From Prorocentrum cordatum (lineage: Eukaryota > Sar > Dinophyceae > Prorocentrales > Prorocentraceae): a stretch of DNA of 64,000 nt. Positions 1-64,000 of this stretch are shown in pieces. The stretch covers positions 15,001-79,000 of the forward strand of contig CAUYUJ010017870.1 of the NCBI GenBank assembly GCA_963575745.1, in the 5' to 3' direction. The notes under the pieces are model-generated. The model saw nothing but the letters and a program-made list of their open reading frames with translations, made no database searches and was not told the DNA's origin. Each line of letters begins with the position of its first letter. Position 1 is the stretch's first letter. The translations under genes were made by a program, and so were the position numbers.

Positions 1-168
1 GCCTGCGCGGAAGCGCACAGGACAGGGGCCAGCACAATGCCCCTGGCGAGGCACAGCCAGGCCCGCCCACCACACGTCTCGGGCGCTGCGTCGCGTCGCA
101 GATGCCCTGCGCCTGACGCACTTGTGCGGGCGGTGCACAGTGCCATCGGCGGCGTCACTTTGCAATAA
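1..168 (+). CDS. Open frame at left edge, hypothetical and partial
   Basis: Frame 1 is open from the first base to a TAA at 166-168 (55 codons), with moderately GC-rich third positions. The opposite strand is also open here, so the strand is not certain. No domain is recognisable. It may be the end of a gene that starts outside the window, or chance in GC-rich DNA. Confidence 0.18.
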   Translation, partial: ACAEAHRTGASTMPLARHSQARPPHVSGAASRRRCPAPDALVRAVHSAIGGVTLQ

Positions 169-254
169 CAGCTGTCTTCATCATCAAAATCTTCCCCCCA
201 AACCCCTTGAACAGGGGATATGTCGACCCCGATCTGCGACTTAGTGAGGTTGTT

Positions 255-445
255 CAAATGGATTAACAATGATGGGCCCAACTCGGGAACATGCGTGGGG
301 GGGTCCATCCTCGAAAGGGGTGCGTCCAGACAGCCCCCCGAGGGGTGTATCCCCCAGTGCCCCTCCTTTTCTGCGCGGCCTGAGGTTTCTAGGAGAAGTA
401 TGGGATCGGGAGGGGGAATCGCCTGCGACCTTTTCCTCCTCCTCC
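255..445 (+). repeat. Dispersed repeat family E, copy 1
   Basis: The segment matches 19785-19975 in the same orientation at moderate identity. Both contain an ACTCGGG start, a GGGGTGCG block, a TTTCT block and end near AATCGCCTGCGA. No coding potential shared by the two copies was seen. Confidence 0.5.
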
Positions 446-484
446 TCCTCCTCCTCCTCCTCCTCCTTCTCCTCCTCCTCGTCT
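429..484 (+). repeat. (TCC)n microsatellite
   Basis: A nearly pure TCC run follows family E copy 1. Similar CTC/GAG tracts recur at 7118-7198, 21577-21672, 36355-36421, 45058-45172, 51905-52015 and 59040-59140; two of these lie inside introns. Confidence 0.85.
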
Positions 485-727
485 CCAGGGTCGCACTCAT
501 GGGGCCCACGTCTGCAGGGAACCGCGTCTACCGATAGATTCCCCAAACAGGGCTCACGCTAAGGGCTTCTGTCTTCTAAGGGGCTGGGCCTGGCTGCGGC
601 GCCAACGGCCCCGTTTCCGTCCGTCGCCGCCCCGATGTTCAAAAATAGAGATGCCGGTCCGCGGGGCCCGGCGGAGCCGGTCCCGTCCGTCGCCGCCGCC
701 CCGCTGCACCCGCCCACTCCCCCCGTC

Positions 728-1430
728 GCACATTGCTTTGCTTCGCATTGCTTTGCAATCGCACTGCGCTGCACTCGCGCTGCATGGCTGCAGTCGCAAC
801 GCGTCGCATTACTTTGCACTGCTGTGCATTGCTTTGCACTGCGCTGCATCGCGTTGCATTGCATTGTGTTGCCATACTTTGCATGGCTTTGCTTTGCGTT
901 GCAGTTCGTTGCATCGCGTTCCATAGCATTGATTTGCGTTGCATTGCATTGCGTTGCGCTGCGTTGCATTGCTTTTCGTTGCGTTGATTGTCATTGCGTG
1001 GTATCCATTGTCATTGGTCTGCACTTCTTTGAATTGCTGTTCAGTTCATCGCTTTGCACCCCTTTGCATTGATTTGCATTGCGTTGCATGGTGTTACTGT
1101 GCCTTGCTGCGCATTGCTGTGGATTGCGTTGCACTGCGTTGCATTGCTTTGCTCTGCTTTGTATTACTTTGCATTGCGTTGCATTGCTTTGCATTGCGTC
1201 GCAGTGCGTTGCATTGCTTTGATTTGCATTCCTTTGCACTGGTTTGCATTGCGATGCATTGCTTTGCATTGCTTCGCGTTGATTTGCATCGTTTTCTATG
1301 TCGTTGCATTGCGTTGCATTCCTTTCCTTTCGTTTGCTTCGCTTTGTATCGCTTTGCACTGCTGCGGATTACCTTGCATTCCGTTGCATTCCCTTGCATT
1401 GGTTTGCACCACATACATTGCAACATATTC
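728..1430 (+). repeat. Pentanucleotide array, TTGCN-type
   Basis: About 700 bp of imperfect 5-bp periodic DNA (TTGCA, TTGCG, CTGCG and variants). Because 5 is not a multiple of 3, every frame yields a 5-residue repeating pseudo-protein, which explains the overlapping open frames on both strands. The same kind of array, as GCAATGCGATT units, recurs at 55834-56150. Confidence 0.9.
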
Positions 1431-1439
1431 TGAGTTCTG

Positions 1440-2075
1440 CTTTCTAAAAATAGAATCTACCGCCCTGCCCCCAACCCCACCTCCCCCAGACGTATCGACC
1501 CCCACTCCTGGGACACACTGCAAATGCATATGATTATGCTCATCGTCCATTTTCAATCTGAACTCAGACCACCAGGGGACCACCTGATCGCCACCCCCCA
1601 GCCCTGTCAAACAATACCATGCTCGCGCACGCGCTTATAGCAACATATACTGTTACCAAAACCCCAAGCGCAAGCGGAACAAAAGACACAGTCCACACTC
1701 GCGCGCACATCCCGAAATCACACCAAATACGTCAGTGTCGCAATGGTTTTAGCATCCCGAGACACCATAGGTGCTCCATCAAATACGAGTCTTGCAAATC
1801 GTCTGCCCGCGCGTACTTCCTGAAAAGGTGTGGAAGCCATACGAGCTTAGCAGTCTGGCCCACAGACCGCATTCGAACTTCATCACGCGGTGCATCCGCG
1901 TTCATCAAGCATGCGCCCAGCGCACGAATCCTCACTAAATCAACCCATGCGGGCCACCTTCGCGCGTCCACCGCGCGCGCATGTCGAACCAATTCGAAAC
2001 ACCCGCATTCCGCACGGGATTTAAAATTGACCTCTTCAAGAATAGAGCTCTTCAACAACGCATGAGCATCCAATA
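1440..2075 (+). repeat. Duplicated block, copy 1
   Basis: This block matches 2664-3290 in the same order: a TCTACC-CCCCAGACGTATCGAC start, a GCGCACGCGCTTAT block, and a CGCGGTGCATCCGCGTTCAT block with GCATGCGCCCAGC. Copies are diverged by many substitutions and small indels. No gene is recognised in it. Confidence 0.65.
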
Positions 2076-2663
2076 GATGTTCAACAAGAGGTTTACCAAG
2101 GTTCTTGGATTTCCGCGCGCCAACATCCTCCCAACAGCATCCACCAACGCAACCGCATCACGCCACCGGCGTCGGCAGTCGCCGCCACCATCACTCAAAC
2201 ACCTTCGTCGCATACATATGGACATCATCATCGTCTTCGTCGGCGTTACCAGTATCGGCGCCGTCACCATCATCGCCACCACCTTCGCTACTATCATCAT
2301 CGTTGCCGCCGTTGTCGACGTCATAAAGATACCGCACCCGCCCGAGCCACCGACCGCATTGAAGTGCCCGCGCGCCAGCGCGGCTTTTGACACGCGCTGG
2401 CAGATCCCATCGGTAAGCGTCATCGCGGCCGCATCGTCTGCGCCAAACCAACTGGCCGCTCTGCGCGCGAGCTTGCGCGCGTCAGCGCGGCCGCGGAGAT
2501 GCGCCAGCCATGGCCAAGCAGACATCGCAGTCGCCACCGCATGGATTTTGCAAACCGACTTGCGGGTGGGAGGGTGACATGGATGATTCTGCGAGCAGTG
2601 AAGTAAACAGCTCAAGAGCTGGCAAAATGAATCGCGCCACCTAGATTTCACCACATTTATTGT
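2076..2663. other. Spacer between duplicated blocks, no gene seen
   Basis: It contains an imperfect CATCATCGTC-type trinucleotide tract at about 2220-2325. Open frames on both strands are compositional. Nothing else was identified. Confidence 0.5.
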
Positions 2664-3290
2664 ACCACCTAGATTCTCCGCTCAAGAGAACAGACTCTAC
2701 CACCCTCTACCCCCCCGGACGTATCGACACCGCAAGGGCACTGCACAGTACATCTTGATCTGCGTCATCGTTTATTCTTCACATGAGTTCATACCGCCCC
2801 GAGGCACGCTGGGCACCGCTCCCCCCCCTCACCCCTGTCGAATAACACTATGCGCGCGCACTCGCTTATCGTAAAAACAAAAACATGGTGCAAGAACTCC
2901 TTGCGCGAAACTGCACAATTTCCACACGCGCGCACACGTCGGAACCATAGCAAAAGCACGAGTTCGTCACGCACTTCAGCAGAAACAGAGCAAACCCTTG
3001 GGCTTTCGAGCGCACAGTTTGCAAATGTTCTGCCCGCGCGCATTTGCCGAAACCATAAGGAAACAATTGGATGTGTTGCAATCTCGCCCAGAACCACCTT
3101 TCTCGTCTCACCGCGCGGAGCATCCGCGTTGATCCAGCATGCGCCCAGCTGCACGAACCCGTATCAAATAGTACCTTGCGGGCCACACACGCGCGCCGCC
3201 ACGCGAGCGCGTCGAAATCCTTTCAAATCCAAGTGTGTTCAAAGAATTCCAAAACAAAGCTCTTCAAACACGAATACATAGAAACACAAG
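2664..3290 (+). repeat. Duplicated block, copy 2
   Basis: Partner of 1440-2075, in direct orientation about 1.22 kb away. It retains the GACGTATCGAC, GCGCGCACTCGCTTAT and GCATCCGCGTTGAT landmarks. Confidence 0.65.
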
Positions 3291-4046
3291 CAGTACAAGA
3301 CATGCTCGAAAACATGTCCGGAAGAACACATCGAGTGTCACCCATGAGCTGGCAAAACTAACTGCACCGCATAGACTGTAAGAGGTTACTGATTTGGGCC
3401 CGCGCTGGTTAGTATCTACATATATACATACGTATATTGTCGTGTCAACGCGTCCTCTGGGATGCGGCTGAACGGGAACTGCCCGGCAAGCAGCACGTAC
3501 AGGAAGACGCCCAGGCACCTCAGCCATGCAACGACAAGGCACAAAGGCCCTGCCATTATCCGACTACCCCTTCCTGCTCGTCATGCCTGTCATCCTGCTG
3601 CTCCTGCTCGTCCTCCCAATCGGCGTCCGTCCTCCCTCCTCCTCAGCCCCCCTACTCGCTATTCTCTTCCACTCCACTCCTCGCCTCATCAATGGTATCA
3701 TTCCCCGTTCCCACACACACACACACCCGCAGCAAGCCGAAGAATCCGAGCGGCCGACCCTACCACCTACCAAAAAGCAGAGAGTAAGCGCCAAGCTCGA
3801 GGAGACACGGAAGAGAAGATGGTTCCACGTTCCCCTTTCTCCGCCTCTCCCTCCTCCTCCACGCCTTCCCTCGCGCACCGAGCTCGTGAAGCCCCTGGGC
3901 CTGCGGATCCCCCCCCTTTCTCCTCTGCGTTTGCACTCGCTGCTTCTCCCTGCGCCTGCATCTCCCGTCCCAGTGCTCCTTCGCGTCCTGACTTGCTCTC
4001 TCGATCTCCCCCGTCACTTGGCGGCGCGCACGAGGGGGCAGGGGAA
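3291..4046. other. Low-complexity pyrimidine-rich stretch, no gene seen
   Basis: Mostly CT-rich sequence from 3560 to 4010 with a short CA run near 3711-3726. Overlapping open frames exist in several registers but none has a recognisable motif. Confidence 0.5.
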
Positions 4047-4176
4047 GGGGGGGAGGCTTCTTAGAAGGAGGCTGCTTATGAGAAGGCGCGGGCCTTGCGT
4101 CTGCAGACAAGCAGACAAGGCCCGCGCCTGCTAAGAAGCAACCTCTTAAGCTTCTAAGAAGCCGTCCCCCTCTCCA
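4047..4176. mobile_element. Short inverted-repeat (foldback) element
   Basis: The left arm, GGGGGGAGGCTTCTTAGAAG from 4047, pairs with CTTCTAAGAAGCCGTCCCCC near 4151-4170. A second nested arm pair (GCGCGGGCCTTG with CAAGGCCCGCGC) is centred at about 4108. The whole can fold into a two-stage hairpin of about 130 bp. It resembles a MITE, or an intron-forming inverted repeat as seen in the kinase gene. No target duplication was verified. Confidence 0.6.
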
Positions 4177-5398
4177 TACCCCCCTCTGCATGTGGCCGAC
4201 TCACACCATCCCTCACTCGTCCCCCACGTGCTCATTGACTCACGCATTCACGACAAGACATACAGGAGCGTCTCAACCACAACTGTTCTCGCAGAAATCT
4301 TTCCCTGCAACCCCGCCTTCCCCCAGAAGAGGAGTGCTTCCGCGCCCACAGACGAATGAGCTGTTTCTCCACCCCTCCCAAAACTCCACGGCGTAGCAGA
4401 GGCGCTGGGAATGGTGAAGCTGAGACAAGCAGTTGTACATATTTCCCTGGCTGGCCACCCTAAAGACAAAGCCTGCATATAGCCTGCAAGAGTCTGTGAT
4501 TCGCTAGCCTGTACAAAGCCTATGGCTAGCGATTTGACTGCTGGCAAGGCCTCGACAGTTCATACCAGACAGACGCACACTTGAGAAGAACGACGTAGGC
4601 TTCAGCCACAGTGCGTTCGAATGAATTGAACTGAGAAGGCGACGTTGTTTCGGTGCCGGACAAGGGACAATAAGAATGGCCCGACGGCCTGGATGGATGT
4701 CCGTCCTAACGGCATCCGATGCCTTTAACTTAAAAAAGTTGAAAAATGTCAAATTGCCACATGGATCGTCAAAACAACGTTTTGCGTTGTCGTTTCGATG
4801 TCGTGCCAAACGCTGTGCGTGAGGTTGTTCTCAAGGGATTTCGGGTCGATCCATGATCTGCAAATATATACCACTGCGAATGCGAGACACCGTCGCAAAC
4901 GCGCATCCTGTACGGACGTGCGGCTGGAGCTAAACGCCTCCATGTCAATACCGCACACCCTGCGCGTGGACGGACTGGCACAAGGGAGGCCAGAGCAGGC
5001 AGAAGGCCAGAGTTGAAATTGGTGGGGCGCCCAATCGTTGGCACTCGGCCGCCACTCAGGAAGCACCCGAAGATGGCTTGCTCGCCGTCCATCCTGAGAT
5101 AGGGGACAGAAAAAAAACAGCCATGTCAGCGCTGGGTTCCAAAGGAGTTGCGTGAGCGCCCCCGGAGCCGCCCGAGCACTGACCTGGCCAATCAACCGCG
5201 GAACTGCCGCCTCAGGGACGCAATGAGTCGGGTCAGTACTCGGGCCTCCCAGGCATCACCTTAAGAGACTCGGCCGACCCGAACGCTGACAAGACCTTTT
5301 TTCTGGATCCCGATGAGAATGATGACCGCCAATGGCTACGACAATGCGCACGCAAGAGCTCTCACTGGAAGGCAAAAATGCACCGATACCGCTACGTC
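4177..5398. other. Intergenic stretch, no gene seen
   Basis: Lower GC than the surroundings. A small dyad around a GCTAGC core is visible at about 4502-4530. Open frames of up to 148 codons on the minus strand lack recognisable motifs. Confidence 0.4.
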
Positions 5399-5580
5399 AG
5401 CTTCGTGTCGTGCCGACTTCGGCGTTGGCATTTGACGCCGCAGGGATCGTTCAACCTTGAACGATCGGCCGTTTCCGAAACGTCCAAATCGTTCCACATC
5501 GACCGATTCTGGGTCGCCCGCGGCGTTCAACGTTGAACGCCGCTGGCGGGGTCGCCGCCGGTCGACACGACACGAACCTA
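5399..5580. mobile_element. Inverted-repeat element family F, copy 1
   Basis: About 180 bp bounded by CTTCGTGTCGTG and CACGACACGAAC. Inside are two small palindromes, GATCGTTCAACCTTGAACGATC and GGCGTTCAACGTTGAACGCC. The same layout occurs at 60191-60375, including a GATCGTTCAGCCTCGAACGATC palindrome. Copy number, matching ends and absence of coding sequence suggest a MITE-like or intron-forming element. Confidence 0.6.
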
Positions 5581-5755
5581 CCGTACTCCTCTCCTGGGGT
5601 GCAATCTGACCAGACTCTCAAGAAGAGTCCAGCCGTGGTGACGGGGGCTCTCCAGGACGAGCAGTGGCATCGGAATCTCTTCCTCCTCTGAAAGATGGCC
5701 TACTCGCCGTGCCTCCTGAGAGTGAGGATCGGCTTTGTCGGCGGCCAGCCCAGAA

Positions 5756-5920
5756 GGGAAGTGAGAGGGGGCGGGCCTTCCGAGGAGGCTCGGAAGACCT
5801 CAGGTCTTCTGAGAACTGTTCTGACCCCTCCCCGGAGACGCAGGAACCTTCTCGGAAGGCCAGAGGGCTTCTGAGAAGCCCCGCCTCCTTCTGAGAAGGC
5901 CCACTCCCTCTCACTTCCCC
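5756..5920. mobile_element. Inverted-repeat element family G, copy 1
   Basis: Ends are GGGAAGTGAGAGGGGGCGGG and CTCCCTCTCACTTCCCC, giving good terminal inverted repeats over about 165 bp. The inside is rich in CTTCTGAGAAG palindromes. Related copies lie near 21766-21945, 35835-35998 and 36945-37125. It lies 55 bp past the stop codon of the LOV kinase, so it is probably in the 3' untranslated region or just beyond. Confidence 0.6.
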
Positions 5921-5974
5921 CCCCCCGGGCTCGCCGCCGACCACGGCCCCGGCAGTGCGCGCGCAGGAGCTCTC

Positions 5975-8408
5975 TCACCGCAGCCACGGCTCGTCCCAGA
6001 CGGAGCCCCGGCGGGGGCCGAACGCGTCCTCGCCCAGCGTCAGGCGCTTGGACGGGTCGAGCTCCAGCAGGCCCGCGAGCAGGGAGCAGAGCTCGGGCGA
6101 CGCGATCTCGCTGATCCAGAAGGAAAAACAACGGCATCGTATAAGCATCATCTTGTGGAGCTCCGCGCGGATTTCTTCGATCGACGCGGGGGCCCTCCGC
6201 CCTGACGCGCGGAACGCGCCAGGGGCGGCGCCGCAGGCGCCGCCAGGTGGGTCCAGCGCAGATCCAAGAAATCCGCGCGGAACTCCGAAGTTGACGTTTA
6301 CGCCGTCGTTTCTTCTTCGCCAATGGCCCTTCTGCAGCTCGGAGGCCTCCGCTTCTTGAAGAACGCCGCGACGCCCTTCGCCTTCACGTACTCGAAGCAC
6401 TTGTCACCCCCAGACGTCGAGACCCAGGGGTAGTCCATCAGGCACATGGCGTACAGCATCACCCCCACTGAGAACGCGTCGGACAGGAAGCCGTCCCTGG
6501 GACCCACGTCGTCGAACATCTCAGGCGCCTGGTAGCTCGGCTTGCCCGTGGCACGCTGCGCAACGAAACGCTGGGCGGTTGCGGCCCCGAAGTCGATGAG
6601 CCGGGCCCGTGGGGAGTCGGCGCCCTCGCGCGTGCTGAGCAGCACGTTTTCCATGGAGAGGTCGCCATGGACGACGGACAGATTGTGGAGGCACTGGACA
6701 GCGTGCATGATCTGCTTGATCAGGGGCTTGACGCGCAGCTCGCGCTCCAGACCGGGCTGCTCCTTCAGCTCGGAGGCCCACTCGAAGAGGTCACCCCCGT
6801 TGGCGAACTCTGTGACAACGCTCGTCGCCTCCTGGTCACGGTAGACGCAGAACAACTGCATGCAGTATGGGTAGCCCACGCTGTTGAGGAAACAGTTGCA
6901 GCCGATGTCGCTCCACGGCTGCTCGATCTCGCCCGGGTGCGCCTCCTCGAAGGCCTGCGGCGAGTCTCGGATCCAGGCGTTGGGCATCCGCTTCACGGCC
7001 AGCAGCACCCCCTCGTCGACGGTCCTCACGAGGCACACGCTGCCCTGATTGCGGCTCGCGTCCTCGATCAGGAGGGGGAGGGGGAGGAGGGGGACGGAAA
7101 GGAGCAGGAGGGAGAGAGGGGAGGAGGAGGAGGAGGAGGAGGAGGAGGAGGAGGAGGAGGAGGAGGAGGAGGAGGAGGAGGAGGAGGAGGAGGAGGAGAG
7201 TGGCTTGCCGATCCTCGATCTTCCCCAGCGTCTCGAGGCGGCCCGCGGGCCAGGGCTGCACGCTCGCCACGTCGAAGCCCTCGTGGAGCGCCGGCGGCGC
7301 AGACCGCGGCCGCCGCCCGGAGCCCTCGCTGCTGGGCGTGCTGAGGCGCGCCCAGGAGCCTGACTACCTACCAGACCACCCCAACCCAACCCGAAGGCCC
7401 GAATTTGACCCGAATTTCGGGTTGGGGGGGTACGGATTCCATGTGTTTTTTCGATGTTCACCGACCCCCCCCCCACTGGAAATCGAGGATAAATTTGGGC
7501 CTTCGGGTTGGGTTGGGGTGGTTTGGTGGGTGGTGAGAGCCCTCGTCCACGTCGATGTCGTCGAGGCCAGACGTCATGGCCGTGGAGGTGTCCGACACGA
7601 AGCGGCTCCACTCGGCGCCGGCGTCGCCGAAGCCGAGGTCGCCTTCTTTGGCGGCGAGGGCCCTGGCGGCAGCGGCCCCACGCCGCACCTGGGCGGCAAA
7701 GCCAGTCGGGGGGTCCGAGTGCAGCACCGCCAGGCCGACACCGGCCTGCAGCGCGAACGCGGGCTTCACGGACTTGGGGCCGGTCTGCCGCCGGGCGGAG
7801 GCCGAGTACCAGAAGTTGCGGCTGAGGACGTCCTCGACGGCGCGCATGTTGTCGCTGAGGCGCGCGAACGCCTGGTGGCAGAAGGAGGCCAACTGCACCT
7901 CGTTCGCGTCGTTTTGCTGCCACTCCTCTGGCAGCCTGGCCTGCAGGCCCAGGATGAAGGGCCGATCGTTGAGCTCGACCTGCTTCATGTAGAACATGTT
8001 CCTGAACAGCTCGCCAGATTTCATGGCGTTGGTCTGCACACAGATGATCTCGCCTGGGCGCGCAGTCATCCAAGGTTGTGTCTTCAGATACTCAGTTATC
8101 GTCTCGTCGGGGACCGGATCCTCAGGAGAGCCCTTGGTGGTGCGAACATAAAGGCGGCACCGAAGTCGCGTGTCCTCGTCGATGTCGTGATCCGGCACAC
8201 CGCTGAGCAGGAAGCGGCAATTGCGGCCCATGACCTCCTCAACGGTGTAACCAGTGAGTGTCGTGAACCCGTTGCTGCACGCGATCAACGGGCAGTCCTC
8301 CTGGAGGGGGTCTGCGACAGTGACGGAAAGGTTCAGCTTCAGGAGCTCGCTGTGCTGGGACACTGCGTCGACTATTGCCTGAAGCTGGCAGCTCCCATCG
8401 ACTTCCAT
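5975..8408 (-). CDS. LOV-domain photoreceptor Ser/Thr protein kinase, 4 exons
   Basis: Exons on the minus strand are 8408-7541, 7359-7214, 7062-6302 and 6110-5975; together they make 1911 nt, 636 residues plus TGA, with phases closing at every junction. Residues about 25-160 form a LOV/PAS domain with the flavin motif GRNCRFLL (61-68, photoreactive Cys64) and the C-terminal strand pattern SGELFRNMFYMKQV. The kinase domain runs from about 331 to the end: VAVKR with Lys362, HGDLSMEN (Asp472, Asn477; HGD instead of HRD), IDFG (Asp495), APE (517-519) and the last-lobe pattern LDPSKRLTLGE. The order LOV then kinase suggests a blue-light sensor that controls its own kinase, as in phototropin-like proteins. 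The P-loop is unusual, with only part of the glycine motif. The start ATG at 8406-8408 lies 70 nt after a relict spliced leader, supporting this 5' end. The frame stays open further upstream, so an earlier start is not excluded. The substrate is unknown. Confidence 0.85.
6111..6301 (-). mobile_element. Intron 3 of the LOV kinase: inverted-repeat family A, copy 1
   Basis: GT-AG intron of 191 nt. The donor is GTAAAC after ACGGC; the acceptor is TTCTGGATCAG with a T-rich tract before it. Joining gives GCC and continues EIASPELC. The core is an inverted repeat: TTCCGCGCGGATTTCTTGG near the donor pairs with GAAATCCGCGCGGAGCTCC near the acceptor, with a GGCGGCGCC-type inner hairpin. The same element is found outside any recognised gene at 22245-22350, 40005-40160 and 45946-46097. 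Confidence 0.75.
7063..7213 (-). mobile_element. Intron 2 of the LOV kinase: CTC-rich, flanked by 9-bp direct repeat
   Basis: The frame before this tract ends in LGKIE and the frame after it resumes with DASRNQG, so removal of 151 nt restores the kinase P-loop. The core is a long CTC run (GAG on the plus strand). GATCGAGGA occurs at both boundaries, so the exact cut is ambiguous, but a GA-AG intron fits. The direct repeat looks like a target-site duplication from an insertion that is spliced out. A similar intron is at 45041-45196. Confidence 0.7.
7360..7540 (-). mobile_element. Intron 1 of the LOV kinase: inverted-repeat introner-like element
   Basis: Inferred GC-AG intron of 181 nt. Exon 1 ends GACGAGG and exon 2 begins GCTCCTGG, restoring a Gly codon. 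Most of the intron is an inverted repeat: CCAACCCAACCCGAAGGCCC near the donor pairs with GGGCCTTCGGGTTGGGTTGG near the acceptor. GGCTC is present at both intron-exon boundaries, like a target duplication. No second copy was found in this window. Confidence 0.7.
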
Positions 8409-8478
8409 CTTCTGCTCGACAACTGAAGGACACTGGTGGTCTGACAGCGACGCGCTCAGATGGATGCGACCGAAAATG

Positions 8479-8510
8479 CTTGAGCCAAAAGGGCTTGAGC
8501 CAAAATGGCT
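8479..8510 (-). other. Two tandem relict dinoflagellate spliced leaders
   Basis: Read on the minus strand, 8510-8494 is AGCCATTTTGGCTCAAG, a 17-nt match to the 3' part of the conserved 22-nt dinoflagellate spliced leader. It is followed at once by CCCTTTTGGCTCAAG (8493-8479), a second copy with one mismatch over 15 nt. Relict leaders in genomic DNA mark trans-spliced mRNAs that were reverse-transcribed and reinserted; two in tandem suggest two rounds. They sit 70 nt upstream of the LOV kinase ATG, in what would be its 5' leader. Confidence 0.85.
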
Positions 8511-8523
8511 GAGAAACGTGCGG

Positions 8524-9146
8524 GACAGCCTTGCGGGGTGCGTTTCCGATTGGAGCTGTCTTCGGCGACCAAGTCATCGTAGAAGTACCGAGCCGCATCC
8601 TCAGTACCCTAAGGAGGCCCTGGAGGTAACGCGGGTGGTCTCGAAGTGTTTGCGAAGGGGCCCAGCACCATGTGGCCCAGAAGCCAAAACTCCGACTCAC
8701 TGTATAGCTCAATTCATACCAACATCTGCCGCAGCAGCAGCGGGGGAGGGGGCGAGGGAGTGATGAGCCCGCCCCCACCCCAAGTAGAGGCCAGCGACGG
8801 CGATGAAGACGACGACGGCGCCAGGCCCCACTGCTGCGCGCGACAGCGGGCGGGCGCGTGCAGCTGAGGCTGGCCTGGGGAAAGCCGGGCAGGGAAAAAC
8901 ACAATCACCTAGGGCTCCCAACTTCGCGCTTCGCGCTGCGCGAAGCGCGAATAACTTCGCGCTCTCGCGCCGCCCCCCAAGGGGGAGAAGAGGAGGACGA
9001 GGAGGAGGGGGAGGAGGAAGGAGGACCGCGAAGCGCGAAGCGCGAATAACTTCGCGCCCTCGGGGGAGCCCTTGCTCACCGACTTCAGCACGGCGGGCTC
9101 CGCCCGACCCACGAGAAGGGCCAGGGCGGGCGGAGATGTGCTCAAC
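8524..9146. repeat. Repeat-rich spacer upstream of the LOV kinase
   Basis: 8727-8895 resembles 9722-9830 in the same orientation (CAGCAGCGGGG, GCCCGCCCCC and GGCCAGCGACGGC-like blocks). At 8925-9056 an inverted/direct repeat of CTTCGCGCTTCGCGCTGCG and CGAAGCGCGAATAACTTCGC brackets a GGA-rich tract. No gene was seen. Confidence 0.5.
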
Positions 9147-9723
9147 ATCGTGGGGCGTCGGCCGTTGCGCTGGACGCCTCGCTCGTGGAGAGCTGACTTT
9201 GAACCCAATGCGACGGGAGCTTGAAGAGTTGAGTCCTTCGCGAGATGTCTCGGAGCTGCTCAGGGCTCTCTAACGTGGTCTCGAAGGCCTCAAGAGGGTT
9301 CCAGAAAAAGGCCGCCAACCTGGCACGAAAAAGGCTTTTTTGCGTGACAGGGTATTGGGTTCGCTCGAATGGCGTCTTGGGCTTTTTTGGAACACAACTG
9401 AGCCTTCTAGGGGGTCCTCGGGGCGGCCGCGGGGGCCTCTGGGCCCTCCAGCGCGGTCTCGGGCCGCCGCAAGAGAGCTCCAACAGGGCCAGCAGCTTGC
9501 CACGAAAAATGCCTTTTCTCGTGGCAGGCTGTGGGGTCCACTTGACGTACCCTTCGGGCACTGATGGGGTAGAGCATGCAAGATGCACTGCGGGAGTCCA
9601 AGAGTCAACAAGGAACGCGCTGGTAGACGCGCCGCCGCCGCCGCCACGGCCGACCGACGCCGCCGCCGCCGCGGCATATGCGAACCCAGGCCCCTGGCAA
9701 CCACACCGTTGCCCAGGGAACGC
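9147..9723 (-). repeat. Long direct repeat, left copy (LTR-like)
   Basis: About 570 bp aligns along its whole length with 16038-16593 in the same orientation. Landmarks in order: TGGGGCGTCGGCCG, GAGTCCTT, GATGTCTCGG, GGCCTCAAGAGGGT, GGGGCGGCCGCGGGGGCCTC, CAGCGCGGTCT, GCAGACGCGCCGCCGCC-like, and CAACCACACCGTTGCCC. The two copies enclose the decayed reverse transcriptase region. They could be strongly diverged LTRs or terminal direct repeats of that element, or two copies of an unrelated dispersed repeat. Confidence 0.6.
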
Positions 9724-10169
9724 ATCTGCCGCGGCAGCAGCGGGGCGAGGGGGCGACGAACCCGCCCCCGCCCGAAGCACAGGCCGGCGACGGCCACGGC
9801 AAAGCCAGGGAGGGGAGAACATGACCCCGGGCCCACCGCAACCGTGCCAAAACCCGGCGCACACCGAGCGGCAGGACACACGTGGGACCGCGCTGCTAGC
9901 GGACAGCGGCAGCCGCGGCCACCCCGCGGCACGGGCGCGGCCGCGGACGCCGGCAGGCGCGCGCCGACCCAGCCGCAGGATGCGGCAGGTCACCTGGAAA
10001 AAAGCCCGCCAGCGACGGACCCCGACGGACAGCGGCAGCGCCCCTGCACAACAAACGGCGCGCGCCGCGGCCGGCCAGCTGTCTTCAATTCAGCTCATGA
10101 CGATGATTGTCGCAGATTCCCGCCTGCACGCGGCCCTGGGTCTGAGGACGCTTGAATGGCGCCTCTGGC

Positions 10170-12180
10170 CGTCAGCTCACTCACGTCGCCGCGCGACGGA
10201 CCATCGGCAGGACTGTCCCCCGTGGACACGTGGTCGACGGGCGCCGCGATGTTTGCTCAGACGGCCATGTGCCAGAACAGGCTGGCAATCTCACACACGT
10301 CCTCGGACTTGGAAAAAAACCCTTGATCGATGCCCCCTCGGCCGCCTCGGAATCAACGAAGAAGAGCACCCGGCGCAAACGCCAGCGGTGCTCCGGAACG
10401 CCGAACACGACTGGCAGCGCGAACGTAGCTCCACCATGTGATCTGGTTTTTGCGGGGCAGCCACTCCCCCGCCCGCGCCGCGACGTCGTGGGAGCCCACG
10501 AAGACCTCGCCGGACGGCTTGAAGAATGCCGCCCGCCCATGCCCAATCCACCCCAGCCTGGCCAAAGGAGCCGCGGCTCTTTTGGCGGCCTCTGGGCAGC
10601 GGCCGTCCGCGAGCATGGCGACGTCGACTGTCTTGTCTGCGCCGCGTGAACACAGCGCTCCATCTTCTCCGTTATCTCCAGCCAGCAATCGCTGCCAGAC
10701 GTGAAGGCAAGCTGCTGGGCCGGCCCGAGCGCCCAGTCCGGCCGCGGCTTCGCTCTCTGCCGCTCGGACAGGGCGCGCAGGGAGCACTGGCCGAAACGCC
10801 CAACTGTAGTGGTCCGCGGCGACGCCGAGCTTGCCGCGGAGCTTCCCCGCCGGCCCCGGCTCGGGCGCGTCGGCGCGCAGGGCGTCCGCCATGGCCGAGG
10901 TCAGCTCCGCCGCGCGTGCCTCGGCCGCGCGCGGGCGCCCCCTCGCGAAAAAGTTGGACGCGCCCAGCGCGTCGATGTCCTGCCCTGCCTGCAACCTACT
11001 GGTTGAAAAGTCAATGCCGAGCCATGTGTGAGCATCTGCGGTCAGAGCGATCTCCTCCGATGCCAGCGCGTCCGCCGCGCAGCCGAAGTCGTCGTCGCAG
11101 TTGCTGAAATGGGAACAAATGGAACAGCTTCACGAGGATGTCAGTCACCATCGAAGCCCGGCGGCCGCTGTTATGCAGAGCGGCCGATCATCGCGAAATA
11201 CGCCGGCCTCCCCTTGAGGAGGCCCAACACAAAGACAACGGCGCATCGGCGGTGCACTGGGGGCGTGGGGATCTCGCGGCAAGCGCCCGCACTCCGTGGC
11301 GCAGGCGGCCTCGGCTGCGGGCGCGGCGTAGTCCACTCCGCGAGTCTGGCTTTTTCTGGGCCACGCCGAACCTCTCCATGGCAATCCTGTCGGGTGTTCC
11401 TGCGTGTCGAGCCACGTCCTTGTGCCTGTAGATCGGCCCAGCGCATGCGCCCCGACCTCTGTCGCCCAGGGTGTCACCCAATTCGCGTCGGCGCGCCGCG
11501 TGCCGCTGGACTTGGCCAGCTCAGTCTCGATCGGCCCCCTGACTTCCCAAGCCCTGGTTACCAGCGTTGCGGGGTCGCAAGCTGGCTGCCAGCGCGAAAG
11601 GTGGGCCCGCCCCACACTGGACAAACCCTGCGAAAACTCGTCGCAGCACTGCGCAACGACGCCGCCCGCGGCACGCTGCATCTCACGGAGGAGGGCCAGG
11701 TGGGCGAACCCGCCGAGCTCGCAATCGCCCTTTCGGCTTACAGCGGCACTCCAGGAACGGCCGGCGGATGCATGAGCGTGGCATCTCCGCGGTCAAATCT
11801 AGGTTCTCGGATTTCAGCGCCTCCCTGCCCGCCTGCAATGCGCTCCCGGCCTCTGATCGACGGCGCGACGCCACCTCTGAGCTCCCCCGCTGGATGTCCA
11901 CCGCTCCGATCAGATTGTCCGCCGGGGGCGCCGAGGCCGAACGGGCGCTGCCGTCTCAGCGCGCACTTGACGACGGTGCCTGGCTCCATCTCCTCCTCAG
12001 GGATGATCGGCGGAACTAACCATCGGCGCGCCTGGCCACTGGCTGCAATCGACAACTGGCCTCTCCTCTGAAGCTTGCGCACTGGCCCGGCCGCCGGCGC
12101 GCCTAGGGCCCGCTCGCGCCCGCGAGCGACAATGTCAAATGACGGCTCGAGCATGGGCGGCGCGAAGGCTGGCCCCATAA
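10170..12180 (-). pseudogene. Decayed reverse transcriptase-RNase H of a retroelement
   Basis: On the minus strand the reading moves between frames. In order: an RT N-terminal-like stretch (about 12180-11740), a degraded palm (about 11680-11060), a thumb/connection region ending LRGKLGVAADHYSW (about 11050-10770), then WLPRKNQI (about 10460). The RNase H-like end is clear: VLFFVDSEAAEGASIKG (about 10370-10320) and, after a frameshift in a T run, VSTGDSPADGPSR (about 10200). A TGA interrupts the last part. The combination resembles DIRS/Ngaro-type RT-RNase H common in dinoflagellates. It is non-functional here. Confidence 0.6.
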
Positions 12181-12181
12181 A

Positions 12182-15100
12182 TTACACCTGGTCTGCGATG
12201 CCGAAAGCCCTGTCGAGACCCCGAATAAACGCGTCAGCATGACGCATCTCGTCAAGAGAGAAGCGGCATAAGGACCGCGCGCCTCGCAGCCCCCGCAGCT
12301 TCCGCACCAGGCCAGGACAGTCGCGCAGGCGCGCCTGGGCGCGACGGGCAGCTGCGAACTGGCCGCGGGATATGCAGCACCGATCGTTCCAATCCACCAG
12401 GCGCGCCCCTTCCGACGCAGATCGCGTCGGTCGGAAGTGCGGCGCCAGGTCGCGCGGGCTGGCGCGCGCGGCACGCGCTACCCGCGAAGGGGTCGCACCT
12501 GTCCGTCGCGCCCGTTTCATGGCCTGAGACCGCGCCTCCAGCCGCGTTCGGGTCGCCCCCGACCCCCCCGCGCCCCCTCGCATGCCGCGCGGCCGCCGAG
12601 GCGACTCGGCCGAGCGAGGCGGGTCGACGCCCGCGGAAGCGCCGGTCGACCCGCGCGCGGTCGGTCGCTCCGCGCTTCCAGCAGACGCGGTCGAACTTTC
12701 ACTGGTCTTTGACGCGCCTGCAGATGCGCGCACTCTTGACTGCCATGGCGCGCGGGATCTTCCACGCCGTCTCTCACGCGCGCGGGCGCGAGCCCGGCGC
12801 TGCCGCGTAGCGCTCGCCTCCGCGGCGCGAGCACTCGCCTGCCCCATGCGGCTCGGCGGGCCCCGCGGCCTGTGCTCGGGCCGCCGCTCGCTGCAAGCGC
12901 CGGCGCGCGCCTCTGCTCGTGCCCCTGGCGGCGCGGTCCGACCGGCCCCCGTCGCGGCCCTCCTCGCGCGCCCGCTTCTCCGCCGCGCTGCCCCTTGCGC
13001 TCGCGCCCGCGTCGCGGAGGGCAGCCTCCGTCGCCGCCCGGCGAGCCTTGCCCCGCAGGCGCGCGCGGTTGTCCATCGCCTCCGAGGGCAGGGGGGCAGC
13101 GGGGCACAGCTCGCGCTGCTCCGCCAGGCGCTCGCGCATCATCTAGGCGAACGTCTCGCAGGCGATCAGGAATGACTGGGTCCCGGGGAACACGCGCCCC
13201 CGCTCCTCGAGCTCGACGAAGAAGCCCAAGGGCCCGCCCGCGAAGTCGGAGCACCCGCCACCGAGGCCCCGCTTCGCGAACAAGGGCGCGCTGCAATGGC
13301 CCAGGGTTTCCAGGGCGACCCAGAAAGCGTCGTAGATCCTGTCAGGCGCGCCCTCCTCCAGGCAGGCCCAGGCTGGCTCGTCGACCTGAGAGATCCGCAG
13401 AGGCACCTTGGGAGCGGTCGCCATGTCGGACTTGGAGACGATGGCGTCCGAGCGCAAGTGCACCTCCGCCAGCCCGCGGGGCAGAATGCACTCGCGGGCG
13501 ACGTAGAGACGTGCAGCGCACGCGCAGAGGCGCACGTTCGGCTCCGCGAAGTCAGCGAGGGCGATGTCTGGGTGAGCCATCTTGAGGCGCGTCCGCGCCC
13601 GGTCGTAGCCACCGAAGCCCGTCTTCAGGATGCAGAGCGCGCCTGCCTCCAGGCGCGAGCGCCGCGAGTCCCGCGCGGACGCTGGCGCGCTGCACTTCCC
13701 CCGCAGGGCCGCGAGGAGGGTCGGGGGCGCGGCCTTCTCTGGCCCTGCCGCCCCGAGCGCGGCGGCGCCCAGGACGGCGGTGAAATCGGCCAGGGCATCG
13801 GAGGACGCCGCCGCGATGGAGTCGACGGTCGCGAAATCGGCGCCCGCCATGGTCTTCCGCAGCTCCTGCGGAACGCGCGCCTTGATGAAAAACCGCCGCG
13901 GGGCAAACTCTGGGCTCTGGCCCTCCGAATGCTCGGTCGAGCACGCCGCGGCGCTGCTCGGGCGAGCCGCGCGCCCTGCTCGAGTTCGCCGCGGTGCTTA
14001 TCCGAGCGCGGATCTTAGCCAGAAGCCTGCAGACTGGCGGGCGGCAGCCCATCCGACGCTTCCTCGCAAGTGGCGCAACTGAGAATTTGATATGACCCGT
14101 CTGCGCTGCTGCTGCCGGCAGGCGCCCTTGTCTCGCGGCGGCGCCGCCAGCGTCTCGAGGCGCGGCGAGCGCTTCTCGCGCCGACCGGACACGGCTGCGA
14201 AGTCGGAGATCCATGGCCCCAGCTGCGCGCCACCTGACGGCGGGGCGGAATTGCGCGCGAGACGCCTGGCGCACCAAGCCAAGTCGCGCGCGCGCGCGCC
14301 CCGCCCACCTGGCAGTTGTCACGGGCCCAGACGGGGGGCGCGCGCGTCGAAACCACCCGCGTCGTCGTCGTCGTCGTCGACGCCGTCCTCGCCAAACATC
14401 TCGAAGTCGCCGCTTCCGTCGCCGACGGCGGCAACCTGCGCGCCCGCGCCAACCTGCGCGGCGCTGCTCGCTGTCGGCGACGACGCGTTTCCCCTGCCCT
14501 GGGCCATGCCCGGAGCCATCTGGCGCGCGCTCGCTGGCGGGATGACCCTGCGCCCCCTCAGATACTTCACGGGCATGCGGCCGTCGTTCGAATTGAGAAG
14601 GGGCGATGGGCGGCCTCTCGCTGCTGCAGTGGTGCGCCATCGCGTCCAGGATCGTGGCGCGCGGCGAGCACGCTGCGAAGCGCTCGGCCGACTGGCTGCG
14701 CGCGACGCCTGTGGCCGCGGAGAAATCGCGGCCAAACTCGCCCGGCGCCATGCGCATCACCGCCCTCGCGACAGCAGCGAATCGCTCGCTCGAGCTCCAG
14801 AGCGGCTTCGGAGGACATGCCCCTCGCGGAGGCGTCGACCAGCCAGAAAACGACGCGACCCCGACGAAATTGCAGCGCGTCGAAGAACTTGTTCACCCAC
14901 CACATTTCATCAAGGATGCCTGCCAGGCGACGCGCTGCACGCGGCGAAATGAACGCCCTGGCGCTGCCGCTCAACCTGGGCTTGCCGCGCCGTACCATGA
15001 TGCGCGACATGATGTGCGACCCATGACGTAGCATGACGTGCGAATGACGAGCGACGATGGGCAAAGGCGGACTGCGACATCAAACCGCATGGAGCCCCAC

Positions 15101-16041
15101 GCCACGCAAAGAGCACACCGCGCAAAAACAGCGTCCGCCAAGCGGCGCGACGCGGCCCAGCCGACGACAACCACCTCCAAGACCTTCAGGGCGTCAATCT
15201 CGGTGGGGCCTGCTGCGCGGACCCCCCCCCCCCGCCGCTCAACGCGCGCCGCTCAGTGGCTTAATCTTCGAACGCCAGAGCTGCCTGATCACGCGGGCCA
15301 GGCGCTTGCATGCCCAGGCGCCAGCGCATCCAAGCAACGGAAGCCCGGAACGAAAGGGTGACAAATGGTCCGTGACCGCGGCGGACGCGCCACAGACAAT
15401 AACCCACTACCTGCGCTGGTCGCGGGAAGAAGGGGGCGGCGGCTGCTCGCGGCGCCACTTCGCAAAGGCCAGCCATGCCCACGCGCGCCCCTGGAAGGCC
15501 CGCCACGCCTCTCTGCCAGGCACTGCGTCTTGAAGGTCGGGCGCGCCCACATTGTGCTCAGACGCCAGTCGCTCGAGGTCATGCGCCGCGGCCGCGGCCG
15601 CACCAGCGATGGCCCGAAGCTGCTCCGCCCACTTCACTTCGCCTTCGCGCCCGCCTCTTGGCCCGGAGGCTGGGGGGGCCGGCTGCGTCTCGCGGCAGCG
15701 GCTCCGCGGCGCCTGTAACCAGCGCCAGAGGCCAGGCCACCCGCCTCTGCGGCGCGCGGGGCGGCGGGCGGCGCCGGGGCTGCCGTGTCTGCCAGGGCCT
15801 CGCGATGCCCACAGGCGCGCGCAGCCTGCCAGACGGCGACCAGCTCAGCTCGATACCCCCGAGCAAACGCGCGCCACTGGGCGCCTGCAGTGGTGGACAG
15901 CACAGCCACAACTACATTGAAGAACTCCGCGGCGTGGCTGAGATGCATCGCGAGCAGGACATCCACGCCGATGATGCCCATGGTCACGAACAGGCAGTCA
16001 ATGTCGACATCGGATGCGTGGCTCGAACATTTTTTCGGCAT
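12182..16041 (-). pseudogene. Gag-like and linker region of the same retroelement, decayed
   Basis: High-GC minus-strand frames with protein-like composition lie upstream of the RT region: 16041-15634 (hydrophobic start, then GAQWRAFARGYRAEL), 15637-15407 in another frame (AWRAFQGRAWAWLAF), 15064-14760, 13850-13143, 13142-12774 (charged, coiled-coil-like) and 12600-12182 (LRGLRGARSLCRFSLDEM). Successive pieces join by frame changes, which suggests one old polyprotein. None matches a domain I can name. The order gag-like then RT fits a retroelement read right to left. Confidence 0.4.
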
Positions 16042-16593
16042 CTTGGGGCGTCGGCCGCTGCGCCGGCCGCGCAGCTCGTGGAGGGCTGACTTAAACCAAG
16101 ATGGCGACGGACCTTAGGAGGCTGACGAAATGAGTCCTTGTCGAAATGTCTCGGGGATCTCCAGGGCCCTCCAGCGTGATCTCGGAGGGCCTCAAGAGGG
16201 TCCCAGACAGTTCCAACAGACTGTCACGAAAACGGCCTCCTTTCTTGACTGGTTGTTGGGCTCTCTCGACGCGCTTCCGAGGCTCCCTCAGAACACACTT
16301 GGGCCCTGTTGGGGCCTCTCGGGGCGGCCGCGGGGGCCTCTAGGGCCCTCCAGCGCGGTCTTGGGCTGCCTCAAGAGAACTCCAAGAGGGGCCACAAGTT
16401 TGCCACGGAGAAGGCCCCTTTTCGTGACAGGTTGTGGGGTCCCCTCGGGCGCTGATAGGATAGACCATGCGAAATGCACTCCAGGAGCCAACAAAGGGAC
16501 ACGCTGGCAGACGCGCCGCCGCCAGCCGAGCGACGCCGCCGTCTCGGCAGATGCGAACCCACGGCCCTGCCAACCACACCGTTGCCCGGGGAC
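16038..16593 (-). repeat. Long direct repeat, right copy (LTR-like)
   Basis: Partner of 9147-9723; see landmarks there. For a minus-strand element this would be the 5' terminal repeat. The gag-like frame begins at its inner edge, which leaves little room for a leader and is a reason for caution. Confidence 0.6.
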
Positions 16594-17756
16594 CTCGATT
16601 CCCCTATACGAGTCTCGTCGCAACTGACACGACGCCTCCAAGTGGCTCTAGACGATCTGTCATCGTTGGGGGCTTCTTCGAAGTTGAAATGTGCATTGGG
16701 CACTTGTATTAAGCGCCCCCCAAAAATTACGAGCACACTGGGATCTTGGCTGAACGCCCCCCAGCTCGCACACTTCGACGCGCCGAATTCAACGTTGGAG
16801 GGTGGGGGCAAATCCCCTGCTGCGAAGCTTGCAGAAAGCTGTTCCGACACAAATTTGGACTGGGAAGGCTGAGTCGATGGCGCCGAGGGAGTACCCAAAT
16901 CAGCCAAACATAGCTCGAGAAAGCCCACAGGTGTCCCGCTCGAAGAGACCCCCATGACGGCCAACACGCGGCCCAAGCCCCGGGGACCCCGAGAGGCCCC
17001 GAAAAAGAAAACGTCACTTATATGCGTCATGATTGTGCGAGTTCGGGGCACTCTGCCTTCAGAGCCCACAAAACAGCTCAACAGGGCCCAATAAAGCCCC
17101 AAGAGGTCCCGAAGAGACCCTGAAGACGCGCCAAAAGCGGCCCGAAATCGCCGCAAGACGGGGGGACACGCTCCCCAGCCCCAGGGAGCCCGAAAATGAT
17201 CCCCAAGTGGCCCCGAAGACGCAAAAGGTCAATGATCTCCCTTACGGCTTGTATGCGATTCCAGCACACTCGTCTCCTCGGTCTTCAGACCCCAAGGCCC
17301 CAAAGTTCGCCCCAATATGGCCCGCAATGCACCCTGGAGGGCCCCAAGAGGGGCTCAGGAGGTGGCCCAGGCGACTCAAGAAGGGCCCAAGGCCCAAGAT
17401 GGCCCAAGAGGACCCGAAGACTCCTCGAGAGTGGCCCTGGGAGTACTCCGAGCAACAGACGAGAGCCCCAACACGGTGCCATAGGGTCTCCAGACCGCCC
17501 CAAAACTCCCCAGGCGGCCCAGAGTTACCCGAAATGGCCCGAGGGCCCCAAGACGACCCACCAGGACTTCGCGCGCCTGCTTCTAAACCAGCACAGGACA
17601 CAGAGCGCACCCATCCCACGCGAATCCAGGAAACAAGCAAGTAGCCCAGCGATAGACCCAACCTTTGGTAGCTTCATTCGCTTCTCACGATGATGGCATC
17701 GGGCCGACGACAATGCAAATGAACAATCGGTACCGATCCACTCAACGTGAGCGTGT
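16594..17756. repeat. Degenerate CCCCAAGAGG-type repeat tract, no gene seen
   Basis: From about 16900 to 17640 the sequence is a loose array of units such as GCCCCAAGAGG, GACCCGAAGA and GGCCCAAGATGG. The same style covers 37580-38870, 41640-42320, 52870-54230 and 57770-58960. Open frames through it are proline/arginine-rich artefacts. Confidence 0.55.
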
Positions 17757-17757
17757 G

Positions 17758-17788
<31 letters not shown>

Positions 17789-17790
17789 AC
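17757..17790 (+). repeat. (TA)n/(TATG)n microsatellite
   Basis: A pure TA run followed by GTATGTATAC. Similar TA tracts are at 37447-37462, 41427-41442, 52357-52381 and 57424-57437. Confidence 0.85.
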
Positions 17791-17989
17791 ACGGAAACCT
17801 CGACAGTAAGGACAAGTCACGATGAGTGTGAGGGATGTGCCGAAATCAACGCATGCAAACTTTCCCGTTGGGGCCCTTGGTGAGGCTCCCCAGTGGGCGC
17901 GATCTGCGAGAGGGGCAAGAAACATGTGAGCCATGTGCCGACATGAAAGGAGGGGGCGCTTTGCGGGCGCGGCAAATTGGAGCCGTAGC

Positions 17990-18176
17990 GGGGGCGGCCA
18001 AGAGGGGGGCGTCCAAGAGGGGGGGGTGCAAATCATGGCCGGCGGCACGTGCGCGGCCCAGGGGGGGGCCAGGGACGTAATGAAATAAGAAGAGGCGCCG
18101 TTAAATCAGGGGAGTATCATGGCCCACGCCGTGATATTCACCCCCCCCTAGTCATCACCCCCTCTTGGCCGCCCGC
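17990..18176. mobile_element. Inverted-repeat element family D, copy 1
   Basis: About 187 bp with ends GGGGGCGGCCAAGAGGGGGG and CCCCCTCTTGGCCGCCC. Internal landmarks are AATCATGGCC, GGCACGTGCGCGGCCCAG, GGACGTAATGAAATAAG and a C-run followed by TAGTCATCACC. Copies with the same order lie at 20305-20733, 39591-39781 and 51068-51330. Ends and copy number suggest a non-autonomous element or an intron-forming repeat. Confidence 0.7.
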
Positions 18177-18399
18177 GACCGTAGGTGGAGCAAACCAAGG
18201 GCACGAAACGTGTGAGGGGTGTGCTGAAATGGGTCGAAGGACGCATGGGAACTTTATCCATCGGGCCATACAGGGGACGAGGAGGCTCCTCAGAAGGCTT
18301 CACCCGAGGTGGAGCTCTCTGAGGACCCTCCTCGTCCCTTTCCTGCTTCTCCTGCTCCGCTCCCTCGCACATCCGTTTTCCTCGTTTAACTCAGGAAGG

Positions 18400-18620
18400 T
18401 CTGGAACCAATTCTGTGGAACCGGCTCTGTGGAACGAGCCAGATCTGAACGAACCGAGTCTCACCACGCGGACCTGTGGAGCCGTTTCTGCAGAACCTGG
18501 CCTGAAGAACTGTTTCTGGGGAGTCAGTCTCCGCTGAACAAGTCTCTGCAAAACTGGTCTCCGCTGAGTTGGATCTCTGTTAAACAGGTTCTGTGGAACA
18601 GGGGAAACCGGTCCTCTGCC
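18400..18620 (+). repeat. Degenerate short tandem repeat, TCTGTGGAACCGG-type
   Basis: Irregular units around TCTGTGGAAC, CTCCGCTGA and AACTGG recur about every 20-40 bp. No coding signal was seen. Confidence 0.45.
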
Positions 18621-18839
18621 GAACTGTTCTGCCTCTTCACCACTCCCTCCCTTCTCCCTTCCACCACTCCAACCTCCATTCGTGCTTCGACCCCTCCCCA
18701 ATCATCTCATATTCTTCTGCCTCCTTCGCCTCCTCCTCCTCCTCCTCCTCCTCGTTCTCCTTGCAGCCACAGCTGCATGCCCATCCGCAAGATCACTTTT
18801 AGTTGCAAGTTCGGCGACCTTCATACCGCGCATACTCAC

Positions 18840-19500
18840 GAACGGGGGGTGAGCAGGATCGCAGCAGCAGCGGCCGCCAGCGGGTAGCTGGCAGCGCACC
18901 AAAGGTCCGAGCTGAAGTCGTACGCGCCGCCCCGCTCGACCTCAGTGCGGTCACAGGGGGAAGAGGGGGATGAAAAAGAAGACGGGTGGATGAGGAGCAG
19001 GAGGAGGAGGCCAGAAGAAAACCAGGATGCACCAATGAGGCTGCAATACACCCTCCCGCCCCAAAGCCCGAGCTAACGGGCACCTGAAGATCTTCCATTT
19101 CAACGCAAGAACTGGGTGGAGAAACGGGGGGACAAGCGAGGGAGGGAGGGAAAGACCAGGGGGGGGAGAGGGGGGCGAGGGGGGGTGGAGGCGGGAGGCG
19201 AGGCGGGAGGGATGGGTAAGGGAGCGGGAAGGACGAGTGGGGCAAAGGAGGGGGATAGGAAAGGAGATTGAGGGGGAAAGGGGATGAGGGACGAGGGGGG
19301 GCGGAGATGATGAGGGGAACGCGGGGACGGAGGAAAGGGGCTGGAGGGGGAAAGGGGATGAGGGGGCGAGGGGATGAAGAAGGACAGTGAAAGGAGACGA
19401 TGCCCAGGGCCCACAAGCACGAGACGGCGGTGCGGGAGACGGCGTGGGGGAAGAGCAGGTACGGCGCAAAAGCGGGTGTGGACGACCCGCTTCCCTGAAT
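18840..19500 (-). CDS. Candidate exons of an unrecognised gene, membrane-like
   Basis: Two stretches have GC-rich third codon positions and plausible splice edges on the minus strand. One is 18940-18840: CACTGAG before it, GTGAGTATG after it, encoding VERGGAYDFSSDLWCAAS and an Ala-rich hydrophobic end. The other, about 19497-19392, encodes FAPYLLFPHAVSRTAV and a hydrophobic stretch like a membrane helix. A purine-rich tract (19130-19385, plus strand) separates them and would be an intron. Function is unknown, and it may be a remnant. Confidence 0.3.
19130..19385 (+). repeat. Purine-rich GGGGA-type tract
   Basis: Long low-complexity run of G and A blocks (GGGAGGGA, GGGGCGAGGGGG). It probably lies in an intron of the candidate minus-strand gene around it. 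Confidence 0.6.
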
Positions 19501-19784
19501 AGTTCACCTTACCTTCACTCATGCCGGCTAGTATCGTCGACGAGGAGGAGGAAGAGGAGCGCACGTAGCTTGAGGAGGCACAGCGTCATCAAAGACGAGC
19601 TTGTCATCTGAGAGCCCGCCCCCTACTGCTGCTGAGAAGCCTGCACATAATCAACGGTTTTGCGCACGTAGCTTGAGGAGGACGAGGACGACGAGGAGGA
19701 GGAGGAGAAGGAGGAGGCGGAGGAGATTACACACAAGGCGATACACTCCGACACTAACCCACGACCTGGTGGAACATTGGACGG

Positions 19785-19975
19785 GCCAGCCAGTTTGAGG
19801 CCCGACTCGGGGATATACGAGTGGGGGAGGCATCCTTGATAGGGGTGCGCCCGAATGGCCCTCTGGAGGAGCATCGCCGAGTTTCTCTCCTGTTCTACAC
19901 AACCAAACCTTTTGGGGGTCGCATGGGGGCTGGGTGCAAGAAATCGCCTGCGATGGGTCGAAGAGATCCATACAT
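19785..19975 (+). repeat. Dispersed repeat family E, copy 2
   Basis: Partner of 255-445. It shares CCCGACTCGGGGATA-like start, ATAGGGGTGCGCCC, and AATCGCCTGCGATGG near its end. Confidence 0.5.
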
Positions 19976-20099
19976 GTCTACCGCCCCTGGCCATGTTCAC
20001 GAGCGACTCATACGCCCCCTTGGCGTGGCCAGGAAGGCATGTAGATCGATCATGGCCCGACATGGGCCTGCCCAGCAGCGGCGGATACGTGACGGGTTA

Positions 20100-21530
20100 C
20101 AGAAGCCCTGAACACAAACGTATTCGTCATCTTTTGAGAGCACTTCCCGCCGGTTTCCGCCAGCCTTCCGCCGAGGAGGAGATACCAGCTCCTCGATCCC
20201 TCGAAGGCGAGGCACTCCCTGGAGCGCCCCGTGGCGCAGCTCTCGTCGCCCGATGCGAGGCGCAGAGCGACGAAGAACACCGACCGCAGCGATCATGGGC
20301 GTGCAAGACAGGAGGCGTCCAAAAGGATAGGGTTGCAAGTCGTGGCCCGAGGCACGTGCGCGGCCTAGGGGGGGGGGCAAGGGACGCGACAGAAGAAACA
20401 GAGAGGGCCACGAGATCCGCAGAGATATCATGGCCCCGGCCATGACATCCAACCCCCTAGCAATCACTAGAGGCCTCCGTAATGGGGGCCTGCTAGACGG
20501 GGTCGGAGGATCGCGCCGCATCGCCTACGCATCGTCCATACATCGGCGATGCGTAGGCGACGTCGGCGTTGCATCGGCGCTTTCGGCGTGGAGAAAAGCG
20601 GGCTCTACATCGCGCCGCATCCGATGCATCGGCGAGGCGGCGCGATCCTCCGAACCCAAGCTAGCTGGCCGTCATCTAGGGAGGCCTGGAATCACCCCCC
20701 TTTTGGCACCCCCCTTTTGGCCGCCCCCGTAGCGAGCGACCGGACGGCGGGGGGCGCGGCCAAGGGCCTCCGGCGCCGTGTAGGGCCGCGTCCCCACCCG
20801 CGACAGGGCCGCGCTGAAGCCCGCGCCGACGGCCTCCAGCGCGGGGGGGCGGAGGCTCGAGCATGATTGTAAAGCCACAGAGCAGCGTGAGGGAGGCACC
20901 CGGGGTCCTCCTCCTCTTCCTCCTCCTCCACCCTCATACCTTGCTGGACTCAGGAGCAGCGGCATTCGTTTTGTTCACAGCAATGCTTCGGAGACAGGAA
21001 CGAGAAAAAGCCCCCTCCCCACTCGCTCGATACACCCCCTATCCCCAGCTCGGGAAGGCATCGTGGACCCCCCTCGCAGGAGTTGGCCCCCCATGGTGGT
21101 GGTGGTGGTGGTGGTGGTGGTGGTGGCGACTCTCCTTCTTCGGAAGGAGAAACAGGAAAGCCGAGGGGACAAAGCGAGTACCCCAGTATCGTCTCACATG
21201 TGTACAAAGTCCCGGTGACTTACGTAACACCAGGCACGCGGAGCAGCGGTAACTGACAGGACGCGCCCCCCCCCCGGGGGGGGGGGGGGGGGGGCTCGCC
21301 GACGACATGCACCATCGGCGCCCCTGGATACCCTCCTGGGCAACGGTCGCAATGACCCCGCAATCTTGCCGCAGCCACGAGCTCGAGAACCGGGGATCTC
21401 TGGAGCGCTTGGGGCCCCAGACTTCGGCCCCCAGATCTGCTTGCCGGAACCCGGGAGCCCCGCCGCCCACCGACGTCGGCACGGCGGTTCGCCCGTCCAC
21501 CCAACGAACTCGCATATGTAATAATGTAGG
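20100..21530 (-). CDS. Candidate multi-exon gene, product unrecognised
   Basis: Several minus-strand stretches have coding-like third positions and splice-like edges: about 21505-21305 (LGAEVWGPKRSRDPRFSSS), 21252-21224 (YRCSACLVL, donor GTAAGT), 20985-20940 (IAVNKTNAAAPESSK, donor GTATGAG), about 20860-20735 (LEAVGAGFSAALSRVGTRPY) and about 20285-20110 (ASGDESCATGRSRECLAFEG). The gaps hold a poly-G/C run, a GGT run, CTC-rich DNA and a family D element, as expected of repeat-derived introns. Whether all belong to one gene is not shown. GTRPYTAPEAL recalls a kinase activation loop, but no DFG or catalytic loop is present, so I do not call it a kinase. Confidence 0.33.
20305..20733. mobile_element. 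Family D element, copy 2, split by a nested insertion
   Basis: The left part (20305-20467) carries GGAGGCGTCCAAAAGG, GGCACGTGCGCGGCC and ATCATGGCCC; the right part (20690-20733) carries the end CCCCCCTTTTGGCCGCCCCC. Relative to copies 1 and 3 it is interrupted by 20468-20689. AATCAC occurs on both sides of the insert, consistent with a 6-bp target duplication. Confidence 0.6.
20468..20689. mobile_element. Nested inverted-repeat element inside family D copy 2
   Basis: GGTCGGAGGATCGCGCCGC on the left pairs with GCGGCGCGATCCTCCGAACC on the right, and AGGCCTCC / GGAGGCCT lie near the ends. A second hairpin (CGCATCGCCTACGCATCG with CGATGCGTAGGCGACG) sits inside. AATCAC flanks both sides. Confidence 0.6.
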
Positions 21531-21576
21531 TGCCCATATCGTCGCCTGCGCCTGCGGCGGCCTCGTGTCGTGGAGC

Positions 21577-21672
21577 CGCAGGCCGAGGAGGAGGAGGAGG
21601 AGGAGAAGGAGGAGGAGGAGGAGGAGGAAGAGGAGGAGGAGGAGGAGGACGAGGAGGAGGAGGAGGAGGAGG
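21577..21672 (+). repeat. (GAG)n microsatellite
   Basis: Nearly pure GAG/GGA run of about 95 bp, ending GAGGAGCTAGC. Similar to the CTC-rich introns at 7063-7213 and 45041-45196 when read on the minus strand, but no flanking exons were recognised. Confidence 0.85.
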
Positions 21673-21684
21673 AGCTAGCGTCAG

Positions 21685-21945
21685 CTTTCATGACACCGCG
21701 AGGATCGTTCCACCTTGAACGCTCGGCGGCTTCTCCATCGCCAGACGGTCTCAGATTGGCCGCGTCGTGGAAACGGGCTCGGCGGCGAGCGCGGGGGAGA
21801 AGCGAGAAGTGTCCTAAGCCTTCCCCGAAGACACGGAGAGCTTCTCCGCAGGCGCGAGGGCCTCCGATCAGTCCCGCCGCCTTCCGAGAAGGCCTCCCTC
21901 CTTCCCACTTCCCTCCTCCTCGCTCGCCGCCGACAGGTGGTCTCG
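21685..21945. mobile_element. Fragments related to families F and G
   Basis: 21698-21722 carries CGAGGATCGTTCCACCTTGA as in family F. 21766-21945 carries CTTCTCCGCAGGC, CTTCCGAGAAGGCC and inverted CGGCGGCGAGCG / CGCTCGCCGCCG ends as in family G. It looks like two short elements side by side or one composite. Confidence 0.45.
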
Positions 21946-22244
21946 TGTTGGCCGCCTCTTGGCCACAGGCGGCGTTCAACCTCGAGTGCCCGCGGCGGAG
22001 CCGATGCAGCTCCGGGACGACGCGGACCTGCCGCAGGCAGGCGGACGACAAAGAGATCTGCAGGGGCACAAGCATCCGGAGGGGGCCCGCGGCCCCTGGC
22101 TGCGCGCACCGCGCCCCGCGGTGCGCGGAAACCTCCGCGCCCGCGCGCAGCCGCCCGGAGAGAGGGCGCACCGCCAGCCCCAGCCGCGACGGGCGAAGGG
22201 CGGTTATCTCGCCCCCGCCCCGCCCACGGCCACCCAGACTACAA

Positions 22245-22350
22245 AAGCATATCCTGTCGGAGGTCCGCTCGGATTTCTTGGATCCGGGCTGGAGCCCCCC
22301 GGCGGCGCCTTGAAATCCGCGCGGACATCTGGAAGTGCATGTTCATGCCG
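22245..22350. mobile_element. Inverted-repeat family A, copy 2 (short)
   Basis: CGGAGGTCCGCTCGGATTTC on the left pairs with GAAATCCGCGCGGACATC on the right, with GGATCC and GGCGGCGCC inside, followed by GTGCATGTTCATGCCG. It is shorter than the intron copy at 6111-6301. Confidence 0.65.
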
Positions 22351-22431
22351 GTGATTCGTCTTCTTCTTCTTATTATTATTATCACTATTATTCTTATTAT
22401 TATTCCTCTTCTTATTATTATGATTCATCTT
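22351..22431 (+). repeat. (CTT)n/(ATT)n microsatellite
   Basis: TTCTTCTTCTTATTATTATT-type run directly after family A copy 2. Confidence 0.85.
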
Positions 22432-22619
22432 TTTCCACGCGGGCGGCCTACAGTCGTCGTGCCACCGCAAGAAGGGCTGAATAAGGAACAAATGCGTTTT
22501 CTGGCCACGTCTAGCCTGGGCCACGAAAGGCTCCCCGACATAGATCTCAGGAGCGACCCACAACCCAGAACCCCTCCTGAACCCAAAGTGGTCCTTATTT
22601 CAGCGTCTTGCCTGTAGGG

Positions 22620-22825
22620 GGGGGCCTTCATCCCACAACGCGCGAATACTAGAGGGGCTTACCACAACACCGATCCCCAATCGCATCCGTCCGATTCGGT
22701 GGTGTGGGAAGGCCAGATAACTACGCGCAACGAACATGAAGTTCGACAACAAATTCGAAATGTCCTACTCCTCCACCCCTTACTCCTCCTTTTCCCTCTC
22801 ATGTTGATCCTCCTCCTCCTGCTCT
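22620..22825. other. Unassigned stretch, no gene seen
   Basis: Mixed sequence grading into CT-rich DNA before the ATC array. The 147-codon plus frame through it is low-complexity Ile/Leu/Thr from the array. Confidence 0.4.
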
Positions 22826-23040
22826 TCCTCCTGTTCCTCATCATCATCATCACCATCACCACCACCGTCACTACCACCATCATCACCATCATCAACATCA
22901 GCAGCATCAGTATCATCAACATCACGATCACGATCACGATCACCATCACCATCGTCATCATCAGCATCATCATCACCATCATCATCATCATCATCATCAT
23001 CAGCATCACCATAAATCACATCCGCATCACCACCATCATC
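22826..23040 (+). repeat. (ATC)n-type array
   Basis: About 215 bp of ATC/ACC/ATCACG trinucleotides. It gives poly-Ile, poly-His or poly-Asp frames that are not genes. A longer relative is at 34205-34575. Confidence 0.9.
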
Positions 23041-23441
23041 ATAGCGTCGTTTTTGTCGACGGTCGCGCGCCAGAGCAATATGTGTGTGCGTTGGCGCGAG
23101 CGTCGGGCCTCCCCCCACCAGCCACTCCGTGTCGCCGCTTGAGACCCGCCTCATAGCGGGCCACACCTCTGCGAGCCTGCGAGGGCCCACGAAAGGGGCC
23201 CGCCGGCCCTTGGCCCACGCCACCGCGTCGGGCCCCCGAGGGGGCCACACAGCGCGGCGAACATGCCGGGCCCACCAAGGGCCACGCAGCGCGGTGGGCC
23301 ACGGAGCGCTTTCCTGCCAGCGGCAGGGGAGGGAATTCCGTCCCGAGCCTGACCCTGGGTCAGCGCGGCCTCATAGGGTTAGGAGTCAGAAACTACCACC
23401 TCCACAACCCACCATTCCCTTATCTTTTCTGGCTAACAATC

Positions 23442-23645
23442 GGGGAGACGTAAGACCCGGGTACGGGGGACTCGGGTTGGCCCGACGAGGTCGTCAGCAA
23501 AAATGACGAGGCCGAGCCTGCATTTTGACGAGGCCTCCCGCGGCAGACATCCCACGAAACTCCTCCTCGTCAAAATCCGAGGCGCGGTCGTCAAAAAACG
23601 ATGGCGAACCCGAGTCCTGGCAAACCCGGGTCTTACGCTCCCCCG
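23442..23645. mobile_element. Long hairpin inverted-repeat element
   Basis: GGGGAGACGTAAGACCCGGG on the left pairs with CCCGGGTCTTACGCTCCCC on the right. The arms continue through GGACTCGGGTT / AACCCGAGTCC, GTCGTCA / TGACGAC-like and CATTTTGACGAGG / CCTCGTCAAAAT. Arms of roughly 90 bp cover nearly the whole 200 bp. Sharp, near-matching ends suggest a recent single insertion of a MITE- or introner-like element; no second copy was found in this window. Confidence 0.7.
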
Positions 23646-25783
23646 AAACAAGCCGCACGCGGTGAACTGGAGGCATCCGTCACGCCAGCCCCTAAGGTCC
23701 ATACTCTGCACGCAAGCTGCCCAACGGGCAGCGAAAAAAACGCGGCTCCGCCCTGCCCCAGGATGACTGGTTAGCCGCTTTTGAGGAGGTTCAGGAGGGC
23801 GCGCGTCGAAGGGACCCCCCCCCCCCAAGAGAAGAGCCGGGAGTGGCGCAGCGCTCGCACGGCCGCAGCCCCGCCGCGGGACTGCCCCCCCGAAGCAGCG
23901 GCGCAGCGGCGGCGCAGCGTCGAGGCAGCTGGAGGAAAGGACACGGAGCAGGGATAGAGGGAGGATTGTTGGAGGGAAAAGGGGAAGTAGGGGGTGACAG
24001 AGGAAAAGAGCCGCACAGTTTTGGACAGCGTCCACCTCGACAAGTCGCGCTCGCAGAGCCCAGCATGCCGCGCGGCAGTGAAAGCCGCGCCGCGAGCGAA
24101 CTAAGCAGCGGGGCGGGGGCGCGGCACATCGCCGCCCGTTGTGGCACGGCTAGCGAGAGGAAGCTGCAGCGTTACGCTGCGCCGTGCAACCGGGCGGCCG
24201 TGGCGAGTGAACAACGACTGGCCAATGACGTTACCAAGCCGCCCGCCAAACCGCATCGAACGACGGGGAGGCAACGCGACCCCCTAGGCGCGACAAACAA
24301 GGGTGTTGCCACGGCAACGTAATAATCACAGACACGCACACGCCTCTGGAAAAAGACGCGCCCGTTCCTCGACACAAGGATACCGCCACGCAGCGCAGCG
24401 CAATTGAAAAGCAGCAGGCACGTACATGTCTCAGCGCAAAACCGCCGCCACGCAGCGCAGCGCGACGGCGAAGCAAAACAAGGGCGCGTCGCAACACAAA
24501 GCGCAGCACGACTGCGACGTAGAAGAAAATGCGTCGTAACGACGATGTCGCCACACAGTGGAGCGCGACTGCGGAGCCAAAGAACGCGTGTCAAACATAT
24601 ATGAAATTCCAATGTGCAGTACGCTGAATACGCAGCCCGTTGCGATGCGAGGGCGCCGGGTGAGAGCATTAGTAAGCCGAAAGTGCCCTGACCAACGCGA
24701 ATCACGTGCCAATGCTTCGGTGTAGACGCGTTTCTGAAGCCCGCGGGCCCTCCGCCCGGCAACTATCCCAGCCAGATCCTAGCCGCCGCCCGGAAAAATT
24801 CCAACCGAATCCCGGCCGCCGCCCAGCCACCGCCCCCCCCAAAAAAAGAAACGCCACCCCCTGAAAACAACGCCACCAGCAAAATCCCAGCCGAATCCCG
24901 GCCGCGGTCCAGCCGCCGCCCAGGCGCCGCCCAGCCAAATCCCAGCCACGGGCCCTCTCCCCCGAGGACCTCAACATGGCCCCATCGGACCTCGCAGGAA
25001 GGACGGGTGCGATGAATGACGGGAGGAACGCGATGGAGGAACACGGCTGCGGAAGGAGGGGGGGGGCGCCCAGCAGGAGGGGCGGGAGGAACGGTGAGGA
25101 GGGCGCGAATGGACGGCGGGAAGGCGATGAAGGAAGGAAAGAGAGGAGGAGAGAGGTGGAAAAAGGACGGATGAGGGAGGCGAGAGGGAAGACAACGGAT
25201 TCGAAGAGGTGAAGAGGAAAGGAGGAGGGGCCATCGATGAGGATTGAAGAAGAAAAAGATAGACAAGACAAGGGCCAGGGGCGAGGGGATACGGGATAGG
25301 GCCTGCGCAGACCTCGGAAGACATGCCTGCGACGTGGGGGCGAAGTGGGAACTGTGGGCGACAACGAATACGATAGTAATGATGAAGGCAATCTCTAAAA
25401 TGCTTGATGGACTTGTTTGGCATGATATGGACCTCCGCAACAATGGGGCACGACGATTTGGGGCAGCCGTTTCTTCAGCATGGGAAGTGGCAACGTTGGC
25501 GCCAGGCCGTCGCGCGAAGCACGCCGGTGAAAGTTCGAAAACACGCGCGCGGCGAAGCGCGTGCGAACGGTCCCGGAGCGGACGCGATTGCAACGACAGG
25601 CCGTTCGCCACGACGCTTGAGCTCGCTGCGCCAGCCTGGCACAAGCGCGCGCGAGAGACTGCCGCGCCGTTGCCGCGCGAAGCGAGCCTTCCAAGAAGCC
25701 GGCCGCAAGGGGAAAAACAGCGCGCAAGGATGTGGGAGAGCCGAAGTGGGGTCAGCTGGATTTCGGCGTTGTTTCTGTTCGAA
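23646..25783. other. Repeat-bearing stretch without a recognised gene
   Basis: 24370-24600 holds irregular repeats of GCCACGCAGCGCAGCGC and GCGACTGCG. 24715-24965 holds repeats of CCGAATCCCGGCCGC and CCGCCCAGCC. 24990-25260 is purine-rich. Long frames on both strands lack motifs. Confidence 0.45.
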
Positions 25784-26790
25784 TCACTCTTGAGGGGGGT
25801 CATTGTTCGCCTGGGCCTCCTCAGCCACTTCAACCGCGACATTGCTGAATATCTGGGTTGCCTCCAGTTCTTTCGACGCAAAGGTGGCCCCCTCGAGCTT
25901 TGCGAGGGCATCGGAGATGTAGATCCCGGCCGTTTTTGATGTTGGCCCAGCCCCCTTTCCCAGGGCAGTTCCACTGATGTCTCCGTTCATGCGGCAATGA
26001 TGCGCTGCTTCGCCTCGCCATAAACTGCGCGGTTTGAAACCGCGCGCCGACGGCCCGAGCGCCCGATGGGGAACCGTAGAACAACTTGCGGAACTCAGGG
26101 GGCGCCTGGGCTACCATCGGGCCCCCTGGGAGGAGCGGCTGGAGGACACGAGACCAACCGCGCCAGGATAGCATCATCGACGCGCGCCATCTCATGCTGA
26201 TTTAACATTCGACAAGATTTAATGAGACGAAGATTGATGACTGCACCTTTCCCCAGTCTTGGCGATCGCAACGACTCGCCTCCGAATCGCCAGGACCTCG
26301 CGCGCTCGCAGAGCGAGCGCGACGAAACGCGACTGCGAAGGCGAGGGCACCACGCGGGCGCCCCGCGTCGTACATTACGCCTGCGATCGCCAACGTCGCC
26401 GCCTGAGTCATGGGCAGAGCCCGCCCCGGCAAGTCCAACTTGTCCCGGGCGGCTCTCAGGCGCCAAGCCCACGGTATATGACACCTGGCGCCTGGAACGA
26501 AGCGCCACTCCCCTGCGAGGGCGCAGGCGGCCCAGCCCTCCGGCTCGCCCCCCCCCCCCCAGAGACGCTCTATGTACTCTGCGCGCAGCTGATCGAGCTG
26601 ATCCGAATTTACGACGTTCGGCCGAGACGCTTAGCCATGCTACCCTTCGAAGAATATTGCAGCAAATGGCGCACATTGCGCCATCGCGCGCTTCGTTGGG
26701 ACATGTTCGCTCAGCCTGCCCATTGCCGCTCGCGCCGCCTGCCCTGCCACCTTCGCGCCCTCGGCGCCACTTGACCTCGGCCTCCTAGCA
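25784..26790 (-). pseudogene. Decayed tyrosine recombinase of a DIRS-type retroelement
   Basis: Read right to left, a single main frame holds LAIAGVMYDAGRPRGALAF (about 26400) and ends at a TAA (26202-26204). It resumes in the same frame with GWSRVLQPLLPGGPMV (about 26150). After a frameshift near 25990 comes TSKTAGIYISDALAKLE (about 25940), the C-terminal box of DIRS/Ngaro-like tyrosine recombinases, which contains a Tyr in the expected IYI context. Box order and spacing match that family as I know it. The stop and frameshift make it inactive. Confidence 0.55.
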
Positions 26791-27425
26791 CCAATGGCGC
26801 ACTGCTCGGAGCGTCGGCGGGATTGCCCGCCGCGCGCGCGAACGAAGAAGGGGGGGCAGGAGGTTGTGAGGCAAAGGGCATTGAGGCGACATGGAACGGC
26901 ATTCAGGCGGCGCGACGACGGGCGGCTCTACGCAGCGACCGCCGCAGTCACTGGCGAGTCCACGAAAAAACTCACCCTCGACACGAGGTCTCGGAAGTGG
27001 CGCGCCCCCCACCTTAGCGCACTGCGCACCATCTGCAGCCCCAGCTCGTCGACGCGGCGCGAGCGACGGAAGCGCATCGCCACTGCGTGCTTCCAGCACC
27101 AGCGGCGCTGGTCGACGCTGACCCGTGGCCAGGCGCTGCGCTGATGCGGCAGCCCAATGTCCGGCCTCGCATCGCTGCCGCGATGGTCCGCGCGGCAGTG
27201 CGTCTCGAGCGCGAGGCCGTGCATGGGCGCGTTCGAACTCTGCTCGCTCGGCGGCTGCGCCTCGGCGCTGAACCTCTGCGTGGCGGGCGCGCCCTGATCC
27301 AGGCGCCGCTGGTCCAGCGCGCAGGCCTTGCGCCTCGCCGCGCACCTGCAGAAGTCGGCCCGGATCACCGACGGCGTCGATGGGCACTCCAGGAGCTCGG
27401 CATGATATAGGCCCTGACCGACAAG
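26791..27425 (-). pseudogene. Decayed RNase H-like domain between methyltransferase and recombinase
   Basis: In the same frame that ends the methyltransferase, VDELGLQMVRSALRWGARH and SFFVDSPVTAAVAA are followed by a TAG (26928-26930), then SRPSSRRLNAVPCRLNALCL. In dinoflagellate retroelements this order is typically an LRW-R-R segment, an L/FVDS motif and a KGRSSSRRLN-like motif. The conserved Asp of VDS is present; the Lys-Gly before SRPSS has been lost to the stop. Confidence 0.5.
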
Positions 27426-28482
27426 TCACGCCGTCGACCCCGCGTGGAACGCGCGAGCAACGCACGCCCGCGAGTTGCCGGCGCCCCCGAGGCCCCATCT
27501 TGCGCAAGTCCCCCCTGCCTGCGAGCGCGCACCCCGGCCAGTGCCCCGCGCACATCTCGCGCTCAAGCGCGGCGGGAACTGGCGGAACCCGCCCGCCGAT
27601 GCGGAACTGCGCCTGGCGCTGGCGAGGGGCGACCTGGAGGCGGCCCTCACTCCAGTGCCCGGGCCCCCCCCCCGGGCCACCCCCCGGGCTCCTCCGAGGG
27701 GCGGCGCGCGCGAAGGTTGGAAGCCTCTGGTCCGCATGTGCCCCCCAAGCGCGACGCCCCTCAAGTCGGAGCTCGCGCGGCGCCACCTGCGCCGACGCCA
27801 GCTCGACGAGGTCGGCGATGCCCCCCTCGATAACTACGGCTACGACGCCACCTGTCTCGACGATGGGATAGCTGGCCCCGTGGAGACGCGGCCTCGCCGC
27901 GGTCGACACGCCTGCAGAGTCGACGCACAGAGGGTGACGCGTCATGGCCTCCGACATGACGGTGGCGTCGCTGATCTCCATTGAGGCCGCGTTCTCGCAG
28001 ACGTCGAGGACGGGGGCGTCGTGGAACGCGACCCTCAACTAGGCCTGCAGCCCCGGGGCTCCGAAGACTAGCGCAGACCGTGGGTCGGCAAGCCCAGAGC
28101 CCTGAGGGGCGAGCCCGCCGAGCCCCTGGCACGGATGGCCTCGCGCTCCGATCGCGGCCGCGGCGCCAGGATTCCCGAGGTAAACGCGGCGGGCCGCTTC
28201 GTCGGTCTCAGCGCAGCCAGCGCAGATCACGCGTGCTCCGGGCCCGTCCACGCTCGCCCTGAGGCCGCCGATCCCGCCGAAGAGCTCCGCGACCGCGACG
28301 CTGCGCCCACGCGGCGCGACTGGGGCCGAGGCATGATGCTGCGCCACATTCGCTCCTTCAGCGGTGAGACTGATCCCCAGTGAGACTGCGTCGCCCTGCC
28401 CCCAGGCATCGGTCGAAATCGGGCGGCAGCTGAGTTGTCTGATCACGTCGGTGACCAACGTCGGCGCGCTCATCGCGCACAT
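27426..28482 (-). pseudogene. C5-cytosine DNA methyltransferase, interrupted
   Basis: From 28482 leftward: motif I ELFGGIGGL (28261-28287), catalytic motif IV GHPCQGL (Cys codon about 28131), GLADPRSALVF, then an in-frame TAG (28039-28041). The same frame continues with motif VI CENAASM (about 27980-27996; ENA instead of ENV) and motif VIII RPRL (27883-27894). After a frameshift between about 27700 and 27480 the motif X-like GNS...FHAGSTA appears, ended by a TGA at 27426-27428. The motif I to IV gap is short, so part of the domain is probably deleted. Position next to RNase H-like and recombinase remnants suggests a retroelement-borne enzyme. At least two stops and one frameshift make it inactive. 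Confidence 0.75.
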
Positions 28483-28484
28483 AA

Positions 28485-29543
28485 CTAACTAATCTCCCGC
28501 TTGGTCCCCGAACGCTGCTCGACTTAGCGGGACTTGCGTCCTGCCGATCCAACGCCGCGCCTCGTCGATGCAACGCAACGCTCGACGCCTCGGCGCGAAG
28601 TTGGACGCTCAGCGCCCGCACAGGGCCTGCATCTCGACAAGGCTGGAGCCCTGCTGATCCAGCATCCAGGCCGCCAGCGCGCCATGCTCCAGGATCCTCC
28701 TGACGGGGGGCGCGGCCCGCCCCGCGAGCCCGTTCACGTCCGCACCCTTGCGCAGCGCGCGGGCGGAGCGGGCGGCCCCCTTCTTGATCGAGGCGGGCGC
28801 TGACACGGCATCCAGCGCTCGCCGCAGCGCGGCCTGGCGCTCGGAGAGCGCCCTCCGCTGGTCTTCCCACCCAGAGACCTTCGCGAACTCCGTCTCCTCG
28901 GAGTCGTCGACGCACGTGCTCCAGCCCCACCTCTGAGCTGGGGTCCTCACGGACGGGGAAAGGCTGATTTCGACGCAACTCCTGGCCCGCGGCCAGTCTC
29001 GCACTGGCCCGCAAACCGTCCGACGCGATCTGCCCGTGCATATGCTGCACCACTCCCTCCGCCGACGACCGCCCCACCGGGGTGGCCCTCGCGCAGACGC
29101 ACGCCGCGCGGTACTCCGCGGCGCTGGCCCGCTCCGTCCGCGGCACCGAGAGCACAAACTAGCACCGCCACTGAGGCGGCAAGACGCGCGAGTGAACGCG
29201 CCCCGAGACGCCACCCCCCGGAAACCGAGTGACCTCGTCGTCCATCAGCACAGCCTGCGCCCAGACACCTGGGAGGGGGAGCTTGTCGATTCCTGCGCGC
29301 GTTTGCGCGAGGTTGGCGATCGGGCGCTGATATGGGAGCGGCCCTCTGGCGCGCCGCCGCTCTTCGCCGCGCCAAATGCCCCAATGCCCAACCGCTCTCC
29401 GCTCCGCGAATCACGGGGGCGCGGGATTCCTCGACCTCCGCGAGGATCCAGCGGCCCAACAGCTGCCCAATAACAAAGTTGCACTCGTCTTCGTCGCAGC
29501 ACACCGTAGCCGGCTCCTCTTTCGACCACTCCTCGGGCGACAA
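28485..29543 (-). pseudogene. N-terminal (gag-like) region of the methyltransferase element
   Basis: Minus-strand frames shift among each other: 29543 onward starts MSPEEWSKEEPATVCCDEDE, about 29155 reads SVPRTERASAAEYRAACV, and 28940-28609 reads WEDQRRALSERQAALRRAL and an Ala/Arg-rich helix-like end. The composition resembles the gag-like region at 12.2-16 kb. No named domain was recognised. Confidence 0.35.
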
Positions 29544-29544
29544 G

Positions 29545-31142
29545 ATGAATTATCCCAGTGCGACCAGACCTAGGAGTTGGAGCATTTAGGAAAGCAACAT
29601 CTACATCTAAACCGACAGCTACATTAACATCTACACCTGCATGCTATGCTGCGCTATGGTATGCTATGCTATGCTATGACATGCTATGATTTACCGAGCT
29701 GCGCTATACTGAGCAGTGCTACGCTATGTTATGATACGCTATGTTATGCTAAGGTACACTCGGCTGCTCTGTGTTATGATATGCTATGCTATGCTATGTT
29801 ATGCTGCGCTAGGCTGGGCTGGGCTATGCTATGCTGCACTATGCTATGATGTGTTATGCGATGCTGCGCTATGCTATGCTATGCTAGGCTATGCTATGAT
29901 ACGCTATGCTGCGCTATGCTATGATATGCTCTGCTGCGCTATGCTATGATTTGCTGTGCTATGGTACGCTGCGCTATGCTATGTTATGCTATGCTGCGCT
30001 GTGCTATACTATGCTATGGTATGCGATGCTATGCTGTGTTATGCTATGATATGCTGCGCTATGATAAGCGAAGCTAAGCTATGATATGCTATGCTATGCT
30101 GCGCTATGCTATGCTATGTTATGCCATGCTATGATATGCTGCGCTTTGCTATGCTGCGCTATGATATGCGATGCTATGATATGATATGCTACGCTTGGCT
30201 ATGATATGCTATGCTCTGCTAATGCTGCGCTAAGCTAAGCTAAGCTGAGTTAAGCTAAGCTAAGCTAGGCTAGGCTCGGCTAGGCAAAGCTAAGCTAAAC
30301 TAAAGTTAAGCTAGGCCAAGCTAAGATGAGATAAGCTAAGCTAAGCCAAGTGGACGTAACTGGGGGAACCGCGGGGCGGATGCTGGGGGAACCGCCTGGG
30401 GCGCTTTCCACTGCCCGGCCCCTGTAAGCCCAGAGATTATCCCAGTGCGTCCCTACCTAGAATTTGGAGCATTGAGGAAAGCAACATCTACATCTACACC
30501 GGCAGCTACATTTACATCTACACCTGCATCTACATCTACATCTACAACAACAGGCTCAAACGTGGAACACGCTCGATATGCGATGCTATGCTATGATATG
30601 CTATGCTATGCTATGATATGGTATGCTGTGCTATGTTATGGTATGCTATGCGATGCTATGTTATACTATGCGATGGTATGTTATGGTATGATATGCTATG
30701 CTATGCTGAGCTATGCTATGCTATGGTATGCTTGGCTATGCTATGATATGTTGTGTTAATGCTGCGCTGCGCTATGCTGCGCTGCGTTAAACCAAGCTAA
30801 GGGTAAGCTGATCGATGCTACGCCAGGCTAAGCTAAGCTGAGCGAAGCTAAGCTAAGCTAAGCTAAGCTAAGCTAAGCCCAGCTAAGCTAAGCTAGGTTA
30901 AGATGGGATAGGCTAAGCTAAGCTAAGCTAAGCTTAGCTTAGCTTAGCTAAGCTAGGCTAGGCAAAGCTAAGCTAAGCTAAGCTAAGCTAAGCTAAGATG
31001 GGATAAACTGAGCTAAGCTAAGCTAAGCTAAGCTTAGCTTAGCTGGGTGAACCCAGCGGACGCAACTGGGGGAACAACGGGGCGGATACTGCGGGAACCG
31101 CCCGGGGCGCTTTTCACTGCCCAGCCCCTTTAAGCCCAGAGA
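29545..31142 (+). repeat. Tandemly duplicated unit containing pentanucleotide arrays
   Basis: Two copies of one composite unit: 29545-30433 and 30434-31142. Each begins with TTATCCCAGTGCG and GAAAGCAACATCTACATCTA, runs into a TATGC pentanucleotide array and then a TAAGC (AGCTA) array. Each ends with GGACG(T/C)AACTGGGGGAAC and CCCCT(G/T)TAAGCCCAGAGA. The arrays are imperfect and differ in length between copies. No gene lies inside. Confidence 0.85.
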
Positions 31143-34100
31143 GTAAGAACCCTTCTAGGCAGGGCCCTGGTAGGGAAGCAAGAACCCTTCTAGGCAGAGC
31201 CTGGGTAGGGAACAACTCCTCGCGCTCGAGGGCACGGCGCGCGGCGTCGCTGCAGAAGTTGACCGCCCCCAAGTTGCCGCGCCGCTCGGCGGGCAAGGGC
31301 CCGGGCTCGACCTGAGCCCGCGTTAGCATCTCGGGCTTGACGACGACCCCCCCGCCATGCCCGAACACTGGCGACGCGGCAACCTCGCCCCAGGCGATCC
31401 GCTGCAACTCGGCCCCGCCCCCCGCCCGAGAGCAGAGGTGCGCGGCTGCCTCCCCCGCGCGCGGCGCCGCCTCCTGCTGCGCCGCCGCGCGCCGCGGGGC
31501 GTCGGCGAAGCGCGCGTCGGAGATCCCCGCGCAGGTAGTGCGTGAGCAGCACTGGCAAGCGCGCCCGAGCCCCGACCCCGAACTTCCAACGGAAGGCGCG
31601 CCTCTCGTCGCCGCGATAGTTCATCGCGCCCCCGGGGTCGCCCAGGCGCCGGAACATCGACGTGCCCGCCCGCGCCCGGCGAAGGCAGGGGCGGGGCGTC
31701 CTACCTTCACGAGGCGCGCTCGACCGCATGGCGCGCCGCGCTGAACGCCTGCCTCGCCGGCCTGCCCATCCGCGCGTCCGCGCGCAGCAGCGGTCGCAGC
31801 GCCCGGAGGCCCATCTTGGCAACGTTCGCGCCCAGGTTGTGGAGCCCCCCCAGGGCCTCGCCTTGCATCCTCTTGCTACTCTTGCTAGACTCGAACTTGA
31901 CCTCTATGACGGCGGGGGCCGCCGCGCGCGCCGCCTGCCTCGGCTCTTCCGGAAGCCCTTCCGGGCCGGGCGCCGAGGAAGTCGCCGCGGCTGCGCGCCG
32001 CGCCAAGGCGCGCCCGATCTGTCGCCCGACGCCGCGCCCGCCGCGGCCTGAGCCCGACTCTTCGGCGCGAGCAGCGCTGCTTGGGCTGGGCCTGAGGCGG
32101 CGGGGGCGGCACAAAGGGTGAAGCCGCCGATTCCGACGCGCCCTTGCCCTTCCCTGCCGGGCCCCTGCGCCCGCGGCGTCGCCGGGGCCTTCGCCTTCAT
32201 AGCTGGCGCGCGCTTCCGGCGCTTGCGCCCCCCGGCCCTCGACGCCGTCTCGCTCGTCTGCCGCGGCTCCTCCGTCGTCGGTGGACCCCGAGGGGCTGCG
32301 GCCCCAATTGGCGCGGAACCCGCTCGGGCTGGCGGACTGCCCCCGGGGCCGCCGCCCGCTCCGTTGCCGCGCTCGTCTGTCGGGCCGCCCCGCCCGAAGC
32401 CCCCGACCCCCTTGTGGGCCTTCTCGCCCTTCTCTGCATTTTCCTCGATCTCCGCGAGCTTGGCCCTCTGCATCTCTAGCCGGCCGACGAGCGTCACATC
32501 TGGCGGGGCTGCGAGACCGATCCCGCGCTTGGGGGCAAACCCGCGCTGCGACGCAAGCGCGCTGCGCCCCCCTTGGCCTCGGCCTCGCAGCTCTTGAACC
32601 TCTGCGCGCAGAGGTCTGCGACCCGCGGGAGATCGCCGAGGGGCGCGGCGTCGAGCACCCCCGCGCGCGCCCTCATCTCCCGCCCTAAGTCCCCCAACTG
32701 CTCGGGGATATGGACTGCGTGAATCACTGCCGTGGGATGCGTCGCGAATCGGGCTTCCCGGGGGGGGGGGGGGGGCGGCCGCTGCCACGGCCCCCCCTCG
32801 GGTGCTCTGATAGCGCTAGATCTCACCGATCGCCAACTGCAGAGGCTGCCCAAGATGTCCTCGCCCGCCCGAGCGAGAGCCAGGCGAAACCCCGACAAAT
32901 CGCCCCCTGTTTCATCGCTGTCCCGATCCCCGCCAACGGCGGCACTCAGACCCACCCCAGGCCTTGGTCGACGGTCATCCTCAGGCGGGTTGGTCACGAC
33001 CTTGACTCTGTGCTGCGCAACTCGCTCTACCAAGATCTCGCCGACCCCCGCCGATGCGGCTGCGCCGCGGGCCCCCTTCTGACTCTGTGGGCCGTCAGGC
33101 TTGAGTTTCGCGCGTAGCTGCGCGAGGCGCCTCTCTAGGTCTGGCCTGCGCGACGCTGCAGCACCGCCATCCGCGGGGGCGTCGAAGTGATCGTCATCGC
33201 CACCGAACACAGCAGCTCCCCCTGCATGGTCACCCTTCGGGTCCTCGCCACGTTCGCTCTCCGCTGGAGTCGGGGGCCCTTCGATGGGAAGCTGAGGTGG
33301 CGGGCGAGGTGCGTCGAAGTCGAGGCGCAGTCGGTACGAGTCCACGTGGATCAGCTCCGTACCTTTTTTCCAGGAGTCGTCCCCGCGCAGTCGCCCGCGG
33401 CACCCTCACAAAAGTGCACGATCTCCGCCAGGACCCCGAAGCAGCGCAGCCAGCGCGGCTGCCCCCGACCCCTTCTCAAGAAGCAACCGTTGCGCCCGTT
33501 GACGGTGAACGACCCGCCACTAGCACACATGGCTAAGTGCTTGGGGGACCCGCGGCACGCACCCCTGCACTCGATCACCTCATCATCCCGCAAGGCCACG
33601 AGCGGAGTGTACCAGTCGTCCTGGTCGCCCGTTTTCCACGGTTCAGGGCGCCTCGCCTTGGGGCCAGCCCTCGCTGTGGCTTGGGCGGCAGCCTTGCCCA
33701 GCGGCTTAGGGCGGGGAAGCGGCCCCTCGTCATCGACGGGCGCGGGGACGTCTCTTTGAGGCCTGCTCTTCCCGCTGCTCCGCTGCTTCTTCTTGAGTTT
33801 GACCTCGCCGCCGTCGTCGCTGGCCGCCGCCGGCTGCTTGAGCGCCCCGCCTGCCGAAGGCGGAGAGACGGAAGCGGGCGTCCTTTCTTGATCATGCCCG
33901 CCCCGCGGGCGGTCGTGCGACGCCCCGCGAGCGGGAGGGCGGCTGCTCCGCCCTTTGCACGTAGGCGGTGTACGCCTCAAAAGGCGGACCCCAGCAGTTC
34001 GGGGTCTAGCCAGGCGGCGCGCGCTCCCCGCGCGCGCAGCAAACCGCCGCCACTGGGCGGTGTGGCCCGCCGCGTGCGCGCGTACGCGGAAGCGGGGGGG

Positions 34101-34190
34101 GCGCGCCGCCCCAGCCGTTTTGAGTTCACTTGAGCCCAGACAGCTACGGAAGAAATCGTCGAGCTCCCTCAAGCGTTTCCCGCCATATTC
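31143..34190 (-). pseudogene. Gag-like region of a third retroelement, decayed
   Basis: A minus-strand frame ending at 33351 contains DDWYTPLVALRDDEVIECR and GGSFTVNGRNGCFLRRGRG. Dropping back one frame at an A run near 33368 continues as GTELIHVDSYRLRLDFDA (33360 onward) down to 32494. Further pieces include MQRAKLAEIEENAEKGEKAH (about 32480), VIEVKFESSKSSKRMQGEAL (about 31900) and an Ala/Arg-rich stretch to 31143. The frame breaks at homopolymers indicate decay or assembly error. No RT, RNase H or integrase motif was seen, so this may be a 5' fragment. Confidence 0.35.
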
Positions 34191-34204
34191 CCTGGTACAC
34201 ACAA

Positions 34205-34239
34205 GAGCATCCATCCTCATCACCATCGTCAGCATCATG

Positions 34240-34276
<37 letters not shown>

Positions 34277-34307
34277 GCATCATCATCATCATCATCATCA
34301 GCAGCAG

Positions 34308-34339
<32 letters not shown>

Positions 34340-34340
34340 G

Positions 34341-34397
<57 letters not shown>

Positions 34398-34407
34398 TAT
34401 CATCATT

Positions 34408-34444
<37 letters not shown>

Positions 34445-34575
34445 CCAGCGGCATCATCACCATCATCATCATCATCCCCATCAAAAGCAGCATCACCAGC
34501 ATCATCACCATCACCATCAGCATCAGCATCAGCATCAGCATCATCATCAGCATCAGCATCAGCAGCAACATCGTC
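34205..34575 (+). repeat. Long (ATC)n array
   Basis: About 370 bp of ATC repeats with AGC interruptions. It produces poly-Ile (plus) and poly-Met (minus) frames. The minus-strand frame from 34586 into the gag-like region begins inside this array, so its predicted start is an artefact. Confidence 0.95.
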
Positions 34576-34940
34576 ATCCCTCTCATCCTATTTGTCCTCC
34601 ACCTGCCCTAACCTTCCGCTGCGAACCAGCGCCGGCTCCGCTCGTTGAGCGTTCGAAGCAGCTCTCAGGGACAGGACTAGGAGGAAGAGGCTGTGGAAAA
34701 AGGGGAGCTGCAGCGAGATAGGTGCGACGTTCAGTACCCGCAGCAGGCGACGAGGCCATGTCTGCTCATTCTTGTCCCCGCCTCGGAGAAGTCGGCGCCA
34801 AATCCAAGTCGTGGACGGCAGGAAAGAGTGAGAGAGTCGGCATCACAAAGACCAAAAACACAAGCGTCGATAGTGAAGGCGTTGATCGTAGCCAGTGGGG
34901 CGACGGCAACGCCATCGGCACTGGCAGCAATATGGTCGAG

Positions 34941-35105
34941 TCGGACGAAAAGGGAATAGTAAGGAGGGGGTATTCCTGGCACCTCCCTGCGCCAGAGGCA
35001 GCCATGTATCGAATTGCGGTGCCCAACCGAGGGAACGAATCTGGCTTGCGCGCACCAGATTTCGTGACCCTCCCGTTCCCAATCACCCCCGCTGGTCCGT
35101 CCCGA
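34941..35105. mobile_element. Inverted-repeat element family H, copy 1
   Basis: Ends TCGGACGAAAAGGG and a diverged GGTCCGTCCCGA. Internal landmarks, shared with 35517-35706 and 60824-61016, are CGCCAGAGGC, CCATGTATCGA, a CCAGATTTCGT(G/A)ACC block and a C-rich CCCAAT(C/G)CCCCC end. Confidence 0.6.
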
Positions 35106-35516
35106 GATCGTGCGTCTGGAGCGGTGGACAGGGCCAAACGTGGTGACCGTTTTTAATTCTTTCCCGGGTAACGGCCGCCACTGGGGGGGGGTCTCGGGCG
35201 AGAGGGCAACGGTAACGGCGGCCGCGGCGTGCACCCGCCAGGGTGCGTCCGCGCCACTGGCGCGTCAATCGCCTGTGCGCACCATAGCATATATGGAGGG
35301 GGGTTCAGGCCACACACCCCGCGGTCGTTAGCGTTACCAGGGGGGGGGGCTGGTTCACGAGCGTTCACCTGGGGAGGAACAATAACAACGCCCACGTGGG
35401 CCTCGCCCAACACCACCGCGGGCCCCATCTCCACAGCATGACCATAGCCATGATGGTCCGAGCCAGCCCTGCAGAAAGGCGCTCTGCGCGGCCCCTGGAC
35501 ACATGGAAAGCTCGGG

Positions 35517-35706
35517 TCGGGCGAAAGGGGGGGATAGCAAAGGGGGGGTTTGAGAATCAGCTCACGTAGCTGATTTTCCCGGTGCCTCCCGGCGCCGGAG
35601 GCGGCTATGTATCGAGGAACGGGCCCCTCGGTGAGGCCGAAACCAGCTGCATGCAGCAGATTTCGTAACCCCCCCTTTCCCAATGCCCCCCCTTTCGCCC
35701 GGCCCG
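35517..35706. mobile_element. Inverted-repeat element family H, copy 2
   Basis: Ends TCGGGCGAAAGGGGGGGATA and CCCCCCTTTCGCCCGGCCCGA-type. It carries GAGAATCAGCTCACGTAGC, GGCTATGTATCGAGGAA and GCTGCATGCAGCAGATTTCG. These longest shared blocks are nearly identical to copy 3. Confidence 0.7.
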
Positions 35707-35834
35707 AAAAGCCTGGATTCCGAGTGGACCCGCCCCGGTGAACCACACCTTGGGGCGCACGCCTCCCTGCGGACGCCCGGCGGGGCAGGACCCCAGCCTG
35801 CGACGAACGACCCACGACCGAGGGTCGGCGGCGA

Positions 35835-37125
35835 GCCCCCCGAGCGAGAGGGGGCGGGCCGCCTCGGAAGCTTCGGAAGCCCCCCGGCCTTCGGAGAGGC
35901 TTTCTGCGCCGTCCCCGAAGGCACAAACACCTCCCAGAAGGCCGGAGGCCTTCTGAGAAGCCCCGCCGCCTTCTCGGAAGGCCTTCTCCTTCTCTTGAGC
36001 AGGGACCGGCCGTCCCGGCACCCCTATGGGCCTACCACGAAGTGCTCTTCGAACCCAACAAATGTCCGAAGAACAAGACAGTGCTCGGAGGGCCTTCTCC
36101 GTCTCGGAGGGCCTTCTCCTTCTCGCCTCCCCCCCCGGGGTGGGACCGCCTCGGCGGGGAAACGCCGCGCCGGAGGAGGCGACGCGTGGCCCGTCGCGAC
36201 GGGCCCCCCGAGGGAGAGAACGCCGCGCGCTCCTGGGCGAAGCGGCTGTCGGGCCGCTGGCGGCGACGAGTGGGCGTCAGTGGGGGTCGGCAGGCGCCCA
36301 CCGCCCCGGCTTCAGCTGTGGCGCGTCGGCGAAAATCATGCGGTGCCGTTTCTTTCTCCTCCTCCTGCTCCTCCTCCTGCTCCTCCTCCTCCTCCTCGTG
36401 CTCCTCCTCGTCCTCATCCTGGGGGACTGGGAAAAAGCTCTGACGCTGACGCCTCGGAACGGGGAAACGGGTAGCGTGTTACGCCGAACCGTGTTGGGCC
36501 CAAACCGACGGCAGGGTGCGACCCTCTCAAGTTTGTGTTCCCCGTTGGTCTGGGTCAGGGGCCTCGGCTCGGGCCCATGTCGGCCAGCCAGCCAGTCGGC
36601 GGCGGGCAGGACTGCACTTCGGGCGGATCGATTTGCGCAGTCCCAAACATCTGGCGCCTCGAGAAACCTCTTGAGGCCGATTTCGGGCCAAGTGCGCTCC
36701 CCTCTGAGCCTATACCCCCCCATAGCGTTGCCCCTGACCGACGAGAAAGGCTGCAACGGCGCGCTGCTTTTCTCTGGCAAGCCGCCCGGTAAGCCCAGTG
36801 CTGGGCAGCGCACGGGTAGCCAGGGACAAAGCGGCGTTAGCAAGCCCAGCGGCGGTGTGTCGCCAGGCAGGGTGAGGCGATGGCGCCGCCACCAAGGGAA
36901 CAGGGGCTGGGGTGCAACCCGTGTATGGAAGGGCGGCGCGCCCGGGGGGAAGTGAGAAGGGGCAGGCCTTCTCGGAAAGCGGCGGAACTTCTCAAAAGCC
37001 CATCAGTCTTCTGAGGAGCCTTTCCTGTGGCTTTGGAGAAAACTCAGACAGCTTCTCAGTAGGGCGGATGCCTGGTGAGCCTCCTGAGGAGGCCCATCCC
37101 TTCTACCTTCCCCTCTGGGCGCGCT
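35835..37125. mobile_element. Two family G copies with a CTC run between them
   Basis: 35835-35998 and 36945-37125 carry the family G style (AAGTGAGAAGGGGC, GGCCTTCTGAGAAG, CTTCTCGGAAGGCC). Between them, 36355-36421 is a CTC run. On the minus strand a short frame MIFADAPQLKPGRWAPADPH ends next to this run at 36277; it could be a terminal exon but is too short to call. No other gene was seen. Confidence 0.45.
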
Positions 37126-37249
37126 GGCGAGAGAAGGCCCACCTCGGCAGGAGCACGCCACGGCAATTTTGTCTGGGAAGGGTGTTGCTGCCTGTGCTGC
37201 CAGTGCTGCTGCCATGCACTGCTCAGGCGTGCCCCCCATTCCCTTTGGT

Positions 37250-37490
37250 GTGTTCTCTCTCTCTCTCTCTCTTTGTTGTTGCTTGTTCAGTTCTCTCTCT
37301 CTCTCTCTCTGTCACCCTGTCTCTCTCTCTCTCTCTCTCCTACCCTCCCATGTGTATCACACACATATATGGACATACATATATACGACATGTATGGATC
37401 TGCATCTACGTTTACGTATACACATAAGCACCTAGACATATACAGATACATATATATATATATGTTTTATATATACATATATACACACAC
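37250..37490 (+). repeat. Compound (CT)n-(TATG/TA)n microsatellite
   Basis: Three CT runs between 37255 and 37340, then CATATATGGACATACATATA-type DNA and a TA run at 37447-37462. The same CT-then-TA order recurs at 54482-54540. Confidence 0.9.
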
Positions 37491-37579
37491 GATGCCGTGC
37501 CGCAGGGCAGGGAGTGGGCGTGTCCTCAGGTCCTTTGCCTTATCCCTTAAGCCTCAGTCCTCACTCCTGAGGAGCTTCT

Positions 37580-38303
37580 GAGGATCCCGGATGCCAAGCT
37601 CTCAAATCCTTTTGGGCTTGGCGCAGTTCCCCTCGGCTCTGGGGCATCTTCTCGCATGGCTTTTGTGGGCCAAGGATTGTCCCAGGAAGGACCAAGAGGT
37701 CTCCTAAGAGGCCCCCCTCTCGGTACAGGAGGGCCCCGAGACGCCCAATGATCGTCCCAAGACGCCGAAGATGGCCTCTAGCTGGCCCAAGAAGCGTCCA
37801 AGACGCACCAAGAGGCCTCCAAGGGACCTCACAAGAGGGCCGGGAGAGGCAATATTCATTGATCTCCCTTAGGTGTTTGAATGTTGTTGGCCTTCTCGCC
37901 TTTCGGCTTTCCGACGCTCCAAGACGGCCCAAGTGGCCTCCAAGACCGCCCCAAGACGGCCCAAGAAGCCCCCAAGAGGGCGCCAAGACGGCCCAAGAGA
38001 GCACCAAGACGGCCCCTGAGGCAAGCAAGACGGCCCAAGAGGCCCCAAGAAAGCCCCATGAGCAGCCCAAGAGGGGGGCCACGAAACGACAATTTCAACT
38101 TTCCGCCCCGAAAGGGCCCCAGGAGGCACCCAAGAGGCCTCCGAGAGGCCCCAAGGAACGCCCAAGAGGCCCCAAAAGGCCACCAAGAGGCCCAACCGAG
38201 GCCCCAAGAGACAACAAGACGGACTCCCAGAGGCCGCAAAACTGCTCCAAGAGACCCCCGAGCGGACCCTCACGAGCTCCCAACGAACATCCAAGGCCCC
38301 TCT

Positions 38304-38355
<52 letters not shown>

Positions 38356-38870
38356 TCATCACCATCGTCGTCGTCGTCGGCGTCGTCTCTTCTTCGTCCC
38401 CATGCCCTATACCCTATTCATCGCCGTCCTCCTCCTCGTCCTCCTCCTCCTCCGCCTCCTCTTCCTCCTCCTCCCGCCGCAAGGGGGCTCCAAGACGGCC
38501 CCGAGAAGGGCCCAAGAGGGGGTGCACGAACCGAAAATTCGAACCTCCCGCCTCGAGAGGCCCCCCCGGGAAGCCCCAAGAAGCCAAATTCATTGATTCC
38601 CATTCGGTTTTGAAGGTTTGGGGGATTCTCTCGCCTTTTTGAACCCCCGAGGCTCCAACACGTCCTAAGGGGCCCCCAAAAACACCCCAAGACGGCCCAA
38701 GAGGCCGCAACTCTCTAACCCACCAACCCTGCAGCCCTTCAAGCAGGGCCCCAAAAGCCCAGAGGGGCCAGAGAAGTCCTGAGAGGCCTGGAGTGCACCA
38801 TGGACCCTTCACACACATCTGCAAGTACAGTGCGTCTTTTGTGAGGCGGGCGCTCAACAAGCGTGCCGTG
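37580..38870 (+). repeat. Degenerate CCAAGAGGCCCC tract with a (GTC)n core
   Basis: Dense irregular units of CCCAAGAGG, CCAAGACGG and GCCCCAAGA. A pure GTC run lies at 38303-38354, followed by ATC and CTC runs to 38470. Long frames on both strands are Arg/Pro-rich artefacts of the unit. Confidence 0.7.
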
Positions 38871-39101
38871 GCCATGGACGGGGAACGGAGAATCGTAGAA
38901 TTGATGGCAATCTAAGGCAAAACAGGGTGGGCTTACTAAAAGCTTTGCATTGTAGCCTGAGGGTCCGCGGCACAAGCATCTGGTCATGGGACACCTGGCA
39001 GCACAGATATGATATGATCAGAACTCCCGAAGGCGTATGACCTCGACACCCGTCGTAGTGTCGTCGTAGGGCTGAGACCACGCTGGAGAAGCTTTTGTGA
39101 C

Positions 39102-39590
39102 GTGAACTGTTCACGTAGGCAGGGAAACGTTATGTCGGGGTGGACAGAGCCTCCTTTACCAACAAAGCCCTTGAGTGAAGACGACCCGGCGCCGGCCCAG
39201 AGGAACTGTGGCCGCAACAACGTCTTGAGAACCCAAAAGAGGAAATTCGATGCTCGACTTGGCAAGGTGGAGCTCCTGCCGGCCGCCGATACTGCAACAC
39301 CTGGCGTGAGGGCTGCTCCGAGATACTGCGCGAAAGGCCACGGAGCCTCCCTGGAACCAGGGACCGCGCCTTGGGCCAAGGAGACGGGGCAGAGAGCGCG
39401 CTCGGCCGCGGAGCTCCCCGGAGGCCCCAGAGGGCCGCAGCCCGAGCGCGGCCGCGCCCCTCGAGAGGTCGGCGTGGCCGGAGGTGCTGCACGAGAGATC
39501 GCCGAGTCTGCCAGGAGCCCAGGCGTGGGCACCGCCGCACCTCCCTGCCGGGTGCTGCTGGAAGTGCCCCCGGCCCAAGGCGCTACCATC
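39102..39590 (+). CDS. Hypothetical open frame ending in a family D element
   Basis: The plus frame from 39102 has moderately GC-rich third positions (KVELLPAADTATPGVRAAP, then an Ala/Arg/Gly-rich stretch) and runs into family D copy 3 at 39591, where the real coding would end or splice. The opposite strand is also open. The start region weakly resembles 61880-62030 at DNA level. No domain was seen. Confidence 0.2.
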
Positions 39591-39781
39591 GGGGGCGGCA
39601 AAGAGGGGGGTGTCCAAGAGGGGGGGGGGCGAATCATGACCGGCGGCATGTGCGCGGCCCAGCGGGGGGGGCCTGGGACGTAATGAAATAAGAAGAGGCG
39701 CCATGAAATCCGAGGAAAAGCCATGGCCCGCGCCATGAAATCCCCCCCCCCCTAGTCATCACCCCCCTCTTTTCCGCTCCC
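39591..39781. mobile_element. Family D element, copy 3
   Basis: Ends GGGGGCGGCAAAGAGGGGGG and CCCCCCTCTTTTCCGCTCC. Internal order matches copy 1: AATCATGACCGGCGGCATG, GTGCGCGGCCCAG, GGGACGTAATGAAATAAGA, AGAGGCGCC and CTAGTCATCACC. Copies 1 and 3 are the most alike. Confidence 0.75.
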
Positions 39782-40004
39782 GATACCAGGACTGCCATGG
39801 AGGCCCCCACTGCCTGCAGAGCACCCGTCACGAGGCCCAGAGGGCCCCGGGGGCTCCAAGACTGAGCGAAGAGCCGGGGGCACCTTGGCCCAGCGGCACC
39901 GTCAGCAGCCCCCGACCCTTGATGGCTCTTGGCGTGCCGGGTAAGGGCCGTAGTGCGGAGGCGAAGGGTGAACTGACACGATCCTGAAACGCGGCCAAAA
40001 CAAT

Positions 40005-40160
40005 GTAAACATAAACTCTCGGAGGTCCGCGCGAATTCCTTGTATCGTCACTGGAGCCCCCTGGCGCCGCCCCTGGTGCTCTCCGCGCGCCAGGGAGGTA
40101 GGTCCAGCGCCGACCCAAGGAGTCCGCGCGGACCTCCGAAAGTCTATGTGCATGTCGTAT
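40005..40160. mobile_element. Inverted-repeat family A, copy 3
   Basis: CTCGGAGGTCCGCGCGAATT on the left pairs with GTCCGCGCGGACCTCCGAAA on the right. Inside are TGGCGCCGCCCCTGG and CGCGCCAGGGAGGT. Flanks GTAAACATAAAC and GTGCATGTCG match the flanks of other copies; GTAAAC is also the donor in the kinase intron copy. Confidence 0.7.
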
Positions 40161-41639
40161 TTGCTTCTTCGAGTTCAGGGTTGCAGATTAGTAGGAAGGA
40201 GAATCATGAAATAGGAGGAGGATGCAGGATATGCCGAATAAAAAAGGAGGAGAGGAATACCTTGACAGTGTCCTGCATTGTCAGCTTTCCCTCGAGTGAA
40301 GGTCTAGCCTGGCCAAGGACTCCATGCAACACTAGGCCAAAATGGCGCCAAGAACCACATTAAGCCCTGGCGCCAGGCCCCTAAAAGCGGATGATGCGAT
40401 GGGACAACATCGACCAACCTACGACTACGTGCACTTGATAAAAACACACATTGGCGCGCAGGCGAGCTATGTCCGTATACGCAAGCTGGTAACAGCTAGC
40501 AACAGCCGTGTGGCCAATGAGCAAAGAGCTACAGGAACATCAGAAGCACGACCGACGCCAGGGGGCAACATGTTAGACGACCACAGCACCCAACACGTAT
40601 GGGCAATGCCATCCAATGAACCTGCTATAAACATCCGGGTGAGCATGTAAGCACGTGCTGTTGTTAGATCGCAACCGAGGTTGATCGGAGAGGACACACG
40701 AGATGGCACAACGCCTTTCCGATGGCCACGCTGCCTCAGGAATGCAAGAAGGGCGCGGAGTGCGGAGCACAGGACACAAGGGTATCCTTGATTTGACAGG
40801 GTCGACCTGCTAACCAAACTCGGCTGTCTACGCACGGCACATGTGCCACCCTCGAATGACCAGAACTGAAGGACTGTATGAGACCACCTGTCATATCTCG
40901 AGGCGAACACATATCCATATGCGGCTGTGGATGATGATAGCGTTCCATGCTCATGTACGGCACTTGATGACAGTAAATCAACACGCCACACAATACCACA
41001 ACAATCACAATAAGAACACTCAAACGCCTGCAACATATGCTGGCGTGCAGCCGGAGAACACACAACAACTACATCATGCAACCACACGACAGCACGCCCT
41101 CACTCGAGCACCCCAAATCGGAGAGCATAGAAACCCAACACGGCGAGCATAGATCGGGGGATGGGGAGCAGAAATCGCCAGGACGACTAAATACGTTGAG
41201 CCCCACCCGCACAAGTGCGCCATAGGTTGCGCCATAATTAGGTTGAGCACGAGATTGCGCCATGAGTTGCGACATGGATTGCGACCTCGGCCGCTTTAAA
41301 AAATGGCCTGTCGGTCGGTCGAGCAGCCAGCTACTTCTACCAAGCCAGATGCGAGCTACGCCCACTGACAACAATGAATGGTACGCGTTCGACGCGATAG
41401 CAAGACCACATGACTTACACATGTATATGTGTATATATATATATACAAGACTGCAGTGGCGCTTCGCGCCATGCGCCTTGGTCCTTGAAGTTTGGTATGC
41501 AGGCGGAATGGCAAGAAGGTCAAGCCGACAATTTAGCGATAACTCCTGTTTGCCTTTTCCGGCATCGCCGCTATAAACATGTTATTCGTTAGCCTTCCTC
41601 CATGCTTATTGTTCCTCATTTTCGCTATACCCTGCGCAT
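40161..41639. other. Lower-GC intergenic stretch, no gene seen
   Basis: Mixed sequence with a TA run at 41427-41442. The longest frame (minus, 41087-40467) is rich in Cys/Ser/Val with no motif and third positions unlike the LOV kinase. Nothing else was recognised. Confidence 0.4.
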
Positions 41640-42330
41640 TCTCCCCATCCTCCTCAGCTCTTTTTGCGGAGGCTCCTCCTTGGAGAGCCTCTAAGGGCCT
41701 CACAAAAGTTGTTTCGGGCTTTCTGAAGGCCTTCTGAAGGCCTCCTGGGCGTATTCTGGGGGCCTCCGGGGGCTTCCTCGGGCTACCCTGCCTCCAACCG
41801 CCGTCTCCCTGAACGACCGAATCACGATTTGGAATTCTTCGGAGGGTGTCTTTGGGCCATCTTGGGCCGCCATGGGGCTCTCTGAGCGCCATCTTGGACC
41901 CGTGTTGTGCCGTTTTGGGGTTCTCTTGGACTGCCTGGAAGCCCTTTCGGATGGTTGTGGGGCGATTTGGGAGCCTCCCAGGCGGCTTCGGACGCCCAGA
42001 AGACCGCCGTCTTGGAGCGTCGGGAAGCCGAAAAGAGGAGAACCCCAAATTCACCAAAAAACAACAGAAAATAATGATTTTTGCCTAGGGGGGCCTTCTT
42101 GGGAGTGCTCTTGGAGGCCTCTTTGGGACCGTCCTGGAGGCCTCTGAGGCCATCTTGAGGTCACGTCGGCCACTCTTGGAGCGCTCTTGTGCTGTCTTGG
42201 GGGTCTTTGGGACGTCTCCGATGACCGCCCTGATCGCCCCAAGTGTGCTGGGAAAGCTTGGCAAAACGCCTTGCGAGGCCCGGTGGCCGCTTCGAGGCCC
42301 GTTCGGAAGGGCCCCAAAGCCCCAGGAGTC
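41640..42330 (+). repeat. Degenerate CTTGGG/CTCTTGG tract
   Basis: The reverse complement style of the CCAAGAGG tracts: TCTTGGGCC, CTCTTGGAGG, GCCTTCTGAAGG. It ends in a G run at 42339-42353. Confidence 0.6.
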
Positions 42331-42353
42331 CGGCTTTGGGGGGGGGGGGGGGG

Positions 42354-44730
42354 ACGGGTTTTCCCCCCGCCCGGGCTTATAAAAATATAGGAAGAGGAAT
42401 ATGCGAGAGTGTTTAGCCTCGCCCATCTCTTTCCTTCCCTCCCGGGTTCCGAGCAATCCCTCCTTCCTCCCTGGTCTTCCCCGGCCATCTCATCCCCCTT
42501 CCATCTGATGGGGGAACGCTTGCGATGTAGGCACATGCACGGTCCAACGGTGACGGCGCAATCGACTAAACATAACTTTGACCTCACCACTAGGATGTTG
42601 ATCAGACGTGGTATCTACTGCGCCGCCGATGACAGAAGCGTTGCTGCGCGGAGCATGTCTGGGGTCCAATGCGCAATGACATCGGCAATCCTGGCGCGAC
42701 TCGCACCGCACGGGAACCCACAAGGTCGGAACGCACCCACAAACATCCCGACAAACCCATCAGCGCTTGCACCGAAGGGGACCCAGCGAAGGCGGTGAGG
42801 ATTTGAGGACATGCTCCGCCTCGGGTGGGCGGCCGAGTTCCCAGATTCCCAGCACTCATCGTGTGCGCCGAAAAGGGGGGGTCAGGAAGAGGTAGGTTTA
42901 GGCCGGGCGTGCGCTCCTACATGCTGGTTTGGGAGGAAACATTACAAATAGTTGTAGCTCGACAAGGATACCAAATACCAAGATGAAACAAACAAAAAAG
43001 CGCCCCCCAGACTAATGATTGCCTATTTTTATATGTTCCTCCTGTAGAGGGACGCGCCCGACTTACAGGTGGTCAGCGCACCGCGGCCCGAGGCGCGCGC
43101 TAGGACGAGCAGGGGCCAGGGGACGTCCTGAGAGAAGCACTGAAGGGCCATGAGATCAGGGCTCGAGCCAAGCCGTGTCTCAGTACCCGTTTGCTTTCGC
43201 TTCCCCTCTTTTCGGGGGCGCGCAAACATGGATTAGCGATTAGCGATCCATGGATTTGGCGCGCGGTTGCCAAATCCATCGATCGGGGGAGGTGCCGTCC
43301 TCAAAATGCGGCCCGTGCCACCTCGCTCGGCGGTGGAAATCCGAGGTTCCCCATGGACATGGAACCCGTCGCTAATCCACGCCCCATTGACCCATGTTAG
43401 CGATCGCCTGATCGTTCTGCCTTCGCTCCACCTCTGCTGCAAAACTGCATCAAAACGACAACGGCCCACGACATCGCCAACACACCGTTGCGCTCGAGCT
43501 CCGCATGAGATCGAAGAGATGTCCTGGCCCTTGGCCGCGATATCCCTCCTTGTCCTTGAACCCATCCTCGCTGCCCGCGCAGCACGGAGCAGGGGGGAGG
43601 GAGGGATGGGGATGGGGGAAAGAGGACGTGAGGGAAGAGGGATGGAGAACGATGAAGAAGGGAATGGAGGGAGAAAGGAAAAAACGAACGCGAAGGATGA
43701 GTAGAAGAAACAGTGTTTTGGTCGTGGCGCTGGCGGGCGCGAGCGCAACTGCAGAACCGACGGGCCGCGCCGGACACTGGGCGCACCAGAGCGGGTGGAA
43801 AAGCGATGAAGGCCACGGAGTAGAGGGGATGGCGAGTAGAAGAAGCAGTCGAGGTAGGAAAAGGCGAAGCTCTTTGTCTTGCCCCTGGAGTCTTCGCCGC
43901 TGTGGCCCCCCTTCTCTATCCCCCTCCTGCTCCTCGATTTCAGCTTTGCGCGGTCAGCAATATGGCCACATGGAGCTTAGACTTCTCCTCCACCGCCTCC
44001 TCCTCAATATTACCCTCCACCTCGCCCTCCTCAACGCCTCCCGCCTCCGCCTCCCTCTCCTCCCCATCCCCCAACCGTTGTACTTGACCCACGAGTCGGA
44101 CTTGAGGTCTGGCCAGTGCTATCTGCAGAACGAATTACAGATGGCTCCTGGGGGCTTACGTGTTGCAGACCACTGGTTCGAGCCTCCTCGCTCCTCTCAC
44201 CACCACAGGAGGAGGAGGAGAAGGGGAAGTAGGAGCAGGAGAAGAAGGATAAGTAGGAGGTTCTCCCACGTCCCAGTTACCCACGAGCGAGCATCGGAGA
44301 CGGACGCGGAGGGGGGAGGAGGATGAGGGCGGAGAAAGAGACAGAGTGCGACTTGGAAAACAAAGAAAGAAGAAAGTAGAAGAGACACAAAACATAGGAG
44401 GACGACAAGCCCATCCCCTTGCGCATTCACCAAGAGTGAACATGGGGAGTAGGCAGAGAGAGGGGGGGGGGCAGAGACGAACAAGGAACAATAGAAATAC
44501 GGAGAGGGGCGCGAGATCCTGGTGGGAAACAGAAGCCCCTCGAGCCCGACAACTTGCGGGGTTGGCTGCCGCGTGCTATCAGCGACGCGTATCTCAGCTC
44601 CAACGCGATCAGGCAGTCTCCAGCGGGAGGGAGGTAAGGGCGGAGGAGGAGAAAGACGAGGATGGGGAGGTGGAGCGGAATGCGGGGAACGTGGTGGGAG
44701 AGGGGACACATAGCAAACGGTAGAAATTAA
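42354..44730. other. Intergenic stretch with short shared segments, no gene seen
   Basis: 43038-43060 (TCCTCCTGTAGAGGGAC) matches the right end of the element at 50471-50590. 43358-43400 (ACCCGTCGCTAATCCACG) matches 62168-62210. A small dyad GATCCATGGATTTGG / CCAAATCCATCGATC is at 43246-43285. Purine-rich runs occupy 43590-43700. Confidence 0.4.
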
Positions 44731-44857
44731 TATGTTCCGCCGCTGGGGACGCCTGCCCCAGGGCGGCTGGCAACTGTATACCCCGACACGCCACCGCAGG
44801 GATAACAACTTCCCAGCCGCCCTGGGACAAGCGTCCCCGATGGCGGAGCATTTTATG
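44731..44857. mobile_element. Compact hairpin inverted-repeat element
   Basis: ATGTTCCGCCGCTGGGGACG on the left pairs with CGTCCCCGATGGCGGAGCAT on the right. The arms continue with CCCCAGGGCGGCTGG / CCAGCCGCCCTGGGA. It is about 127 bp with arms of about 45 bp and a short loop. It resembles a young MITE, and lies 112 bp downstream of the stop of the glycosyltransferase-like gene. Confidence 0.65.
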
Positions 44858-44968
44858 TTGTGCCGTTTGCCGCCGGCTTGCGGGAAGGGAAGGGCGAGGA
44901 TGCCGAGGAAGGATGATGAAACGGAGGAATTCTCAGCCCCCCCCTGTGGCTGCACAGGGTCAAACATG

Positions 44969-45843
44969 CTATTCTGCGGCAGGCTCAGGAAGCTTGAATG
45001 TCGACGACCTCGCGTTGCTCAAGCAGTCCCTGTACTGCTCCTCGAGTCATGAAGAGGAGGAAGGGGAGGAGGAGGAGGAGGAGGAGGAGGAGGAGGAGGA
45101 GGACGAGGAGGAGGAGGAGGAGGAGGAGGAGGAGGAGGAGGAGGAGGAGGAGGAGGAGGAGGAGGAGGGGGGAACATAGAGGAGAAGGAGGAGCTCCTCG
45201 GTCTTGAGGGGGTGGAACGAAGCGTGGCTGCTGTTGCAGAAGTACCAGGTCGGGTTCGCGTTGAAATCTCCGCGCATGCACTCCCCCTCCGCGAGCACAT
45301 TCTCCTGCGGGCCCGCGGGTTGCAGTCGAAACGAGCGCTATGCTGGCGCGGGGGCGCTGTCAGGCTAATGGGTGAGGAAAGAAGCGGGAAATCTCGGGGC
45401 CCTGACCAGTGTATTTGTTTGTATTTGTTGAGGGTTTGGTCCCTGACTGCCTCGCAGTATAGTGGGAGGGCGATTCAAAGAACTGCACGGAGAAGGGCGA
45501 CTTGGGAACCAGGGAAGGGTACACATTGGCCACCAGGATTGCAAAGCCTAGCTTGGTCACACACCCGCTCCTGCAACTCTGACTGTAAATGAAGATTGGC
45601 TCGCGCTGTGCACGCCTGCATTCGCGCATGCACGCGTATACTCATGCATGCATACATGAATGTACCTGCACAAGTACGGTCGCAAGGGTACGGATGAGCA
45701 AATGTGCACACGTACTCATGTACGCCCTTCCCGGGGCCGCGTCCTGCATGTGCTCGTAGACCCCCAGCTTGGTCAGGCACGACGCAATGAACACGTCCTC
45801 CTTGAGGAGAGAATTCGTCACACCCATCAGCCGATCCCCCTTC
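44969..45843 (-). CDS. Fringe/T-synthase-like glycosyltransferase, C-terminal exons (partial)
   Basis: Three minus-strand exons in phase: 45843-45726, 45337-45197 and 45040-44969 (stop TAG at 44969-44971). They encode LLKEDVFIASCLTKLGVYEH, then GRRSFRLQP, NANPTWYFCNSSHASFHPLK and EEQYRDCLSNARSSTFKLPE. The EDVF-CL-KLGV segment followed by GRRSF and FHPLK resembles the C-terminal part of fringe/core-1 galactosyltransferases (GT31), where the E-D is near the active site. The 5' splice sites are GC (AGG|GCGTAC, intron 45338-45725) and GA (intron 45041-45196). The upstream acceptor is at 45844, but earlier exons with the DXD motif were not found. Family assignment is tentative; exon structure is better supported. 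Confidence 0.5.
45041..45196 (-). mobile_element. CTC-rich intron flanked by an 8-bp direct repeat
   Basis: CGAGGAGC occurs at both boundaries; cutting within it joins KTE to EQYRD in frame. The core is a CTC run of about 115 bp (GAG on the plus strand). Structure, length (156 nt) and GA-AG edges match intron 2 of the LOV kinase (151 nt, repeat GATCGAGGA). Confidence 0.65.
45598..45720 (+). repeat. ATGCATACATG-type short repeats inside an intron
   Basis: Irregular GCATGCA, CATACATG and TGTACGTG words within the 45338-45725 intron of the glycosyltransferase-like gene. Similar word composition recurs at 52240-52380, 57690-57760 and 59400-59445. Confidence 0.5.
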
Positions 45844-45945
45844 CTACGAGTTTCCCTTCCTCTCCCTCATCCTACTCCCTCCCCCCCTCCTTCTCGAGAA
45901 AAAGAAGAAGAAAACGAAAAGTAATAACGCGCGCATCTACATAAG

Positions 45946-46097
45946 CGTTCCGAGGTCTGAGTGGATTTCTTGGGTCGGCGCTGGGCTGGGACCCCTCCCT
46001 GGCGCGCGGAGCACGCCAGGGGCGGCGCCGGAAGCGCCGCAAGGGATGGGAGGGGGGACAGCGCCGTCCCAAGAAATTCGCGCGGGCCTCCGAACGA
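45946..46097. mobile_element. Inverted-repeat family A, copy 4
   Basis: GTTCCGAGGTCTGAGTGGAT on the left pairs with TTCGCGCGGGCCTCCGAACG on the right, with CTGGCGCGCGG / CGCCAGGGGCGGCGCC inside. It lies 103 bp upstream (minus-strand sense) of the glycosyltransferase-like exon starting at 45843, so it may again be an intron. Confidence 0.7.
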
Positions 46098-46199
46098 TGT
46101 ATGTTCATGCCGAGTACAGTTATGACTTCCTTCATCTGATTGCTCTATTCTTCTCCTCCTTCTGCCCCTCACGCTGCATCCGGCCGGCTCTCTTCCCCT

Positions 46200-46259
46200 G
46201 TCCTCCCTCCCTCTCTATCTCTCTCTGTCTCTTCTCTCTCTCTATGTATTGTTTCCCTG

Positions 46260-46305
<46 letters not shown>

Positions 46306-46312
46306 TCGCTCT
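46200..46312 (+). repeat. (CT)n microsatellite
   Basis: Several CT runs; the longest is 46262-46302. Coding frames through it are Leu/Ser artefacts. Confidence 0.9.
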
Positions 46313-46830
46313 TTCTGTCCCTGGCTTACTGTGGCCTTCGGGTCAAAACCAACCCTGGCCTGCTGTGGCCACGGCTCGACGTTCCAAGCGGCCCGGTTCC
46401 ATCAGATCGACCCCGAGCCCAGCCGTGCCCACGAGACCTCAGGGCACGGACGACACGGCGAGGAAACGACGGGGAGAGCGCGCGTCGGGGCGCGCGCATC
46501 TTCCCGCGCGGCCCGCCGGCCACGAAGCTGCGGCCGTCGCTCCCCTGACCCCGATCCTCGGGGGAGGGAGGGCAGGCAGGAGAGGAGCAGGGGAGGCCCA
46601 GGACGGACCACGGGACGACCCCAAACCCGCAGCAGGGGTACCGCTCAAACGAGGAGCGCGCCGACTACGAGGGGTAACCCTCCTCCCCGCTGCCTCCCTC
46701 CCTTCTCCCCCTCCCCTCCTCGCCCTCCCCTCCTCCTCCGCCGGCCCCTCCTCATTCCCTCCCTCGCACCCCTCCTTTGCCGTCGCCTCCTCCTTCTACT
46801 CCGTCGGCTTCTGCCAGGGTGGGCAAGGGG
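46313..46830. other. GC-rich stretch, possible upstream exon not resolved
   Basis: The minus strand contains RSFVAGGPRGKMRAP (about 46548-46504), which could belong to the glycosyltransferase-like gene, but no splice edges or continuous frame support it. The plus strand has CT-rich DNA at 46670-46790. Confidence 0.25.
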
Positions 46831-46976
46831 ATGGGTCGGCGGCGACGGTAGGGGCGAATAGCCCGGGGGCGGGCATTACACGCATTCGCCTGGGAGCCTT
46901 CGCGAAGACATAGATCACCGGCGCACCTGAATACATGTACTGCTCCCCCTGGGCCATTCGCCCCTACCGTCGCCTC
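46831..46976. mobile_element. Inverted-repeat element
   Basis: GGCGACGGTAGGGGCGAATA on the left pairs with ATTCGCCCCTACCGTCGCC on the right, and GCCCGGGGG with CCCCCTGGGC. Total about 146 bp. No second copy was seen. Confidence 0.65.
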
Positions 46977-47062
46977 TAAATGGGAGGCGGGGCAAGGAGA
47001 CAGAAGGCGGAGGGGAACCCTTTGCGGCACTTGCACCTTCAATGAGCTCACTGCCGCCATCC

Positions 47063-47268
47063 CGCTGCAAGCATGCCGCCTCAGACATCTGGCCGAGGAG
47101 CGCTCCGGCGGGGGAGCGAGAGGTCCCTTGCACCAGAAAGCATGACGCAACCCTCGGCCCAATCGTCCGGAGGTTGGCGCCAGCTGTCGGGTGCAAGGGA
47201 CGTCCCGCGATCCCGACGGGGCGCTCCTCAGCCAGATGCCTGCGTCGGCATGCTCGCAACGGGATGTC
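47063..47268. mobile_element. Inverted-repeat element with adjacent 30-bp tandem units
   Basis: GACATCTGGCCGAGGAGCGC pairs with GCGCTCCTCAGCCAGATGCC, and GGTCCCTTGCACC with GGTGCAAGGGACG. Outer AGCATGCCG / CGGCATGCT extends the arms. Directly after it, about 47250-47335, units of GCTCGCAACGGGA and GATGCC recur about every 30 bp. Confidence 0.65.
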
Positions 47269-47490
47269 TGCGACCGCAGGCTCGCAACGGGACGCTTGCG
47301 ACGGCATGCCCGCAGCAGGATGCCGTCGTCGCCTCTGGCCCTCCCCCCCCCCCCCACGGGAGCGCTCCATATTCTCCTGCGAGCGGGCCCGCGCCCCGGG
47401 GCCGCGCGGAGGCAGGGGCGGCGGGGGAGGGCAGGCAGCGGAGTTGCGGGAGCGGGGGGGGGGCGGATGAGGAGCAGGAGGGGCAGAGCG

Positions 47491-47509
<19 letters not shown>

Positions 47510-47532
<23 letters not shown>

Positions 47533-47761
47533 CGCGCGCGCAACACTTCTGACCAGGTCTGGTCCACGGGCGGGTCTGCACGCGCCCCTGCCCGCACCTC
47601 TTCGGCGGGAGGAGCCGCTCGTAGAAACGGGGGTAATGAAAAGCTGCCCTCCTGGCGCCGCCAGGCAAACACTACGACTGGTAAGTAAAGGGGGAGAGGC
47701 GATTCGGGAGTGGCACTCCCCACCTGCGCACTCGTGGCGGAGGAAGGCCCAGGTGTAGCCC

Positions 47762-47800
<39 letters not shown>
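47510..47800 (+). repeat. (GA)n microsatellites
   Basis: GA runs at 47508-47532 and 47765-47798, the first preceded by a TA run. Nothing coding was recognised in between. Confidence 0.9.
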
Positions 47801-47804
<4 letters not shown>

Positions 47805-49254
47805 AAGACCCCCCCCCAGTGGAGGGCGGCCCCGTCCGGACCCGGGCATTGCCAGGGCACCCCCCGCAGGTCGAGCTGGCGGGGTGGTCGGCGCAGCCGG
47901 GGCGCTGGAGGCCCGCGGGGTTCAACTAAAGCCATGCCTCCGGCAGGGGGGCGGTGTGGGGTGCGGGGGTGCGGGGCGCCCGGTGATTGCGTGTGCCACG
48001 GCTTTCCCTTCGGGGACCAGGGCAGGCCGAGGGGGATCGGCCCTTCCAGGTGCCCCGCCCCGGCCTCGCTGCGGGGCCCCCTGGTCCTGCCGAGCCGCCC
48101 CTTCTTCTTCCCCCCGTTCTTGCTCCCTCTCGGCCTCCCCCCTCTCTCCGCCCTGCCCCCTCCTCTCCCCCCGTGCGGCTTGGCGTGGTTGGGGGCTGGT
48201 CTCGCACCGTCGGGCCCGCCACGCGGGCGCCCTCCCCCCCGTTCTGCCCCTCGTCGCCGGGCCCGTGGCGGGGGGCGGGCACCGCGCCGCCTGCACGATG
48301 CCTGCGGGGCAGGCGCCCCTCCCGCACGTCTGCGTGGCGCACGTCGCTGCGCGCGTGCCTGCCGCGCCCGCTGCGGGCCGGCCGTCGGCCGGGGGTCGGA
48401 GGGGCGCGGGCCGTGCGAGGCGCGCAGGGCGCCCGAGCGCGGCCAAGGCCATGCGTTCGCCCTCCTCCCCCACAAGAGGGGGCGCCTGGACGCCTCCAGC
48501 GGCCTCCCAGGGGCCTCTGGAGGCCTCCGCAGGATGTCGCTCGGCGCCGCCGCGGCCGCTGCGGAAGCTACGGCCGCCGCCGCCGGCATCGTCGCCGTCG
48601 TCAGGGCAGGCAAAACGACCGATGGCGCCGGCCCGCGGGCCGATGTTCGAAGACCAAGCGGGGGGAGGTGAGGGGTAAGGCCACCTTGGAGCGCTCTCGT
48701 CATATCTGTCAGACGACCCCTCCCAACCATCCCTTTGCGCTGATGTTTTCGCTATCCGCCGACGGGTGTAATAGCGGCCTTGGAACCATCAAAGGACCCC
48801 ATTTTGTAATTCGCAATGACAGAAGGGAGATGCGTACATTGGAGGAGGAGGTGGCAGATAACCAGGATGATGATCAGGAGGAGAAGGAGGAGGAGGAGGA
48901 GGAGGAAAAAGAGGGGGGGGAGGAGGACACGTTCAAGACTCAGCAACGATGTCTGAACACACCCTCCCTCCAAGCTCCCTCTTCATAAGCCCCTACAAAG
49001 ATTCAGTTGCACAGAACGAAGTGCCTCATGGGGGGATAGCCGTGTACAAATCCCGAAGCGTGCCAAAACACCGTGCTCAGGACTTCAACGTCACGAGTCA
49101 ACTTGACTGTTGCGCCTTGACGATGCTGGAATGCGCCAAAACATTATTCCTGAGACTTCAAAGCCACGAATCAAAATAGTTCATGCACACCGACAATCCT
49201 GAATCGTTCCCGAACACCATTTATGGTACGTTAACCATGATAACAATTGTCATT
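47801..49254. other. GC-rich, then mixed stretch; no gene recognised
   Basis: 47800-48660 is very GC-rich with open frames on all strands. 48670-48790 (CTCTCGTCATATCTGTCAGA, TGCGCTGATGTTTTCG) resembles 63370-63480. 48839-48925 is GGA-rich. Confidence 0.4.
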
Positions 49255-49660
49255 CTTGCAACATGTTCAAACGAATGCGCGTGGTGCTGAGGCGAGAGCC
49301 ACACTTTGAAGAGGAACCGTCCTCAATCCGTGAAGCTCTTGCAAACTGTGACACCGAATGTGCGCGGCGCGATGGGGAGAGCCATATTGTGAAAACGAGC
49401 CGCCCTCAATCCGCGAAGCTCTTTACACTTTTGAAAAGACGAGTATGCGCGGCGCGCCCTCAATCCGTGAAATCCTCGCAAAATATTAAAAAGAATGCGC
49501 GCAGCGCTAAGGCGGAAGCCACATGTTGAAAACCATCCGTTCTCAATCCGTGAACCTCTTGTATTTGCAATGTTTCAAGACGAGTGTGCGCGGCGCTACT
49601 GCGAGAACCACATTCTGGAAACGGCCCGCCCTCCATCTCTGAAACGTGTTGCCGGCTTGT
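49255..49660 (+). repeat. Diverged tandem repeat, CTCAATCCGTGAA-type
   Basis: CCTCAATCCGTGAAGCTCTT and variants recur at about 49321, 49405, 49459 and 49540. GTGCGCGGCGC and GAGAGCCACAT words between them recur in the same order. Unit length varies from about 54 to 87 bp. Confidence 0.6.
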
Positions 49661-50470
49661 AAACTTGAGGAGCATAAAAGGTAAGGAAATCTCCGGCGAA
49701 ACGGCCAGCCCGCCCTTCCGACTGGCCTCGGGGTGCGACGGGGCGGAGTTATTCATAAGGGGATGAGGAGGAGGAGTCCAGTCCAGTCCAGCCCGCTCCT
49801 GGAAGTCCGAGTGTCCCGAAAAAGCCGCTACTCTAGACTTCTGAGCGTCGCTTCTGCGACAGTCTACTCTCACGGAACCGTTTCTAGGCCCACACATCCT
49901 CTCGAGCGCCGCTCGCACTGCCCCTCCAGGGCGACCACCGTTTGGGCGCGCACACCTGGTGGATACCCCTGGGGGGCCAGCGATTCACCCTGAGCCATCA
50001 CCCGTCCCACCCGCCCCACCCCCCCCACGCCCACAAGCTGGCTGGAGGAGGAAGAGGGAGGGGGGGGGAGGAAGGAATCTTTCGCCGTCGCAGCATTGCA
50101 ACCTCGACCATCCAAGCGTCGCGGGCTCCTCCCGGCTGACTGGGAAAGGCTAGAACCATCCATCTGATCCTGCGGTCGACCGCCAATAGCTCAGCGCCCT
50201 CGGCCTGCACGTCCGCACGTGGACAAGCCAAATGCAAGCGAGGATCGGGGATCGAGCTCGACTGGAGCTGCGGCGCCACCTGGGGCTCTCGATTGGAGCC
50301 GCGCGAGTGCGGAGGTCAGCATTCGCAGAGACAGCGGGGACGGGAACGGGATGAGGAGGAGGTTCGAGTATCGAAGCTCGGGGCTGCTTCCCACCCCCCT
50401 CCCTCGGGGGGTGGGAGGGGGGGGCGAGGGGCGCCACCAGTCGGGCGTTGCCGAAGGTGTCCCTGGCCTT
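49661..50470. other. No gene seen
   Basis: GC-rich mixed sequence. G runs lie at 50059-50070 and 50410-50425. Frames on both strands are unsupported. Confidence 0.4.
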
Positions 50471-50590
50471 AAGTCGGGCCTGTCCTCCTACAGGGGGATC
50501 TTGGCCGAAAAATCGAAAACAGTCAAAAAATACTCCAAAATGGTAAACAACTATTTTTGAATACTCCTCCTGTAGAGGGACAGCCCCTGG
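50471..50590. mobile_element. Small terminal-inverted-repeat element
   Basis: GGGCCTGTCCTCCTACAGGG on the left pairs with CCTCCTGTAGAGGGACAGCCC-type on the right. The AT-rich inside (AAAATCGAAAACAGTC) contrasts with its surroundings. A solo right end is at 43038-43060. Confidence 0.6.
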
Positions 50591-50744
50591 GTAATCCTGG
50601 CCCACGGTGCCCCCAAGATTTCGGAGCCCAGGTGGTCTCCGGAGCACCCCTCGCGAGGCCCCGAGGGCCCCAGAGGTTTCCACAGTGGCGCAGTGAACCT
50701 GTCCCGACCCCAGTCAGGGGACAGCTTCCTATTGCATGGGCGCG

Positions 50745-51022
50745 TTGCGTGGCATTGCTCGGCATTGCTTAGCTTGGCATTACTGGGCAGTGCACTGCAT
50801 TGCTTGGCAGACCAAGGAACCAAGGAATCAGGACCAAGGAAATCCTGGCCAAGGGAACAGGGAACCAAGACAAAAAAAAACAAGGAACCAAGACCAAGAA
50901 ACAGAGGAACCAGCACTAAGGAACCAAAGAGCAAAGACCAAAGAGCCGAGGAACCGAGACCATGGAACCGAGGAACCAAGACCAAGGAGCCAAGGAACCA
51001 AGACCCACGGAACCAAGGCAAC
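50745..51022 (+). repeat. GCATTGCTTGG then GGAACCAAGACC short tandem repeats
   Basis: 50748-50812 repeats GGCATTGC/ACTGCATTGC words. 50813-51022 repeats AAGGAACCAAGACC and variants about every 10-15 bp. A related GGGGAACCAAGAGGACAAG array is at 57100-57260. Confidence 0.7.
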
Positions 51023-51067
51023 GCCTTGTACGGACACGTGACCAGGGAAAGAAACCCCTCATGCAAG

Positions 51068-51330
51068 GCCCAAGAGGGAGGCGTCCAGGAGGGGGAAGTC
51101 GCAAATCATGGCCCGAGGCACGTGCGCGGTCCAGGAGGTTTCCAGGGGAAGTGCTGAAATCAGATGAGGGGTCACGAAGCCCAGGGAGAGATCATGGCCC
51201 TGGCCATGGCCATGATATCACCTCCCCCATGGACCTGAAATATCATGGCCATGGCCATGGTCATGGCCTGAAATATCATGGCCCTGGCCATGATATCCAC
51301 CTCCCCCATTGTCATCACACCCCTCTTCGA
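51068..51330. mobile_element. Family D element, copy 4, expanded by CATGGC repeats
   Basis: Left half GGCCCAAGAGGGAGGCGTCC, AAATCATGGCCCGAGGCACG and TGCGCGGTCCAG; right end CATTGTCATCACACCCCTC. Between them, 51190-51300 holds repeated ATGGCCATGGCCATG and GATATCACCTCCCCCAT palindromic words that lengthen it by about 75 bp relative to other copies. Confidence 0.6.
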
Positions 51331-51904
51331 CGGACGCCTTTCGGGTTTCGGGCCATCTCTGGTGGCCGTTCAGGACGAGCCGAGAACCCCCTGAAAGCCC
51401 GCGGAAAGGCGCAGCTGCCGGAGAGCACCCCGAGGCTTGCAAACGGCCGGGAACCGACGAATACGTCACACCACCTCGTACCCTCGAGCCCTCGCAATCA
51501 TCACCCTCCCCCCTCTGGCCGCCCGGGAAGGGGCAGCCGGCTCCTGCCCAGGGCGCTCGCACTGCGCGTTCCCGGTGGCGTAGATCTCCACGGCGCGGCG
51601 CGATATCACCTGGGGGGGCGCGGGGCGCGGGTGCGGCGGGCGGGCGTCGCGGGGGTGCGGCCTTCACTGAGCTGGCGCGTGCTTGCCCTTGCACGAACTG
51701 TTCCCCTTCCGCTCTGCCAACGACGCGATACCAAAGATTGGGATGCGACTGGGGAGTCGGCATGCTGCCCTGCGAAACCGTCATCATCCCTTCCTCCCGG
51801 GTGAAGCGAAGAGGCTGGGCCCTTGCTCCCCATCTCTGCTCAGCTCTCTCGCACTGTACGCTCTGGCTGCGCTCATCGTCCTGCTTCTCCCCACTCTCGG
51901 CCCC

Positions 51905-52015
51905 TCTGCGCCTCCTCGTCTCCTGCTCCTCCTCCCCCTCCTCCTCCTCCTCCTCCTCCCCCTCCTCCACCTCCTGCTCCTCCTCCTCCTCCTCCTCCTT
52001 CTCCTCCTCCTCTGG
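51905..52015 (+). repeat. (CTC)n tract
   Basis: Imperfect CTC run. On the plus strand it is preceded by a hydrophobic frame (ALYALAALIVLLL, about 51850) and followed by a frame with GC-rich third positions (ASIGPCKPSLQFFKNIPS, about 52086). These could be exons around a CTC-rich intron, but no clear splice pair was found. Confidence 0.6.
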
Positions 52016-52387
52016 CCACGACTCCACCGGAGGTCACATGTGGAACCGCGGACACAGGAGCAAATGCGACGAGAGCGCTGCCTGGCCTCGATCGGACCGT
52101 GCAAGCCGAGCTTACAGTTCTTCAAGAACATCCCGTCCTGGACCAAGTGGTCCTCTACGGGTCCCATGCTCGGGAGACATTGACCAAGAGTGAGAGCATT
52201 CGAAGTGCACAACATAAATGCGTGCGCAACCAGCTGTGCCTGTGAACATATGCGTGCATACATGCACATTTCTACATACGTGTGTGCAGACAAACTTACA
52301 TACACACATGATTGACATACACACATGCCGACAGACGTGTACATGCATGTGTAAACATATATATATATATGTATATATATACACACT

Positions 52388-52545
52388 AGATCCATCGCGC
52401 GCGCTTCGCGCGCGCTCAGGTTCAAGCAGGCCCCAGGCCTTGACGAATTCACTGCTCCACTGAAGTAGTGGACCACAGTCCACGCATACCAATCTGCATT
52501 CCGAAAAGCCTTCGAGGAAAATGGTTGTGTGGGGGGGGGGGGCGG
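52388..52545 (-). other. Possible coding remnant beside a CGCGCG hairpin
   Basis: The minus strand reads FRNADWYAWTVVHYFSGAV in one frame with reasonable third positions. The adjacent GCGCGCTTCGCGCGC hairpin and its flank recur at 59372-59440. Too short to assign. Confidence 0.2.
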
Positions 52546-52619
52546 AGGCCGTATGAACAGGGTTCCCAGAAGGCCTTCTGGGAGCATGGCTTTGGGGCGT
52601 CTTGGGGAGCCTGTTGGGG

Positions 52620-52623
52620 CGTG

Positions 52624-52699
<76 letters not shown>
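52620..52699 (+). repeat. (GTC)n microsatellite
   Basis: Pure GTC run, a close match in kind to 38303-38354. Confidence 0.95.
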
Positions 52700-52702
<3 letters not shown>

Positions 52703-52869
52703 GTTGCTACGACCCATTCCCGAACCTGACCTTGGGGGTGGCCTAACCTGGCGCAGCCCCGATCGGCAACAGACCCGACACGTTCTGTCCAAACTGAACG
52801 CCAGGTTCGCATGCGCCCAGCACGAAGGGACGGTAGCTGCGGTCGCCAGTTGTCTCGCGCCGAGTCCGT

Positions 52870-54230
52870 ACGTTTTACTACGGGGACGGGCTGATTTTTG
52901 CCTCTTGAAGGCCCTCTTGGGGCCCTCTTCGGCCATCTTGAAGCCATCGCGGGCCCTCTTGGGCCTCGCTGAAGCTGTCCTGGGGCCCTCTAGGGCGTCC
53001 TCGGAACCCAGAAGTCATGTTCCCGGAGAAGCTTCCGGGAACATGATTTCGAACGGGGCCCTCTTGGGCCTCCCTGAGGCCGTCTTGGGGGCCTCCTGGG
53101 CCAGCTTTGGGGCCTCTTGGGCCGTCTCGGGGGGTTCGGTGAGCCCCACAGGCCGACCCTTTTGGGCCGTCTGGGGCCCTCTCAGGTCTCTCTTGGGCTG
53201 TCTTGGGGCTCCGCGGGGGCGTCTGGGGCACTGTGAAGACGAAGCCAGCGAGTATGCTGAAAATGTACATTTTACAAAGGATATGGGCTGATTTTTGCCT
53301 CTTGAAGGCCCTCTTGGGGCCCTCTTCGGCCATCTTCAAGCCATCTCGGGCCCTCTGGGGCCTCGCTGAAGCTGTCCTGGGGCCCAGTAGGGAGCGCTGG
53401 GAGCCCGAAAACCATGTTCCCAGAGAGGCTTCCGGGAACATGATTCCGAACGGAGCCCTCTTGGGCCTCCCTGAGGCCGTCTTGGGGGCCTCCTGGGCCG
53501 GCTTTGGGGCCTCTTGGGCCGTCTCGGGGGGTTCGGTGAGCCCCACAGGCCGACCCTTTTGGGCCGTCTGGGGCCCTCTTGGGTCTCTCTTGGGCTGTCT
53601 TGGAGCTCCTCGGGGGCGTCTGGGGCACTGTGAAGACGAAGCCAGCAAGTATGCTGAAAATGTACGTTTTACGAAGGACATGTGACGATGTTTGCCTCTT
53701 GAAGGCCCTCTTGGGGCCCTCAGGGGCCCTCTTGAGGCTCTCTTGGTGCCCTCTGGGGCCTCGCTGAGGCTGTCGTGTGGGCATCTTGGGCGTCCTCGGA
53801 ACCCAGAAATCATGTTCCCAGAGAGGCTTCCGGGAACATGATTTCGATCGAGGCCCCCTTGGGCCTCCCTGAGGCCGTCTTGGGAGACTCCTGGGCCGGC
53901 TTTGGGGCCTCTTGGGCCGTCTCGGGGGGTTCGGTGAGCCCCACAGGCCGACCCTTTTGGGCCGTCTGGGGCCCTCTTGGGTCTCTCTTGGGCTGTCTTG
54001 GGGCTCCGCGGGGGCGTCTGGGGCACTGAAGACGAAGCCAGCGAACATGCCGAAAATGTACGTTTTACGAAGGACATGTGCCGATGTTTGCCTCTTGAAG
54101 GCCCTCTCGGGGCCCTCAGGGGCCCTCTTGGGGCTCTCTTGGGGCCATCAGGGGACCACTTGGAGCCTCTTGTGGCCTCTTCGGAGGCTTCTGGAGACTG
54201 AGGGCTGGAATTGTCGGCGAGGGGGCCACG
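52870..54230 (+). repeat. 397-bp tandem satellite, about 3.5 copies
   Basis: The landmark TTTGCCTCTTGAAGG recurs at 52897, 53294, 53691 and 54087, spacing 397, 397 and 396 bp. Each full unit holds a palindrome around CATGTTCCC(A/G)GAGA / GGGAACATG, the block GGTTCGGTGAGCCCCACAGG, and ends with GAAGACGAAGCCAGC and AAAATGTAC. The unit is built from CTCTTGGGGCC words. 397 is not a multiple of 3, so the 480-codon minus frame through it is not a conserved protein. Confidence 0.9.
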
Positions 54231-54481
54231 ATCCTCCGGAGGGGTGCCAAAAAATGGCCCCGGGGGGCCCCCCATGGCGACCAGAAGCAGCAGCCGGGCC
54301 CCCATGGCGACCAGGGGCACCAGTAGGCCGGGGTGGGGGGGTGGGGGTGACTTTTAAGACTATGTGACGCGCGTTGCTTTCTCGCGCCGCGGCTGCTTTG
54401 TTCGTTGTTGTTCCCTTTTGTTGTTATTGTTTGCCCCTTTTCTTGTTCCTATCACGTTACTGGGTGTTCGTTCGTTCGTTC
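54231..54481. other. No gene seen
   Basis: Short GC-rich segment with CCCCCATGGCGACCAG repeated twice (about 54271 and 54300), then T-rich sequence and a TTCG run at 54468-54484. Confidence 0.4.
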
Positions 54482-54694
54482 GTTCTCTCTCTCTCTCTCT
54501 CTCTCTCTACATATATATATACATATATATCCCTATTTGTCCCTCTATCTGTCTCTTTCTCTTTTTCTCTCTCTCTCTCTCTCTTTCTCTATCTCTCACG
54601 CCGAGTTCAATAAGAACCCCCATACGTCGGACATCAACACGTTCGTCAACGTATGCTCCAGCATCGACGCCACCATCTATACCATCATCTACAG

Positions 54695-54745
<51 letters not shown>

Positions 54746-54750
54746 AGGTT
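54482..54750 (+). repeat. (CT)n, (TA)n and (ATC)n microsatellites
   Basis: CT run 54485-54508, TATATATACATATATAT-type run to 54530, CT runs 54548-54595, ATC run 54695-54746. Confidence 0.9.
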
Positions 54751-55009
54751 GTGGGGCGTTCTGTTGTTGTTCCTGTAGTACCCATTGCTATTGCATCATT
54801 GTTGTTGCTTCTTACTGCGGGGATGGCAATGAGGAGGGATAATGAGTGATGTCGCAGGCCGAGGGCCAGCCATCTCGAGGAAGTGGAAGAGCGGGGGGAG
54901 GGGGGGGAACCTCACTCGCTCTCTCTCTCTCTCTCTCTCCATCCACATGTGGCGCGAGCCGCGGCGGTCAGAGATTGAGCAAATGAGGGAATGGAGTCTG
55001 AGGCCATTG

Positions 55010-55132
55010 AATGACAGAATGGATGGATCGGTCAATGAATGAATGGATGGATGGATGAATGATCAAATGATTGAATGCATGAATGAATTAATGAATGAAT
55101 GAGTGAGTGAATGAATTGATGAATGACTGAAT
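55010..55132 (+). repeat. (GAAT)n/(GGAT)n tetranucleotide array
   Basis: ATGAATGAATGGATGGATGG-type sequence of about 120 bp. Confidence 0.85.
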
Positions 55133-55176
55133 GTTTTTTGGCAGGTCTGGATGTAGCGCTGATATGACATTGTCTA

Positions 55177-55833
55177 CCCGCCCGCGGTTTGGACGCGTGT
55201 CGCGCCGAGCGCCCAAGCCGCGGGCGGCGGCCCAGGATTGGAACGCGCTCGAAAGGATCACCTCTTATCGGCCCGCCCATGGGTTGGACTCAACACCTCA
55301 GAGAGAACGCGGACCATCCATGGTTTATCCGCCAATGGATTGGACACGAGTCGCGCGAAGCGCCCAACCCGTGGGCGGCGCCCCAAGAGTGGAGCGCGCT
55401 CGCAAGGATCACCTCTTATCGGCCCGCCCATGGGTTGGACTCAATACCTCAGACAGAACGCTGACCCTCCATTTCCTATCCGCTCATGGGTTGGACACGC
55501 GTCGCGCCAGGCGCCCAACCCGCGGGCGGCGCCCCGGGAATGGAACGCGCTCGAAACGATCACCTCTTCTCAGCCCGCCCATGGGTTGGACTCAACACCT
55601 CAGAGAGAAAGCTGGTCATCCTTTGCTCTATCCGCCCATGGGTTGGACACGCGTCGCGACAAGCGCCCAACCCGCGGGCGGCGCCCCAGGGGCGGAAAGC
55701 GCTCGAAACGATCACCTCTTCTCGGCCCGCCCATGGGTTGGAATCAACACCTCGGAACACCCTGATCGCCCATATCCTATCTGCCCATGGGTTGGACACG
55801 CGTCGCGACAAGCGCCCAACCCGTGGGCGGGCA
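55177..55833 (+). repeat. 151-bp tandem satellite, about 4.3 copies
   Basis: CCTCTTATCGGCCCGCCCAT and close variants recur at 55261, 55412, 55563 and 55715, spacing 151, 151 and 152 bp. Each unit has two half-related parts, CCCATGGGTTGGACTCAACA and CCCATGGGTTGGACACGCGT, followed by GCGCCCAACCCG(C/T)GGGCGGC. Copies differ by a few substitutions. Pseudo-proteins in all three plus frames result from the repeat. Confidence 0.92.
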
Positions 55834-56150
55834 ATGCGATTCCAATGCAATGCGATTGTATGCAATGCAATGCGATTCCAATGCAATGCGATTACAACGC
55901 AATGCGATTGCAATGAATTTCGATGGGAGGTGGGAGGGAAGGAGGAGGGAGGGAGGTAGGAGGGAGGGAAGGAGGGAGGATGGGGAGGAAGGATGGAGCG
56001 GAGGGAGGGGGGAAGGAGGATGGTTGGAGGGAGGATGGGGAAAGCAGCATTGCAATCGCATTGCATTTCAATCGCATGGAGTTCCATTGCAGTCGCATTG
56101 CATTGGGATCGCAATGCATCGCATTGCAATCACATTCAATTGCAATCTCC
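55834..56150 (+). repeat. GCAATGCGATT arrays in opposite orientations around a GGGAGG tract
   Basis: 55836-55918 repeats CAATGCGATT words; 56045-56148 repeats ATTGCATT/GCAATCGCATTG in the opposite sense; between is a GGAGGGA tract. The pair could fold into a large stem. It relates to the TTGCN array at 728-1430. Confidence 0.8.
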
Positions 56151-56289
56151 CTCCTCCTCCCTCCTCCCTCCTCCTCCCTGCCTCCCTCCTCCTCCATGCC
56201 TCCTTTCACTCCCTGCTCCCACTTCAGAAAGACAGAGAGAGAGAGAAGAAAGAGGAGGAGGAGGACCTTCCCGTCGCGCAAGGATTCTT

Positions 56290-57010
56290 GGTTTTTTGGT
56301 AGAGTCACAAAGATTATTTGTTTCCAATTTTGTTTTATTTGTTTTCCAATGACAGTCACAGATTTCCTTGTCTCAGGGCCACGAAATTTGTGACACTACC
56401 AAAAAAACAAAAATGTGACACTACCCAAAAAAAAAAAAAAATCTAAAGTTTTCGGACCTCGCAGTCGTGGCGGCCCTCCTGGGGTCCGGAGCCAGGGTGG
56501 GCGGGGGCCGAGAACCTTTGATTTTATTTGTTTTCCAATGACAGTCACAGGTTTCCTTATCTTAGGGCCGCGAAACCTGTGACACTACCCAAAACCCCCC
56601 CCACAAAAAAAAATCAAAAAAACTTGTGACACTACCCAGAAAACCAAAAATCAAAGGTTTTCGGGCCTCGCACTGGTGGCGGGCCCTCCTGGGGTCCGGA
56701 GCCCGGGTGGGCGGGGGCCGAAAACCTTTGATTTTTGTTTTTTTTGGTAGTGTCAGACATGTTTTGGGTGTATTTGTTTTTGTTTTTTGGTAGTGTCACA
56801 GGTTTCGTGGCCCTAAGATAAGGAAACCTGTGACTGTCATTGGAAAACAAATGAAATCAAAGGTGTTCGGCCCCCGCCCACCCTGGCTCCGGACCCCAGG
56901 AGGGCCCGTCACGACTGCGAGGTCCGAAAACCTTTGATTGTTGTTTTTTGTGGTAGTGTCACAAGTTGTTTTTGTTGTTTTGTTTTTTGGTAGTGTCACA
57001 GGTTTCGTGG
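56290..57010. repeat. Nested inverted modules with GTGACACTACC ends
   Basis: A module CCTCGCAGTCGTGGCGG-CCTCCTGGGGTCCGGAGCC-GGGTGGGCGGGGGCCGA occurs at 56457-56505 and 56668-56722, and inverted at 56865-56925. A second module, AATGACAGTCACAG-TTTCCTT-CAGGGCC(A/G)CGAAA-TGTGACACTACC, occurs at 56347-56400 and 56535-56590, and inverted at 56789-56850. Further GTGACACTACC or GGTAGTGTCACA words lie at 56412, 56625, 56745, 56952 and 56990. It looks like repeated insertions of a short element with GTGACACTACC ends into itself. Confidence 0.8.
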
Positions 57011-57099
57011 CTCCAAGACGCGTTTCCATTGTTTGTTTCAAATAAGTTTCGGCAATCGCACTCCTGGGAGGCCCTCCCGCCCACCCAGGCCCCAGACAA

Positions 57100-57260
57100 T
57101 AGGGGAACCAAGAGGACAAGAGACAATAGGGGAACCAAGAGTCCACAAGATAATATGGGGGAACCAAGAGGACAAGAGACAATGGGGAAACGACGAAGAC
57201 AATAGACAATGGGGAAACCAAGAGGACAAGAGACACTGGGGAACCCGAGAGGACAACAGC
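57100..57260 (+). repeat. Tandem GGGGAACCAAGAGGACAAGA-type repeat
   Basis: About six units of 23-27 bp: GGGGAACCAAGAGGACAAG followed by AGACAAT. Confidence 0.85.
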
Positions 57261-57769
57261 TACACCAGCATCATCGTTAACGTCTGCATCAGCATCTACA
57301 TATACAACTACATCAACACGTATATGAAAAACACAACGCTGATCTACGCATGCATCGAAGACACATTACGTCACATAGTCTTAAAAATCACCCTTACGGG
57401 GGGGGGGCCTACTCCGAAATACCTATATATATATATAATAGATGTACACATACAGTCATATAGGTATAAATACATAACGGGTTCCGGAACCTTGCCATTT
57501 CTTGAGGACGCGCTTTTCAATTCCAGGATATCTTCCGCCGGCTTCCGCTGGCGGAGCAGCCGCCGTTATGCTTCCGCTGGCCTTCCGTCGCCTTCCGTCA
57601 AGGAGGGTATTGCAACACATTCGCTTCATCGATGGCGAGGCCACTTCTGTAACGCGTCATAGTGAAAGATCTATATGATCACAAATTTACGCATGCGTGT
57701 ACACATGCACATGTATGTATACATTAGTTATATATATACACATATGAATATGTGTGTGTGAGGGGGCCC
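57261..57769. other. AT-richer stretch, no gene seen
   Basis: Contains CATCTACATATACAAC words, a TA run at 57424-57437, a TTCCG(C/T) repeat around 57535-57600 and GCATGTGTACACATGC-like words at 57690-57720. Confidence 0.4.
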
Positions 57770-58970
57770 AAGAGTGCACTGATTCAGTACCCGGCCGTTT
57801 TAAACCCGTCGCGGGGCGCCCGAACGCGTCAAAGTAGGGGAAGGGAGGCGACGAGAGGGCCGGAGAGACGTCCGAGAGGGCGCCAAGATGGCCCAACAGT
57901 TCTCCAAGAGAGCCCAAGACAGGAAAAAAACGTTTCAATATTGGTCCAACATGGCTTGAAGACAGCCCAAGAGGGCCTCAGGACGGCCAGAGAGCGCGCT
58001 GCCATCGGATCCGGGGATCCGGTCCTGAAGAGGGCGGCTCGGCGGGGCCTCGGCCCTCAGGAGGCGAAGAAAGTCGTTTTGTTTCGAAGGTTTTTGGAGG
58101 TTTTTCGTGTTCTCCCTTTTTCGTGCGTCCGACAGTCCAAGACAGCCCACGAGGCCCCAGAAATCAGCTCGAGACGGCCCAAGAGGCACCCAAATAGGGC
58201 GCCAGGACGGCGTAAGGGAGCCCCAAGACGGCCCAAGAGTGCCCCAAGACGGCCCAAGAGGCGTCCAAGCTCGCTCAACAGGGCCCCACGACGGCCCCAA
58301 GAAGGGCTCAAGAGGGGGAACACGAACCCACAATTCGAGCCTTCCGCCCAAAGAGGCCCCCAGGAGGCTCCAAGAGGCCCCCAATAGAGCCCAAGAGGCC
58401 CCCCAGAGGCCCCCTAGAGGCGCCCCGAAATCCCAAAGAGGCCCCACGAAATTCCAAACGAACTTCCAAGCTGCCTCTAACCCACAAACCAAGCACGGTG
58501 GCGGCATGTGCCGAAGGCCCCTAGATGGTCCAAGATGCCCAAGACGGCCTCCAGACGGCCCAAGAGGCCCCCAAGTTACCCAAGAGGCTTCCAAGAGGTC
58601 TCCCAACAGAAATCGAAGAGGCCAAGAAACAAGTATTGTCCATAGGTTTTTGAACAGTTTTGGCGTTTCTGCCTGTTCCGCTTCCCGACGCTGCAAAACG
58701 CCCCAAGAGGCTCCGAGGATCGCTCCGGGACGACCCAAAAGGCTTCAAAAGCGCCCTAAGACGGCCCAATAGGCTTCAAAAACGCCGAGGTGACGTCCAA
58801 GACGGCCCGAGAGGGCCCCAACCGCGGCCCAGGATCGGGAACGTGAATCGAGAACCCGAGATCTTCGCCGCAGGAGACCCCCAGGAGGTTTCAAGAGGGC
58901 TCCAAGAAGCCCCAAAGAGGCCCAAAAGAGCCCCGAGAGAGGGGGGCCCCGAGTGCACTTGAGAAAAACG
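57770..58970 (+). repeat. Degenerate CCAAGAGGCCCC tract
   Basis: The same style as 37580-38870, with GCCCAAGAGG, CCAAGACGG and CCCCAAGA units. Two CTTCCGACGCT / TTCCCGACGCTGC segments and CACGAACCCACAATTCGAGC recall 37905-38545, so the tracts share larger blocks as well as the short unit. Confidence 0.65.
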
Positions 58971-60190
58971 GAAATTCCAATATTTCTGTTTTTAAGCTCG
59001 CCTGGCAGCTTCGCTACACTCGCAAGAAAAATAAACACCAACTTCTTCCTCCTCCTCCTCCTCTTCCTCCTCCTCTGGTTCCTCCTCCTCTGCGGCTTCC
59101 TCCACCCTCTCCAACTCCTCCTCATCCTCCCTCTCCTTCTCCCCCAGGGAGCCCCTTCACCTCCCCTTTTCCTTCCTCATCCTCTGGCTACGTCCAGACG
59201 CGGCGAATAGAAGGGCCCCCAAAGTGCCTTTTGGGCCTGTTTTAAGCTGTCGTGGATGGACTGTAAGCTTGGAAGCCACTTGGGCCGTCTTCGTGGTTCT
59301 TGGAAGCTCCGGAGAAAAAGTGCCATGGAATAGAAATCCCCAAGAGTTCGACCATCCAGCCTAGCTAGAACTTGAGCGCGAGCGAAGCGCGCGATGGTTC
59401 TAAGATGTATGTTTGTGTACATATGTATGTACAAACATGCACAGCTCACAATTTGTCTGCGGGAGTCCGACCAGCCCTGTGCGATGTCTGTGGCTCAGAA
59501 CTGCTCGCTGAGCTCCTATCTCCCTTTCCTTCGGCCCGCTGCCCCCTAACAGGGTGTCTACCACTGCTCCGTATGGGTAAGCAACTGTTCCCCACTCGAG
59601 CGGCCGCCCACCGGGGCCATGCGCCCTCCACCCCCCACAGAACCACCCTAGTCGACACAACAAGCTCAGAAGCTCATAACATACGATTTCGTACTGTAGA
59701 AAAAGCTAGGGGCACATCGTGTGTCGACATTTGGGGATCCGTAGGTTCTAAGGTGAGCCAGAGCGTCTGTGGGTCCTCGGGGCCATCGGGGGATACGATA
59801 TGCGGGGCACTTGCCGGCAGGCCGACTTCTTGTCTGATGTGCCAACTGTGAGAGGCTGTTGCGGCAAACAGTAGACCATGCGCGGGTACCCTACCATCAT
59901 GCTGCATTGTTTTGGTGTCGAGGATGGCGGAGGGAAGGTGAGACAACATGCATGTTCCATTGCGCGGTGGCAAGCCAACCGGGCCAAAAGCAAATGCAAA
60001 GTGGTTGCGGGTGGGCACACGATCCACACCGTCTGGCCACGCCGCCGCTACACTGCAGTGCTGTTTGACAAGGACGCAAGGAGGGGGGAGGAGGGGGGGG
60101 GCGACATGGCGTGCTGCCGCGCACGCTGGCACAATTGGCGCGTCTCGCGTGCGTCACGCTCGTAGCGAACGTAACGCACCTGGAGTACGG
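58971..60190. other. No gene recognised
   Basis: CTC-rich at 59040-59140. 59372-59440 shares AGCGAAGCGCGCGATGG and neighbouring words with 52388-52430. Frames on both strands at 59674-60132 have protein-like length but no motif and ordinary third positions. Confidence 0.35.
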
Positions 60191-60375
60191 CAGGTTCGTG
60201 TCGTGACGACCCCAGCGTTGGTTTCGGACACCGCGTGGATCGTTCAGCCTCGAACGATCGGCGGCTTTTCGATCGCCTGATCGATCCACGTTGGCCGATT
60301 CTAGAGCACTGGCGCCGTTCAACCTGGAACGCCTGCGGCAGGGTCACCGCCGCGTCGACAAGACGCGCACCTGCC
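60191..60375. mobile_element. Inverted-repeat element family F, copy 2
   Basis: Bounded by GGCAGGTTCGTGTCGTGACG and CGACAAGACGCGCACCTGCC. Palindromes GATCGTTCAGCCTCGAACGATC and GGCGTTCCAGG-type plus GATCGCCTGATCGATC lie inside. Partner of 5399-5580. Confidence 0.6.
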
Positions 60376-60823
60376 ATACACAGCGCGCGTGACGCATCTG
60401 GCTCGCCTTGCGTGATTGGGTACCTGGGGCGCCTGGCACTCTTGTCACACCGTGCCGTCCATGCTGCTTCCCAGCGGCTGCCCATCGCATGGCGGCCACT
60501 GCCCATGCCGAGTCTCTGGGTGCTGCTTATCTGTGAAAGGGTGGGGGGGGGCATGCGCGAGACACCCTGCAGCATCCCTGTGGGGAACTCCCTCCCCAAA
60601 CCCCCTCTCCAGTAGGAGGGCCGAAAAAACACCCTCATACCAAGCACCCCGAGATGCGAACCCTTTACCACACGCGCCTTAGGAAGGAATCGAGCAGGGC
60701 AAGGCTGATCAGTCAAGGCCCAGGGCTGCTGAGCGGGCGACAACCTGTGGGGGTCTGGGTGGTTCTCCCTCCCTTGGCACAACACCGCTAGGCTTGGCAA
60801 AAGCCTGGTTTTGCAAAGCCCTA

Positions 60824-61016
60824 TCGGGCCGGGCGAAAAGGGGGGGATAGCAAAGGGGGGGATTGAGAATCAGCTCACGTAGCCGATTTTCCCGGCGCCA
60901 GAGGCGGCTATGTATCGAGGAATGGGCCCCTCCCTCGGTGGGGCCCAAACCAGCTGCATGCAGCAGATTTCGTAACCCCCCCTTTCCCAATCCCCCCCCC
61001 TTTCGTCCGATCCGAC
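60824..61016. mobile_element. Inverted-repeat element family H, copy 3
   Basis: Ends TCGGGCCGGGCGAAAAGGGG and CCCCCCCTTTCGTCCGATCCGA-type. It shares GAGAATCAGCTCACGTAGC, GGCTATGTATCGAGGAA and CAGCTGCATGCAGCAGATTT with copy 2 at 35517-35706. Confidence 0.7.
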
Positions 61017-63665
61017 CCTAGCGTCCGAGTCCTCTGACTCCCTGTATTGATATTCCTCCAGCCAGCGGAGGGGGGGGGGGGGGGGGGGAAAAACCGAGAG
61101 GGGAACGGTGGGGAAGCCAGGAATCCCGGCTTAGCAGTCGGCCACTGGTAGCCTTGCTGCAGGTCGCGGTCTAGCCCGAAGTACTGAGAAGAGCTAGACA
61201 ATAGAACGACGACTGAGAAGATCCTCCCATGCAGAATGAAACATCGTTGAGATGGAAGACGGCTCCTACGAACAACACTTCTGGCGTGCTGCAACACGCC
61301 ACATTGCGGCTCGGGTGGCAGCGCGAGAACGCGAGCAACACGCAAGCAACGTGGACCCGTCATGTGGACATCGTGTGAGCAAGATCTAAGCAACATACAT
61401 GCGACACACAGCGAACCCTCAAGCAAACCGACCGATGAACATTGCCATGGGTGTTGAGCACAGACAAACAACAACGGACAAGCATAACTTCCAAGCGTGC
61501 CTACTTCAGCTGAATACGGATGTCCTGTGGGACTGTCTGGACAATCTGCCGAATCCGCTGAGAGCCGTTGCTTGATGATTGTGTGCAGCATGAGTGGCAA
61601 CGTGCGTCCAGCTTTGCTACCCCTATCTGGTCCAAAGCAAGCAATTATTTGTACACTACCCCGCCAAGCTTCAGGTCGTGATGACGGGGAAACGTTGCGC
61701 ACATGAATTCTGAACACATCTTTAGTGAGCCCAGACATCAGCAAGAAAGTGCAGGCACGCACCTCAGGGAGGAACACGGTATCTGGGTCGGCCTTGACAA
61801 CCCAGTCGTGGGCGCGGAAACCCGCTCGCCCCTGGCAGGGCTGCTGGTGGGCGACTTGTCTGCTGTGTGATTACCCGTGGGTGGACAAAACCCCCTTGAG
61901 CACAACACCCTTCAGTGAAGACGGCCCGGGTAAAGACCCGGCGGGCGCCGGTCCGAAAGCACTGCGGCAGCAGCATCCTCCCGAGAACCGAACCGAGGCA
62001 GGTCGCCAATCGACTTGGCGGGGGGCGGTTCCTTTTGGGCGCACGCTGCCACGGACTTGGGGGCCCGTGGATCCGGCGCGTTGGCGCCAGATGCACGGAT
62101 CGGGGAAAGTACCCCCAAAACATGGGGCCAGAGCCGCTTGATCTGGCAACGGAGCGCAGGTCATTCTGAACGGAAACAGGACCCGTCGCTAATCCACGTC
62201 CCTCAACCCACGTCTGCGCTTCGTTGAGATCCACGTACCTCCGACGTACACCTGGAAGGCTTGAAATGCTTTGGCTGCATCCCAATGCCCGTGTATCTCA
62301 TCGACCTCTCGGCTCGTGACGCGTCGGCCGACCAGGCGCATCTCGTCCACTGATCGCGCGAATCGTCCGTTCCTTCTCCCTTCCCTTCCCTCCTCCGTAA
62401 TTTTCCTACCCTGCATCCTCCACATCCTCCAGATCCCTCCTTGTCCTGCTCTTGTATCCCTCCCTGGTCGTCGCTGCTTGCTGGTGACCCGCCCAACTTC
62501 TCCTGTTCGCTTACAGCATGTAACCGTGGTTGGGCGATAAGAAATCGGGGCTCCCTGCCAAGGGGGGGCATCTTTAAATCGTCGTCAAGTTGGACGCGCA
62601 CGGCAGGTCTCATACAATAAGTTCGCTCTTCGCTACGTGGCAAGGCGAATCGGATAGACTCTCGGCCTGTCACCGCTCCACCGCCGCCGCCTCCTTCTCG
62701 GCATCCTCTCCACCTTTTGCCTGAAGCCAGACCACCAAAGGTTTGGAAGGACAACGAAAAGTTTGGAGGCAACTTCTGGTAGGTCTTCGTAAGAACTTTA
62801 AAAGACTACCACGCCCGACTATAGGGCCCAAGCCGGAGCTTCCAAACCTGAACGACCCAACCGGCCTAGACCGCATGAAGCAGGACTACACAGAACCAAG
62901 CGGGACTCTGCCAGGTTGGGCCAGTTTCGACAAGGCAAGCAGATAGCAACTTCGATTGGCAACATTCCTCGCGATAAGAAAGTTCGGCCTTGCCGCCCCT
63001 CTTCCCCGACCAAATCTGCATTGGCCGGGGATAAGAAACTCTCAAGTGGGAAAGAGGGGGGTCTCCTTTATTACCTGGGGGTGGCAGTTATACCAGCGCC
63101 GATGCTGAATTTTACCTCCCAAGAGTTGAATCCCAACAGAAGGGGGGGGCCAGCAGCGGAAGCCGAAGGCCCACGCATGCCCGTCCTCTCCAGCGGCGGC
63201 GCCAGGGGAAGCTGCCAAAAGCGCCGAAGCGCGCGCGAGGACGGTGCGCGCGCAGCCTCTCACGGTGTTCCGGGGGGAACGAGGGCGACAACGGGGATGG
63301 AGGAGGGGAGGCAGATCCCGAGGGAATTGAAGAGGGGAGGGGGGGATGAGGAGCGAGAGGAGGGGACAAGCTAGGTGCGCTCGCGCCATGTCTGACATCC
63401 TATCCCTCCCACCTGTCTCTTCCAATTGCGCTGATGTGTCTCCATCCACGGACGCGTGTGATAGCAGACATCGAGCTCAGACACTTTTTTTACTCGCGCG
63501 AGAAGGTCGCCCCGTGGCTAAGGAGGAGAGAGGAGAGCAGCAAGGGGGGGGGGAGCAAGAGGAGAAGCAAAAGCAGCAGCAGCAGCGCAAAAGAGGCGCG
63601 GCCGGCGGCCGACGCCTGGCGCCCCGGCTTTGCGGGGCGCTCGTCCCGGTCCAGCGGCGCCCTCC
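61017..63665. other. No gene recognised
   Basis: G run at 61067-61088. 61880-62030 weakly resembles 39150-39280. 62168-62210 matches 43358-43400. 63370-63480 resembles 48670-48790. CAG-type run at 63571-63585. Frames on both strands lack motifs. Confidence 0.35.
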
Positions 63666-64000
63666 CTAGAAGGGGCCCAGGGCCGCGGCCCCCGCCAGCA
63701 GCGCCGCGGGGCCCAGGGCGGCCGGGTCGCGCGCTGCCGCCTCCAGCTGCGCGACCGCCGCCTGAGCCTCCGGGAAGGCCCGCCAAGCCGCGGCGCGCGC
63801 CCGCAGCCCGTCCGCCTGGGCCTCCACCGGCAAGCCGGCCAGGCCGGAGGCTTCCCAGAGAGCGGCCGCCGCGCCGCCCTCGCTGGCCCCGCCGGCGGCC
63901 GGCTCCCCATAGCCGCCGGCTGCGCAGCCGTCCTCCGGCCGCGCTGTCGCTGCAGCAGCGCCCTCGTCTCCGGCGGCCGGCTCCCCGTCGCCGCCGGCCG
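63666..64000 (-). CDS. Ala-rich C-terminal end of a gene entering from the right edge (partial)
   Basis: The minus frame is open from the window edge to a TAG at 63666-63668 (110 codons) with almost every third position G or C, as expected of a highly expressed dinoflagellate gene. It reads AGGDGEPAAGDEGAA near the edge, a second AGGYGEPAAGGASEG-like segment, then LWEASGLAGLPVEAQADGL and a helical Ala-rich end (AAWRAFPEAQAAVAQLEAAA). The repeated GEPAAG looks like a linker. No start lies inside the window. Function not recognised. Confidence 0.5.
   Translation of the reverse strand, partial: AGGDGEPAAGDEGAAAATARPEDGCAAGGYGEPAAGGASEGGAAAALWEASGLAGLPVEAQADGLRARAAAWRAFPEAQAAVAQLEAAARDPAALGPAALLAGAAALGPF

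Follow-up and report, generated by a model that had tools for sequence, protein, structure and literature searches.

Introners have been described from dinoflagellates and other eukaryotes (Gozashti et al. 2022, PMC9860276; review PMC11453091, citing Roy et al. 2023). According to these accounts they carry terminal inverted repeats (TIR) and a target duplication that partly supplies the splice sites, are removed exactly, and are present in many copies at new positions. The introner introns of Amoebophrya, as reported by Farhat et al. 2021 (PMC7789003), have inverted repeats near both ends and direct repeats over their boundaries, with no consensus dinucleotides and a hairpin joining the exon ends. 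Nonconventional introns of euglenids are described with variable borders, a hairpin uniting the ends, direct repeats and a proposed MITE-like origin (PMC4770533). In DinoSL retrogenes, relicts of the spliced leader are reported upstream of the start codon (Song et al. 2018, PMC6050394; PMC12014239).

The annotated donors of Prorocentrum cordatum are given as GC in 51.4% and GA in 23.8% of cases, and the tools behind the published gene prediction had been adjusted for GC and GA donors (PMC10666404), so that introns lacking such signals may be under-annotated. It is rare for one gene to document intron gain through the empty site, the insert, the duplication and an mRNA tag together. A leader tag is an independent marker of a likely intron-poor state, which allows gain to be ordered against retroposition. 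In the literature searched, which covered few subscription papers, no title or abstract opening dealt with introner insertion in a leader-tagged retrogene. Here we describe a gene with leader relicts and three introns within a stretch of 64,000 nucleotides of P. cordatum DNA (hereafter, the window).

Gene structure and transcript-like match

The gene lies on the minus strand of the window (8408-5975) and comprises four exons encoding 630 amino acids. A domain scan, for which a slightly shorter conceptual protein was used, returned PAS (PF13426) and protein kinase (PF00069) domains. Exon 1 (7541..8408) starts with the ATG at 8408 and contains the PAS domain; exon 2 (7214..7359) is placed by its match to the protein P0001. 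Exon 3 (6322..7062), the 3' end of which may be up to 4 nt further upstream, contains the kinase domain, and exon 4 (5975..6112) ends with the stop codon (5977-5975). The closest named relative in the protein search was P0002, also from P. cordatum and encoded by contig C13020 (625/625 residues), with Symbiodinium wc-1 and plant phototropins further down. The window protein includes the sequence GRNCRFL, which we take to resemble the LOV photoreceptor motif, and the gene may be described as that of a light-sensor-like kinase.

P0001 is an uninterrupted frame of 630 amino acids, on a contig no longer than 2584 bp, with its source labelled jgi. Once 181, 151 and 209 nt have been removed, the joined exons encode the same protein without a difference (630/630), which suggests that all three interruptions are taken out precisely. 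In the genome (4.13 Gb in 21,875 contigs), the best other long match reached only 83% among the 73 matches listed (70 of 745 candidates scored). Given this, together with the short contig, the uninterrupted frame and the source label, P0001 is taken to be apparently transcript-derived. Read in this way, the match fits exact removal of all three inserts at the protein level. The original prediction, that the three introns can be removed cleanly in frame, is borne out to this extent, although the cut drawn for intron 3 has to be replaced (see below). Within the same set of matches, a 49 amino acid stretch of contig C10715 at 92% identity hints at a further related gene copy.

Among the surrounding sequences, palindromic CGCGAAG repeats are found upstream of the gene (8932-9062), and a dispersed repeat downstream (5300-5900) has relatives at 21.8, 35.9, 37.0 and 60.3 kb. 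Long frames of similar proline/arginine-rich repeats are present both at 52878-54320 of the window and at locus L016, and are perhaps a dispersed repeat rather than genes. No Rfam match was obtained at gathering score for positions 1-12000 of the window.

Spliced-leader relicts and probable retroposition

Relict spliced leaders had been predicted at the gene, and two were located in tandem on the minus strand in a 15-nt register. The outer relict, CCATTTTGGCTCAAG (8494..8508), matches at 15 of 15 positions and the inner (8479..8493) at 14 of 15. They lie 100 and 85 nt upstream of the ATG, the placement reported for DinoSL retrogenes. Allowing up to two mismatches, 0.13 matches were expected against the two seen, and two were reached by 1 of 100 shuffles. 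A third candidate directly downstream matches at only 9 of 15 positions, which is chance level. Two tandem relicts suggest that retroposition probably took place more than once. Genome-wide, exact copies of the 21-base leader core number 14,218 (7201 forward, 7017 reverse), with none for the reversed control.

The relict of the C13020 paralogue is 78 nt upstream of its start codon. Homology between the two genes on the 5' side (74% over 62 nt) begins at the leader, 2 nt before the outer relict, as would be expected of copies made from leader-tagged RNA. In the 1.4 kb upstream of the leader, comparison with C13020 gave only a few short matches (16–18 nt, E at least 0.07). No poly-A was found in the flanks of the window gene, and the search for a duplicated target on either side of the retrocopy returned only a 9-nt match (shuffled maximum: mean 8.0, largest 14). 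The original prediction had also held that the leaders imply reinsertion without introns. Leaders alone are no proof of this; dinoflagellate retrogenes with kept introns have also been described (PMC6050394).

Two paralogues, on contigs C10258 and C1443, carry introns absent from the window gene; either is no more than a candidate for the parent. In the 320 nt upstream of C10258 there is no leader relict above chance, the best match (9/15) being reached by 68% of shuffles. Three distant kinase paralogues (L050, L054 and L056, on contigs C3767, C3495 and C13410) are each covered by one uninterrupted match and have relicts at 14, 14 and 13 of 15 positions, in tandem in L050 and, as judged by eye, in L054. 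The kinase family seems to have been spread repeatedly by retroposition.

Downstream, the window gene and C13020 cease to be homologous soon after the stop codon; in both, homology returns at about +0.9 kb and continues to +1.29 and +1.35 kb. The shared stretch (4686..5067, minus strand) is probably 3' UTR. It is common to C13020 and partly to C1443, where it follows the stop codon after about 0.1 kb (a part of it at +0.12 kb) rather than about 0.9 kb, and a 28-nt piece is found at +0.03 kb in C10258. Among the 84 records compared, only the window locus, C13020 and C1443 have the stretch at E 1e-8. This distribution fits copying of the whole mRNA; duplication at the DNA level could also account for it. 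Relative to C1443 and C10258, extra sequence separates the stop codon from the shared stretch, at about 5068-5962 in the window and, in L041, between about 12 nt and 0.85 kb past the stop. This extra sequence in the window gene and C13020 may represent further inserts or 3' UTR introns, so C13020 is to be regarded as intron-free in its coding region and not necessarily beyond it.

Introns 1 and 2

Intron 1 (7360..7540, minus strand; 181 nt, GC-AG) had been predicted as an inverted repeat. Its boundaries fit P0001, for which eight equivalent cuts give the local peptide, GC-AG 7540-7360 among them, and the repeat has 71-nt arms that are 82% complementary. The RNA folds as an end-to-end hairpin (z -9.7; none of 200 shuffles as good). 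Alignment of the family delimits a palindromic insert of 176 nt (TCACCACC...GTAGTCA; 7361..7536), and comparison with C13020 and the family ends places a 5-bp target duplication, GGCTC, on its upstream (7537..7541) and downstream (7356..7360) sides.

The insert belongs to a dispersed family with 2453 first-look candidates; the 40 scored, including the window copy, are all at least 95% identical. Both ends, TCACCACC and GTAGTCA, were recognised in 26 copies from 30 loci, four being dropped for an unrecognised end. Counted among these 26 are the window copy and the pair L018/L021, whose flanks are identical. Exact 5-bp duplications flank 17 of the 26, and duplications with at most one mismatch 21, against 1.6 expected, so that the combination of TIR and target duplication known from introners is present in this family. 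The window insert differs from the majority of the 25 other copies by one substitution and one gap column in 180, and the window copy is the one intronic copy found among the 26. L018 and L021 lie on different contigs (C21445 and C237) and represent either a duplicated segment or separate haplotypes; a candidate frame there had no Pfam match.

Intron 2 (7063..7213, minus strand; 151 nt, GA-AG) consists mostly of a CTC tract, as predicted, and its boundaries likewise fit P0001, with 11 equivalent cuts giving the local peptide and GA-AG 7213-7063 among them. Cut enumeration and repeat measurement identify an exact 9-bp direct repeat, GATCGAGGA, upstream (7212..7220) and downstream (7062..7070). 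No terminal inverted repeat was seen in this intron, and further CTC tracts in the window, at 21.6, 45.1 and 51.9 kb, resemble it mainly in the tract. Of the three different element types originally proposed, two can be retained, namely the dispersed palindromic families of introns 1 and 3; for intron 2, compared with the tracts of the window, no sign of mobility was seen.

It is conceivable that repair of double-strand breaks introduced foreign or slipped DNA and left direct repeats without any transposition. Intron 2, with its simple-repeat content, 9-bp repeat and lack of a visible terminal inverted repeat, would suit such an origin. Introns 1 and 3, on the other hand, are members of dispersed families with recurrent ends, and for the gene as a whole we consider repair improbable in comparison with insertion of elements.

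Intron 3 and its repeat family

For intron 3, the original prediction had joined GT at 6301 to AG at 6111 (191 nt). That cut yields RRAIGEEETTAEIAS, where P0001 and P0007 read RRAISEIAS. P0001 requires removal of 209 nt, with the first base at 6325-6321 and the last at 6117-6113, and the donor at 6301 was rejected because only five equivalent 209-nt cuts give its local peptide. None of these has GT, GC or GA with AG ends; the intron is given here as 6113..6321 (minus strand), one of the five. Exhaustive enumeration of cuts giving P0001's peptide also ruled out 11 further donors paired with acceptor 6111.

The insert of intron 3 (about 204 nt, CGAAGAAG...CCTTCTGG; 6116..6319), with ends inferred from its length and the family alignment, belongs to an older dispersed family. 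Downstream of it lies the coding copy of the target duplication, ATCAG (6111..6115), with the same letters in C13020; the upstream copy, ATTGG (6320..6324), keeps three of the five positions, and the exact repeat count is 0. The intron folds as an end-to-end hairpin (z -9.9; none of 200 shuffles as good). The inverted repeat does recur in the window, as had been proposed, with relatives near 22.3, 40.1 and 46.0 kb. Among 2179 first-look candidates in the genome, 40 were scored, and all but the window copy are 78–89% identical.

Two introns of C10258, at residues 361 and 447, belong to this family, and both have an exact 5-bp repeat. The same repeat therefore forms introns at non-homologous positions (residue 585 in the window gene, 361 and 447 in C10258). 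At residue 361 the duplication AGGAG happens to supply GA-AG. The intron at residue 447 has six equivalent cuts, none with GT/GC/GA-AG ends, and a hairpin of -101.8 kcal/mol, a value taken without shuffle control. Absence of such ends together with inverted and direct repeats, the Amoebophrya pattern, is thus found in this intron and in intron 3 (where the direct repeat has decayed to 3/5). Removal from C10258 is read from protein P0005, which agrees at 251/251 residues over amino acids 362-446, 448-509 and 511-614. Further upstream the agreement is 171/176, 25/27 and 106/107, and these differences in the first part indicate that P0005 may come from another strain. The intron at residue 177, where P0005 differs, was left out of the exact junction test, and introns between residues 209 and 255 were dropped owing to unreliable spliced alignment, masked N and poor match.

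Intron 3 could alternatively be a normal GT-AG intron (6301-6111), with GEEETTA replacing S, and P0001 could derive from an allele without the insert. GTAAAC would be a plausible donor, the frame is kept, and the site falls in a variable loop of the alignment. However, the extra residues are absent from both P0001 and P0007, the element reaches past 6301 to about 6319, and the same family provides the second exact signal-free removal in C10258, there within the conserved QCLHN. We regard the GT-AG reading as less likely and infer that P0001 is the transcript of an allele bearing intron 3; were its donor without the insert, removal in the window allele would not be demonstrated. Intron 3 and the related C10258 intron seem to be excised exactly without GT/GC/GA-AG ends, and two independent insertions of one family fit such removal. 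The main doubt concerns the RNA donors of P0001 and P0005, which may have lacked the inserts.

Among the other copies of the intron 1 and intron 3 families (26 and 12 copies including the window's own, the best 16 inspected), no clear coding context was found. As the copies examined were not in recognisable genes, both families may consist of ordinary MITEs with occasional insertion into exons. In C1443, a 170-nt intron (L071 253-422) has GA-AG ends and boundaries overlapped by a 10-nt direct repeat, and does not match intron 3. Direct-repeat lengths in nine introns are 5, 9, 0 (intron 3), 8, 5, 5, 5, 10 and 4; among 2221 random GN-AG pairs, repeats of at least 4 occur in 6.2% and of at least 5 in 3.7%.

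Empty sites and the timing of the probable intron gain

The C13020 paralogue is a single open coding frame with 87% nucleotide identity to the window gene. The sequences GGCTC, GATCGAGGA and ATCAG each appear once at its aligned junctions, and from the ninth base on the second site reads GATCGAGGAT. In a tree of 14 proteins, with P0007 left out, the window gene and C13020 are sisters with support 1.000 (the placement of P0004 has support 0.151).

From the 73 genome matches, 30 were fetched, two of which are the gene itself and four of the other 28 from C10258. A locus was counted as covering a site when its match reached 10 or more residues beyond it in both directions. All covering loci are without an intron at site 1 (3/3), site 2 (19/19) and site 3 (18/18), the DNA of each match being no more than 9 codons over its residue count; several of the distant loci look like near-duplicates. 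The introns of C10258 and C1443 sit at other sites than the three of the window gene. The covering paralogues, which are the homologues compared, thus lack these introns at the same positions, as had been anticipated and as is typical of introners.

These comparisons bear on whether the introns were simply retained. An incompletely spliced, leader-tagged RNA could have been reverse-copied, in which case the introns would predate the retrocopy, and the retrogenes with kept introns (PMC6050394) provide a precedent. Against this, the fetched paralogues covering the sites carry none of the three introns, the sites in the sister gene are empty, and even the intron-bearing C10258 matches there without interruption. 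The insert of intron 1 is moreover one substitution from its family majority, in a gene far more diverged from its sister. Retention is consequently very improbable.

The relative ages point the same way. Of 287 fourfold sites, 69 differ between the window gene and C13020 (JC 0.29). Set against this, the single substitution of the intron 1 insert makes that intron far younger than the separation of these genes. Intron 3 is probably older, given the change at two of five positions in its upstream duplication relative to the downstream coding copy. The last retroposition may postdate the split from C13020, so the age argument is relative and gives no absolute date. Intron gain after retroposition, as originally proposed, is well supported by the empty sites and by the paralogues without introns at these positions, and for intron 1 also by age.

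Discussion

Our proposal, which we hold to be quite probable from comparison of the sequences, is that a leader-tagged mRNA retrocopy later gained three introns by DNA insertion, each removed exactly. A spliced, leader-tagged mRNA of a PAS-domain kinase would have been reverse-copied into the genome, and the retrocopy would have stayed expressed. Two non-autonomous TIR-like elements (introners) would then have inserted into exons, with duplication of about 5 bp of target in each case, and intron 2 would stem from a pyrimidine tract that came in with a 9-bp duplication. Splicing would remove the insert plus one copy of the duplication, and each insert would have become an intron because the old reading frame is restored in this way. 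In introns 1 and 2 the duplication would supply the GC or GA donor and complete the AG acceptor. The older intron 3 would be removed exactly without such ends, guided by its hairpin; the arms pair along the whole insert, which makes hairpin-guided removal the likeliest route. Both the transposition step and the guidance by the hairpin are deduced from the anatomy of the inserts.

On a broader reading, hairpin introners would be cut out by a core dinoflagellate exactly at the boundaries of the insertion, with no need of spliceosomal end signals, so that any such insertion could become an intron; we judge the chances of this to be even. Signal-free exact removal, if confirmed in a free-living core dinoflagellate, would suggest that the odd splicing of the parasitic Amoebophrya is older or wider, and that introns of this sort may be absent from the present gene models of dinoflagellates.

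Both DinoSL retrogenes and the gain of introners by dinoflagellates are already established. One gene that combines the two, and offers an empty site and dating as well, adds a further clear case. The likeness to the introners described (PMC9860276; PMC11453091) extends to the TIR and target duplication, splice sites partly derived from the duplication, apparently exact removal, and many copies at new positions. This locus differs from those accounts in its leader-tagged retrogene, its sister without these introns and the relative dating, and in that one family has members without GY/GA-AG ends. As in the DinoSL retrogenes reported (PMC6050394; PMC12014239), relicts precede the start codon, here in tandem; unlike in those genes, the introns are arguably new rather than inherited. 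The newer point is the apparently exact excision of intron 3 and the C10258 family intron without the usual end signals. The inverted repeats near both ends and direct repeats over the boundaries resemble those of Amoebophrya introns (PMC7789003), and intron 3 shares with them the lack of consensus dinucleotides and the hairpin joining exon ends, although Prorocentrum, unlike Amoebophrya, is a core dinoflagellate. The euglenid nonconventional introns (PMC4770533) belong to a different lineage, and the likeness lies in the variable borders, the hairpin uniting the ends, the direct repeats and the proposed MITE-like origin.
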